The notes under the pieces are model-generated. The model did not search any database. It was given only the letters and a program-made list of their open reading frames with translations, and was not told the DNA's origin. From Yamagishiella unicocca (taxonomy: Eukaryota; Chlorophyta; Chlorophyceae; Chlamydomonadales; Volvocaceae), in contig BDSL01000039.1 of the NCBI GenBank assembly GCA_003116995.1, forward strand, positions 620,001-684,000: a stretch of 64,000 nucleotides of DNA, written 5' to 3'. Shown here piece by piece: positions 1-64,000 of the stretch; position 1 is the stretch's first letter, and each line of letters opens with the position of its first letter. The position numbers and the translations under genes are program-made.

Positions 1-93
1 CACCACCACCGTCAAAACCACCACCACCGTCAAAACCACCACCGCCGTCAAAACCACCACCACCGTCATAACCACCACCACCGTCATAACCAC
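1..93. repeat. 18-bp CA-rich minisatellite
   Basis: About five tandem copies of an 18-bp unit of the form CACCACCACCGTCAAAAC, with AAA changing to ATA in the last copies. It lies just beyond the last visible splice donor of the large minus-strand gene, so it is probably intronic. Confidence 0.85.
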
Positions 94-105
94 ACCACAC
101 ACACA

Positions 106-165
106 GGCGATGTGCCCGGTGGTTCTATCTTTTGGTCTGGAACCCACTGTAACCGTTACAACAAC
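106..165. repeat. Dispersed repeat family R1, copy 1
   Basis: The block contains TTTTGGTCTGGAACCCACTG followed by a GTAACCGTTAC hairpin-like end. Closely related blocks occur near 12.2, 43.0 and 60.1 kb. It is probably a fragment of a transposable element lying in an intron of the large minus-strand gene. No coding capacity was recognised. Confidence 0.7.
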
Positions 166-195
166 ACACCCTCGCCGCCCTCCCCGCCGCCGTAC

Positions 196-1484
196 CTCGC
201 TCCGAAGAACATCTTGGTCCTCTTGAGCGCCCCCCCGCCTCCCCTGGCTAGGGAGCTGTGCTGGCAGTCCGCCGGAAGTACCCCGCTGCGAGCAAGCTGG
301 TCCGTGCCGTCCGCCTCGTCCTCCAGCCGCAGTAGCTCCCGGTCGCCGAACAGCTGGTTGTAGGTGACCACACCCACCGGCAGCAGCCCAGGAGGGGGCG
401 GGTCGGTAGGCGGGAACAACGACGCTGCGGTGGGTGCGGAGGTGGCGGCGGCGGCGGCGGCGGCGGCGGCAGGGACGACCGGGGCGGCGGCGGCGGGTGC
501 GGAGGTGGTGGCGGCGGCGGGAGAAGGTGATTGGGGGAGGGTACCGGCCAGAGGCTCCGCGGCTGTAGCAAGGACGGCGGTGCAGGCGGAGGCGGTAGTG
601 GTGCCGCTCGGCGGCTCTCCAGCCGCCGGGGGCTGTGGGAGGAAGGGTTTCGAGGTCGGGGCGGGAAAGGCTGCGAGGCCGCTCGACGGCGCCTGGTCGT
701 ACATGTCGTACGTGCGACTCACAGCACTGCTGCTGGAGGCTGGGGCCGCCGGGGTACCGGTGGCGGCGGCGGCGGCGGCACCCTCGCGTGCCCCGCCGAT
801 GGTGTGGCGTTGTACGGCAACGACGTGGGATGAATGGGAGTGACACACATCAGCGGCCGGGGCGGCGGCAGGTGCGGCGGCGGGTGCGGCGGCGGGTGCG
901 GCGGCGGGTGCGGCGGCGGCGATCTTGGAGGGTGGCGGCACGGCGGCGTTGGCGTCCGCGTCCATCGCATCGGCGCCCTTCGCCACTGCCGCTGCCGCCG
1001 CCGCCGCCGATGCCGCCGATGCCGCCACCGCCGCCGATGCCGCCGATGCCGTCGCCGCCAAGTCGCTCGCAGCAATCGCCGTCCCGGGCAGGTGATGAGG
1101 CGGAGGCAGGCTGCCGCCGCTGCCGCCGCTGCCGCCGCCGCCGCCGCCGCCGTCGCTCCTGGCCTCCTCCCTGTTCGCGTCCAGGCCATCAGCACCCGCA
1201 GCACCCCCGCCGGCTGCCTCAACTCCACCGCCGTCGTCAGCTGCACCAGGGAACGGCGCGCCGCCACCGCCGCCGCCGCCGCCGCCGGTGTTGCCGCCAG
1301 CCGCAGCAGCAGCAGCGTCGGCACGACCGCTGCCACCTTCCGCATCCACGTCAGCTATAGCGTCACCACTGCCGCCGCCGCCGCCGCCGTCAGCTACCGC
1401 GCGTTGTCCCATATCGACGTCGGCGCCGCCGCTTCCGCCGCCCCCGGCCCCGTCGCCGCCGCCGTCAGGTCCCTCGTCCTCCGA

Positions 1485-1541
<57 letters not shown>

Positions 1542-4500
1542 CAAGCGGCCCATCACCCCCTCCAGCGCCGCCGCTACCGCCTCAAGCGCCGCCAGCTCGT
1601 CATCCACGTCGCCGTCGACGTCGCCGCCGGCGTTGCCGCCATCGTTGCCGTAACCGTCGACGTCGTCGCCGCTGCGGCCAAGAAGCCTCCCGCCGTCGAA
1701 ATCCTCGCCCACACCCGGCTGGCGGCCCTCTTCGCCGTCCCCCGCCACACACACCCTCTCCAAGAGCTGCGGCGCGACTGGTGTAGCGGCAGTCGCAGGT
1801 GCCCCGGCGACTGGTGTAGCGGCAGTCGCAGGTGCCCCGGCGACTGGTGTAGCGGCAGTCGCAGGTGCTGGGGCAGAGGCCTCATGTACCATGACCGCGG
1901 GATAGGCTGCCTGCGCAGCGGCCGCCGGCTGTGGGGCCTCGGCTCCTCCGTTGGACACAGCCGCCAAGGGTTCCCCGCCGCCTCCGGCGCCCTTGCCGGC
2001 ACCGGCGGTTTCGGATCGTGCGTCCGCAAACACCTCGGCTGTGGGTTTGCCTGCCGTACGTCGAGGGGAGTGGGCATCCCGGTGCGTGTGTGTGGGGGGG
2101 AGGTGGCATAAAAACCGTTGACGCGAAAAGGACAGGACAGTTGGCGCATGGTCGGCGGGCACCGAGTTTGTGGGCGCACGATTGGTCGGCAGAGGGAGGC
2201 CTTGACAGCTGCGAGGCTCGAATTTGTTGAGGCGAATGTGAGGAGGCGAACGAGATGAAGCGAACGTGATGAAGCAAGTTTGATGAAGCGAATTTGGAGG
2301 AACGAGTTTGATGAGGCGAATTTTGATACTGCGAATTTTGAGACAACTAAGCTGCTATGAGAGGCGCAGGGAAAACGGTGCGGAGAGGTCCTCCGTGCGC
2401 CCACGCATCACCGCGTTCCCGACGCGAGCGCGTCCAAACCGCTCAGCCGCCCAACCGTCCAACCATCCCAACCGTTCCAACCGTTCCAACCGTCCAGCCG
2501 GCCACCGACTCACCCGCGAAGCTCCAGTAGTCGGACGGCAGCTCGTCGTCCCGGAAGAAGAACTCCGTGCGCTTGAATGTACGGCCGTCGGACGAGCGTA
2601 CGACCGTCGTACGGTCCACCAGGTGGTGCGTGAAGCAGTCTCGAGTGCCGATCAGGTACAGCGGCCAGGGGAAGTTGCCCGCTGCGCTCGCGGCTGCTGC
2701 TGCTGCTGCTGCCGCTGCCGCTGTTGTTCCGGCCGCAGATGCTGTTGCTGTTCCCGCTGCTGCTGTTGTTCCCGCTGCAGCCGCAGCTGCTCCCAGCATA
2801 GCCGTGGCGCTAGCCACGCCGGCGGCTGGTGCAGGGGCGCCCTGATTGGATGGCATGTGTGGAGTATGGGTATGGCAGCCGGCGGTGTAAAGGCCCCAGC
2901 AGCCCTCCGCGATTGCTGCGGAGCAGGCGGCGGTCATCACCAGCAGGGAGGGGATGCCGCCGGGGATGTGAAAGGCTCCAGGGGCGGCCGCGGTGGGTTG
3001 TGAAGTGCTCGGGGGAGGTGCTGCGGGGAGCTGTGGCGGCACGGCTGGGGGAGGCCCCGGTGGGATGCCGGCGGGGGTGCTGAGCGCGGGCGGCGTAGCG
3101 TGGGTGTGTGTAGGCCTGAGGCCGACGGAGACTGGAGGAGTTACAGGAGGAGGAGGAGGAAGAGACGGCAGCGGCGATACCGACGCCGCGGCAGCAGCAG
3201 CGACATGCGCCGTTGCTGGTGTTAAGCTCGGAGCCATGCCGCTGCTGGGCGTCCGCAGTAGCAGCGCCGCCGACGGCAGCCGCGGCAGTAGCGGCGGTTG
3301 CAGCGGTTGTAGCGGTTGTAGCGGTTGTAACGGCTGCAGCGGTTGGGCAGAGAGGCCTCGAGAGGAGGCGCGGGATGCGGTCGCGGTCGCCGCAGCTGCT
3401 GCTGCTGCCAGGGACAGAGCCCAGCGCTGTAGCAGCGGCGCCAATTGCGGCGGCGACGGCTGCAGTGAAGCAGGCTGAGCCGGGACGCAGGGGGGCGGTG
3501 TACCGGACACAACCGCAGCAGCTTGGGACGCCGCTGGTTGCGGTTGCGGCGGCTGCTGTGGCTGTGCGGGCTGTAGTGTTTGTTGCGGGTACGACGAAGG
3601 GTACGGCGTGTGTGGGAAGGCGCTGGGCAGCTGCTCGGTCGGGGTCCTGGGTACCAAGGCCGGTAGGGGCGTCGGCGGTGGCAGAGGCGGCGGCTGCAGA
3701 GGCGACGGGAGCGGCGGCTGACAGACATCAGAGCGGCTGGAGGCCACGAGGTGCATCTGGTTCCGGAGCGATTCCATGTCGGATAGGCTGGTGCGGGGGC
3801 TGGTGAGGGGGCTGGTGAGGAGCTGCCCCCGCACGGAGGTGTGTGTGCTCGCGGCGGGCGTCGAGGGCCCTATCGTGGGGAAGGTCGAGGAGTGCGCCTG
3901 CTCCGCCTGCTCCGCTTGCTGCGCCTGCTGCGCGTGCTGCGCCTGCTGCCACGTGGCGCAGCTTGTCGGGGGCTGGAACTGCGACGGCGTCCCAAAGCCG
4001 CACGTCGCCGCTACGTCATCAGGGGCATCAGGGCGGGCAGGGGCGGTGGACGGCGCAGGTGTATCGCAGACGGCGGGGGTCCCCGCTGCGGTGCTGGACG
4101 CGGCACCACTTTGGGTGGTCCCGTCGCCCAGGACACCCCCATAGGTCCTAGGTTCGAGCCCCAGGCCGGCGGCTGCAGGCGGCATCCCCACGTCCGGTGG
4201 CGGTGCCGCCGCCAGTGAGGCCGGTGGTGGCGGCGATGGTAGCTGTACGCATTCCGCCATGGGCGTCGCCTCTGTCCCCCCTGCTGCTGGTGCCGCTGGT
4301 GCCGCTGGTGCTGCTGGTGCTGCTGGTGCTGCTGGTGCTGCTGGTGCTGCTGGTGCTGCGTGTGGCGGCGGCGCTGCCGCATCCGAGGAGAACAGCACCG
4401 GTGGCGCTGCGGACGCGGAGGCAGGCGCTGGCGGGGGGCCGAGCACCGCTGCTGACACAGGGGCGGCCGTCACCGGCGGCGGTAGTCCGCCGTCCCGCGG

Positions 4501-7500
4501 CGGCGCAGCCGCTACGTTGCGCGCCAGCGCCAGCATCATAGGACCAAAATGCGCCGCCAGCGCCGCCGCCAGTGACTGCTGATACGCCTGCCACGGCTGA
4601 TGTTGCGGCGGCGGCGGCGGCGGCGCCGCCACTGGGAATACCGCTGTTCCCGCACTGCGCGCGCCGATGCACTTGAGCAGCCCGTCGCAGTGCCGTACGA
4701 GTGAGTCATGGTTCCACTGGTTGAAGCTGCCGTGCAGCCGCCGCTCCACCTCCTGCACGGCGGAGTACAGCAGGTCGCGGCCCGGCTTGCGCGTACGGCG
4801 CCACACCTGCTCGTCCACGTACAGCTCCAGCCGGCAGCAGTAGCTGTACAGTTTGAGGGGCTTGCTGCTGCTGCCGCCGCTGGTGGCGCCGCCGCCGGCT
4901 GGGGCTGAGCTCGCCGCCGGCCCCGACCCGAAAAGCCGTCGCCTGCGGGCGACCACGTTACCGTGAACACACATCATATCAGTTACCCCGTATGACGATC
5001 GCCGCGGGCGCCAAACCATCCAATCGATACGTACCCCTCTCGGCCCCCCGTTCCCACATTCCCGCTCACCTCGTGCCGTCGTACAGCCCTCCAGCGGGTT
5101 CCACTTCCACCCGTGCCTCCGCCTCCGCCTCCTCGCCCTCCTCCTGGCATCCACCACCATTCTCTGCGCCGCCCTCAGCAGCTGCCCCTTCCTCCGCCCC
5201 CTCGGCCTCCTCACCGTCCTCGCCCTCAACCTCCGCCGCCTCCTCGGCTTCAAGCGCCCCCGCCGCCTCGCCCGGCGCGCCTCGAACCACTGCTCCGCCG
5301 CCCGCAGCCGCCACCTCGTCCTGCTCCGTAACGCTCGCCTCACCATCACCATGTGCATCCACGTCGGCCTCCTCCTCCTCCTCCTCCACCTCCTCCTCTC
5401 CCTGCTGCTGCTCCATGAGAGGCAGCTGCTGCACGGTCGGCTGTTGCTGCATATCCTCACCGTCAGGGATGTCCGCAATATCCGGGATGTCCGCCTCCTC
5501 CGCGTCTTCTACTTCCATTTCCGCCTCCGCCTCCACCTCAGCCTCCACCTCATCACCATCATGGACTTGGACCTCATTGCCCTCCTCATCCAACCCGACC
5601 TCCGGCTCTCCCACGCCCTCGTCCGCGATGTCGGCTCCCTCAACAGCCGCCACATCCAGCCCGCCCTCCTCCCCGTCGCCGCCAGCCTCGGCCCTCTCCT
5701 CAACCGGCAGCGCAGCCACCTGTCCTTCCGCACCACCTATGGCCGCCGCAACTCCCGGAGCCATCGCCCCGGCTGCGCCAGCGGCCATGCACCTGCCTGC
5801 GTCCCAGCCACCTCCCAGACAAGCATCAACCCCCCGCCCAGTCCCGGCTCCGGAACCAGCTGCTGCCTGGACGCCCTCCTGTTCCGCCACCTGGGCCTGG
5901 AGCACCTCGCGCTCCGAAACCACGGCCAACGGCGGCGCAGAAGCTGCGCCCGCGAACGCACCCAACGGGGTGACATTCGTACAGCCCGGCGGCGGCGCCG
6001 CCGCCGCCGCCACTGCCGCCGCCGCCGACGTCGCGTACGCTGTCATGGCGCGCCGCCAGGCGCGGGCTGAGCTGGCGGCGGCGGCGGTGCAGATGAGCTC
6101 TCGGGCGGGAAAGGCGGGCGCCACCAACGGGGCGGAGTACGGCGGCCGTGGTGCTGCGGGCCGCCCCGTGGATGGTGGCCCCGGCTGGCGGCGGGAGGCA
6201 GCTGCTCCGGCCGCGGAGGCTGAGGCCGACGTGCCAGCTGTTGCTTCCGTAGGCGTCACCAACGAGAACCCAGCAGCAGCGGTAGCAGTAGCAGTAGCAA
6301 TAACTGCGGCCGCAGCTGGCGTTGGCGTCATCGAATCGGTGGGGGCCACGGTGGTCGCGGCAGCATCGTCGTCGAATGACTGCTGGTGCTGGTGCTGGGG
6401 CGGCTGCGGCTGAGATATCGATGGCTGCTGCAGCCGCAAAGCGCCGCCGTCCGCCACCAGGCCGCTGTCGGCTTCCATCTCCTGCGCCAGTACAGCAATA
6501 TCTAAGCCGTCGGCGGCGGGTTGCTCGCCGACCGGCTGGACAGGGTCCCCTGCAGAGGCGTTGGCCTCAACGGCTGCAAGGCCCTCCTGCATCGCGGACC
6601 CACAGGTCGTCGCTGCCGCCGCGTGGCGTCGCGAAAACGCAAACTCAGTCGGCACCGGCGGCGTCCGCTCGAAGGTCTGCCAGGCCTTATGCTCACCCCT
6701 CGCGGCCAGCGTCGCCGCCGCCACCACTTCCTCCGCTGGCGTGGCTCTTGCTTGACCTACGAACCACCCGGCCGCAGCCGCCGGCCCTACTGCCGCGAGG
6801 TTTGCTCCCGCTGCGGTCGGCGAAGGAGCAAACGTGGCAGCAGCCGGGGCGCCAGCCGTCGCAGCCCCGGCCACAGCAGCAGGGTCCGCAGCAGCGGCGA
6901 CGGTGGCTGTGGGCGACGCAACGGTATCGGCGCGTCCATGGGCTGGCGCGGCCGGCGCTGGGACAGGTGCGACCGCCGCAGCACTTGTGCCAGTAGCCGC
7001 TGCAGTGTCTGTGGCCACGGCTTCTTCTGCTGCTGCTGCTGCTGACGGGCCGGTGTTATGCCGGCCAAGGGCGGCGGCGGTGGCGGCGGCGGCCGCGGCG
7101 ACGGCGGCGGCGGCGTGTGCAGCGGGAACTCGTAGCGCCGCCGCCGCCGGGCCGCTGTTTTGCGGCGCTGGTCGGGGCGGTCTGCCCAGCGGCAGCAGGC
7201 CGCGCGCCTCCAGGGCCTTACATGCCGTCTGGTAGGGGTACGTGCCGCCAACTCCCTTGCGTACTAGCAGACCCACCTGCGAGGGGGGGCCATACCGTAG
7301 TGTGTTGGGTGGGAAGCGAGTAACGCTGACCTGCACACAACGTGCGAGCTAGTACGGCGGGGCGCCGGAGGGCGTCCAAAGTAGTGGTTTTGGAGCTGCT
7401 GTACACGAGGAGCGGTTTCGGAGCCAGGGCGCGGTGAGACACCCATCGGGACGTCGGCGACAGATGAGCCCTGGGAGGGCGGCGGCGGGTGGCTTCAAGT

Positions 7501-10218
7501 CGGCTGCTCCGTCGCCGCGGTTGGAGATTCCACAGTGGTCCAGGGAGGCCGACGACGGCGAGGCAGCTCAAGCGTCACGTTAGCGGCTTAGCGCCGTGTG
7601 TTATGGACACAGGTGCCAAGGTCATGCTGTCCGGCCCCCCCTGCAGCGTTTCAAGGACGTTCCGGAGTCCCTGGCGTGGGCTCATGAGCTCCTGGGCTTC
7701 CGGAACGGCCCGCGAAACACTGCAGGACAAGACCGGACAGCCCGGCCTCCGCACCCGCGCTCACTGCCCACGGCGCCAGCGTGACCCCCAAAGCCGCCTC
7801 GCCATCGTCGGCGTTTTCGGACCGCCTAATTTGGTCTCCAACCGCAAGGACGAGAGTAGCCGGCTAGGAGGTGCCTGCCGCCGGTCGGGGCTCTCCGCGT
7901 GCGCTGCGCGCGCGCTCACTCGCCGCAATTGCGAGGATCGCCGCGAGCCGCGTATTGAACCGCTCCTGCGGATTGACGACCGCCGGCGCACAGGCGGCCG
8001 CTGGTGCCGACCGGTGCCGGGTGTTCCCGCCCACGGCAGCAGCGGCAGCCGTGGCAGCAGTCTGCTGAGCGGCAGCAGTCTGCTGAGCGGCGCCGGCTTC
8101 ACCAGTCGTCGCAGGCGGGATCTGCCGCAGCTCGTTTGCCGCTTGCCGGCCAGGTCAGCGCTTCCTTGCCCAGCTAGGGATTTCCGCAACCCTGATTCCT
8201 CACTCGGTGAGCCCCCCTCCCACCTGCACGGGTCTCCCTCGAACCTCCCACCTGCACGGGTCTCCCTCGAACCTCCCACCTGCACGTTACTGTCCTCGAC
8301 CGTGTAGCGGCGCCGCTGCGGATCGGCTCCCGCCGCCCCTGCTGCAGCGGCAGAGGCAGCTGCAGCCCCAAGCGTTGTCGCTCCTGTCGCTGCCACCGAC
8401 GCCGCCTCCGCTACTACGGCCAGGAGTGGCGCCGTTGGCTGCCCCTGCTGCTGCCCCTGCTGCTGCCCCTGCTGCTGCCCCTGCTGCTGCCCCTCTTGTT
8501 GCGGAGGCCCCAGGTCGCAGGGCCAGAGCCGCTCCCCGTCCCAGTAGTAGTGCAGCACGAGGAAGGTCCGCTCCCGCAGCTCAGGGCGCACGTCGGGCAG
8601 GGCTGGGGATGCGGGGAACATGGGGGGCCGGGGTTCGTGTCACATTGGGAAGGCGAGGCCGGGTGTTACCCAAAAATGGGTAAGAAACCGGGTGTCATTA
8701 ATAAACCGGGTATCATCAACGGTCCGATCCGGGCGTTACCAACAAACCGGATGTCACCAGCAAACCGGGTGTCATCAAGAACGCTCGGAGCGTAGCATGC
8801 GGCAGCACAGCGGCAACCCGAGGCGCAACCATCGGCCCCCTCTTCCCGCACCTGCCCCCGTGCACTGGCCACTCCCCCGCTCCGACCCCAAGCACGAGAC
8901 ACGCTGCCGCCGCCGGGCTTTCCCCTCCGCCCCGGTGCCGGGCTGTCCCTTACGCCCCGGTGCCGGGCTGTCCCTTGCGCCCCGGTGCCGGGCTGTCCCT
9001 TGCGCCCCTGTGCCGGGCTTTCCCTTGCGTTCCACCGGCCCCACTTCCACATGTCACCGTTACCCGCCCGACCACCCGCCTGCACCGCGGCGCCGTGCCG
9101 CACCTTTGTTGCCGTACAGTACGCCGCCCTGCGCCGCCAGCTGCGCCCGCCTGCTGGCTGCGTGCAGCAGGTAGTGCCGTACTGAGTGGTCGCCTCGCCA
9201 GGGCAGGACGGCCAGAGCCGTGCCCTGTCGGTGGGTGTGGAGAAGTGTATCGTAGGTGGCGGGGGGGAGGGGATAACACACACGGCACGGTGTTTGCTGC
9301 AGAAAACCAACACACACGGTGCCGACGAAACCACCGCCGCCCCTCCCGTTCCTCCCTCCCATAACTGGCGTAATCCAACGACTTATTACCGGTAACTGGC
9401 GTAATCCAACGACTTATTACCGGTATTGGCCCAAGCAACTAAACATCCGTTAACGACCTACCCGCCACAGGACCACGTCAGCAAGCGTGTCCGCCTCGGG
9501 CCCTGGGCGGTGCACCAGCCCAGGGGGCCTTATGGTCACGTGGGGCAGCGGCTCGTACCGGCCGTTGGTGCCCGCTTGGGTGCTCTCCGAAGCGACCACG
9601 TACGACACTGAGGAGGTGCTGGCGGACTGCGGAACGGGCGCACAAATGCAGCGAAGGGGATCTGCGTCGGCGTGTTTGACTGGAATCGAGTGCTGTCAGT
9701 TGCAAGTTTGTTTTGCGGGTGGCGGGCCAACGGTGGGAGCGGTTGGCGAAGCAGCAGACGGGAAAGAGACGGATACAGCGGCTGTAGCAGGATCTGCGCC
9801 AGGAAACATTTCTTGCCGGCGGCTTGGTTTGCTACCAAACAAGGACGCAACATAACAGTTTCTCAGGTAGTGGGATAGGACATGATAGGACGGGGTGGGT
9901 GGCGGGTAAGGGGACCGCTCATTTAAGGAGCACCTGTTTAGGCCAATCATGGCCGCTGCAAACATACAACTGTTGGTAAGTAGCTTGCAGGAGTGCTACC
10001 AGGCCGGGCCCCAGCTCGTCCGCTCGGCCCGCCGTCCGCCGTGTCGCCGTAGGAGCCGATGAGCCCCGGACGACATGCTGTGACTGTCTATGTGCTACGT
10101 AGAGGTTTCGCAGGCTGGTGAGGATGTTTGTTGGCACGTCGTTTGGGTTCCGGCTTCCGTCGCCGCAAGGAAGCGGAAAGACCTGGTCAAGGCTCAGCTG
10201 GCCCGCAACGGCCTCCAT
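196..10218 (-). CDS. Very large low-complexity protein of unknown function (3' end outside window)
   Basis: I do not recognise the family. The model starts at ATG 10218. Exons: 9934-10218, 9462-9626, 9104-9224, 8280-8602, 7920-8121 (tentative), 7579-7696 (tentative), one unresolved exon near 7350-7480, 5070-7276, 2514-4942 and 196-2050. Phases agree across the joins 9462-9626/9104-9224/8280-8602 and across 5070-7276/2514-4942/196-2050. The last donor at 195 means the gene continues left. Most of the protein is poly-Ala, poly-Gly, Pro and Gln, with a Glu-rich acidic stretch near 5.1-5.6 kb and an in-frame 33-bp repeat at about 1775-1870. Islands of ordinary composition are encoded near 9.1-9.2 kb, 8.5-8.6 kb, 4.65-4.87 kb (containing KLYSYCCRLELYVDE), 2.5-2.7 kb and 0.2-0.4 kb (containing TYNQLFGDRELLRLEDE). 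This suggests a nuclear regulatory or scaffold protein, but that is inference. Two adjacent genes fused by my model cannot be excluded. Confidence 0.55.
2104..2150 (+). repeat. Intronic motif R2, copy (diverged)
   Basis: GGCATAAAAACCGTTGACGC followed by a GGACAGTTGGCGCA block. It matches 63280-63322 in order and spacing. The core AACCGGTTACACGACA also recurs in reverse or forward form at 13.7, 14.1, 14.8, 48.0 and 62.2 kb. It lies just upstream of the acceptor of the 196-2050 exon. Confidence 0.65.
8213..8287. repeat. 28-bp minisatellite carrying a 5' splice site
   Basis: Three copies with a 28-bp period. Read on the minus strand each contains GTGCAG followed by GTGGGAGG. The first copy coincides with the end of exon 8280-8602, so the exon end and its donor have been copied twice into the intron. 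Confidence 0.8.
8687..8780. repeat. Degenerate AAACCGGGTGTCAT repeat
   Basis: Four or five imperfect copies of AAACCGGGTGTCATNAA lie in an intron of the large minus-strand gene. Confidence 0.6.
8931..9030. repeat. 25-bp minisatellite
   Basis: About four copies of a 25-bp unit containing CCGGTGCCGGGCTGTCCCTT, intronic in the large minus-strand gene. It has no coding sense there. Confidence 0.8.
9362..9423. repeat. 31-bp tandem duplication
   Basis: Two perfect copies of a 31-bp unit starting TAACTGGCGTAATCC, intronic in the large minus-strand gene. Confidence 0.9.
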
Positions 10219-10452
10219 TATTTGGGTCAGCCCATCATGTCAATGACGAAGCGGTGCAGGGCGCAAGGATGCAGAAAGTCTTGGGAGTACGATGAGACCA
10301 GATGGAGCGGCGCAAAGTCTTCGCAAACGTTCTTACTGTGACTCATTGGCACATGTTGACGCGAAAGTATGTTAGCATAGTCGCATTGTGACCCTAAAAG
10401 CACATTACGGTGCGAGTTAGCAGTTCTCTTGCGCTTTCGTGCTCTTCACGAG
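10219..10452. promoter_or_regulatory. Divergent promoter region between the large gene and TIM13
   Basis: About 230 bp separate the proposed ATG of the large minus-strand gene (10218) from the TIM13 ATG (10453). Both 5' UTRs and promoters must fit here, so it is probably a shared bidirectional promoter. No TATA box or named motif is evident. Inferred from gene arrangement only. Confidence 0.5.
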
Positions 10453-10934
10453 ATGAACTTCGGAGGTGCTGGCTTGGGGCCGCCGGGTGGCAAGGCCGAT
10501 GATCACACAATTATGGAGCAGGTTCGATATGCTGCTTTGAACTCCTGGTATTTACAGATGATGCTCAGCTTGGTGACGCGCCCCATGGGCCTCTGTAGGT
10601 GAAGTCACAATTGCAAATGCAAATGGTGCAAGAGTTTTACCAGGTGGGCACAGTTACCAGCAGCTGGCTGGCGCTTGCGGTAGCTTGATGCGTCTGCATC
10701 GCGCAGACGGTTCGCGATAAGTGCTTCAAGGTGTGCCTCAACAACCCCGGGAGTTCCCTCACCAGCAACGACCAAAAATGCCTAAACCGGTGTATGGACC
10801 GGTATCAAGACGTAAGTGACGCGCATGAGAAGGCCTCCAGTTCCCGGCATATAACCGCCAATAACATGACATGCATGGCCTAATCTATATTGCAGGCAAC
10901 AAATGTGATCACCAAAGTGGTGCTGAACCAGTGA
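10453..10934 (+). CDS. TIM13: Mitochondrial import inner membrane translocase subunit Tim13
   Basis: A small Tim chaperone of the intermembrane space. With Tim8 it escorts hydrophobic precursors across that space (family knowledge). Exons 10453-10521, 10599-10643, 10707-10811 and 10896-10934 join in phase with GT-AG introns to give 85 residues ending in TGA, the usual Tim13 length. The diagnostic twin CX3C motif is present: CFKVC at about residues 44-48 and CLNRC at about 63-67, separated by 14 residues. An N-terminal IMEQVK, typical of Tim13 rather than Tim8, Tim9 or Tim10, precedes it. The four cysteines are expected to form two disulfides through the Mia40 pathway. No exon exceeds 105 bp, so ORF scanning misses the gene. 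It is convergent with the EF-hand gene, with only 114 bp between stop codons. Confidence 0.93.
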
Positions 10935-11048
10935 AAGCGCGAGATGTCATCGGGTAGCCCGCGGCGCCCTCGACGTTTCGCGCATGCGATGGAGCCAACG
11001 CTGCATCTGCTGTATTTCAAGCTGACCTCACTGTCAAGGATCGCTGCA

Positions 11049-14000
11049 TTATAGGTCTTCGGCTAGGAGTACCTCCGTGAGGGCGGTCTTGTTGCCCGAA
11101 CCCCCGGTGACGGCCAGCACGTTCTCCAGCAGGTCCATGAACTGCGGGTCGGACCTTAACGACTTGCGAATGGCCGACAGGGTGACGAAGAATTCCTGCG
11201 TGGAGACCTTGTTGTCGCCGTTCTGTCGTGGGTTGGGGCAGTGGCGAAGGTTGGTTGGCAGGTTGGGGCACTGGTGAAGGTTGCGGTATCGAGTTGGGTG
11301 CTCCACCAGGTGGATGGGCGCCCGCTGAAAACGTGGAATGGAACTAGTTGGACGTGGGTGCGCGATGGGGTTGCGCCGGGGACAGCTACAAGGCCAGGGC
11401 GAGCGTTGTGTAGCTGCGGCCGCAAGCGCTCCAGCATGTGCATAGCGTGTGGAGCGTCGCACGTGAGGTGGCTGCTGAGGGATCCTAGGTTGCAATGCAT
11501 TCTTCGCCGTGCCGAGTGGAACGCGGGGTGTAATTTGCAAAGATGTAGCGGGCTCATGCACCCCTGTACGTGTGGCCCACGTGGCGTCTCCGTCGCCGTC
11601 CCATCCCCCACGGCATGCGAGGTGTACGGCGGTGCGTGCAAGACCCGTCACGACATCCGCACGGCACAAGAAGGCGGACAGCGACCCCACCTTGTCAAGC
11701 TTTGTCATGATGGCAACCAGCTCGTCCGATGCATGGTCCATGTCGATGCCCTGCGACCACAACATAAGGCCCAATGGTTAACGAACAGGCGCTAGATACA
11801 TTATTGGGCTCCCAACGCAAGAAGTAGGGGCGACGTTTAACTGTGAAGACGCAGGCAACAAGTAAATGTCATCGTGAGCACGGGATTCCTACCGTTAGAA
11901 TCCTACCCTTAGATATCATACGGTCATATGATCTATCATACGGTCAACCATATGGTCTGGGGCCCACTGTTACTACTATTCAGGACAACCGTTACTAACA
12001 TTCAGGACAGAGGGATGCTCGCCTAATACGAACATCAACCGAATAACGGTATCGGGCATTGCGCGTGCCCCGCCTCACCCCACTGCTCCCCTTGTCCAAG
12101 CGTGAGCGCCACACATCTACACCCGCTGTGACAGTTACTACTACATCTACGCGCCTCATACACGCTGTGCGCGACAGGGAAACCCTGGTGATGCTCAGGC
12201 CGTGCAGTACGGATGCAATACCCGTCGGGTTTCCTTGCTTCCTCTTGTCTCCTTCAGCATCCGGCGGTGTGCCCAATAGCTCTACCTCTAGCGGAAAAGG
12301 TCTGTTGCCCACTGTAACGACTCCTCTGTTCCTATTACTCTGTACGCTCGCATGCCAAGCCGACGCCCCTCCCTGACCTGCACCCACTCACCGACTGTCC
12401 CAACAGCATCTTGAGCTCATGCAGCTCCACGAACCTGGGCAGTAACAGCAGTACGGCACGGTGCCGTATTGGCGAGGGCAAAATGGACATCAGACACGGC
12501 GGAGATGTGGACGCCAGCCAATGCCCATTAGTTCAATCGTCGCCGGGTTTACCAGTACGATTAGAAGCGCCCCTTCCCCACTACAGACCCCATGTGTCGG
12601 CGCAAGGGCTTCCTCTTTAACCTACTATATACCGCATACTGCAAAGTGCTATATTAATAACACCCCATCACAGAATAGGTTCACCCTGCCTCCGATATGG
12701 GGACACCTCAACATCCGCCACCTGGACCCCAGCAGCCCACTCACCCCGGCTGGTCAACCCCAACAGCAGCCCACTCACCCCGACTGGTCAACCCCAGCAG
12801 CAGCCGACTCACCCCGACTGGTCAACCCCAGCAGCAGCCCACTCACCCCGACTGATCAACCCCAGCAGCAGCCCACTCACCCCGACTGGTCAACCCCAAC
12901 AGCAGCGCACTCACCCCGACTGGTCAACCCCAGCAGCAGCCCACTCACCCCGGCTGGTCAACCCCAGCAGCAGCCCACTCACCCCGACTGGTCAACCCCA
13001 GCAGCAGCCCACTCACCCCGACTGGTCAACCCCAACAGCAGCCCACTCACCCCGACTGGTCAACCCCAGCAGCAGCCGACTCACCCCGACTGGTCAACCC
13101 CAGCAGCAGCCCACTCACCCCGACTGGTCAACCCCAACAGCAGCCCGCTCACCCCGACTGGTCAACCCCAGCAGCAGCCCACTCACCCCGACTGGTCAAC
13201 CCCAGCAGCAGCCCACTCACCCCGACTGGTCAACCCCAGCAGCAGCCCACTCACCCCGACTGGTCAACCCCAGCAGCAGCCCACTCACCCCGACTGGTCA
13301 ACCCCAGCAGCAGCCGACTCACCCCGACTGGTCCCTGTCCAGCACCTTGAACACCTCGCGGAGCTTCTCGACCTGCGAGGGGGCATGCCGGAGAGTGTTA
13401 TATTCTGTGGGGGTATCTCTGGATGCGGGTGGGATACCACAGAGAGGAAGAGAAGCTCGGTCCGCAGCGAGAGGCGGGACGCGGAAGAAGGGCAGAGAGG
13501 AAACCCGTGGTATGGAGAGGGTGAGAGGGGAAAGAGGGGGCAGGAAGGCCGGGGCCAAGGTAGAGGAGCGGGGACGTGCCCTGAGCCGCGGCTGCAGCCC
13601 TTGGCATGGTCGTACATCCAAGCAGCCAGCACGACAAGTACCGCATGCAGCCGTGGTAAGCCCACCGCCCAACACCCCATTCCCTCCCCCCGCCCCCTCG
13701 CCCCGTCTCCTGTGTCGCGCAACCGGGTCTTCTCGCCATCCCCATCGCCCCCGGCGCCGCTCCTATCTACGGCGCGGGTTACAAGCACCCTCCCCACCAT
13801 CAGGTGCTGATGGTGACGCAACTCCCGAGGGGCTACCTCCGGTCGCGCGTGTCCTCTAAGGACGCACGCTATGCATCTTGTCGAAGACGCCCTGCGGCGT
13901 CTCCTCTCCTCACAAGCACTCGCCCCCCAAAGGCGACGAAACAGCACCTTTCATGTGGACTCATGCGGGCACCATGTGCACCATGTGGGCACCATATCCC

Positions 14001-16001
14001 CTATCCAAGTGATCATGTGGACACGATGTCCCCCATCACAGAGACAGGGGACAGCCGCACAGCCCGACTCCCCGCCGCTATGTCGCGTAACCGGTCTTCT
14101 CGCGCCCCACCCAACCCCCATTCAGCCGTCATCTCCGTTGCGCCTTCCCCCCTCCTCCAGCCCTCCTATCAAACCCCCTCCTCCAGCCCGCTCCTGACCT
14201 GCTCCTCGCTGAACTCCAGGTTCGATAGCACCTCGCCCAGGCTGTTGCCGAAGCCAACCACGTTGCGGCTGCTGGCCGTGAACACCACCTCCGCCACCCA
14301 CACCTCCAGGTCCTCGTCAGACTTGTCAGCAAGCAGCGCTTCCATCTGATGGCCGGCAGGGCGGGGGGTTGGGGTTGAGAGGAAACCCGTAGGTCGGTAT
14401 ATAAGGGGATAAGTAAAACTGAGAGACAACGCGGGCGGGGGAGGGCTGCAGTGGAGGACGTGAGCTGGTGCCTGGTACGTGAAAGAACAAGAGGTGGAGA
14501 AGTTGTGTGGGGCGTTGCGCCGTTGCGAACCGATGGAAAGGAGGACAGGACGCAGGAGTGAGGGCGGAGGGAGGCGGGATTGCGGGCCCCAGGGAGGGGG
14601 TGGCAGTGTCAAGGTGGGTCCGGTGTGGGCATGAAGGGACCAGTGGAGATACCTTCGGGGGCGGTGCTAGCCAACCAGCTATTCCAGCTGACTGCGTGCC
14701 CAGCAGTTCGGTGCGGGATCCTTTGGCACAGGAAGCGGTCAGTAGCGCCCGGTGCGGAGTCCGCTACCCGCCGGCCCTGAAATGAGAGCCGTTACCCTCC
14801 TGTACACCGCCCCACCCCATGTCATGTAACCGTTTCTTATGCCACCCCAACCCAACCGCTACCAACCGGTTTCCGACACGGCTTCCTTGTTCACTGGATT
14901 TTCTCAGCCCACCCCATCCCACTGCCGTACCCCTTGTGGGTTGGGTCCCTGCCCCGTACCATGTGCACGAACTCGTCGAGCGAGATCAGCTCATCCTCGT
15001 TCAGGTCCATCTTCTTCATCAGCTCCTCGGCCTTACCGGTGATATGTGACACGTTGACACCCTGTCGTCAGGGAGCGTAAACCCATCAGAAACACACGTG
15101 TAAACCCCACGGATAAACCCCACGGATAAACCCCACGGGTGAGGTACCGATACCGATACGCCCCGTGCTTTACGTGCTCCCGCGTTTCGCTTGCAAGCGA
15201 CAACGTGGGGATCTCCTCCACGAACCGAAGACGCAGCATGCAGTCGGTGCCGAAGCTTTGGCGGACGTGTCACACACGACCCAGCCAGCACAGTCCCTAA
15301 AACTTCGCCGCCCTTACCGTCTTGAATAGGTATTGTTTGAGCTCCCTGGAGTCAATAGTTCTGCAAGCATGGTACCAAGCAATGGTGTGGAGGGAGTGTT
15401 AGGCGAGTCTTCTGGGGCACGAAGGCGTGCTGGCGTCCCCACGGGACTCAAAACGCACACCATACGTAAGCAGGTGGCCGGTGGGGGAAAGCTGCAATGG
15501 ACAGTTTGCTGCCGAACTTGGCGTGACCTCTCCATAGCGAAGGAAACCGGTGTTGCTGTGCGCGGTGATGGATGGAGCGAGGCGCAGCAGTGTCCCAAGC
15601 CCCTTTTTCTCAGAGGCCCCACACGTCCCAGCCCCACCCGAATTCTCCCCCACTGACCCTGACTTGTCTTTGTCAAGTGCCTGGAAGCATCGCTGCAAGG
15701 CTTCCACCCGGTCTTCATGGTTGCGAGGTTCCCGGTCGTGCACCGAATCATCCCAGTCGTCCTCCGGGTGCACGGCCGTTGTCGACAGGGGCTTCTCCGC
15801 CACCACCACTACCGGCACCGGAGGACTGGAGCTTGGCGAATCATCATCTTTAGTAGGAACACCCGATTTTGTACGTTGTATCGGTGGGGACTGCGCGCAA
15901 GGACCTCCTGGCTTAGTTAACGGACCATGTGTGAGCCCCTTTTCACATATACTTACTTGCTCAGTAGCTGCTGCCTTATCGTTTGAGCAACCAGCTCCCA
16001 T
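11049..16001 (-). CDS. Four-EF-hand calcium-binding protein with acylation-type N-terminus
   Basis: Probable membrane-associated Ca2+ sensor. Exons, all in phase: 15658-16001, 15318-15360, 14960-15061, 14199-14345, 13323-13372, 12392-12434, 11691-11750 and 11049-11222; 320 residues. It starts MGAGCSND: Gly2 fits N-myristoylation and Cys5 fits palmitoylation. About 100 Ser/Pro/Val-rich residues follow. There are four canonical 12-residue loops: DKDKSGTIDSRE, DLNEDELISLDE, DRDQSGFVELHE and DKNGDNKVSTQE. All have acidic or oxygen ligands at positions 1, 3, 5 and Glu at 12. EF1-EF2 and EF3-EF4 form two pairs joined by a helical linker encoded by exon 4. Loops 1 and 3 are split by an intron at the same codon, so the pairs probably arose by duplication. 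No catalytic domain is attached, so I see no kinase or phosphatase. The target is unknown. Confidence 0.88.
12222..12325. repeat. Dispersed repeat family R1, copy 2 (diverged)
   Basis: It shares TTGTCTCCTTCAG, then GTGTGCCC, then a GCCCACTGTAAC end with the 43.0 and 60.1 kb copies, in the same order and spacing. It lies in intron 6 of the EF-hand gene. A shorter related piece (GGTCTGGGGCCCACTGTTAC) lies at about 11953-11972. Confidence 0.55.
12744..13322. repeat. 34-bp minisatellite carrying a 5' splice site (about 17 copies)
   Basis: Units of 34 bp, TCACCCCGACTGGTCAACCC plus a CAG-rich tail, run without interruption up to the 3' end of EF-hand exon 13323-13372. Read on the minus strand every unit contains CCAGTCGGG followed by GTGAGT, identical to that exon's last bases and donor. 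The long plus-strand reading frame through the array is an artefact of repetition. Confidence 0.93.
13711..13739 (-). repeat. Intronic motif R2, copy
   Basis: TGTCGCGCAACCGGGTCTTC in an EF-hand gene intron. It reads in the sense orientation of that gene. Confidence 0.5.
14079..14103 (-). repeat. Intronic motif R2, copy
   Basis: TATGTCGCGTAACCGGTCTT in the EF-hand gene intron between 13373 and 14198. Confidence 0.5.
14819..14843 (-). repeat. Intronic motif R2, copy
   Basis: ATGTCATGTAACCGTTTCTT, then ATGCC, in the EF-hand gene intron between 14346 and 14959. Confidence 0.5.
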
Positions 16002-16860
16002 TGAGACGCCGTCAAGTATCAGAGTTTCGAAGGCTTGTAGTTGTGAACAGGCCCAAGTCCCTTTTCGAGATACTCTCGTCTGATGCGATTGTATCAATTG
16101 ACTCTGATCGATTGATACTGGTCAAGATTAACGCACAACGATGGCGCGCGCTTTAACCTGCCTCGGGTCGCGCGACGCTAAGCTAATATCAGTATATCAC
16201 CGTTTGAAGGGTAGGATTGAAGACACCTGCATCGGTTACACCTAATTCTCTTATGTTGCAAGATAGATTGGAGGACAACGATAAGCTGGACGGAGGGAGG
16301 ATGAATTGGGCAGACCGTTTCGCTGAACCATCGCCATTTACGTCCAGCTACATTATTGTGTGCATGTTCCCATTTTCACTAAGGATTAATAATTGCGCTA
16401 AAAACGATATGGTCGCATATCGACCCACCGACCCACTGGCCGGCCGTTTCATGACATTCGCGTATGATCGCTGCTTCCCACAGTATTTTCTGGGTTTAAG
16501 AATTCTATAGATGTTAGCATCATTTGCCACAACAGCCATGCCCATACGGCGCCAGCCGCGTCAAGGCCTAGCTCGCGATTCGACACGCATGTATAATCAG
16601 CTGCATGAGAGGCGAGACTTTAAATTGCACAACAAAACCAAGCACATCATAGCTGAAACGCCAAACCAGTGAGAAGTTTTCATAGGTAAACCAACTGTTG
16701 TACTGCCACTTGACAGTTGCCCTTCTTCGGCATGCGGCAATCCGGCACCCTTCCAAGTTCCAACGCTCAGCTAACCTAACGAACTCACACTAATCTTCTA
16801 CACTTGCCACTACTTTCTGTGTTGCATAAAGCGGCCGGATAAGGCCCTCCTCCCCCCCCC

Positions 16861-16960
16861 GGGACCCCTATGCGCCGGGACCGGAATCCAACTAACGAAC
16901 TACGAAGGGGCCAGGGGCGCTAGGGTTGCTTTGATCTGCCCTATACATGTATATTAACAT
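16861..16960. repeat. Dispersed repeat family R3, copy 1
   Basis: It contains GGGACCGGAATCCAACTAAC, GAACTAC and GGGGCGCTAGGGTTGCTTTGA in the same order as copy 2 at 17312-17412. It sits directly after a C-rich tract and ends at a TGTATATTAACATG stretch. Confidence 0.75.
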
Positions 16961-17311
16961 GTAAGGGCCCGGTAAGGGGCCCGGTAAGGGCCCTCACCCT
17001 CCCCCCCCGGGATGGGATGGGCCGTCTCCAGCCTTCGGTGCATCCCGCGGCTTCCCCGTTCGCCACCCCAGTTCTCGACTTTGCACTCCATACTATAGTG
17101 TACTTCTTCTTCTTCTTCTTCTTCACTGCACCCACCGTCGTCGCGTCCGTGTGTGTGGCCGGCCACCCTAGTCCAGTAGCATGCGCCAGCATGCGCGCGC
17201 GTCCCGGTGTCCGAAGCCTATGCACACGCTACATTTCCCCAGTCGCGTTACTGGTTCTATTATTGTAAATCCCGCCCCCCCCCGGGGACCGCACGGGTCT
17301 TCCTCGAACCC

Positions 17312-17412
17312 CCCGGGCCCCCTATGAACCGGGACCGGAATCCAACCAACGAACTACGGGGCCAGGAGCGCTAGGGCTGCTTTGAACTGACCTAATCAAT
17401 GTATATTGTTAT
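17312..17412. repeat. Dispersed repeat family R3, copy 2
   Basis: About 85 percent identical by eye to 16861-16960 over about 100 bp and in the same orientation. A C-rich tract also lies upstream. Confidence 0.75.
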
Positions 17413-18884
17413 GCGGAAACTTGCGAACTAGTCCGCGAGCTGCCCGGTGACCGCCCGAGAACCAGTAAGAACTACCCATTAGAGACGGATTGTCAGACCA
17501 AGCCTGACCAAGTATCCGACCCGCCAGGTGCCGTACTTGACAGCAATGGGCTGCCCAGCTGGCAGCTCACCATTGCCAAATGACCACGTAACCCAATGCT
17601 ACGGTCTCCAAACGATGGCAGAGCATTGGTCAGACGTTCACCTACGAGTGACCAGGTGTCGCAATCAGGGTCCCAGTCAGACTTTCTTTGACCCCCGTCA
17701 ATTCCAACTTATCACGCAAGCAGGGTTTACGTGTTTACAGAATGCCACCCTTGCCCTCCCCTGCCGTCGTGTGAGGTGCCGAGAAAGGGATCACTTGTAC
17801 GTGAGGGGCACACATGGGTCCGCTACCGGTGATGCAAAGGAAGTGGAGCACCTTGTAGCACGAAGGCACTCGGTTACTGAGGTGCGATGCCTGAGGACGC
17901 ACACCCCTGATTCCATGTGCGGGTCGCCAAACTCTACAAAGTGGCCGAAAACAATACGAAAAAGAGCGCGAAACAAGATTTCTTGTGGGTCCCTGTAACC
18001 ATTCCGCAGGGTCGATTCACCATTCACCGTCGATTCACCGTAGAATACCAAAAGGTAGACATTGTGTATCTTCCTGTGCTTCACTATGTAAGAAAGACAA
18101 AGACTCCGGAACCAGTGCCGCTGAAACGTCCATGCCGGCGCTAGGGGGCATCCTTCGGCCCCACACGCCCAGGGGGGAAATAGACATACACCCGATCCCC
18201 GTATGGATAGATCTTAGGTGTAACCGAACAAGCGCACGCTTCTGAACATAGGCAACCCTACACGTTCCGACCGTTTCCGGCTACCCCAACACGTCCCCCC
18301 CCGAAGACAAACTGAAGGCATGTTGGGAGGGCGTTCAGTAGTGTTTTCGCCTATATCTCGGTCTGATTGCATTGGTGTATAAAGGTACAGGCGATGCAAA
18401 CAGTGGAAAACCGTCACGCCTGCCGTGGTGAGCATTGGACGGATGGAACCGGAATGGGGCCATGATACGGCCTCGTTTATGGCGCTCTACTTCCCTATGT
18501 ACTTCCAGTTCACCTTATCACATAAAAGCGACAAAAGCGCACACCATTGCGCGCCATCCCAATCTTATTGAATAGGAAGATGACCATTGGAGCTGTTCCA
18601 GTCGTGTTTCATTTCTGGCGATTCCGGTTCCAAACGTCTTTTTCGTTCGATTTTGCTGTTAGTACGATTAGACCGCTGCCGTGCAACGATACAAAGTAGT
18701 AAATGCCTGCATGTACTGTAGGCTTATGCACGTTCCCACTCCTACCTATAACTAGTGGTATGGTATATTTAACGCCCTGCCATCTACATTACCAAACCAA
18801 AGCCGATTGTTCTCAGGTTTGAATTAATATCACGGCATCGGCGCAATCCTGGTGATCCTCGGCGCAACCCTGGCGATCTACGCA

Positions 18885-20806
18885 ATGGCTGTCAGCTCAC
18901 GGGGCCTTCAGGTTCGCGCCCAAGCAAACGATTCGCACGGCAGCTTGCCGCAGCCTTCGGCGCAATACCGCTGCTCGCGGGTAGTGTTTGTGGCAAGCAA
19001 GAATCCTGTAAAAATCAACGCAGTTCAGCGTGCGCTCCAGAGCTGCTTTCCGTCCTTGGAGCTCACCGTCCGTGCGCGAGAGGCGCCTTCCGGCGTGCCA
19101 GACCAGCCGAACGGGGACCAGGAAACGCTTGCCGGGTGAGACTGATGCGATTTCATCCTGGATGGTGCAGAGGGCGTGACCGAATGAAAGCACGGCAGGT
19201 CTAACCGGCTTGGGACAGGGGATAGGCCTCGGTACTCGGATGGTCGACCGATGCAACGGGTCGAGCAAGGTTCTCCAACGGGGATAGGGGCGCAGACGCA
19301 AGTGCCAAGCTACATGCAAGCCATCGTTTCGGTTACGGTTGCGGGCTGGCGGCCGTTGCCGCCGCGGGTGTATGCGTGGTGGGGGCGTTGGCGGGCAAGG
19401 AAGGGTCGCCAGTTCGGCTGCGCCCAGTGCAAGCAAGCAAACCTTCTTCCCCAGGCTCGCGGGCCGCGGCTGGCCGCTGGCCAGGCCTTCCTGCCTCAGC
19501 CAGCGCCAGTGCGCGCAGGAACGCCACCGCCCGTGCTATCTGCGGCAGACCACGCACTCGGCCTTAAAACCCCGCACAGTGCACGGAGCATGCGCCCATG
19601 CCCTCATCGCTCCCTCGGCTCATTCACCCCGTGGCATCCAAACCCTCTCCCGAGCCGCTGCGCAACAGCCCCGTGGAGCGCGCCCCAAGCCTTCTTGTCC
19701 CGCCCCCAGCCCTCCCATCAACTTCTCCTCCCGCCCATCAAACTCACCGGGTTCTGCCCCTCCGTTAACAGGTCTTAACCAGTACGGTGCCGGAAGCCGC
19801 GCCTTTATTGCTCCAACCCTCACCTTCACATCCACCTAACTAACCCTACCTCTATGCCCCAACCTTTACATAGGGCCCGGAACCGAGTGTCAGCCCTCCG
19901 CATCTTGACCGACAGCACAACCTCACCAGGCTCGGCAGCTGCCGCGACCATCGATGACCCCCCATCTTCAAACCCCTCCACCGTCCCCGGGGGCGCCGGC
20001 GGCCCCCCTTGCGACCTCTTGGTGGCCATTGAGGGTGGCGTGGCCCCAGCGGCAGCCCCCGGCCAGGCGGGAGCGCTGGAGTGCTTTGCATGGGTGTGCG
20101 TGAGGGACCCACACACAGGTAAGTGATGAGTACAGAAGATAAGAAGATGAGGGTTACGTAGGTGGCGTTCTCGAGGGCTTTATTACGAACGTTGGGGTGA
20201 GGGGCGCTTGATTATTGTATAAGCAACGAGTATGTGTACGACGTACGACGACTGCTTCCACCCAACGCGCCCAGATAGGCCACTGCCTGGGTCGCACCGC
20301 ACGCACCCGCCCCGCCTGCTATGCCTGGCCCCTGCCTGGCCCCTGCTGTCCTAACGGCCTGGCGCCTCCGCCACCATTTATCTGAAACCAAAATTAAATT
20401 TTTGTGGCTGCTAAAAACTCTTGCTTGAGGCGTTAATGTTGTTATATATTTGAAGGTATTCGTGCCCCACTGCGCCCGCCGCGGGCGTGACTCATCAGGA
20501 GCGGAGAGCACGGCTCGCTCCGCGTCCTTCGCACTGCCGGCGCCGCTGTCAGACCTCATACTGCAGCAGGGCATGGAGATGGGCGACGCCGACGACGCCG
20601 TCTTCGGGCGGGTGCGCAGCAAGCAGGGCTCCGGAACCATAGGGAAGCTGAGCAACGGTGTCCTGGACCGGACCGAGTACTACGTGCAGGCCACCGTGTG
20701 CGCGCTGTTGCCGTACATTCAGCCGCATCTGTACGGCGTAGAGTACGGCCGGTTTCTGGAGTGCGGCAGGACGATAGGAGAGCGCGTCACACGCATTGGG
20801 CAATGA
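18885..20806 (+). CDS. Inosine/xanthosine triphosphatase (YjjX family), probably organellar
   Basis: A house-cleaning nucleotide phosphatase that hydrolyses ITP and XTP to the diphosphates, keeping deaminated purines out of nucleic acids (family knowledge from E. coli YjjX). Exons 18885-19135, 19874-20118 and 20499-20806 join in phase to give 267 residues. The start of the domain is VVFVASKNPVKINAVQRAL, the family's N-terminal nucleotide-binding strand and helix. Then come SGVPDQPNGDQETLAGARNR at the first splice join, DLLVAIEGGV, and the C-terminal core GTIGKLSNGVLDRTEYY. Domain length and order match the family. About 32 residues precede the domain, rich in Ser, Arg and Ala with VRAQA, which resembles an algal plastid or mitochondrial transit peptide. 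The middle exon carries a Pro/Ser/Gly-rich insertion absent from bacterial enzymes. The upstream GTG at 18852 was not chosen because eukaryotes start at ATG. Confidence 0.9.
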
Positions 20807-20827
20807 GCTCCGGACGTATGTATGTAT

Positions 20828-21057
20828 GCATGCCGTCGGGTACACATGTAGCATGCCGTCGGGTACACATGTAGCATGCCGTCGGGTACACATGTAGCAT
20901 GCCGTCGGGTACACATGTAGCATGCCGTCGGGTACACATGTAGCATGCCGTCGGGTACACATGTAGCATGCCGTCGGGTACACATGTAGCATGCCGTCGG
21001 GTACACATGTAGCATGCCGTCGGGTACACATGTAGCATGCCATCGGGTACACATGTA
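20828..21057. repeat. 23-bp minisatellite, 10 copies, in the presumed 3' UTR
   Basis: Ten nearly perfect copies of a 23-bp unit containing CATGCCGTCGGGTACACATG begin 21 bp after the stop of the pyrophosphatase gene. Only the last copy differs visibly (CCATCGGG). The minus-strand reading frames across it are repeat artefacts. Confidence 0.95.
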
Positions 21058-21300
21058 GCATATGCCGGAGCGGCTCCTTGGCGCCTTTACATAGACGACT
21101 ACTACCTATCCGTTGATGGTCCACATCTGATGATGGGGTGCTGTGCTCCACGACTGGAGGGTCTTGGATCTTGTGGTGTAGCCATGCTTCGGCAGTGCGG
21201 AGCAGTCCCGCAGTTCGCAGCATGCAGCAGTTGGGCTTAAGACGACGCCTCTATCGCCATTAACGCATGCAAGAACACGCACGCCATGCATGATCCATGA

Positions 21301-21305
21301 TGTAA
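21301..21305 (+). terminator. Candidate TGTAA poly(A) signal
   Basis: TGTAA is the usual polyadenylation signal in Chlamydomonas and relatives. This is the first one I find downstream of the pyrophosphatase stop. If used, the minisatellite is transcribed in the 3' UTR. Confidence 0.4.
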
Positions 21306-21676
21306 TGTCACCCTTGCGTGGCGAACGAAGTGGGGATGAGGTGCTTGCTTGTATGCATCGCGTGTGAAAATTGCATTATTGGATGCATGCGCCAGCAGTA
21401 ACTCGCTACGAATGACCCTTTCCCCCAGTGGTGGTTATTCAGTTACCTCAGTGGATTGCTGTGTACGAGTTTTACTCGATTAGCTCCGTGGATTGCGCCA
21501 CACCTCGCCTGCGGGTATTGGGCAGCCTGAGGCGCAGCTGCCTCTGCGACTTATTAGCCCGAGCACTGGTGTGCGTGGTCGTCGCCGCGAGGTAGGTTAA
21601 CAACAGCCTTCAATTCGCCAACACGCCTTCTTTGCGGCAGCGGAGCAGCAAGGGGTGATGGTGGTGGAGGCGCCTG

Positions 21677-22690
21677 GTGGTGTTGCCTGCCACCAGGCTG
21701 CAGGCGTGCCTCTGCGTCAAGGTGCGCCACTATGTCAGCCTGGAGCAGCGGCCAGACATTTGGGCCGTCCTGCGGCTGCTGGCCCCCATACTGCAGCGGG
21801 CATATCCTCTGTGCCTGCAGCTTGAGGCGATGCCGGCTGCATTCGGGGCACCGCCGTGTGAGGCTGGCACAGTGGCTCTGCTGGTGAGGCTCATCGCCTT
21901 GCCGCTAGCGGCAGTCTAGCCAGCAGTGTCTGCTTGCTTGTCGGCGGTTGGGGTGCAGCAGTGACGAGTGGAGCGAGGCCGACATGCTCCGCACGGTCGG
22001 CGGGTTGCAGGATGAGCTGGGAAGGCTGGGGTGCTGCGGCTACGTGCTGCAGGGGCGGCCGCAGGGGCTGCGGCTGCAGGGGCGGCTGCAGGGGCTGCGG
22101 CTGCAGGGGCGGCTTCAGGGGCGGTGTAACGAAGGTCGCGAAAAGGCCTCCTAGGATGCTGAGCGAGCGTAGTTATTAGTACTTATTAGGTCTGTTGTAC
22201 AGCCTTATGTGCTTGCTGTGTAGCTTCGCTACAGGCGGCCGCGGAGACGGATATCCGGGTATACGCCCGCCGGTCAAGCCTGATGCGGGTGATAAGCATT
22301 CGGAGGTGGACCGCTATCGCCACCGGTACACCGTGCTGCTGCTGGGCAGCCTGCTGCTGCTGTACATCACCAGGTGCACGTACACGTCCAGACATTTCCG
22401 GTAAGCCCTGGGCGGGAGTGCTGACAAGGTACTTCTCGGCTCCAGGAAAGGAGCACTGGAAGGCAGCGAAAGAGATGGCGTGCGTGGTATTATTTGGCGG
22501 GCACGGCCGATTATGGCCTCGTCTTTGGTACCGATCGCGTGGGTGATGAGGCGTAGCGAGGTTTCATCGCCTAAAGTGATACGGATCACGTGGGTTGCTT
22601 GGAATCCCGCCGCTCCACCACGGGTTTTGTATTCTCGCTGCACGGGCCCGGTGAGCTGCACGGGCCCGGTGAGCTGCACAGGGCCCGGTA
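21677..22690 (+). CDS. Candidate exons of an unknown gene (partial)
   Basis: I do not recognise a family. Segments of ordinary protein composition follow one another on the plus strand. One at about 21683-21860 contains KVRHYVSLEQRPDIWAVLRL, possibly ending at a GTGTGAGG donor. One at about 21961-22130 contains SDEWSEADMLRTVGGLQDEL and joins the first in phase. One at about 22231-22372 contains YRHRYTVLLLGSLLLLYITR, a likely membrane segment followed by a donor. Further sequence runs from 22446 to a triple GTGAGC/GTAAGG donor-like repeat at about 22637-22692. The phase of the third join is not settled and no start is defined. The gene may be partial, wrong in detail, or an old mobile-element remnant. 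Confidence 0.3.
22047..22123. repeat. GGGGCTGCGGCTGCA tandem repeat
   Basis: About three units of a 30-bp CAG/GGG-rich repeat, at the end of the second candidate exon of the unknown gene. Confidence 0.6.
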
Positions 22691-22699
22691 AGGCACATT

Positions 22700-24424
22700 G
22701 CGGCGGTGCGGTACCACTTGATTCGACGAGAGCACGTGGCGCGAGGCGCGTTCGTCAAGATCGACTGCCGCAGTTCACACACTGTCAAACGCGGCAGCAA
22801 TGAGAACACAGCAATGGTCAAGTAGAGCGGCACTCAATGGATCCGTCTTCAGTAAGCAACATGCTATGCAAGTCAGTTTCTTTCCATCGCGATCATGTAT
22901 CGTTCGGAAGGGCGCCCACGCACAGAGATAGCGCCCACCTTGCCCATCCAGCTTTTTAGGGCCTTGACGAAAAATATAACTGTCCTGAAGTAATATTTGC
23001 CGGATGTTCATGCCGTTACTATATATATGCCTGTCATCACCTGCTGCTTGCTGCTGTGTGTGGCCCTATGCATGAGTCCTGTTAAGGCCCTTTAAGGCAA
23101 CGCTCGCTGCTGGCAATCTGGGCCCAAACATTAACCAGATGCGCAAGGCCACATATATGCTTTTGAGTGTCTCAGAGGCTTTTGTGGGCTTACGAAATAT
23201 CCTGGTGTACGAAGGACTGATATGACACATGGGCGGATCCCAGCAGCATCTCAGCAGATAAAGCAAGGTCCGTCCCTCCCACTCGCTTAGCAGCAGGATA
23301 TCGCGCCAGCCAGCAGCAGCAGCAGTAAATATTCACCGCAGTAAACAGCGAGCCGTGTCAGACTACTACTGGGTCAACGAATCAAAATTTGCCAGCCGGC
23401 CTGCCCGCCCCTCCAACGACGCTTGCTGCTGCACGCACTGCGCGCTTGAGCTCACAACACTATCTACTATCTAAGGATCGCTCCGAGGTGAGCTACAACG
23501 TTTGAGGTCCGAGGTAGGGCTGACGTATGCATGTAGGGTCACACGCTCGCTCGCACTCTGAGCGCTGCCTTCACCACAGCGCTCCCGGCACACCATAAAG
23601 TAAACTCATACGTATAGAGTAGCATATGTAGTTCCTTATTACTTCTTCATTATCTAGAGGGCGTAGTTTCCAAAGGGCGCTCTCGTTCGGTCTGACCGCT
23701 CAGGCCTCACCGCAGCTTCCCAGCAGAGCCCAGCCTAGAAGCAAGCCGGCGGTTTCAAAGTTCAAGACGAATCCTCAATAATCCCGCTGTTCTCATCAGG
23801 AAGTAATTAATTCCATAAGTCTCAACCATCAGCTGCTTTGGTGTATGCATACGTTAAATGTTATATATACATATGTCGCGACGGAGGTGCAAGCTTTCAA
23901 CTGCTGGCATCTGATCTATCTATATGTATCATAATGAACATGCATATGCAGCAGGCAGCAGGCTGTTTGTAAAAACACTGATTTCCACAGGGCGAGTGCG
24001 CATGCAGACCCATTTAATGTACGTACGTAGTAACTATACTGTTGCAGCGGGCCCCAGACCGTAGGTACGTAGAGCCATCGCATCGCCTGCAGCAGGCACT
24101 GTGGACACTGCTGAAAGAGGCGCAGGAAGCAAGGAGAACAAACAATAAACCAGTTTGCGACACATACAGCACTGATGTGGGAGGCTTGCTTATTAGGCCT
24201 TCCCCTACATTTAGTTTGTGCCTACGCTTACTTAGGCATGCTATATATGTATGGTATACATGCATGTATGTACATGAACGTGAACACGTAGCTGCTGTAC
24301 ACGAGTTGATTGATCCCGCCCGCCCTATCTAATCCGTCCATCGTTGCTCTCACACCACACTTACTTATAACACCGTACCCCAGGTGACGTGACACGCAGA
24401 GAAGAGGGGACAGCGTCGATCAGG
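22700..24424. other. Spacer upstream of the NYN-PARP gene
   Basis: No supported gene. The sequence is markedly less GC-rich than the left part of the window, with TATA and CATG-rich tracts. It must hold the promoter and 5' UTR of the NYN-PARP gene. An AG at about 24384 just upstream of the proposed first ATG could be an acceptor. A short reading frame at about 24070-24190 containing LQQALWTLLKEAQEARRTNN could be an additional 5' exon, so the true start may lie inside this stretch. Confidence 0.45.
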
Positions 24425-27400
24425 ATGTTCGGCAACCTCTCACGAGGCGGGGACGGCGGTGCGCCCTGCCAGCCCCAGCAGCAAGAGGAAGTCATCAGTG
24501 AGTGCGTGGTTTTGCAGCTGTGTGCGTGTGTGTCAGCTATCCATGTAGCCAACCGACAGCTGCACTATCTACGCACGTACGTACCTATCTACCTGCCTCA
24601 TGCATGTAATTGCTTGGCTCCATGAATGCACGTAATGAACCTACTCATGACGTACATATATTAATACGTCTCTTTTGTGCTACGTAAATAATAATAAACC
24701 AACGACGGATTTAGGAGGAACTGAACATCCTGCGTGCTGACGACGTGCTAACGTTCATGTATATATGTTCTCTCGCTCCGCCGACCACCCTGTCGCAAAT
24801 ATAACGTCACCTATCTATCTACCACCTGACTCTACGCCCGGCGGCTCCCAGTCGTGTGGGACATCGAGAACTGCCCCGTCCCACCCAGCCTCACCGTCTA
24901 TGATGTGCTCGAGTGAGTTAATTCCATAACTACCTTACTTGCAGCAGCATGCCTGCTGTACGTATCGATGGAGAGGCTGAGTCTGTACGTACTACGTAGC
25001 TATTGCCGTGCCTCTTATCACATACATCGTCTATCACCGATCTACCTACGTACGTATGTACATTATATACTGTATGCACGCCGCATGCAACCAAGCAATA
25101 TACATTAACACCCCTCCCTTATTATTACGTACACCCGCCCTTGGCTCTATCTGCTGGTATACATGCATCGTACGCGCTTCAGTTACACCCTACACGCACG
25201 CACCCTACGAGCTTAGGAAGAAAAGAATGCGTGTATATATACGTACATACGTATGTATGTTATTATTGCTCGATCTATGTATCGCATATATATATATACA
25301 TGCATGCGCCCTACCTCATCATATATACTTACTTTCGACGCACGCACTCGCTCTTGCAGGTGCCTGGAGCGGGAATTCGTCAGGAACCACCCCAGCCGCC
25401 TGCTGACCTCCTGGTGTGTGTCCATCTCCGAGGGGTCCAGAAGGTACTTGGACATCGGCAGGTCCGTGCTGGAGGAGCTCAACAACCGGCGCGTCTTTGT
25501 GTTCTACAACTCTGGCGAGGGCAAGCTTGGGGACACGGACGTGCCACTGCGTACGGTACGCACGCACGCACGTGCGTGCACACGTACGTTCGTACAAGTG
25601 CCTATTAATGCAATTTGCATGTGCGATATGAACACACAAAATAAAAATATTTTCGCAAACTTGTTTGTAAATGTTCCTCCATCCTACAGTACTTTGCTTC
25701 TGTGACGGCCCCCCCTGCCTGCTGGTGACGCACGCCAACCATTTGCAGGCCATACAGAAGTTTGTCGATACGTGGCTCAGGCGCAAGAAGTCGTACCCGG
25801 CCGTTGTGGTCATGGTGGGCTCGGACGCCGATTTCCACCACGATCTCCGCAGCGCGGCCGATGAGGGCATTACGGTAGGTGGGTAGGTGGCGCACGCTAG
25901 CTACAGCAGTATCTAGCGAGCGCACGCTGGTCTAGCGAGCGAGCGCACGCTGTTCTAGCGAGCACGCTGGTATATATAGCGAGCGCATGCTGGTCTAGAT
26001 AGCGAGCGCACGCTGGTGTATCCTAGCGAGCGCACGCTGCTATGCTGCTGGTCTAGCGGGCGGCGCACTGCTGCTTACTTCGTCACGCTGTAAATACGTA
26101 GCGTCCAACAGCAGCTCGCCAAATCGCGAACTGTGCCAAATAATAATGTATGGCTTCCCAAGCTACCAATCTGAGGAGGCAACCATGGCAAGCAAGCAAG
26201 CATCCAGCAGCAGCAGCAGCAACAAAGCACACGCACGTTCACCCACCCATAGCTAGCCGACAGATAGATAGGTCACCCTGCCTTTTAACGTACGTATGCG
26301 CTATATATATCCGTTCACCCAATTAATATATAACCACATGCGTGATCGCTGCCGTCCGCCATTGCAGTGTTACCGCGTATTCTCAAGAAGCAATGTGGCA
26401 CGCTCGGTTGCCACCATGCCAGGAATTCACAACGAGGAGTTCGTCGCCTTGCTTCAGCGCTACTTTGGGCCGCAGCAAGGCAAAGGTAGATAGGCGGCGT
26501 TGCTATTATTGGTAGGAGACGAAGTTCATTCGGTTTGGATATATATATGTGCTCGCTTGGGGACGGATCTGCTGGCGGCGGCGGCGCACGCAATGCGTAC
26601 GTAGTCCATCTCTACATTATATGCTATGTATGCATGTCCCTATATATTCTCTAGCTAGCGTGTGAAGTAAATCCACCAGAATATAAAGGCGTAGTCTCAC
26701 GTACGCACGTACATATGTAGGTATGATGATGCTACTTACCATCCAGCTATCTTTGGAGCTCGCAGTAAATCACCTGCTGGGAAATGCGATACCCGTACGT
26801 ATGTAGCTAGCGGCGGCTTTCATGGTCCGCCCACAAGCCATCAATAAGCCCTTTGCCGCCACCGCAAGCGCCACGCCAAAGGACTCGTTTAGGGCTGCTG
26901 TATATGTATGGCCGCTGTTGCAGCACTAGTGCGTGGTGACACGGCACACGCACAGTTGACGAGCAGCGTGATATGCACAAGCGCAGCGAGCCTTCCCTCT
27001 ATCTGTTGTAGATAGGCTATCTATCTAAAGTCCAACTAACTGCTGCTGGGCCGGGGCAGTCAGAACGATAGACCGTACGTCGCGACCAGCAGCGAGACCA
27101 CGCAGACCGATCATCGATTGTCGCCATACATCATGCTAAGTCCAGAGCGTGATACAACACCCTATCTACCTCCATCTGCAGCTGCTCACGTGGGATATGT
27201 GCGTGACGCCCCTACCTACGTAGCGCCGCTGCTGGACCGTCCATAAGCCATTCGCCGCCCACACGCAAAAGCCTCTGCAAAAGAATGATAATAATAATAA
27301 TAAGGTTACGCTGGCGCTAGGCCTTGCGTGTGTTAAGGGGGCGGGGCGGTGAGGGTGTCAGTACACCCTATACGCTCGCGCCACCGGTCTGCAAAAGAAT

Positions 27401-30400
27401 TGCTTTGTTGAAAGCGCGGTGGTTGGCCGCTGCTGTTGCAGCATGCGTTCCCATGGCATAACCGCGTCGGTTATTATAGGTTGTTTTGGCTTACCGAGGG
27501 TGTCGCTCGGTTATCATGTGGGTCGGTCATCAGTCTTCGGTTAACGGGCGCTAAACGGTCGTGTTGGTAACCAAGTGCAAGGGTAACCCAACCTAGCTAG
27601 TGGTTGGGTAAACGGGTACCCAGCCAGGTTAATGAACCGTATATATATATGGTTGGGTTAGTTAGTATATGTATGGTTTCTGGCTACCGACCCCTGTAAA
27701 CGGGTACCCAGGTTAACGAACCATGTGGTACCACGATCACTCGGTATCCCACACGGGGGATTAACGCCCATCCATTAACCGAAGACGACCCACGCACCCG
27801 ATAAGCGAGCCCCTACGGACCGGTTAACCCTGCTGGTTATTACCCAGCCCGACCCGGCCTGGTGGTGACACTATTGCGACCCCGCAGACCTGGAATCCCT
27901 TGCCAAAGGTGATAAGGTCGGGGTAAAACAACGGGTAGTAGTGCACGTAGGAGAATAGCTGCGTGCTGTAGCAGCAGGTGTATGTATGACAAATGTACGG
28001 CGGCCCTTGCGTGCGAACACTACCTAAGAGGCGCAGAGCGCTCTCCCAGCATCTCGAGAACTACTCGCCTGCTGCTACAGTTGCCCAGTCCGGAGCACCA
28101 TCATAATGTCGTCCACAGCAGCCATCCAGCAGGACGCCTTTGAATGCCGTGCGTGCTGCAGACCTATCTTATCACGGTCCGTTTCAAAGTGTGAGGATAA
28201 TAGCAATTAAGGTTAGTTGGCACAATTTCCACTTTCGCGACGGCCGCTCCTTATTATATGAATAAATTAAGTATGACAGACGCCGCCGACATATGCGTCC
28301 GCTGATTCACGCCTCGCAGTCTGCTGCTCCGTGCCTACGTACCTACCAATATGAGCAGACTACTGGCCATAAACGTCCCTACCTGCCCCGCCCGCCGCCG
28401 TACGTGCAGATGACACGCACGTTTTGGGAGCTGGTGTTGCCACATGCACCAACCAAGCGCAGCAGCAGCAGCTACCGAAGCCGCTATCAACATCTCCACC
28501 ACCACCACCGCGCCCTTCTGCCGCCGGCCTTCCAACACAACCTTCCCCGCCACAGCCAACGCTGACCCAGCAGGCAAGCCTCAAGGCGTACATTAACTTC
28601 GTCCCGCCGGATGGTGATAACGTAATCTGGGGTGTGGCTGGTCCCCTCAAGGATGCCACGGCGCTCGACATCCGGGACTGGCTCCGACCAACGTTTGATG
28701 TGCGGCCTGGCTTTGTGTCAATGAAGGCAGGGTTTTACACCAACGATAAACACAAGAACGCCCGCACGGCGTACCTTTGGGTCAACTTCAGCAGCCTGGC
28801 CAACGCAAAAGCTGCACATGCTGCGTTGGGAAATGTTCGGAAGGCCTTCAAGTCGCCGCTGAATGGCCGGGTAGCGACGTACGAACTGGCCATGCCACAG
28901 GAGCCGCAGGCTCCGCGCTGGTCGCCGCTAAAGCAGGATGCGGAGCTCAAGGTGGAGGAGGTGGTGTTTGAGGTCTCCCACGATGCCCCTGCAGGCAGGT
29001 AGCTAATAACCTGCCAAAGTGTTTATTATGCACCGCTGTGCGCGCGCACACTCATCATCAAGGGCGCCGGCCTGTATTGACATATATAGGAGATAAGATC
29101 GACTTGTGTGTGTATGTCGGAGATCGACTGTGCGTGCGTGTGTAATAATACATGTAACTGGAAGTATATATAGTAACGAAGGGGGGCCGACGGATGTATA
29201 GAGCTTCTCTTCAGCAGCAGACTGTAAGTAATAAGGGCGCCGGTGTGTGATTGATGATATGCTAATAATATTAATAATAACCCCTGCGTGCTAATTATAT
29301 ATAGTAGAAATGAACGTTGCATGTTTAACCAATCGGACAGCTAGCAGGACGTGTTCGCCTATCTATTTATATATAACGAGCGAGCGATCTACCTGTAAGC
29401 GACGATGGCCGGCCCTGCGTGCTGCCTGATGCAGACACCCTGCTGCCGGAGGGCTTTCTGGCCCAGAACGCTAGGGACCTGATCGTAAAACACTTCGCGC
29501 CGCGGCTCAAAAGCCTGGCAGAAGACGCGGGGGTCACCATCTTGCCTCCTGTTTCCGATGGTGGGGCGGCGGCGGCGCTCGACGACGATGCCATCGGCTT
29601 CGACAACAACCGCCTGAGGGTCAAGGGCAGCGCTCTAAACGTGGACGCATTTGAGGTACACCGGCGCCGTCAAGTTGGAAGCGCGCACGGGCAAATGGAG
29701 CGACAATAAGCGATCGAAGGGACAATTATTATTGCTGATCTACCGCGCGCGTGCGTGCGTGCCCATGCATCCCCACTCTCCGCACAATTACATACACTTG
29801 CTTTTGTTCGGTTAGTTGATAGTGATACGTGTCAAGAAAAGGCATCTTTAAGTTTCCGGCTGCCTTATTATTACTTGTTGCAGGCGCGCCTCCACTCGCT
29901 GTGCCTGGACAGCATCGTTCACATCGTGATGCCTTTCAAGCCGGACTCCTTGTTTCAGCTGCCAGGTAGCCAGGCGCTGGTCGGGGACAAACTCGATGCT
30001 GCCCGTGTATTTATCGCGGCCCGACTGCGCAAACTGAGGAAGCGCCTTGACTTCTATATGGGTGACAATGGCTTCACTTCCACGTCCACCCCGATGTACG
30101 GCGGCAAGTAAGTGAGCATCGTCTGCATGCGGTGATCAATCATTGCGTGCAATAATGGGGATCACGCACGTTCGTTTGCTTGGCGGGGGTTCGCATGCTT
30201 GCTTGGAGTGACAGCGTGCCAGCGAGCGACCTCGCTCAAGTGAGCAAGTAGGTAGATAGGTGATAATTTAGTTATTTGTCGTTGTATTCGTTGCCATCGA
30301 TGTCTGGTACTTTGATCGATCTTTATGCCAGTTCGTTTCGTTGTTCGGTTCCCTTCACATAGTTACGTATTATTCACGCACTCAAGGCAGGTGTGTATGT

Positions 30401-33400
30401 CGACGATTCACATCGCTCGCTCCGTTATGCGTTCGTTTGAACATACGCATCTCCCCGATCAAGCAAATAACCGAATGCACCATCAACTAACGATGTTGTA
30501 TTCTGCATTATTATTATTATTATTATTACAGTACGCCGGCACTAGGCCTGGCGTGTGTTAAGGGGCGGGGCGGGGCGGTGAGGGCATCAGTACATACACC
30601 CCGCCTATACGCCGCGCCACCAGTAGTACCAATCCACCTACCTCATATCGCTAAGGCCCACGCCACATTGTCGCTGTGGAACACGACCAGTTAGTGCAAC
30701 TCGCCGGAGGCTGGTGCTCCTGCCACATCCCTAACTCATATTTGTATCAATTATTGAGATTAAAGCGCTCTCCGGAAACCGGTCTTCCGCCAGCTCCATG
30801 TCCAGCATGCCGCCATGCTTGGTGTACTTGAGTGTACTTGATGGTTGAGCCGCCCGTAGGACGCACACGCTCCCGTCTCTGGCCTAAGCCCCAACACTTC
30901 ATACTAGAGTTAGTCCTCCCTAACCACACCGATGGCTATTGGCTGCCCGCACCATCGCCGGCGGGATCGGCGTTGTGTTATGCACGCTTGGAATACGTAG
31001 GTTGGAATACGATCATCATCATTTATAGGTAGATCAATCCATAGATCATGTGCGCAAGTAATAAGGCCTGGAAATCGGATGGACATATATACATGCATAT
31101 GTGTCCCTATGGGAGTACTTACTTGCCCCGGTTTGGTGCCAGTTTGCCCTCTTTGCCCGGTTAACTGGGCCGGTAATCGGCCCCTCTAAACCCCCCCGGT
31201 TGGCCAGCCGCCCGGTAACCGACCCATCCCAGTAACCGACCCCCTTACTCGATCGGTTACCGGGGCCGGTAATCGGCCCCGGTAACCGGCCCCCGGTTGC
31301 TTTGGCCAGCCACCCAGTAACGGACCACTCCCACTAACTGCTGGCCCCCTACCTTGCCCGGTTACATACCGGGGCCGGTTACCAGTGGGATGGTCTCAGG
31401 AGAGACCATTTGATACCGGGTGAAATGCATGATAAGTTTTCGCCATGCGTGCTAAGCAGGGTGTGCAGCAGGGGGGGCTTCGAATGAATCGGAGCAGCAT
31501 ACATGGCGTATATACGGCACGTACAACAAAATACCGATGCAGCAGTGCGCATGTATATGCCGGCTTACTTGCTTGCGTGCCCCCTACCGCCGATCCATCC
31601 TGTGCATGTGTATGTGCGTGTATATACGTATGTGCATGCAGGAATGACCTGCAACCGCCTGGACAGCCCTACATGCTCATCATCACGTGCGCTTCTGCCC
31701 ATGTCATGGTAGGTCGCAATGAGAGCCTGCTGCTGTACATCAATGTTGATTGGAAAGGAAAACTCTTATTAGCTTATTAGCTTATGTATATATTACCCGC
31801 CGTACGCACGCCGCCCATCCAGCAGCTAGTGGATATATACGTATATATGCCAGGGAATATTCCCTCTGGCATATATAAACGCGTCGGTTAGGGGTCGTTT
31901 TGGCTGACCATGGGGTTCGGTTAACGAATGGGTCGGTCAACCGTCGTTAAGGGGTCGGTTAACGGTCATGTGGATTACCGAGTGGATGGAATGGTAACCC
32001 AACCTAGTGGTTGGGTAAACGGGTACCCAACGGGTACCCTGGTAAACGAACCCTATGGTTGGGTTACAGTACCGTTAGTTTCTGGCTACCGACCCCTGTA
32101 AACGGGTACGTACCCAGGTTTACAAACCATGTGTTTTGGTACCCTTGCCTCAGTATCCCCAATGGGGTTTAACCCTCGTTAACCGAAGATAGCCCACCCA
32201 ATAACCGACCCCATATGGACTGGTCAACCCTGGTTACCCAGCCCAACCCGGCCTGCGTGGTTGTGAACAGCAGCAACGACAGATTGGCATCCATTCTGGT
32301 GTATTACAAAGTAGGACCACGCAGCTGCACAGCTGTCCACGCTGTCATCCGCCACCCTCACACTGCTGTCCACGCTGTCATCCGCCACCCTCACACTGCT
32401 GTCCACACTGTCACCCGCACACAGCTGTCCACGCTGTCACCCGCCATCTGCACAGAGTTGTCCACACTCGCTGTCACCCGCACACAGCTGTCCACACTGT
32501 CACCCGCCATCCGCACACGGCTGTCCACGCTGTCACCTGCCGCCACAACCAGGGCCGCTCATTATTTAAATAAGCCAACTATGACAGACGCCACCGACAT
32601 TTCCTTGTTTTCTTCCTGGAAAAATAAAGCTATTTAAGATATGTATGTTGTTACAAGCTGAGGCTTGTGTGGTTCAGACGAGCCGAGAGGCTCATGAACC
32701 GCTAAAAAGCGCGCCTAGTCCTTATCCAGTAAACAACAAGTTAAGACAAACTGAAACTAAACTAAACTAAATAGGCAAAACATTACGCAAGGCTTCCCAG
32801 TTTAGTTAACCTGCGACACCTTATCGCATGTACGACTCGTGCCAGAGCTCGTTGGTCCTCAACGCCCATGACCTCTATTTAGGGTTTAAGAAGATATGTG
32901 ATTACTTAGGAAGATGGGAAACCAAGGTGCCATGGGCGACGTACTGCTCTTTGCTGCAGTAAGCAACTCGACCGGCTACCCGGTAATGACCGTGTTCCCG
33001 TGTTCCCAAGAATGACCGGCTAGCCGGTCATGGCCGTGTTCCCGTGTTCCCGCATTACAATACAGCCAAATGTCACTCCAAGCTTATGGCACCCCTTAGT
33101 ATGACTTATTAGGACTATTTGGTATATCCGGGCCACTCGCAACCGTGGGAACACGGCCTAAACGCCGGGAACACGGTTATGACACACACCGTGTTCCCAC
33201 CAATATCACCCGTGTTCCCACTGATTCCCCCGCTCATATCACCCGCATGGACGCCCGGTACCCTCTATATGACTTATAGGGACTATTTAGTATGTCTGGG
33301 CCACTCGCAAGGGCGGGAACACGGCCTAAATGCTGGGAACACGGTTATGACACACACCGTGTTCCCATCAATATCACCCGTGTTCCCTCTGATCCCCCGC

Positions 33401-36400
33401 TCATATCACCCGCATGGACGCCCGGTACCCTCTATATGACTTATAAGGACTATTTAGTATGTCTGGGCCACTCGCAAGGGCGGGAACACGGCCTAAATGC
33501 TGGGAACACGGTTATGACACACAATCGGTGGGAACACGGGTGATATTGGTGGGAACAACGAAGGAGCCATACAGGGCCCGTGCACATGCTTGTCAGTGGC
33601 GCACAGGCATATATTGTATATTGGTTTGTTACAAATTATGGTGTCTTCTTGAACTAGGGTGGGTGGGCTTTCCGAGGCAGTTACTGTATCGGTTGACCGG
33701 GCTTCTGTGAACCGGGCGCCTCGTTCACACTGCCGGCGCGGGTCAGTCAGCCTGTTTGGTAAACGGCCCGGTAGGTCGGTAACCTGGGGGTAACCGAGGG
33801 TATGTATGCCATAGGGATTGTTCATCATCACATCGATACTTGCTTACTAGGCTGCTGCCCAGCCCTAGTAGTGTGTCCACGCACCTGCTGCTCGCTATTA
33901 CACATTTTTGCTCGCTGTATGCATGCATGTATGTACGTTCGAGCAATTTGCCCCGCCGGCCGCGCATGCCGCCGTGCTTGCCTTACTTGTGCGCATATGG
34001 GATAACTGATCTCTGGTTACGTTATGCACACCACACATACAAGCAAGGTAAGAAAAAATACTGCGTATCATATGCGTCTGCTTACTTATGTCTTACAGGC
34101 CACCATGGAGCCTGTGATACCCAACCACTTCACTGTCGCCTTTATTGAGCTGAAGGCGGCAAGCAAGGGCCCGTGGGCCCTTACGCCCGTCGACTCAGTG
34201 TTTGTGAAGTCCGCGGGCGGTGGCCTTGACAGCCTTCTGAAGGGCATCCGGAGCCTGAACGAGGGGCAGATGGGAGTCAGCGGTGACTGCCGCTACCGAA
34301 TCACGCACCATAAGGACGACAAGAAATACCTGGTGTGGGGCCAGGGTAAGAGCGACGTAGATGAGGGCAGCGCTGAGCTCCAGGTAGGTGCGCGATACGT
34401 GCAGCAGTGAATGTAAGTAGTGCCCGTCGTGCGTGCGTGTATGTGCAGTAAGCAAGCGTGCGTATCTTGTGCAAATGTATGACTGAAGCTGATGAGCTAT
34501 ATTTCCTGCTGAATGCTGGCCATTGTGACTAGCGCTAGCTATCTATCTAGATAGGTATTGCTCTATTACTTACGTTGATGGCACAGACATCATCATGCAT
34601 AGCGGGGCGCCCCTCAGCGCTGCTGCTGATTGAGGCACTGCAGGCTGGACTACATACATACGATATATACGATCCCCTAAGACGGCACCTAAGAGTTAGG
34701 GTGTCTAACTACAGATTGTTTATCAACAATCGCCGCTGCGATTCTGACCTCCAACGGCTTGCTTATCAGTGAGAACCGGGGAGGGAGATGGGTCTGCTGG
34801 GGGCCCTGGTGTGGGTAGAGCAGCATGGTTCGCACGGCTCTTCAGCTGTGTCCATGTCCACTCATACTGCTGGCAGGACTCACGCAATGGATGGTTAATA
34901 AATGCTCCGCACGGGAAGTGCGGATCCAAGGCCCTAATGAGGGGACCTTGTGATACGGGCTGGCTGATACCCATCTAAGTAAGGGCCAGCGGGTCCAGAA
35001 GGCGCTGGCACATGGATAGGGGCCGCAGATAGATAGAGATACGGAGAGTCTGCGTGCGTAAACAAACAACTGAGTAATCCCTAGCGGCCTCAAATTTGAG
35101 AGCTATGCGCCGGACGGTATATATCCCGGGGATTCCTAGAAACCATGCCAGGCTTCGGCTGGAGTACGGATTCAGCAGCAGCATTATTATTCTTATTATT
35201 ATTACTGTATGCGTATGTCGCTTCATTCGGCGGCATCGGTACGGTCTCATTTGCCGTTTCCTAATCTGATGCATGTGCCAAATCATTTTCATTGGTGCAC
35301 ACGCACGCAGTGCGTGTACGTACGCGGCAATCCAAGCTAGGCACGGGTGCGTGCCCCGCCATCCCAAAGTTGTCCGTGTGTCCTGCATCGCGTCTGTTGT
35401 ACAGGACCTGCTGGCGAACCTCGTAGGTGCTCGTGTGCCCAGCGCCCGACCGGTCAAATGCATTGCACCGTCCACCGTGCTGTTCAACCTGGTGAAGCGC
35501 TCGGACGCATTCAAGGACCTTGCGAAGGAGGCACAGCTCAAGAACGACGTGCACATAAGAGCGGGTCCGACGAACGACAAGGGCCCGTGTCTGCCAGGCC
35601 GCACCTTCACCATTCGGGGCGGCACTACTGCAGGCGTCGACAAGTACGTTCAGCGGCTGGGGCACATGTTGGACATTCAGCAGAAAAAAGTGACACGTTT
35701 GGAGTTGCAGGCGAGTAATTCACACACATTTGCATGACTGCCGCCATGGGCCCATATTGCTTTGCGTACCCGTTCTTATAATGGAAAAAACCTGTTTTTG
35801 TCTCTCCTATATACTTCTTACTCACTATATTTCTTACTACATGCGTACCCTTAGTAAGAAGTATAGTGCAGTCTATCTGCTGCTGTATGTCCGACACGAA
35901 TCAAGGGCCGCGCGCCGGCATGTTAATTACACTCTGGGAATGGGCTGGTCCGTTTTCTCAGACCGTTTTGGTAGGTTTTGCTACCTGTTATGCATTCCGT
36001 TTCCTGGTCCATCCGTATGGGCCAAAAACCTAGAATGACACGGACCTAAACCGAGCGAGCCGGGAACGGAGAGGACCACCTGATAAGTTGTACAGTTCGT
36101 TGTGAACTGACCAGGAACGGACCGAGTCAATTAGCTCGGCGAGAGTCTTGGACTGCAAGGCGTGCAAAATTCAATTCGCTCAAGCAAGTCCTGAATGGTC
36201 GCAATGAATCACCAGGCCTCACTACTTACCGAGCCCACCTCCATTTATCCGAAAGAGTATGTTAGCAATTGTGATAGCCTCTGCGCTTTCGGGTGCCTGC
36301 GCTTCCCATGCATAGCTGTCCATCCTGGTCGTCGAGGGCGAGCTTCTCTCCTGGCCGGTGTTCTGCTACGCAACTGGCCAAAAGGAAAGCATCTATATTA

Positions 36401-39400
36401 CGTGTCTGGGCAGCAAACTTAGCAGCTTTGTTCGATTATTCCCTCAATTTGAATGCTAGCTAGGCGCTGGAACAAAAGGTTACTGTCCATGTCCGGGAGG
36501 CATATGAAGCGAGTATGCCATTGGAAATTGATGCCGGTCCAGTTATATCTTGGTTTGAGCGACATTGGTGTCGTATTGTTTTGAACAAAGTAAGGCAGGC
36601 TTGATTGAAAATGCTGCCAACACGACTTCTTTTGCATTCTGTCTTTCATGCTGCAACAACTAAGCCTTCCTAAGCCTTCCTAAGCAAAACGCCGTCTTGT
36701 TACATATGATACTAATAGCTGCGTTAAACGGACTGCAATATGAACTGCAAAGCGCAAACGGAGTGGTGCTCTCCGTTCCCGGCCTGGGCTAACGAACCAG
36801 AACGGAGCGGTTGGTCCTGGAACGGCGGACAAGCACGGACCAGATTAAGTACATATACGAGCATAGCGGCCCGCGCCGTCCTAGGTTCCGTAGACATACA
36901 TACATAATAAGCAAGCAAGGTAGGTACGCACTCACCGCATGCATGCATGTATTTAGATGTGTTTATATACATGGTAGCTGGCGCTGCGGTGCTGCTGCTC
37001 GCTGCTTCATTATTGTTTGCTTGCTTGCCAGGTGCCGGACGAGGCGCGATGCCTATTCTTGCCTGGCAACATCCAAGAGATCAACGAGCTGCTTCAGGAT
37101 CTGGCGGAGAGCAAGGACCACCCAGTGTGGATGAGCCGCCCGGACGACGGCTTCATCATCAAGGGTCTGCTTTACGAGAAGGTGGATGATGCATATGGCT
37201 GGGTATATGCGTGGGTAATAACGAACTAACTACTACTTCTAGATAAAAGGACACTTGCCCTGCTTTGCTTGATGAGCTGCGCGTCAGCTGCTGGAGATAG
37301 ATATACCTACTACGTACGTATGTGCATGCGCTTATTAGGGTTACGTATGTACATGCAAACAAGCTGTACGTGGAATGAATGTGTTCACTAGCTTGGCACG
37401 TATGTACTCGCACGCCGCCGGGATAAACTGGCAGCCAATCGGTCGAGGTGTTGCTTGCTTGGTCACCTGCTGCTGCCCATCCATCCAGCCAAAACCGCCA
37501 CGCACAGCCTGCTGGCCCTCCGTCGAGCGATATCGATCATCTATCACCAGCAGCTGACGTTCAAGATGTGGCTGCCGTGGTGATGCATGTTATGTTAGTC
37601 GCCACGTGCACACACTGCTGCGTGCGTTCAATCACTATCTACCCATAGACATCACGGGCGGCGGGATCTTCCCGCCTCCAGAAGCTTCAGTTGATGATGT
37701 ATCGGATGAGCGCTAGGTGGTTGTCAGCAGCGCGTCACCATGTATGGCGTCACCATGGCGTCACCGTGGCGTCACCGTGGCGTCACCATATATATGTCCG
37801 CCCACAGGACCAAGGAGTAGTGGCCGCCAGCGACGACATCGCTTGCAGCGACGACGACTCCGCTTGGCAGTACTTCGTGCCGACTTCAGACGCTGCATAC
37901 ATCGATACGAAGGAGCTTGGCATCCGGGACCTGCCAGTGCATGAAGTCGGCGGAGTCAAAGGCGTATGGAATCCGATGCGACTTTCAGCCGGCAAGCAGT
38001 TGGAAGCCGATTTTGGGAAGTGGGTGACCAGCGGCAAGGACGCGGCGCTGCAGGAATCGGTGCTGCAAGCCGACAACTGGAAGTACAACGACGTGGTGCG
38101 TGACGGAGATGTTTGAGGCGCGCGTGATTTTGCGCGTGATCGATTGATTGCTTGCGTGACGAGTGGGCCCATCCTGCCTGTTGGTCGACATCCGCATGTA
38201 TGCAAGCACGCACATCCGCCCAGCAGCTAGCATGCATGCACCCTACCTACCGCAACTTCCCACCCAGCCAGTGGCTACTTGCGCCCCGATGTCCTTGTAG
38301 ACGTACACCGTCAACTTCAACACCATGCAGCAAGTCAACTCCAGTACCAAGTCCATGAGGCTGGTCCGCAGGGCACTGCCACCTGGCGCCGCTGCAGATG
38401 CCACGCAGCAGGCACAGCAGGCAACGTCGCCGCCGCCGCCGTCGCTCCGACCGGCCGCAGTGCAGCCGAACATGCGTCCCGTCGCCGCACCCGTGGCAGC
38501 GGCGGCGACGAAGGCGGCAGCCAGGGCGGCTCGGCAGGCTGCGCGAGATGCCAAGGCTGCCGTGGAGCTGTTCGAGTACCGCGAACGGGTGCTCAAGGGC
38601 CCCCTGGTGTTCACTTTCGAGGGCATTACCTCGGATGTGCAGAAGGCCGTGAAGCGCCTGAAGAGCGAGTTCGCCAGCCGGTGTCGCGTGGAGCAAAAGG
38701 ACACGCCTGAGGGGATGCGGTACCTACGGAAGGTGCTGCGGGGCCAGATGCTGTCGGAAGCGAGCAAGCGGGGGCTGCAGCTGCGGCTGGAGAGGAAGCC
38801 TGCTGCCGGGGCCGGGGGGGGCGTGTCTGCAGGCAGCAGCAGCACCATGACGCCAGCCTGGAGCATGACGTGCGCAGGTAGGTGCGGGGCACGCACGTAC
38901 GGTGGCGATGGTGAGTCGTGCGTGCTGGTTGCGCATGTTACTGATTGCGTATGTAGTTACTAGTGCGGTAAAGGCAGGCAGGCTTAGCATGTTGCCTGCT
39001 AGATAGTCGTACGAAAATAATTGTGGTTAGTGAGGCGGGACAAGCATAGCGTCCTAGAAGAACGACGAACATAGCTGCTGGCAAACAAGCATCGATGTAC
39101 GCTGGTATCGATGCGGGATTCGTTGGTCGATGGTGTCCTGGTCAATTAAGAGCGCAGGCAGGCCAGATGATAAATGGCTGATATGCTGTAATAGGTATCA
39201 ATATGTATGCATGCTCCTGCGTGTGCCACGCACATCCACTCCGTTGCGAGCTTCACCCAACCCCTTCCCGCCCTACCTGCCGCTAATAAGCGTAACTACG
39301 CCGCCCCGTGCCCTCGCCCCCACGCCCCCACGTGCATACACGTTGTCAAGTACAGGCGCCAAGGACGACGTCGACGGCTTTTTGCGCCACGTGTGGGACG

Positions 39401-42212
39401 TGCTGATTGCCCGCGAGCTGGCCCGCCAGGTGGCGGAAGCTGCCGTTGCAACCGTCTACCCCGACACCTGGGCGACGGCGGCAGCGGCCGGCGCCGTCGC
39501 TGCCTCCGCAGGAGCTGACGGCTCCGACGACGATGACAGCGATAGCAGTGGCCTGCCGACGTTCCTCCTGGTGGACTTGCTGAAGCCGGTGCCCACCAGT
39601 AATGGGTCAGCAGCGGCGGCTGCCGAAGCAGCATCAGCGGCGGTGTTTGCCGAAGCTAGAGCAGTAGAGGCGGCGCTTGCCAGAGCATCAGAGGCGGTGT
39701 TTGCCGGAGCAGCAGCAGCAGCGGCGGGGGCTGCCGAAGCCAGAGCAGCAACATCGGCGGCTGTCAGAGCCAGAGCAGCAGCAGCGGCGGCTACCGGAGC
39801 CGGAGCAGCAACGGCGGCGCTTGCCGAAGCTAGAGCAGCAGAGGCGGCGCTTGCCAGAGCGGCAGCAGCGGCGGCTGCCGGAGCCGGAGCAGCAGCAGCG
39901 GCGAGCAGCAGCGGCAGCAGCAGTAGCCTGCAGGACCGTTGTGTGGATCCAAACGTGGGGGCCGAGGTCGCCTTCGTGGCGGGCCTGTGGGGTTGCACCA
40001 TGGACGAGGAGCTGATCGTACAAATCACACGCGTGCAGAATACGATGCAGTACGACCAATTTGACCGGCAGCGGGAGGTGCGCAGTGGGCGCGGGGACAG
40101 ATGGGCGGTGCGTGACGATTTTATAGTTGTTGTATTGTATACCACACTACTTCAGTTTTCTGCAAAGACTCCGTTACACACCCTGCTAGAGCCCCACCGG
40201 GGCGATAATAAACAATGCAGGTAGGGAGAGGGTGAAGACGCACCGACGATGGACGGCAGCAAACGGCAACACGACTAGCCGTAAACGTCCAAAGCCAGCA
40301 CGGCCTGTAGCGCTACATTACAAACACCGACGCTCCAGCGTCCCAACAGGAGCAAACCCGCTCCAGAACCTAGCGACATTCGTGCGTCGTATGTTGCAAA
40401 AAACCATGGTTTTCCTCGTAAGCTCGGAAAACCGTTACGTCATTTTGGGGATTGCCAGGGCAGGAGCGATCGATCGAGCTGCTGGGTAGTACGATTTCTA
40501 TACTGGGCCAGGGGCGGGCTTGTGTGGCTGGGCTGGCGTACGCGTATGTTTTTACTCCTACTGGCACGGAGGTGGCATGCGCATGACCATTCCGTGTGTG
40601 GAGGAACGGGACGTCGCTCGTCGCCCCACCGTCACCTACCGCCGCGGCGCCACCTATCCGCCGTGCGTCACCTAGCTACCTTCACTACGACAGGCACCTA
40701 GCAACCGGCACCTACCGCCGCCTCGCCTACCGACCGGCAGCGGCATCCACCCTGCCTGACGTTCTACCCTACCACGCACCCATATCCTGCGCAGATCTTC
40801 TTGCAGGCCGGCCTCAAGCCGCACCTGCCTTACAAGGCAGGCCTGCAGCACGAGCCACAGTTCAACAAGACCGCCAACAAGTGGCTGTGGCACGGCACGC
40901 GCAGTACACCGCCGGCCAAGGTGAGCTCGCCCTTACCCCAATACATACATAGGTAGATTCCTGCCTCACATTTCTGTGTGGCTCGCTTGAGTAAAAAGTC
41001 GGGATCTGGGTAATAACTATGAGGCAGCAGCAGGGCGGGCCTGCCTCACAATCCTATGTGGCTTGCACGAAACACGACCCGCAACCAATCTCTGCGGACC
41101 ATCTTGTATTTAGGACTCCGTACCCCTGCTGCCCACTACTGCCGCGGCCACCTATCAGGTGATCGAGAGCCCCTTCTTCCTGGAACAAGGATTCAGCGAC
41201 CCGCGCTGCTTTTGGGTGAGTGTATGACACCCCTTACTTTATTACTGCCGAGTTGCCTTCATGTAAACCACTTTTTTGCCGCCCACCTTCTCTGCCTCTG
41301 CAAGCAAGCAAGACATACTACAGGGTGCCGACCGTACCAAGCACGGCACATGCACAGGCTCCATCATTCATGTCACAACTTACGCATTCTTCCTTTAACT
41401 TATTAAGCTTCTCATTTCCCACATACACACTTTCGGCACCTCACTCGCACACACCTGAATGACGTGCAACAGATGCTCGGGATGTCCTCCTTTTTGATCG
41501 ATGCACTCACTCCTTCGCTTGCTTGCCGACCCTTCCCTTGATCGACCTCAATGCAGGGCGCTGCCAACTATTTCGCTGAGAACGCGTCGTACTGCGCTAA
41601 AGGCTACCAGCACAACCTCCCCGATGGCAACCGCCAGGTGCTGATGTGTGAGGTGAGTGGGAGTAGATAGCTATCTCACTATAGTGGGCAAGGGCAGAGA
41701 TAGAAGAGTGGCGTCATCATCCGTACGCGTACATATATCCATCCGTACGTAGGTAGGTAGATAGCGAAGCACACATTACTACAGTTAGCGGCCAGGCTCC
41801 CCCACCTTCGTACAGTGTCATTCGCTTCGTATGTAACCCATCCAGCCAGCCATCATCCCGCCCACTGTTACATACAGTAGTTAGTTGTAACCGCCACCCC
41901 GCCCGCCGCCACGCTAGAGAGATCCTGATCGCCCGCCAATGCATTGGGCGTGCGCAGGTGCTGACGGGCTATTCGAAAGACTACGACGCAGAGACGCAGC
42001 CGCTGCTTCGCATGCCGCCAGCCATCGAGCGCACCGACCCACTCTACGCCGCCGTGGCTACTGCCAGCGACCAGCGCTATAGCAGCGTCAGCGGTGTCAC
42101 AGCTGGCAGCCGCGTTTTCATGACGTACACCCAGGGTGCGGTACGACAGTATCCACACTACGTGGTCACGTACAAGCCGCCTGGTATTACCGGCGGGGCA
42201 CAAGTTGTCTGA
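24425..42212 (+). CDS. NYN nuclease - RNA-binding - WWE - PARP ADP-ribosyltransferase fusion protein
   Basis: Exons: 24425-24497, 24852-24912, 25360-25555, 25749-25874, 26368-26485, 28410-28998, 29400-29655, 29884-30107, 31642-31708, 34099-34383, 35405-35710, 37032-37202, one unresolved near 37650-37725, 37808-38095, 38301-38877, 39356-40077, 40795-40920, 41159-41215, 41557-41652, 41958-42212. All others join in phase to at least 1,530 residues. Residues 24-190 are a NYN (PIN-like RNase) domain: IVWDIENCPVP, VFVFYNSGEGKLGDTDV and VVMVGSDADF carry the catalytic acids. Residues 255-330 look RRM-like. About 390-770 contain KH-like stretches. About 835-945 are WWE, ending YTVNFNTMQQVN and RLVRR. 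Then come an Ala-rich linker and a PARP catalytic domain: ITRVQN, WHGTR, NYFAENASYC and a final RVFMTY. The triad reads H-Y-V, which predicts mono-ADP-ribosylation. Expected role: binding, cutting or ADP-ribosyl marking of RNA or RNA-bound proteins (inference). The start may lie further upstream. Confidence 0.87.
25905..26060. repeat. Imperfect GCGAGCGCACGCTGGTCTA tandem repeat
   Basis: About six imperfect copies of 22-26 bp (TCTAGCGAGCGCACGCTGGT), in the intron right after the fourth exon of the NYN-PARP gene. Confidence 0.75.
27303..27395. repeat. Short dispersed element R5, copy 1
   Basis: GGCGCTAGGCCTTGCGTGTG, then TTAAGGGGGCGGGGCGGTGAGGG, then a TATACGC...GCGCCACC end. The same order is found at 30530-30625. 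Both copies directly follow an ATT/TAA microsatellite, both are in introns of the NYN-PARP gene, and both have inverted GGCGC-type ends. Confidence 0.75.
27465..27866. mobile_element. MITE-like element R4, copy 1
   Basis: About 400 bp without coding capacity. The two halves are roughly inverted: GTCTTCGGTTAACGG near the left side is mirrored by CATTAACCGAAGACGAC near the right. The interior has repeated AACGGGTACCCAG blocks. A homologous copy lies at 31880-32258. Both are in introns of the NYN-PARP gene. A non-autonomous DNA transposon is the simplest reading; target-site duplications were not established. Confidence 0.65.
30508..30529. repeat. (ATT)n microsatellite
   Basis: About seven ATT units directly before element R5 copy 2. 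Confidence 0.9.
30530..30625. repeat. Short dispersed element R5, copy 2
   Basis: GGCACTAGGCCTGGCGTGTG, TTAAGGGGCGGGGC, GGTGAGGGCATCAGTACA and GCCGCGCCACC match copy 1 at 27303-27395 in order and orientation. Confidence 0.75.
31170..31385. repeat. CCGGTAA-rich degenerate repeat
   Basis: Many direct and inverted copies of CCGGTAAC and GGTTACCGG occur within about 215 bp, in an intron of the NYN-PARP gene. It resembles the termini of the nearby R4 element and may be an eroded copy. Confidence 0.6.
31880..32258. mobile_element. MITE-like element R4, copy 2
   Basis: It has the same block order as 27465-27866: GTCGGTTA end, CCCAACCTAGTGGTTGGGTA, TGGCTACCGACCCCTGTAAA, TTAACCGAAGA and CCCAACCCGGCCTG. 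It lies in the NYN-PARP intron between exons 31642-31708 and 34099-34383. Internal inverted symmetry could form a long hairpin. Confidence 0.65.
32320..32540. repeat. CTGTCCACGCTGTCAYCCGC minisatellite
   Basis: About seven imperfect copies of a 30-36 bp unit containing GCTGTCCACGCTGTCA, intronic in the NYN-PARP gene. Confidence 0.8.
33131..33560. repeat. 167-bp tandem repeat rich in GGGAACACGG and its inverse
   Basis: About 2.4 copies of a 167-168 bp unit start at GGCCACTCGC (33131, 33299 and 33466). Each unit carries GGGAACACGG twice and CCGTGTTCCC once or twice, so cruciform folding is possible. Related short motifs begin at about 32990. It is intronic in the NYN-PARP gene. Confidence 0.88.
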
Positions 42213-42949
42213 AAGTGAGCATTCCAAGCATCGTCGTCGTCTATGTCTGCCAGCTGGCGTTGGGGGCAACAGCCTTCACGCACGCACGGAGTGGGAGCGC
42301 TGTAGGTGTTCGTGCAGTCGGCCACCGTTCTTAATTTTGGAGATTTCGGGACATGAGGGCGATCCCGGTGCGTGATGGATTGCTTGGGGGCGCATGCTAG
42401 GCAGGGGAGAAGGTGCTGTCACGGCTTCAGCGTGTTGCAGGGCTACATCTGTCGATCTTTGGCCGCGCCACATACAGCGGGATGCACAGTATCACTGGCT
42501 GGTGGTCCCCTCTTACTCCGGAAAGTGGACTCCTGGATCGTGCCATTCGCCGTGGGGTGGTGGAGTTTTGGGCCCTCCTGAGGGGCTTTGCTGCGTTGGG
42601 GCTCCCCCAGAAAGGCTGCGGATGCAGTGGGGCCTCGGCATCGTTTTTTGCGGGTTGTCGCCAGTCGCCTTGTGTGTGGAGGACCGGCTGAGGTACTGGT
42701 GGATTCGTTATCGGTCCGTGTTGTTTTGGGGCTGGGGTTTGCCTTGCTTCTTACTTTCTGTGTCTATCTGCGCGTTGAGCCCTGCTTGGGGCGCGTGCTT
42801 TTCGGGATGAGAGGCGGACGGTCCCGCTGCTTGCATCGTTGCGACGCTTCACTGGTTCGTCGGTTGCTGGTCTGTTAGTTGGTTGGTGGTCGGTTCCTGA
42901 TAGGAGAGCCTCTAGTGCATATTCCCCCTGGGGTGCTGGCTGCTGCTCT

Positions 42950-43105
42950 TTTTGCCTACGGCCTGTCGATTGGTGTTCTGGTGGTTTGCCTTTATTGCGG
43001 TGCACGTCGGTCTCTGTCTCCTCTGTCTTCCTCAGTGTCAGGCGATGAGCCCGATGGTTCTACCTTTTGGTCTGGAACCTACTGTAACCATTACAACAAC
43101 CAGAG
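42950..43105. repeat. Dispersed repeat family R1, copy 3
   Basis: GTTCTGGTGGTTTGCCTTTA, TCTGTCTCC, CTTCCTCAGTG, GAGCCCGATGGTTCT and CTTTTGGTCTGGAACCTACT then GTAACCATTAC. The order matches copy 4 at 59995-60145 over about 150 bp. Confidence 0.75.
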
Positions 43106-43960
43106 TGAATCGACCCTGCGGAATGGGTAACTTTAAAGTAACTGTCACTTGTACTACCCGCCCGACAAAAAGACTGGCCCAACTGCACGGCAGCAAACCG
43201 CACACAGAGACACAGACCGGAAGCAATTAGAAGATTTAGAACGCAACCGGCGGCGACCGAGCACAGCCCGCAGCGGTAATCACCGGGCGGGAGGGTTGGG
43301 AACAATAGAGGCAACCGTCCCAGCAGAGGGACAAAGTCTCTTGGTAATTGAAAAGCACACACGGCAGGTAGCAAGCCCGAGCGAAGACTGCCCTGATATT
43401 GGCCAGGCCGCTTCCTGCCGTATACGTACGTCACCCGCATCATGAACACTATGCTTCCACAATACAATTACGGCTGTAGTATCGTCGCGATGATCAACTG
43501 CCGTATCTTCAATCACACTATTCGTTACGCCAGGTTACGATGTGTCAGGTCTGATGTGGCTCGTCGACCCCAAGGGCCGGGGCCCCGCCCCAAAACATGC
43601 CTAGTCAACGATCTTTGGGGCTTGTTGGCTGCAGCAGGAATGTCCACACACGCACGTCCACACCGCCCAGCCACAGTGCGGCAAGCGGTGTGGTCAGGTA
43701 TACCTGCTGTCAAGGAGCTCATAGCAAATATAAGGACTAAAAGGGCTAATGGTATGGGACCAGAGGTACGCTACGTACGCCTTCGTAGTTTGCCCACGCC
43801 TCCAGCGGCCAAAGAAAGAGTACCCCTCCTGGAGCGAGGCTGACAGAGCAGGGCACGTCGATCGCGCCCGAAGTGACTTCCGTTTCGTCGGATTCGTCAA
43901 CTGCCTGCGCCGCCCGCTGTGGCGCGCTACTGCCCGTTCACGCCCGCCGGCAACGCCGGC

Positions 43961-43972
43961 TGCCTGTCTGCC

Positions 43973-44004
<32 letters not shown>
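43961..44004. repeat. (TGTC)n microsatellite
   Basis: Eight or more uninterrupted TGTC units preceded by TGCC variants. Confidence 0.95.
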
Positions 44005-44418
44005 AATCCAAACGTTATCTGTAAGGGTGTTCCAAAAGAGCTGACATTACTGGCATGTCGCAGCCAACAGACATACTACTATGCACGAGATGGGCGTCAG
44101 CAGTGTCGGCGTTATAAAGTATGACTGCTCTCGCTAGTGTACGGCAATAGTTTGGAGCGAAGTCCGGACGCGCATTACATTGCATTTGTATACTGGTATT
44201 AGATATGCAACTACCGCTAAATACCGGTTGCAACGTACAGGGGCCCCTGTGAACTTTGAAACCTTCAAACGCATACAACGCCGGACTGGTTATCGTAAAC
44301 ACTGCAAAGGCGTCCTCGGTGTTCAATAACAATGCTATTATATAGGAATGGCGCACGCTGCAAACTCCGGGAAGGCAGCCCTCAAACACATCAGCGCCGC
44401 ATCACGCTTGTGAAGTCG

Positions 44419-47400
44419 ATGGTTAGGAGCAGCACCAAACAGCTGCTTGAATCATTCTGGGAGGCTCGTGGCGTCCTCGATCCTGCGCATCGCAAGCTGC
44501 TCGTGGATGCGGCAGAGGGGTTAGACACCGGTGCGCGCGAGCATGAAGAGAATGAACCACGTTGCAGTGGCCTCAGAGGGGCGTGCGCGAGTTGGTGCGC
44601 TCGTAGTGGCTCCAGAGGGACGCGCGAGAGTTGGTGCGCTCGTGTGGATGCGCGGAAGCGTCTGGTCGTAAGAAGATGAGGATTTACCCGTGGTGTCTAG
44701 GGGTCGCGGGGCTGCGACATGACGGCGGCGTGCAGGTTTTAAGGAGGGCAGGCGCGCATTTGTTACGTGGCCGCCAACACAGTGATTGCGTCTTCCACCA
44801 CACTGCAGTGTCGACGCGAAGGCCCCCATCAAATGCTCAGCATCGCCGCGCGCCAAAACTGCCCCTGTCGCGGGCTTTCCTCACAGAACCCCCATCACGC
44901 CACAAACACAAACCCCCTGTCGCGGGCTTTCCAGACACAAACCCCCTATCGCGCCCAACCGTGCCCCTCCCTATCCCTTTTCCGCACCCATACTGCTCGG
45001 CCGCGCACTGCTCTGTGAAACCCTCCCACTGCCTACCCCTACGGCTGATCAACTCAGCCGACTTCTCTTCTCCTCTCCTCTCGTCTCCTGGTTTGTGTTT
45101 ATCGAAACAGAGGGCGCCCAGTCGTTCGACTCCGAGCCACTTGCCGCAGACGCTCCGCTGCCTGGCCTTTCTGCCACCTGGCAGATGGCGCAGTCCACGC
45201 CCGAGGTGGGCCCTATGTGTGTTAATGTAGGGGGATTACAATAATAGAACCGGTAACGCGACTGGGGAAACGTAGCGTGTGTATAGCCTTCGGAAACCCG
45301 GACATGGGGGGGGGGCGGGACACCGGGACGGGGCGGGGCGGGGCGGGAGCCAGGGGAGGGGGGGTTCAAAGGGCGATGAAGAGGGTTAAAGCAAGTCACC
45401 AACCCGGCGTTGTAGGGTGTCAGGAGGAGCAGGAGGGGCACGGACGTGCGAGGGTGTGGCCGGGGCCGGAAGGCTGGCAGCCCGCCCTCTCGCGCACGAG
45501 GCCACGTCCTCGCGGCTCCCCTTGATGGGCCAGCACCCGACAGCCCAACGGCTTTCCCGCTTTCCGGTTCCGTTATGACGGCGAGAATCTTAACGTTCCG
45601 GTCGCGCCTTCGATAACATCAATGGGCTGGGCGCTGAAATTTCCTTCTTTCCTTCCTCCTTTCCTTCTTTGGTTATTTTAGGATTGCACTTCCCCCCCCA
45701 CACACACATAACCTCGCGTCCGGTTGGTTGGCTCCTTGTTGCTCCAGGTGCTCGCTGCATCGCGGCGGCTACTCGCGCTGCAGCGGATGCTAGGCGGCGG
45801 GCTGGACAGCGGCAGTAGCAGTAGCAGCGGTGGCGGTAGCAGTAGCAGCAGCGGTCGAGGCGGCCGGCGCATTGACGTAGTGTGGATGGTGGTTCGAGAG
45901 CCCGGGCTGCTGGCGGCTGACTTGACGCAGCTGACTGGGAGGCTGCTGGAGATGAAGGTGTGAGCAAGTGCGGGCGGCTAAGGGTCGGGGCGGCTGAGGG
46001 TCGGGGCGGGCTGAGGGTTGGGGCGGTCGGCTCTAGTTTGGAAGCAGAGCAGGGGGGTCCGACGCGACGGCCGTCAACTGCTATCCGAGAACTGAAGGTA
46101 ACTGGTTGTCGGCCAACACATGCACACCGCACAACTCGGGGATGCTGCCAATCTTGACTCCAACGAAAAACGGAATGCTGGATCTAGGAAAATGGGAGTG
46201 GATCGGCTCAGTGCCCTCTAGCTGTCCGGGGTTGGTGTACGACCGGCTCGGTGTACGACCGGCTCGGTGTACGACCACCGGCTTGGCATGAAGATGTCCC
46301 TCGGACCGCGCCTTTGCTGCCCCCGACCCCCCCCCTGTACGGCCTGTGCCGTATGCCGCAGCTGGCGACGTACGGCATGAACGTGGACGTGCTCAAGGTG
46401 ATCGAATCGCAGCCAGCACTGCTGCTGAGCGACCGTTGGCGGTTGGACCTGGAGTCGTTGCAGGTGGGGCGGTGGGGGATTGTAGGGTTGCTGCGGCAAT
46501 GGGAGTGAGCGCGGGGGGGGGGGCGGGAGGGGAAGGGGGGGATATACCTTACAGGAGGGAGATGGACGGTAGAACGTGGTCCTCGCCGCCCCTGCTGCTA
46601 ACGTCGCGGATTCCCCGCACGGTGCTGCCACTGACGCACTACGTTGCACTGCGCCGCTCTGCTCCGCGCTGCGCCGCAGGCCTCCCCGCCCTCCGTTCCA
46701 ACAGCTGCGGAGGACGTCGCCGCTCCTGGCTCCCACCCCCCCTCCACCAACGCCGCGTCAGCGTCCAATCCGCCAAACGCTCAGCCGCCCCTGCAGTCGA
46801 CACCTGGATCTGGATCCGGATCTGGATCCGAATTTGGATCCGGCGTTGCCGTGGGAAGCGCGACAGCCAGCAGCGGCGCAGCAACCAACGGCACCAGCGC
46901 CGGCGACGCCAGCTCGGCCGGCCGTGCTGACGCCGCCGCCGCCGCCGCCGCCGCCGCCACAGCGTTATCATCGTCGTCAGGCAAGGTGGAGCAGCTGGTC
47001 CACGCCTGGCAGTACGGCATCTCGTCGGACAGCGACCCGGAGTGGGCCTTACGGTGAGGCTGGGACAGCGACCCGGAGTGGGCCTTACGGTGAGGCTGGG
47101 ACAGCGACCCGGAGTGGGCCTTACGGTGAGGCTGGGACAGCGACCCGGAGTGGGCCTTACGGTGAGGATCGTCTGGGCCGTTTGGCCTTTATCTGCGACG
47201 GCGCCTGCGGTGGGGTCGGGGGGTGGCTTGGGGCACCGGACCTGCATTGAGTGATGGTGGTGGTGACGGCGGTGGCAGTTGCTGAAGATGCTGCTGCCAG
47301 TTGGCGGTTGGCGGTTGCGGGCAGTATTTAGGTCGGCGAGAGGGGTGAGTCCACGACGACGACGGCAAAAGAGGACGATAACGACGCGGTCCGTGGGAAG

Positions 47401-49317
47401 CGGGAAGCGTGGACCGGGCAAGTGGGGTGCAGCCGGCGGAAGCTAGTGCCTGCAGGTTACACCCCCGCCCCCAATTCATCGGGTTTCGCGTGGTTTCTTT
47501 CCCCTCCCCCCCAGGCCCCGCCGCAACCCCTCCCCCTCGCACAGGGGTAGCGGTGCCTGAGCCCCCACGACGCATGTGGCTGCGCTGGCTGCACAACAGT
47601 TCCTCCCCTGCCCCCCTAACCCACGCGCCCTCCCTCGCCTCTTGCTGCCCGCCCCTCCCGCCCCTTCCGCCGCCCTCCCTGGAGCCGCAGCCTGACCCAG
47701 TTGTCCGAGTACGTCAGCCGTCATGGTGACACGTGCGTGGGTTTTAGGGACGGGGACGAACCCGACCTCGCCCGCTGGGCCACCAAGCAGCGGGCGGACA
47801 AGCGGAGGGGGGAGCTGGCGGCGGAGCGGTGCGTCATCGTCGTTGTCGTACACGGGAGGGGGGCTGGGGAGGAAGGGAGGGGGGCTGGGGAGGGAGGGAG
47901 GGGGGCTGGGGAGGAAGGGAGGGGGGCTGGGGAGGAAGGGAGAGGGTGGGAACGGATGGGGGCCGGGGACCTCGATCTGGCCGGAAGGAGCGGGGGGGAG
48001 GTAAAGACCCGGTTACATGACATGGGGAAAGGAGCGGGGGAGGACGGCAATGGTGTGTTTTCGGGAAGTGGGGGAATGCGGGTGGAAGGGGGAGGGAAGG
48101 GAGGTTGCGGTGTCGGGGGGGGGGGCACCAGGGCGTCTCCAACAAGGCGGGGTGTCGGAGGGGTGTGGGTGACGCTGCTTCGTTAAGGCGGGGGTGCTAG
48201 GGCGCCTGTTGTGTTGAGGTGTGCGTACAAAGGCTTGGCACGTGCGCATGGTTGGGGTGTTTAGGAGGGTTTCTTACACGTGTATAGTTCGAGGACTTCC
48301 CACGTGGGTACGTGGCGCCAGTGCCAGTGTTGAAGAGGCCACAGTGGGCAATCTCCTCCGCTCCCTCGGCCATCCCCGGGGGTTTCCCCGCAAGGAGTAA
48401 CGGTGTCTTACAGTAACGGTGGCCGAAGGCGGGTGTTGACACTCTCCAGGTAATGTTAGCAAGCGTGCAGTACAGTATTCCGGCACTGTGTTTTGTCTTT
48501 CCCCGAGCCCTCTCCCCCCGCGCACGGGTCGGTCCCTTTGGTAAGTCTTGTTCCCGCCCGGGCCCCCCCACCCACCGCATGCATCTCAAAACGTCTGTTC
48601 TAAACGGTTGTTTCGGGCATCCACGCGTCTTCCTCGAACCCACCTGGTCTTCTCGCCATCCCCCCAGGCTCGAGCAGCTGACCGCCCTGGGCTTTCACTT
48701 CGACGCGGACGAGGCGGATTGGTGCCGCTGGTTTTCGGAGCTGCTGTCCTTCAAACGGGAGACGGGCACCGCTTCCCCCATGCCGCTGGTGACTGGCTGT
48801 GATCTGTACCTGATCAACTGGTAGGTCGGGGGGGGGTTGCAACAAGGAACCTGTTACTCAACTGGTAGGTCGGGGGGGGGTTGCAACAAGGAACCTGTTA
48901 CTCAACTGGTAGGTCGGGGGGGGGGGGGGGTTGCAACAAGGAACCTGTTACTCAACGTAAGAAGTGTAGCTGGCGCAGAGGCTTCGGAGTTCGGACACTC
49001 AGCTGGTCGCGCGCATGTCCCGGGCAGCTCTCGCGCCCTCCCCTCCTCCTAGAATTTCCGGCTCCTTCTAGAAACTTTGTCTCCTCCTCCTAGAACAACT
49101 TTGTCTCCTTCTAGAAACTCCGTTTCCTCCTCCTTCTAGAAACTCCGTCTCTCTCCGTCTCTCTCCCCACCCGTTCTTCTTCCCCGCCGCATGGCTCCCT
49201 TGCTCCAGGTGCTCCGTACAGCGCATCGCCAGGCGCAGCCGGGTGCTGTCTGAATCCAGGATCCAGCGGCTGGAGGAGGCGGGGTTTGACTGGACGGGCG
49301 CCGACCCGCTGTCGTGA
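44419..49317 (+). CDS. Helicase-associated (HA) domain protein
   Basis: Exons, all in phase: 44419-44530, 45111-45205, 45748-45957, 46362-46463, 46680-47053, 47691-47828, 48668-48820 and 49209-49317; 430 residues. The C-terminus has two HA-type repeats (the domain often attached to DEAD/DEAH helicases, and free-standing in algae). Repeat 1 has EYVSRHGDTCVGFRDGDEPD, LARWATKQR, RRGEL and LEQLTALGFHFDADEADW. Repeat 2 has the W-11-residue spacing, INWCSVQRIARRS and RIQRLEEAGFDW. The N-terminal half has two helical motifs of the form VVREPGLLAADLTQL and VIESQPALLLSDRW separated by Ser/Gly, then a Ser/Ala/Gly-rich linker. No helicase motor is present. The exact role is unknown; HA domains are thought to bind nucleic acid. 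An in-frame ATG at 44332 would add 29 residues. Three introns begin with tandem repeats, two of which copy the donor. Confidence 0.85.
46231..46276. repeat. CGGTGTACGACCGGCT tandem repeat
   Basis: Nearly three copies of a 16-bp unit GTGTACGACCGGCTCG, in the intron before exon 46362-46463 of the HA-domain gene. Confidence 0.85.
47028..47165. repeat. 36-bp minisatellite carrying exon end and 5' splice site
   Basis: Four copies of a 36-bp unit: GACAGCGACCCGGAGTGGGC, CTTACG, GTGAGG, CTGG. The first copy is the last 26 coding bases of exon 46680-47053 plus the donor. The other three lie in the intron, so there are four near-identical donors. Reading through the first donor meets an in-frame TGA. 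Confidence 0.92.
47862..47945. repeat. GGGCTGGGGAGGAAGGGAGG minisatellite
   Basis: Four to five copies of a 20-bp purine-rich unit, shortly after the donor of exon 47691-47828 of the HA-domain gene. Confidence 0.85.
48002..48030 (+). repeat. Intronic motif R2, copy
   Basis: AAAGACCCGGTTACATGACA then TGGGG, sense in an HA-domain gene intron. Confidence 0.5.
48812..48960. repeat. 45-50 bp minisatellite carrying exon end and 5' splice site
   Basis: Three copies of CAACTGGTAGGTCGGGG, a G run, then TTGCAACAAGGAACCTGTTA. The first CAACTG|GTAGGT is the end of exon 48668-48820 and its donor. The G run grows from 9 to 16 in the last copy. Confidence 0.9.
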
Positions 49318-49394
49318 TCTGGAGGGATCTGGAGGGATCTGGAGGGATCTGGATTGCCGCTGTCGGACCCCTTGTCCTCCGTCTCCTACGTTCC

Positions 49395-49399
49395 TGTAA
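49395..49399 (+). terminator. TGTAA poly(A) signal of the HA-domain gene
   Basis: TGTAA 78 bp after the stop, the distance and sequence expected for a chlamydomonadalean polyadenylation signal. Confidence 0.6.
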
Positions 49400-49750
49400 C
49401 TGCCGGCTCTTCTCGGCCCCTTTCCCCATTTGCCGGTAACCGGTCCTTTTCTGTACCCCCCCCCCAAATCTGCCCCTCTGGAAGGACCTCTTGAGTGTGA
49501 CTGTATTTGTTTCAATGTGATATTATACTTTTTATGTTTTTTCATTGGAGGGGGTCGACGCATGGAGCGGAGTGAAGGGATGTTGGTTGGGCCCGATGTG
49601 TACGGACAAGGCCCACAAAGGAGGCCCGGTACGCGTTAGATGCCAGACTCCCAATCATGCATGTTGTTGCAGCAACATGACCAATCCTGGAGCAATATTT
49701 CCTGAGTGGTGATTTCGAATGGAGCGGAGACAAGTGGAGGTGTAAAGCAG

Positions 49751-49898
49751 GAAGGGATTTGTGCGCAGAAATGGAGGAGAGGAGAGGGCGTTTAAGATGG
49801 AGAAGGATGTTTTGAGTGTACGAGGAAGGGATTTGTGCGCAGAAGTGGAGGAGAGGAGAGGGCGTCTATGATGGATACAGATATTTTAAGTGTACGAG
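49751..49898. repeat. 74-bp tandem duplication
   Basis: Two copies, each starting GAAGGGATTTGTGCGCAGAA and ending AGTGTACGAG, about 90 percent identical. Confidence 0.85.
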
Positions 49899-50289
49899 TT
49901 CAGGTCCGTGTGAGTTTAGTTGTTGTCCTGTCTTCATGAAAGATGCAGGGGTGCGGGAGGCGCGTCGTGGGACTCGAACGTAGGTTTGCAGAGCCGCGGA
50001 CGAGTAGACGAGGGAGCGCGCTCGCCATGCATGTGGACATCAGACGAGGCGCGCTGCAAGCCTGATAGGATACGGCACCAGATCGCACTGTGCATCAGCA
50101 GCACATCATGTGCTCACGTACCGTTGGAAAGCGCGGTCGCCGGCGCGACGGTTGAGGCAGTTAAGGTCGGTCAAGGCAGTGCGCATCTTCGCCGGCGTGT
50201 GTCAACGGACCTAGCCGTGCTGTGCGCTGCGACACGGTGCCGAGACTACGTGGCTCCGGTGGCCAGTACCGCCATGAGGGTGCCATTAT

Positions 50290-50436
50290 ATGCCGTTTTG
50301 TTCGTCGACGAGTGGCTTCACTAATGCCATTTTGTTTGTCTACGAGTGGCTTCAGTGATGCCATTTTGTTTGTCGACGGGTGGCTTCAGTAATGTCATTT
50401 TGTTAGTCGACGAGTGGCGTCAGTAATGCCAGCGGA
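50290..50436. repeat. 34-bp minisatellite
   Basis: About 4.3 copies of a 34-bp unit ATGCCATTTTGTTTGTCGAC then GAGTGGCTTCAGTA. Confidence 0.9.
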
Positions 50437-53400
50437 GGTCCAGGGCGCCGAGGCGGAGGTCTCGTGGGTGGAGGTGCGATGGTGCGATGTGTGGTGAGGC
50501 AGGTGATCTCGCCCCGATAGGTTTTTGAGTCGTGACGGGAGTGAGGTGCGCGGGTCTCGAAGCCGTCGATGCGCCTGCGGGTGGGTGCAGGTGACTGCGG
50601 ATTTCAGGGCTTGGCCCTGACACCTGGTCCTGCAGAGGGACCTGCGTGCTTCCACACACGCACCCCTTGGCGGTATTAACTGTTTTCCGTGGGCCCCGAA
50701 GAGCCATCGGGCGCATTGCCTGACACTGAAAGAGACGCAGGACGGAAATGCCAGTTGACCGAGATATGGCAAACCACCCGAAACCGCGAGAAAAGGGCAG
50801 AGATCTCAAACAGTGGCGCCAACCACCAATCACCTAGGGGAAGTAGTCCAAATGGCCCTCAGCGGTGTCGGCTCTTGGATTGATTGCTTGCAGGTGTAGG
50901 GTTGTGGGGTTTTGCCGCTTCCGTTGCAAGAGGTGCGCGGTAAGTTGAAATCATACTACGCTCAAGTGCATTGCTCGACGTTCCGCGTGAGTGTATGTTG
51001 TTCAGCTCACGCTTGCGAGACATCATGCGTCAAGACGGTACAGTGTAATGGAGCCTTAGCTTCGAATGCCCAGCCATGCCGAGCGGCACATCGCGACAGA
51101 GGCACCGCACTGATGAGATGCGTGAAGGTGAGATGCGGGGGAGGCGGGACAACTCCCCAATCTTGCGCGCGAACATCTGTCGAGCACCGCAAATGCACTG
51201 AGGCAAGGCTGACAAATGCCACTGAGGTGCAGTCGCGGTTTGTTCAGAGACGTGGGGCTGCGGCGGTCGATCCTGCGCTTTGCGTTAAAGAATCCAGCAA
51301 AACCAATTAACGAAATAAGACAACACAACAACTGGACGATGCCATGCTCCCAAGGACTGTACAGAAACTCGTGGAGCGACTACATGCGCGAACCACCAAC
51401 AGCCAACAATTTCAGAAACTGATGTGCAGACAACAAAACGGCACGAGTCAAGCGCGCGATCAAGTATAATTTTATCGACAGGTACACTTCGGGCTGCTAG
51501 GAGGGTAATATGCACCCAGGCCGCTAATCACCGGCCATCCGACGCCTGGAAAAGCAAAGAATTGGCGCGAAGGCCAACTGCCAAAGCGTGCCAACCAAAT
51601 CAACAGTGCTATTGGAGGACATCGCCCCCCGACCCAGACGCGGCAGAGCATGCCGGCCACGGGTACGAGAGTCACAAGATGTGGTACAATGGGAAACATG
51701 TGCCAGCGGGACCGGAGTCCATACAACAAGCTAATCCAAAACAACCTGCATCATCATCACCACCCACACCAATGAAATCGTGCGAAGGGGTCAGAGAGCC
51801 GCCGTTCGCCTGACACATAACGCCGCGTAACGTTTATCGGGTATATTTGAATGTAGCCCCAGCAAACGCAGACAAACCTAAAGGGGGCTATACAGCCCTG
51901 CCGCAAAACAGCTGCTGAGGCCAGCCACGCAGCACGAGCATCGACAGTGATCAAGAGGCGGCTGCCCCGACGACGTATACTGTAACGTTCACCAATTTCA
52001 CCACACAGCCCAGAGAGCAACCCACAGGAACCTTCCCCCCCCCCACTGCGGATCAAGAGACATTTTGAGAACCCCCCTGTTCAAGAAGCGGGCGCGAATT
52101 GGAATTTTCTCCTCGAGCATTTGGTGTCCCCTTCCTGCGGGAAGCATCCGAGCGCAGCAGTAAGGTACCCCGCCGGGCCGTAGGCCCCACGGGTCTTCGG
52201 ATCGTCATCTTTCCTGCTTCACGTACGCCATGCGCCGACACTCGCAGGCATCGGCTTCCTATATACACTCGGGCGACAAAACTGTTGGCTGGCGGAAATT
52301 GCCGTACAACACCCCAAAGGCGCCTCGCGACTCCCAACTCCTTTCGGGTAGTCGGGAGCCCCTCGGCAAAGGATACACCGCACACCGCCCATACGCCTCG
52401 AGCAAGAGAGAGCATACAGACACTACACGCGAACACGTGTGCTGGGTCATACTTGACCCTGCAGCAATCGCACCGAACTCCTCCACGCTGTTTATTAATG
52501 CGTCGCACGAGTACGACGACTGCTGTCGCGCCGCCGCGTCACGGCGCCGCACCACACCCACACTCACAAGCGCAGACATGATGGCGCCCGGGAAACCCCG
52601 TACGCCACACTTTGCTACTCACCTCACCTCCCCGCGCTAACTTGTCCGTCACAAAACACACCGGCAACCCCTCTTGCAACCCCACACTCGCACAGGCGGC
52701 GAGGGGTCCATGCCTCGACCTAACGGCACCGCATAATCGGCGCGACGTGGCTTGCCCGTCGAAAGAGCCCCTCAGCGACACTTTGGAGTCCCCAGATCAA
52801 TCCCCCCTCGATACACGACAAGCAGACGTGGATCGAGCTGAATGGGCAAAGGACGGGAACCCAAGCGCCGAGGCGTGGCACTCCCTACTGGAAGCCCCCC
52901 GCCATATACACTGAGCACGAAGACTGGCCTAGGCCACAGGATGGGAAACCTCCGCGCCTCACTCACAGTAATACGAGGGTGGTACGGCATGTACGACTCG
53001 GGACAAAAACTGCCCTCGGGGGGCCTCTGGGCAAATCATCATCATCACACGGACGCTCAAGAGTGTCCCGGGGGCCGGCCGGGGTCCGGCTGTGTTGCGC
53101 CGCTCCGCCTCGGTTTGCGTACTCAGGGCTGTTGAGATACTACATAACGACGCGGTACGGCACGGTACGGCACGGTACGATAGACTCTAAAATAAAGCTG
53201 CGGGCCCGCAGCTCACGGGCCATGCAGTACTCCCTGAGGATAGAATAAGGTGTACACGGGGGCCAGCCGGCACCCGCCATACACCCATCTTCCCCAATCC
53301 CTCTCTCCCCATCGCCCTCCCTCGAGCAGCCGCCGCGATGGCATGCACACCACAGCAGCCGCTCGGGGTGACAAGGCGGCCCAAGAATTTCTGGACGCAA

Positions 53401-53987
53401 CGGCCCTCTCGCCAACAAATACCCTCCCGCTCGGCCATTCGCTATCCAAAGGAACAATCACGATATTTCCTTTTAACCTCTTAAACCCCCACCACCAATG
53501 CTCCTGGCGACCGCTGCTTTGGGCTCATACCGGTTGAGTGAATGTTACCTGGGCTGCATTTCGTACTTAGGCTAATATCCTCTCAGCTCAGGAAAACACG
53601 GCGGAAAAGAAATCCGGAAAATCCTGAGCAATCGTACGACGGGACTGCAGCATACACAATCCTCGAAGCAAGCGAAGGCGTGGTCCAAAACTAGCCATAG
53701 CAGTTGTAGCGGCGATAGCGATAGTGGCGCGGCAGGGGGGAAGGATCCCTCCCTGCCGCACGACCTCTTATCCAAGATGTTTTAAAATTACCCCTCAGCA
53801 ACGCAGACACCACCCGTTGCCGCCCACCTCACCACCGCCACACACCAACCCCTTCGCAAGGAGCGGTTCAGTCCGCGATAATCTTCTCTCAGCTCCAATC
53901 AGCAACTGCTGATGCCATGGGTGGTAGATACAGCGACGGCGGCGCCAGGCGCAGCAACCCGGCCCGCGCCTGTGTGCGGCGAGGGCC

Positions 53988-56900
53988 TTAGCAGGACGGC
54001 GCGCGAGTGGGGGCGTTCTGCTTGCGGCGGCTGTTCGCTGCGGCCGCGGCGGCTGCCGCCGCCGGCTGCGGATCGCTGGAAGCGGGCTCCAAGGAGTCCG
54101 ACAGGTTCGTCGCAAGGCTTGATGTAAGGCTGTTGGCGAGGCTGTTGGCGAGAGTGTTTGCGAGGCTGTCGGCGAGGCTTGTGGCGAGGCTTGACGAGGC
54201 GTTCCGGAACGGCATGAGCAACGTCGCCGCAGCCGCAACCGCCGCCGCGGCATCCGCCGCCGTCGTTAGATTCCCGGCTGCTGTCATGTATTCGAGCGCG
54301 GAGGAGCCGTTGCTGGGGCGGCGGCTGATCAGGCTCGACCGACGGCGCCTGAAGGGTACGGGCGAGGCAGGGCAGAGAGTTGAGTACGGATGACGAGGTA
54401 CGGCACGGCCATGTAGTTCGGCTGGCATCAGCACTATGGTCCAGTCAAGCCCGGCCCACACACCGAACAAAGACGCGTTCTGGTGAGGCGAGAGCAAGCA
54501 GAAACCAAGGACACCAACATCCTTATAGCAGAATTACGAAACTCACTTGGGTGGGTTTTCAAAGTTGAATTCGCAGCAGTCATCTTCGGACGAGGCGCTG
54601 CCGTACGAGTAACGGTGCTCCGACCCCTGCCCCCTGCTGCTGCTGCTTGGCATCGCCCTCCGCCTCGACCCGGCAGCCGCGGCCGACGAGGTGCCGTGTA
54701 AGGCGTGCCGGCTGCTGCCAAACACAACGGTGTCTTCCCCCGCCTCGCTGCTCTCTGGATCGCTGCTCATCGCCGCGCAGCTGGCGGCGGCGGCGGCCAT
54801 GAGCGCCGCTCCGGGACCAGAACGCAGGCCGCAGGGGCCGGTGCTGAAGGGGCCGGTGCGAGGCATGGGCGACGACAGCAGAGACCCGGACCTTGCGGCG
54901 GCAGCGGCGATGGCGGCGGTGTTGACGGGGGCCACAACTGGGCGCGGACGCTGGTCGCAGGCCGAGGCGGAGCCGGCAGCAGCGGATGCCGCGGGGGCGC
55001 TGCCACCCGTGCGGCGGAGGCTACTGTTGGCCGGGCTCGGCTGTGATGCGGTAGCCGCCGCCGGCATGGGGCAGCCGGCGCTGATCGGCGACTCGCCCTT
55101 CGTCAGCGCCTCCACCTGCGGAGTAAGTACGCAACCAGCAACGGCAGGGCGGGGAAGGGGGTTCAGCAGGCGAGCAGCTCGGTGGCGTTGTTTGGAAGGG
55201 AGCAGGCCAGGCAGGCTTTTTTTAATTTTTTTTCAAGAATATGGTCCTAGGACCACATCCAGTACGCATGTGCACAAAGGGAAACGCCGCCAACAAAGAA
55301 GCAGCAGAAAGCAGTGCGGCGGGCTGGGCCGTCCAGCACCTTTGTTTCTAGGAGCTGCGCCAGTCTTCTGACACCAGGAAAGCGACCCAGCAAACAAGGG
55401 TCACAGACCGGGTCGCACGCGCGAATTACCTTGCAGGACAGCGAGCAGTAGCTGAATCCCTCGCGGAGGTGGCGGTGGCAGGTGCGGCAGATATCCACGC
55501 CGTTCGCGCGGCCGATCTTGGAGTGCGGCCGGTGATTGAGGAACATCACCTTCGCGCTGTTGATGATGTAGTTCTGGGGGGGGAGGGGGCACGCACAAGG
55601 AAGGAAGGGCACACGAGGTTGACAGCAGGTCCATCGTCAGGAAGCGCGCGCGCGCAAGTGAAGATCGCCAAATGGGCAACCGCACGCATACGCGTTATCG
55701 CGTCGGCGGAATGGGATCGCAGGAGTTCTCCCGTCGTACACTGCTGGGCTGGGCTGCCGCGCCTACCCAATCGGTGGGCTGCACCCCTCCGCACGCAACG
55801 GCTGCACCGCCAGTGCGCTCGCATGAAACGACAAAAGCTGCCGGGTTAGAGGAGCCCGCATTGGGCAGCGCTGTTGCCGCACGCAGTTCTGCCTCGAAAA
55901 GGTTCGTGAAGTGCCGCAGCGCAAGTCGGGTGCCACAAACTGGAGCGGACGCGGCTTTCCCCAATCCTCGGCGTGCTCACGACGTTCCGCTCGTGGGCTC
56001 GAAAACCCTCAGAACACACACCTGCACGCCTGTGGTGTCGACGTAGGCGTTGATGTCGCAAGCACGTACCACATCGCAGTAGACGTACCGACGGACCTGC
56101 GCGGGGACAGGGGCAAGGCGTAGCGCGCTGCAAGTGAGTGATTGGATTAGGGAGAGAAGGGGCGCTTTTGGATGCCCGAGGGAGAAGGAAGACAATGCGC
56201 TTCTGGATCTATGGCAGAGGGGACAGGGACCTTTCGGCGTCTTAGTGGAATTGAAGCGACTGATATAGGCGCTTGAGTCGAGTTGTAGCAAAAATGGGGC
56301 CCGCGCTGTACGCGTGCCGCCGTGAGTCAGGCGTGTGCAGGACGTACAACAAAATGAGATAAGGAACTGTTGTAGCTATCGTTACGGTGCTTGCTATCTA
56401 GAAGCTGCTCGTTTACGCGCTTCAAGACGACGACGTTGCTCTCCCTTGGAAGCGCGCACGTGACAGGAAGTTACGCGGAACGGTGTGTACTATATGGCAT
56501 GGAGCACAAGCTGTCACATGCGAATGCTGCGCACGCTTCACCAAACAACCGGGCCGCGACACTCATACCAGATGTTGCTGGCACGGTAAAGCGACAGCGT
56601 ACCTGGATGACTTGGTGCCCAGCATGAGCACCCATACAGTGCTGGCACACGCTGTGCGGATTCACGCCACATGTGATGCAGAAGAACGTGCACTGCATGT
56701 ACACATCAGCCACAAGCAAGGATGTTCAGCAAGTTGGAAAGTCGCTGACCAATTGGTCGCCAATTATAGGGAAACTCGACATCGATGACAACAATTGGCG
56801 CATGCCGCGCAGCAAAACGAGCACGGTCACTTGCCCAGCATCCGTTTTCGTCACCGCGGAACAACCCACCTCGTTCTTCTTGTGGTGACGATGCCGCTCA

Positions 56901-57390
56901 CAAGGTTGAAAGTATGTTGCTCCGAGAAAAGATGGCACCCACGAAGCGCAGGCAGTGACCGAAGTCCTGGCCGGTCCTCGGCAAGCGCTCGACGTCACTC
57001 CCAACGAGCGCGACACAGCATTTGCGAGCTTGGAAGGCTGACCTTGGATGTCAAAATGGTCATCACTGCAACGAGGCTCAGGAAAGTCAGCAATTGGGGT
57101 TGTCGCAAGGTCGCAAGTGGTACTGTGGGAAATCAGGTCGGAGGTCCCCACCGCTCACCTGCTCCGCTCCTCTGAGGCTTCCAGGTCATATGAGTAATTA
57201 CATAAAGCCCCGAGCCCAACCTGCAGGACAGCGTAAAGGAAGTGGCACGTGCAGACTTAGCGACCAACACGCGCGCTCCCAAGCTTCCGTGGTCGCAAAG
57301 CAGCGCTTTTGGTCTAGTGTCCATGTCAATGCCACTTACCTTGAATGGCGACCCGAGCGCGCTCAGCGGGAGCTCTGCAGCGCGAAGCAT
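53988..57390 (-). CDS. PLATZ-family zinc-dependent DNA-binding protein
   Basis: A plant-type AT-rich-sequence and zinc-binding transcription factor, expected to act in the nucleus. Well-supported exons, all in phase: 56870-57037, 56603-56692, 56022-56096, 55430-55573, 54547-55115 and 53988-54348. A first exon 57340-57390 (start MLRAAELPLSAL) fits in phase but is less certain, as is the acceptor at 57037. Predicted length is about 485 residues, longer than most land-plant PLATZ proteins (about 200-260). Conserved features: FQPCERHRHHKKNE, CTFFCITC, CQHCMGAHAGHQVIQ, VRRYVYCDVVRACDINAY, INSAKVMFLNHRP, and the second Cys cluster CRTCHRHL...YCSLSCK, so both zinc-ligand sets are intact. The C-terminal half is a Ser/Ala-rich expansion with a Leu-Ala-Asn/Ser tetrad repeat, ending RRKQNAPTRAPS. 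This matches the basic C-terminal tail of plant members. Confidence 0.9.
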
Positions 57391-58922
57391 CCGTCAAAAG
57401 AGCGCGGAGGTGTTGCGAGGTCGTCGCGCACTACAAGTCTGGAAGTTTCCAGTCAAAATGCTCCGTGTGAATGTGGAGCGACTATTGAATTGTATAAGCG
57501 ATAACTTTTAATGGGGTCGATTAACGACCGCCCCTGTCCACCGTCCGTACATTGACGAGATAGCGATTCCGCTTTTGGCGACTGATGACCAATTTTAGGG
57601 TCTCAAATTTATTCATTTCCATATTGATCCTAGATGAATGTTGCCGTCCAGTGAATGTTGACTCGTCGCGACCAATCCTTGTACCGCGAAATCTCCGGCC
57701 CCGAAATATCTCGCTGGGACAGGCCCAAGGGCCATGGCTGGGCTCAGCCTGCGCCCGCCGTGCCACATTCCGGCTGTGACTGAACGCATCGAATGATGCT
57801 GTGCAATTGAAGGCCATATAATTGACCTCCCGTCTTCTCTGAGCATGTAGGAGTCAGCCATGCCCAGTGTTGGGTAAGGCGACCCCCCATATCGGAAAAT
57901 ACTCATGGTGATATAATATTCAGTTACACGAAAAATAATTGCACCTTGTGCTTATGCGCGACTTGCCTTCATCAGCAAGGCGCACGCCGGTTGCTCCAGT
58001 TCGCATTCCCACATTTACCAGCTATCATGTCTTGTTGTGCTAAAGGAATAAAAACTTGATGATTGCAAAATATGGTACTGCAGGATTCCCTGTATGAAAC
58101 TAGTGTTACAGGGAACGGTGACTCCGCAAGCATACCAACTCACAGCAGGAGAGGTCAGGTATAAATCGACCATCAAGTGCGCTTGTTAAAAATTCTGTTT
58201 CGTAGCGACAGCTCCAATTGTTCCGGCAAGGAACGTCACAAAAATTGACCCCGCATGCCTCGCGAGCCCTGTACTGGCAAAGATTTGGTGGCTTGAAGCA
58301 GAAATACACCGTTATGCAAACGTGTGCATAATGCCCAGCAAAACTGTGATCAGCGCCTTGAAGACTACTATAACTGCACGGGATGATAATACCAAAAATA
58401 TCCTCCCAGACACATATACAGAACCATCAACCAGAACAACTCTCACTCGGTGCATGCCAGAGGAAAGCGACCGGGATTACATACAATTGGACGGCTCGCA
58501 TGTTCTTAACAAGAATGTAGCCGACAGGAGCACCAGGGTTCATTTTTGTACTGCCCTGTCATCCGGTCAACATTTTCACGCGTTCTTATTCAATTGGTAT
58601 GGAATTTCAATGTGCACAGGTTACGGGTTAGAGTTGTGAAGAGTGAACGTAGTTTGGGGCGGGGGACGACAGGGCCTTACGTCAATAAAGTGCCCTGATA
58701 CGCTTGATATTAGTCGCCTTCATGTGCTCCATGAAACCAATATGGTCCTTAAACGCGTCATCGCGGATGCATTGCCTGTACCATTGCGAAGGCCTGTCTT
58801 AGCACTTTGTTGAAACTCGAAAGCCCTTTGCTGTAGTCATTGCTTAACAATTGCGCTTACCTAAGAACCGCGTTTTATACGTGACAATTCCGTCTGTGGA
58901 ATCTGCAATAGTATTTCAGCAG
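57391..58922. other. Region without a supported gene
   Basis: Upstream of the PLATZ gene. Less GC-rich than the flanks. A 105-residue plus-strand frame at 58322-58639 has no recognisable motif, no low-complexity bias and no splice partners, so I do not call it. The PLATZ promoter should lie at the left end. Confidence 0.5.
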
Positions 58923-59352
58923 GCTGTCGTCTACGATGCGTGCCGTGCACGGGGCGGGGCGGGACAGGCGGGCCTGCCAGGACTGGGCGTGGTCGACGTA
59001 CCCAGCCCCGCCGCAGCCACCTTGGCCATGCACACGGTGGTGTGCGCCGGCAGGGAACTGTCCATCCCCTGCTGCGTCACGGCATCCCAGCGGCTCTTGG
59101 TCTCCAACATCGCGCCTGTGCTGCCTGCGACGCGCTGTGTGAACGGTGTGGCCGGGTCGCGTGGCTGGCTGCGAGCCGGCGGGTGTGGTGTGGAGGGGGG
59201 GGCGGGGGCTCGTCATTGCGTGCGGCGCGGTGATTGTCAACGCGCTGTGTCCCGCAGATGAATGGCGTCCCTTCACGAATGCCGATGTCGACATCTTCAC
59301 GGCCGGCGTGGAGTCACCGGCATCCACCGTCACGCTGTTGGAGGCTTCCTGA
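58923..59352 (+). CDS. Two 3'-terminal exons of an unknown gene
   Basis: Exon 58923-59145 (acceptor TTTCAGCAG) and exon 59258-59352 (acceptor CCCGCAG) join in phase and end at TGA 59350-59352. The product contains VVDVPSPAAATLAMHTVVCA, GRELSIPCCVTASQRLLVSN and, in the last exon, FTNADVDIFTAGVESPASTV. The composition is that of an ordinary folded protein, but I do not recognise the family. Upstream exons are not identified and may lie in the 57.4-58.9 kb stretch. A pseudogene or mobile-element fragment is possible. Confidence 0.4.
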
Positions 59353-59738
59353 CGGTGCTGGAGGACCTCGGCCCGCTGCCAATCCGCCCAGGCTCCATCA
59401 CAAATTCACAATGGCGGAGCGGTCACTGTGTCATGCCCCAGCACCGGCATGAACGATTCGCGGGCATTAGTCCGTGACGGCCGAAGCCTGCTGTGGGGCA
59501 CGACAACTGAATCGGTGTAGCCCTCAGGACGGCAGCGGGTCAGTCGCCTAGGACGCCGGGCGAGTGTGTTGCATCCCATGCAGGCCATGGGATGCGAGGC
59601 TGTCGGGCTCAGAGCCATACACTTTGGCACATTGGCACAATGACCAACCCCTGACTGACGTCTTACCTCCGTCTTCACACGGAGGCAGGCAATTTAGGTC
59701 ATGCTCCGCTGCGTTCCGACGCTAACCAGCGCTAACTC

Positions 59739-60156
59739 ATGGAGCACGACCTGCTCTCCACGTTCGACCGTTGCGCCGACAGCGCTGGCCGAGTACTCGA
59801 TAATCCAAACCACGTATACTACAAAAAAATGGATTTCATGCAGGTTTCAGGTTTCGGACGGCGCCGCTGTCGGCGCAGAGGCCGCCGAACTTGGAGAGCA
59901 GGTCGTACTCCGCGTGTTAGCGTCGGAGCGGGACCTAAACCTCTTGAATCTCTTGCCCCCGGCTGCTGCACCCGCCCCCGACCTCCCTGTTGTCTTTGCC
60001 TCAGGACTATTGACGGGTATCTTGGTGGTTTGCATTTGCTGCGCCGCGGCGGCTGGGTTTCTGTCTCTTTCGTCTCCTTCAGTACCCGACATGTGCCCGG
60101 TGTTTCCGCCTTTTGGTCTGGAGCCCACTGTAGCAGTTACTACTGAGTACAACTAA
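59739..60156 (+). CDS. Possible short gene running into an R1 repeat
   Basis: The ATG at 59739 opens MEHDLLSTFDRCADSAGRVL, ending near a GTATAC donor at about 59814. A second segment from about 59851 (acceptor GGTTTCAG) continues in phase with VSDGAAVGAEAAELGEQVVL and LASERDLNLLNLLPP. The frame then stays open through R1 copy 4, adding a hydrophobic run LTGILVVCICCAAAAGFLSL, to a stop at 60154-60156. It may be a small gene whose C-terminus comes from the repeat, or the 5' part of a gene broken by it. I do not recognise a family. Confidence 0.28.
59995..60145. repeat. Dispersed repeat family R1, copy 4
   Basis: GGTATCTTGGTGGTTTGCAT, TTCTGTCTC, TCTCCTTCAGTACCCGACAT and GTGCCCGGTGTTTCCGCCTT then GGTCTGGAGCCCACTGTAGC. 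The order is the same as in copies 1 and 3. Confidence 0.75.
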
Positions 60157-60550
60157 CTCACACCCCGGGGGGCCTCAACCCCAGGGTGGGGGGGTGGGTG
60201 TCATCGGTCTCACACCACCCCCTCTGGAGCGAATCCATCCCGCCTACCATTGTCACCATTGCCGTACTCGGCTGGTCGCTAGACTAGGGGACATCGGTCG
60301 TCCGGGCTGGAGCCAGTGCTGGCCGGCGCACTGACTCGTCGGTACCGGCCTCAAATCCAAACCCGTTCCTCACTAATCGTTTCCTCCCACAGCACGTCTT
60401 CCCATGCACCTCCACACGGCTCACTCCACAATAAATCGCAGCACGTTGTGCCCCCTGCACATGTATAAGGTCCCTGCCCTGTCGACCCGCGGGTCTCCTC
60501 CACCCCCTGCCCCTGCCGCCACGGGTCTCCTCCACCCCCCCCTGCCGTCC
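60157..60550. other. Spacer with C/G runs, no gene
   Basis: About 400 bp downstream of the minus-strand gene at 60551. It contains CCCCAGGG runs and a CGGGTCTCCTCCACCCC pair at about 60489-60540, with no supported coding sequence. The 3' UTR of the minus-strand gene must lie here. Confidence 0.5.
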
Positions 60551-63232
60551 TCAGCTGCTCGCGACCGGCCCCAGCGGCACCGCCTCCCCCTCCTCCTCGT
60601 GCTTCTCCTTGCCCGGCTCAAAGTCATCCAGCGCTCGTACGGCATCCATGTCATCCCGGGTGGTGCGGATGCGGGGCTTGGTCTCCTTGACTGGCATCCG
60701 CTGGATGGCCGCCATGGCCTCGGCGCCCTCAGGGCCGTACCGGTCGTACATTTCCTGGAGTTTGGGGGATGTGAGTGGGTTGGTGGTGGAGGGAGAGCTT
60801 GCCGAGGTGGGGCTGGGGTCGAGGAGCGAGGAGGGACCAGTGGGTGAAGGCGATGACCCATGGGGCGGCCGGCGGGACTTCGATGATGGCAACCCCCCCC
60901 ACACACACGGTTTGTCGGCCGTGGATTCACGGATTCTCTTTAACCCCCCCCCCACACACACGCAAACACTCCATCCCCAACCCTCATCTCTTTCCCCTAA
61001 CCATTTCCACCGGTATCCTCACTGATCCCTACATTGCACGCGCAAGCACCGGCTCCCGGCCCCCCCAAAGACCATCAAACCCCTCATCGAGGCCCCCGGG
61101 CCCCCCCGGCCCCCTCACACACACCTTCACAGTTTCTCTCGCGTACACGGGCAACCCCCTTCACATGGCCTACCCCTATCACCCCCAGCCCCCCCACCCG
61201 CCAGTCCGTACATGCATGTCTGCACCGCGGTCTGCCTTCATGGAGCGTATAGTGTAGGACATGATGGCTTGTCGAGTGACGGGGTCGATGTACGCGGCGG
61301 GGGGGCTCTTACGCCGGGTGGCAGTCAGCGAGGCGCTGGTCGCCGCCTCCAGCTGGCGCTGCTTCTCCTAGGAGACCGGCGGCCGGGGGGGGGGGGGTAA
61401 AGGATAATCCGAGGATCCATGGCGGAGGGAGGGGTGAGGAGAAGGGGAAAGAGGCGGGCTGGGGTTAGTCCAGGGATGGGGGGGTTTAGAGGTAGGGGGC
61501 GTTTGCAGTTGCGTTGCGTCTTCGCGTTGGGCGCCCGGTGGGGCGTATTGCTCGTCTGCAGGGCGTCAAAGCGTGTTAAGGTGTGGGTATGTTTGCCGCC
61601 CGCTGCGGCACCCTATCCCCCGTTCCCGGGGGCCAGCTGTCATCCGCCGCCACCACTGTCCTCCTCCTTTCCCTGCCCCTCCCCTCCTAATCCCTCCACC
61701 TCCTCCGCACTCCCTTCCACCCTCCACCAACACCACGACGCCGCCCCCTCGCTAGTCAGCCGTACAGGTTCGGAACCCCCTCCCAGTTGTTGCAGTGCCT
61801 CTTTCCCTCCTCCGTCCCTCTCCCGTCCATCACTCACAACGATATCCCAGTGCGCTGCCGGCCCCTCACCGCCGGGCCCCCCCCTGCCGGCCCCCTTGCA
61901 TCCCCCTGCCGGCCCCCCTGCCACCCCCCCCTGCCGGCCCCCCTGCCACCCCCCCTGCCGGCCCCCTTGCACCCCCCTGCCGGTCCCCCTGGCACCCCCC
62001 CTGCCGGCCCCCTGCCACGCCCCCTGCCGCCCCACCGCCACCCCCCTGCCGCCCCCCTGCCACGCCCCCTGCCGCCCCACCGCCGGCCCCCTGCCGGCTT
62101 CCCTGGCCACACACCCTGCCGGCCCCGCTGGCCCCCCACCCCCGCTATCCTACCCATGTCGTGTAACCGATTTTACGCCAACCCCCACCGCCGCCCCCAC
62201 AGCCGCCGCCACTGCATCTCCCAACGTATGCAACAAGCGGTTACCTTCTCAGCTTCCTAGTACACGTGCCTTCCTCACGACCCCCCGCTTGGACCTTCCA
62301 GCTAGCACCCAGCGACCCGCCTAGTGGACTGCCCTGGCGGACACAAACCCATCCCCCTGCCCTGGCGGACACAAACCCATCCCCCTGCCCATTGCCCCCC
62401 CCCCCCAACTTCTCGCCACTTACCCCACCCCCCCGCACCCCACCAGCACCACTCCCACTTCCGTATGAAACCCGGGACACCATCCCTGCCCCTTCCCGCC
62501 CACCCTGTGCGCTCAACCCCGCCCAAATTCGCTCCCGCTTGTCACCCCCACTCCCTTCCCACAACCCAACACCCCGCGCTGAGCAGCCCCGGAGCCCCCT
62601 CCCCACCCCGACTACTATCTATCCTGCTGACACCCGCTACCCTAATAAGGCCCGCCGTCGCCTCTCCCACCCTCCCTCGCGCCGCCTGCATGGCGCCCGG
62701 CGGCCCTCCCCTTCGAGCCGCCTGCGCCTGACAGCTGCCGACACACGCCATGTCACCCTAAGGCCTTTTTCCCCCCTCAACTCCCATTCGGTCACTCTCC
62801 CCCCCTACCCCAAGCGCCCCCACTGCGCCCTCCGGGCCAGGACCCCAACCCCACACTCCAAGACCCCACACCCTTATGGGGGCTTCGCACTTTGCCACGT
62901 ACGACCAATCCGTGTTCCTCCGCACTTTGCCACGTACGACCAATCCGTGTTCCTTCCCACTTTGCCACGTACGACCAATCCGTGCTTCCTCGCACTTTGC
63001 CACGTACGACCAATCCGTGTTCCTTCCCACTTTGCCACGTACGACCAATCCGTGTTCCTTCGCTGCGCTACCCCCCTACGACTACCCCCCGCACCCCCCT
63101 TACCAAGCTGTTCGGCGTCACCGTGCTAGTGTTCCAGCCCCCCAGCTGCTGGCAGGGGCTCTTGGCGCGGTCCAACGTGGCCGCATCTCGGTCCGCCTTG
63201 CAGGCAGTGCTCCCCGTCAGCTTGCGCACATC
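60551..63232 (-). CDS. 3' part of an unknown gene
   Basis: Three exons are in phase: 63104-63232, 61212-61367 and 60551-60754, with clear acceptors (CCCCCCAG, GTCTCCTAG, AACTCCAG) and donors. They encode 162 residues: DVRKLTGSTACKADRDAATL and LGGWNTSTVTPNSL, then EKQRQLEAATSASLTATRRK and YIDPVTRQAIMSYTIRSMKA, then EMYDRYGPEGAEAMAAIQRM and an acidic end EGEAVPLGPVASS followed by TGA. The middle exon suggests a short helix. I do not recognise the family. The first exon or exons lie right of 63232 and were not found. The 1.7-kb intron between 61368 and 63103 is packed with C-rich minisatellites. Confidence 0.6.
61870..62150. repeat. CCCCCTGCCGGCCC minisatellite
   Basis: About 20 imperfect copies of CCCCCCTGCCGGCCCC/CCACC units in a large intron of the minus-strand gene at 60551-63232. 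Long open frames over it are composition artefacts. Confidence 0.9.
62157..62180 (-). repeat. Intronic motif R2, copy
   Basis: TGTCGTGTAACCGATTTTAC then GCC; the reverse complement matches 63280-63305. Confidence 0.55.
62329..62390. repeat. 28-bp tandem duplication
   Basis: Two copies of CTGCCCTGGCGGACACAAAC then CCATCCCC. Confidence 0.9.
62885..63062. repeat. 35-37 bp minisatellite
   Basis: Five copies of GCACTTTGCCACGTACGACC then AATCCGTGTTCCT, ending about 40 bp before exon 63104-63232 in genomic order (just after its donor in gene order). Confidence 0.93.
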
Positions 63233-63279
63233 CTGGGGGGCCGGAAGCAGGAGGAGGAGGTGGGGGAGGAGGGGAAGGG

Positions 63280-63322
63280 GCATAAAAACCGGTTACACGA
63301 CACGGATAGGACAGCTGGCGCA
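63280..63322 (+). repeat. Intronic motif R2, best copy
   Basis: GGCATAAAAACCGGTTACAC, GACACGGATAGGACAGCTGG and CGCA. The full 40-bp form also matches 2104-2150. Confidence 0.65.
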
Positions 63323-63766
63323 TTGGCTTCGGACATTTAGTTGTGGGCGCGTGCTGGAGCACTAGGATTGGCTACCGAGGGGACTGTGGAGGAGGGTTGC
63401 AGGGAAGACCATGTGGAGGACGGGGGGGCAGTAGGAGCGGGCGTATGGTCAGGGTAGGTCGGGGCGGCAGTGGAGGCGGTGGATCTGGCGAGCTGTGGGG
63501 AACGCAGGTGGTGCAGGAGTGGTCCGTGTGGAATGGTCGGTGCGGAACTGGTCGGTGCGGGAGTGGTCCGTGTGGAATGGTCGGTGCGGAACAGGGTAGG
63601 AGCGCAGCGCGCCGGGTGGGTGGATGCTCCGGGGGAGTAGTTCCTCAGCTGGTGGGGGCTTAAGGAGAATCCGCAAATCCACAATGTGTGTATGGAGGAG
63701 GGCGAGAGGGGCGGCGTGGCAGGTGACATTGCGCGGGCGCTGACGTCACCGCCGTCCGCTGATGGC

Positions 63767-63862
63767 TAGTACGGCAGCTGCTGGCACATCCAGCTGCCGC
63801 AGCCGCGCCGCTCCCGCTCTGCAAACTTGAGCGCCATGACCCGCACTGGGCTCCTAGCCTGC
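63767..63862 (-). CDS. Possible terminal exon of a gene entering from the right
   Basis: After a GACGGCAG acceptor-like end the frame reads RSPVRVMALKFAERERRGCG then SWMCQQLPY and a TAG stop at 63767-63769. The composition is protein-like and differs from the CAG/GCA repeats next to it. It is too short to assign. It could instead be the 5' end of the 60551-63232 gene read with another donor. Confidence 0.25.
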
Positions 63863-63903
63863 CGTCACAGCGGTCACTGATGCTGCGTGCTGTCGGGGCT
63901 TTG

Positions 63904-64000
63904 CTCCAGCAGCAGCAGGCCGCAGCTGCTGCTGCTGCTGCTGGCCCATGTGAGTCGCGGAATGCGATGTGCACGTGCACACACACACACGCACACACAC
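63904..64000. repeat. CAG/CTG and (CA)n microsatellites at the right edge
   Basis: A CAGCAGCAG/GCTGCTGCT stretch at about 63908-63942 and a CA repeat from about 63970 to the end. Confidence 0.85.

Follow-up and report, generated by a model that had tools for sequence, protein, structure and literature searches.

The closest described layout is that of PARP14, in which RRMs and an array of KH domains precede a WWE domain and the transferase (PMC10450202, PMC13224862; citations here and below refer to the accessible parts of each paper). A PARP14 fragment of KH8, WWE and transferase binds RNA, and the catalytic fragment attaches ADP-ribose to RNA ends that carry a phosphate (PMC10450202). The NYN domain of MARF1, with an acidic site formed by Asp358, Asp426, Asp427 and Asp452, degrades single-stranded RNA in the presence of Mn or Mg, and MARF1 also carries two RRMs (PMC6294520). 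In KHNYN and ZAP (PARP13), KH plus NYN and WWE plus PARP are split over two partner proteins, and the PARP-like domain of ZAP has no catalytic activity (PMC11685948). Cnidaria possess HEPN RNase-TRADD-N-Macro-PARP fusions, and PARP14-like proteins with KH, RRM, macro and ART domains occur in oyster (PMC8195603). In the green lineage, WWE and PARP are combined in the RCD1/SRO proteins of plants (PMC4245714).

The window analysed here is a stretch of 64,000 nucleotides (C39:620001-684000) from an assembly of 133.4 Mb in 1,415 contigs. This genome contains 161 matches to DUF3707 (150 of 183 candidates scored), which we take to be a pherophorin-type family of volvocine and chlamydomonad algae, and 59 matches to chlorophyll-binding (light-harvesting) proteins, which together indicate a green alga of volvocine type. 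On the plus strand of the window a 19-exon model covering 24425-42212 was rebuilt manually, with open frames and splice sites as guides. Its product is likely best read as a transferase of the PARP14 kind to which a MARF1-like RNase is joined, with the following features:

24425-24497, 24852-24912, 25360-25555, 25749-25874 and 26368-26485, plus strand: exons 1-5, NYN RNase-like domain (aa 23-157 by Pfam)
28410-28998, plus strand: exon 6, Gln/Pro-rich linker, then RRM-like segment from aa 247 (weak single-sequence model)
29400-29655, plus strand: exon 7, KH-like by eye only
29884-30107, plus strand: exon 8, KH-like by eye only
31642-31708, plus strand: exon 9, doubtful, 67 nt, preserves the phase between exons 8 and 10
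34099-34383, plus strand: exon 10, KH-like, opens with GCCACCATGG
35405-35710, plus strand: exon 11, KH-like, directly followed by the GC-AG intron
37032-37202, plus strand: exon 12, KH-like by eye only, phase 0 into exon 13
37808-38095 and 38301-38877, plus strand: exons 13-14, WWE domain (PF02825), then a segment without known family
39356-40077, 40795-40920, 41159-41215, 41557-41652 and 41958-42212, plus strand: exons 15-19, Ala-rich linker and PARP catalytic domain (PF00644), stop codon at 42210-42212

The spliced model comprises 4,593 nt including the stop codon and encodes 1,530 aa in a single open frame. Its 18 introns, 17 of them GT-AG and one GC-AG, are all consistent in phase. The coordinates and motifs given in the original prediction (WDIEN, GSDADF, YTVNFNTMQQVN, RVQN, WHGTR and YFAENASY) were all recovered, and the phase agreement it described holds throughout, while the additional small exon that it expected near 37.7 kb is unnecessary, since exons 12 and 13 already join in phase 0. 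An exon of 93 nt at 37649-37741, open and in phase, is possible there; from the acceptor at 37649 only one of the eight GT sites listed downstream (37742) yields a multiple of three. The mean codon score is positive and the best of the three frames in every exon except exon 9, a partly circular result since the score was trained on these same exons minus exon 9. The acceptor of exon 7 is weak (TGTAAG, score 0.9). Rfam returned no match at the gathering threshold, and none of eight long neighbouring frames had a Pfam match. The Ala-rich repeat of exon 15 is encoded by GC-rich repetitive DNA at 39608-39927 (self-matches of 73-84%).

The N-terminal 191 aa match the NYN structures of MARF1 (5yaa, E 7.7e-8; 6fdl, E 1.2e-7) over about aa 24-145, encoded by exons 1-4. 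This bears out the predicted NYN domain; the Pfam NYN profile (PF01936), however, remained under its cut-off of 24.2 bits both with the N-terminal 191 aa (E 7e-4, 20.6 bits, profile 2-124 of 145) and with the whole chain (E 0.043, 14.8 bits). Placing the end of exon 3 at 25555 and the start of exon 4 at 25749 restored an active-site Asp and improved the match to MARF1. The first exon 3-4 splice (25550/25690), since rejected, added 18 residues, lost the second active-site Asp and reached MARF1 at E 1.4e-4 only; the whole chain of that version had no Pfam NYN match at E 1. The Zc3h12a-type RNase family was not matched at E 10, either by the N-terminal 191 aa or by the whole chain. In the alignment to the MARF1 NYN domain, three of the four acidic residues are kept, the algal Asp28, Asp105 and Asp136 occupying places 1, 2 and 4, with Val at place 3. 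In MARF1 numbering these would correspond to Asp358, Asp426 and Asp452, and Val would replace Asp427. Judged by sequence, the domain is of the MARF1 type and not of the KHNYN type. A separate NYN-family match (30.9 bits) lies elsewhere in the genome, on contig C189 (L007 1501-1926).

The WWE and PARP domains that had been predicted both exceed their Pfam cut-offs, alone and in the whole chain. For exons 13-14 the WWE profile scored 26.9 bits (E 6.3e-6; cut-off 21.1) over positions 37-67, its second half, and 23.2 bits in the whole-chain search. The motifs are AWQYF, VWNPM, QLE and YTVNFNTMQQVN, of which the first three, representing the first half of the domain, were assigned by eye; among solved chains the segment met TRIP12 at E 0.021 and DTX1 at E 0.073. 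For exons 15-19 the PARP profile scored 37.4 bits (E 2.4e-9; cut-off 26.7) over positions 25-129 of 199, and 32.4 bits in the whole chain. The nearest solved sequences, all weak, are PARP15 (E 0.005-0.03) and PARP14 (E 0.05-0.06), followed by an unrelated reductase (0.073) and then by PARP4 and PARP10 (0.5-0.7), so that the sequence weakly suggests PARP15/PARP14 as the closest relatives. Elsewhere in the genome, contig C74 carries another PARP exon (L001 1501-1632; 28.1 bits), PARP6/8/16-like by eye.

Exons 6-12 matched no Pfam family, whether searched as segments or within the whole chain, and at E 10 the whole chain met nothing in Pfam beyond PARP, WWE and NYN. In the profile search on the spliced protein that the original prediction had suggested, WWE and PARP exceeded their cut-offs, NYN stayed under its own and KH gave no match. 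A single-sequence model of exon 6 shows a helix-strand-strand-helix arrangement after a two-residue strand, at a pLDDT of only 43.5, and its RRM-like segment had no sequence match. A Foldseek search with the model of exon 11 found nothing at E 0.001, and its top rows were non-KH domains; a second look at this fold ranked HMG-CoA reductase above KH. The models weakly suggest RRM/KH-like folds, and the KH/RRM segments originally predicted keep low-confidence model support with no convincing sequence match.

Set against the known systems, the algal chain shares with PARP14 a WWE domain before the C-terminal transferase, and PARP15/PARP14 are the nearest solved sequences to its PARP domain. The RRM and KH array upstream has its counterpart only in RRM/KH-like segments seen in weak models or by eye, and these parts, if real, are too divergent for Pfam; in addition, the algal chain has an N-terminal NYN domain and no macrodomain match. 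From MARF1, with which it shares the NYN type and three of four active-site Asp residues, it differs in having WWE and PARP instead of LOTUS, for which no match was found at E 10. Like the animal TRADD-N proteins, it would join an RNase and a PARP, or KH/RRM and a PARP14-like transferase, in one chain, but their RNase is HEPN and not NYN, and their TRADD-N and macro domains have no match here. The pair of KHNYN and ZAP, to which the protein had originally been compared, has a corresponding set of parts divided between two proteins. This comparison is off in detail, since the algal NYN is not KHNYN-type, a zinc-finger (CCCH) match is absent and the PARP domain of ZAP is inactive; PARP14, minus its macrodomains, is the better counterpart. 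RCD1/SRO proteins share WWE and PARP, whereas the algal chain has no RST match and adds NYN and RNA-binding-like segments.

Readings with one gene and with two part at the passage from exon 8 to exon 10. Exon 8 ends in CAA/GTAAGT with two bases left over and exon 10 starts in phase 0, therefore an exon of 3n+1 bases is needed between them. Exon 9, of 67 nt, leads the candidates by splice sites and ranks second of 224 by total score, with a slightly negative codon score. Candidates as good as this turned up in 8 of 16 tiles on the minus strand and in 5 of 11 tiles on the plus strand outside the gene, and at a laxer threshold all 27 control tiles contained one, a chance rate that is perhaps overstated as the tiles may include genuine exons that belong to other genes. 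Exon 9 does not stand out from such chance candidates. A 31-nt exon at 30209-30239 outranks it once the codon score is added, with weaker splice sites. A direct join of exon 8 to exon 10 through another in-phase donor was rejected, the sole well-scoring one lying past a TAA stop.

Two same-strand neighbours would account for the chance quality of exon 9: an NYN-RRM/KH-like nuclease gene that begins at 24.4 kb and ends at about 30-32 kb, followed by a KH-like-WWE-PARP gene at 34.1-42.2 kb. About 4 kb with repeats separates exon 8 from exon 10, read-through of exon 8 stops at the TAA (30108-30110), and the read-through frame of exon 9 stops at 31780, with a TGTAA following at 32097. Exon 10 opens with GCC ACC ATG G, a good start-codon context, so a second start is possible. 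However, the TAA of exon 8 sits within the GTAAGT of a well-scoring donor (8.6, among the best 1.3% of GT sites), and the acceptor of exon 10, 6 nt upstream of this ATG, ranks within the best 0.25% of all AG sites of the window. Chlamydomonas uses UGUAA as its principal poly(A) signal (PMC4025486), and 49.8% of its sequences carry it at most 50 nt from the cleavage site (PMC1868727). The TGTAA at 32097 is the only one in 30108-34099 and falls within a repeat of intron 9 that has a relative in intron 5 (31875-32261 and 27458-27866, respectively; 71% over 431 columns), and the first one past the final stop is at 43083; since only 49.8% of the Chlamydomonas sequences have the signal so placed, its scarcity is mild evidence only. 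KH-like segments, recognised by eye apart from exon 11, also seem to flank the gap as in PARP14. By judgement and not by calculation, we therefore consider a single gene spanning exons 1-19 rather probable, and separate neighbours a serious but clearly less probable reading, in which there is no fusion and both products may still act together.

A chimeric assembly of unrelated loci is very improbable. It could be suspected from contig C107, which carries a 100% identical copy of 1,653 bp of the window (23367-25019, the upstream region and exons 1-2; L024 7801-9453) adjacent to a repeat that occurs in intron 9 as well. But the odd contig is C107 itself, where the copy also adjoins a 7.9-kb near-perfect palindrome (99.66%), and no break interrupts the NYN match between exon 1/2 and exon 4, hence exons 1-2 belong at the window locus. 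The copy on C107 is either a recent fragment capture or an assembly error. Apart from exons 1-2, the gene parts searched, that is all but the tail of exon 14 and the linker of exon 15, are single copy in the genome. Intron 9 also contains direct repeats at a spacing of about 168 bp (33100-33523).

Given a single chain, one or both enzymes could be dead and the protein an RNA-binding scaffold, similar to ZAP with its inactive PARP domain. The loss of one of the four MARF1 Asp residues would fit such a scaffold, as would the C-terminal third of the PARP domain, which lies outside the Pfam match and alone found no PDB hit. The third position of the PARP triad is presumably the Val in YPHYVVTYK, as placed by our own alignment to the PARP14 sequence. 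A hydrophobic residue is, on the other hand, usual at this position in mono-transferases, and Asp28, Asp105 and Asp136 as well as the PARP His and Tyr motifs (WHGT, YFAENASY) are kept. We consider loss of activity unlikely, and lean by a narrow preference towards one volvocine gene of about 1,530 aa, composed of a MARF1-type NYN domain, RRM/KH-like segments, WWE, an Ala-rich linker and a PARP14-like transferase, whose product would bind, cut and ADP-ribosylate RNA.

Searches for relatives returned none. Residues 1-1130 of the first splice version (8000 candidates), residues 252-945 (7999 candidates) and the PARP part, residues 1305-1530 (691 candidates), gave nothing significant in the protein search. 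This says little, because the PARP-part query met no other PARP, and the collection may hold few. Among IMG/VR viral contigs the NYN part had four pattern matches, none of them a relative, and the PARP part had no match. The whole-genome searches with the PARP and NYN families missed the window locus because it was read exon by exon, and the WWE family profile matched nowhere in the genome, the window locus included.

The architecture had been put forward as not known to be described. As a bare combination of RNase and PARP in one chain it is not new, given the cnidarian HEPN RNase-PARP fusions (PMC8195603). NYN joined to WWE-PARP in an alga, and NYN with PARP in one protein at all, were not found in the literature searched, which covered sources other than subscription papers and database architecture lists. 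The accessible parts of PMC11685948, PMC12582503, PMC3482391, PMC3710099 and PMC8195603 do not contain the pairing, NYN is absent from the accessible main text of a survey of PARPs across life (PMC4245714), and in the available part of a 2026 review of PARP14 NYN appears only in the glossary, under KHNYN (PMC13224862).

The domain set fits the cutting of RNA and the transfer of ADP-ribose that the original prediction ascribed to an RNA-targeting factor; we infer both enzyme activities, as we do the single transcript, the KH/RRM folds, the coupling of the activities and the target. By analogy with the PARP14 fragments and the MARF1 NYN domain, the RRM/KH-like array would hold single-stranded RNA, which the NYN domain may cut by means of a metal held by Asp28, Asp105 and Asp136. 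The transferase would then attach single ADP-ribose units either to bound proteins or to the cut RNA at its phosphate end, while the WWE domain, by reading ADP-ribose, would hold the complex at its target. From the animal systems (PMC8195603) one may draw the analogy of a possible function in defence against viruses or transposons.

We propose, tentatively and with somewhat more doubt than confidence, that in a green alga one chain unites an NYN endonuclease with a mono-ADP-ribosyltransferase and an RNA-binding array like that of PARP14, so that RNA is caught and cut and its new end ADP-ribosylated by this chain. If true, this would be a one-protein version of functions that are split in animals between MARF1/KHNYN and PARP14/ZAP, and the plant lineage would have its own counterpart of the HEPN-PARP fusions of animals. 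If one transcript joins the exons, the locus would be a green-lineage case of a natural fusion between RNA cleavage and ADP-ribosylation, it would offer a single protein for direct tests of ADP-ribosylation at newly cut RNA ends, and it would support the view that RNase domains and RNA-binding PARPs share one pathway outside animals too.
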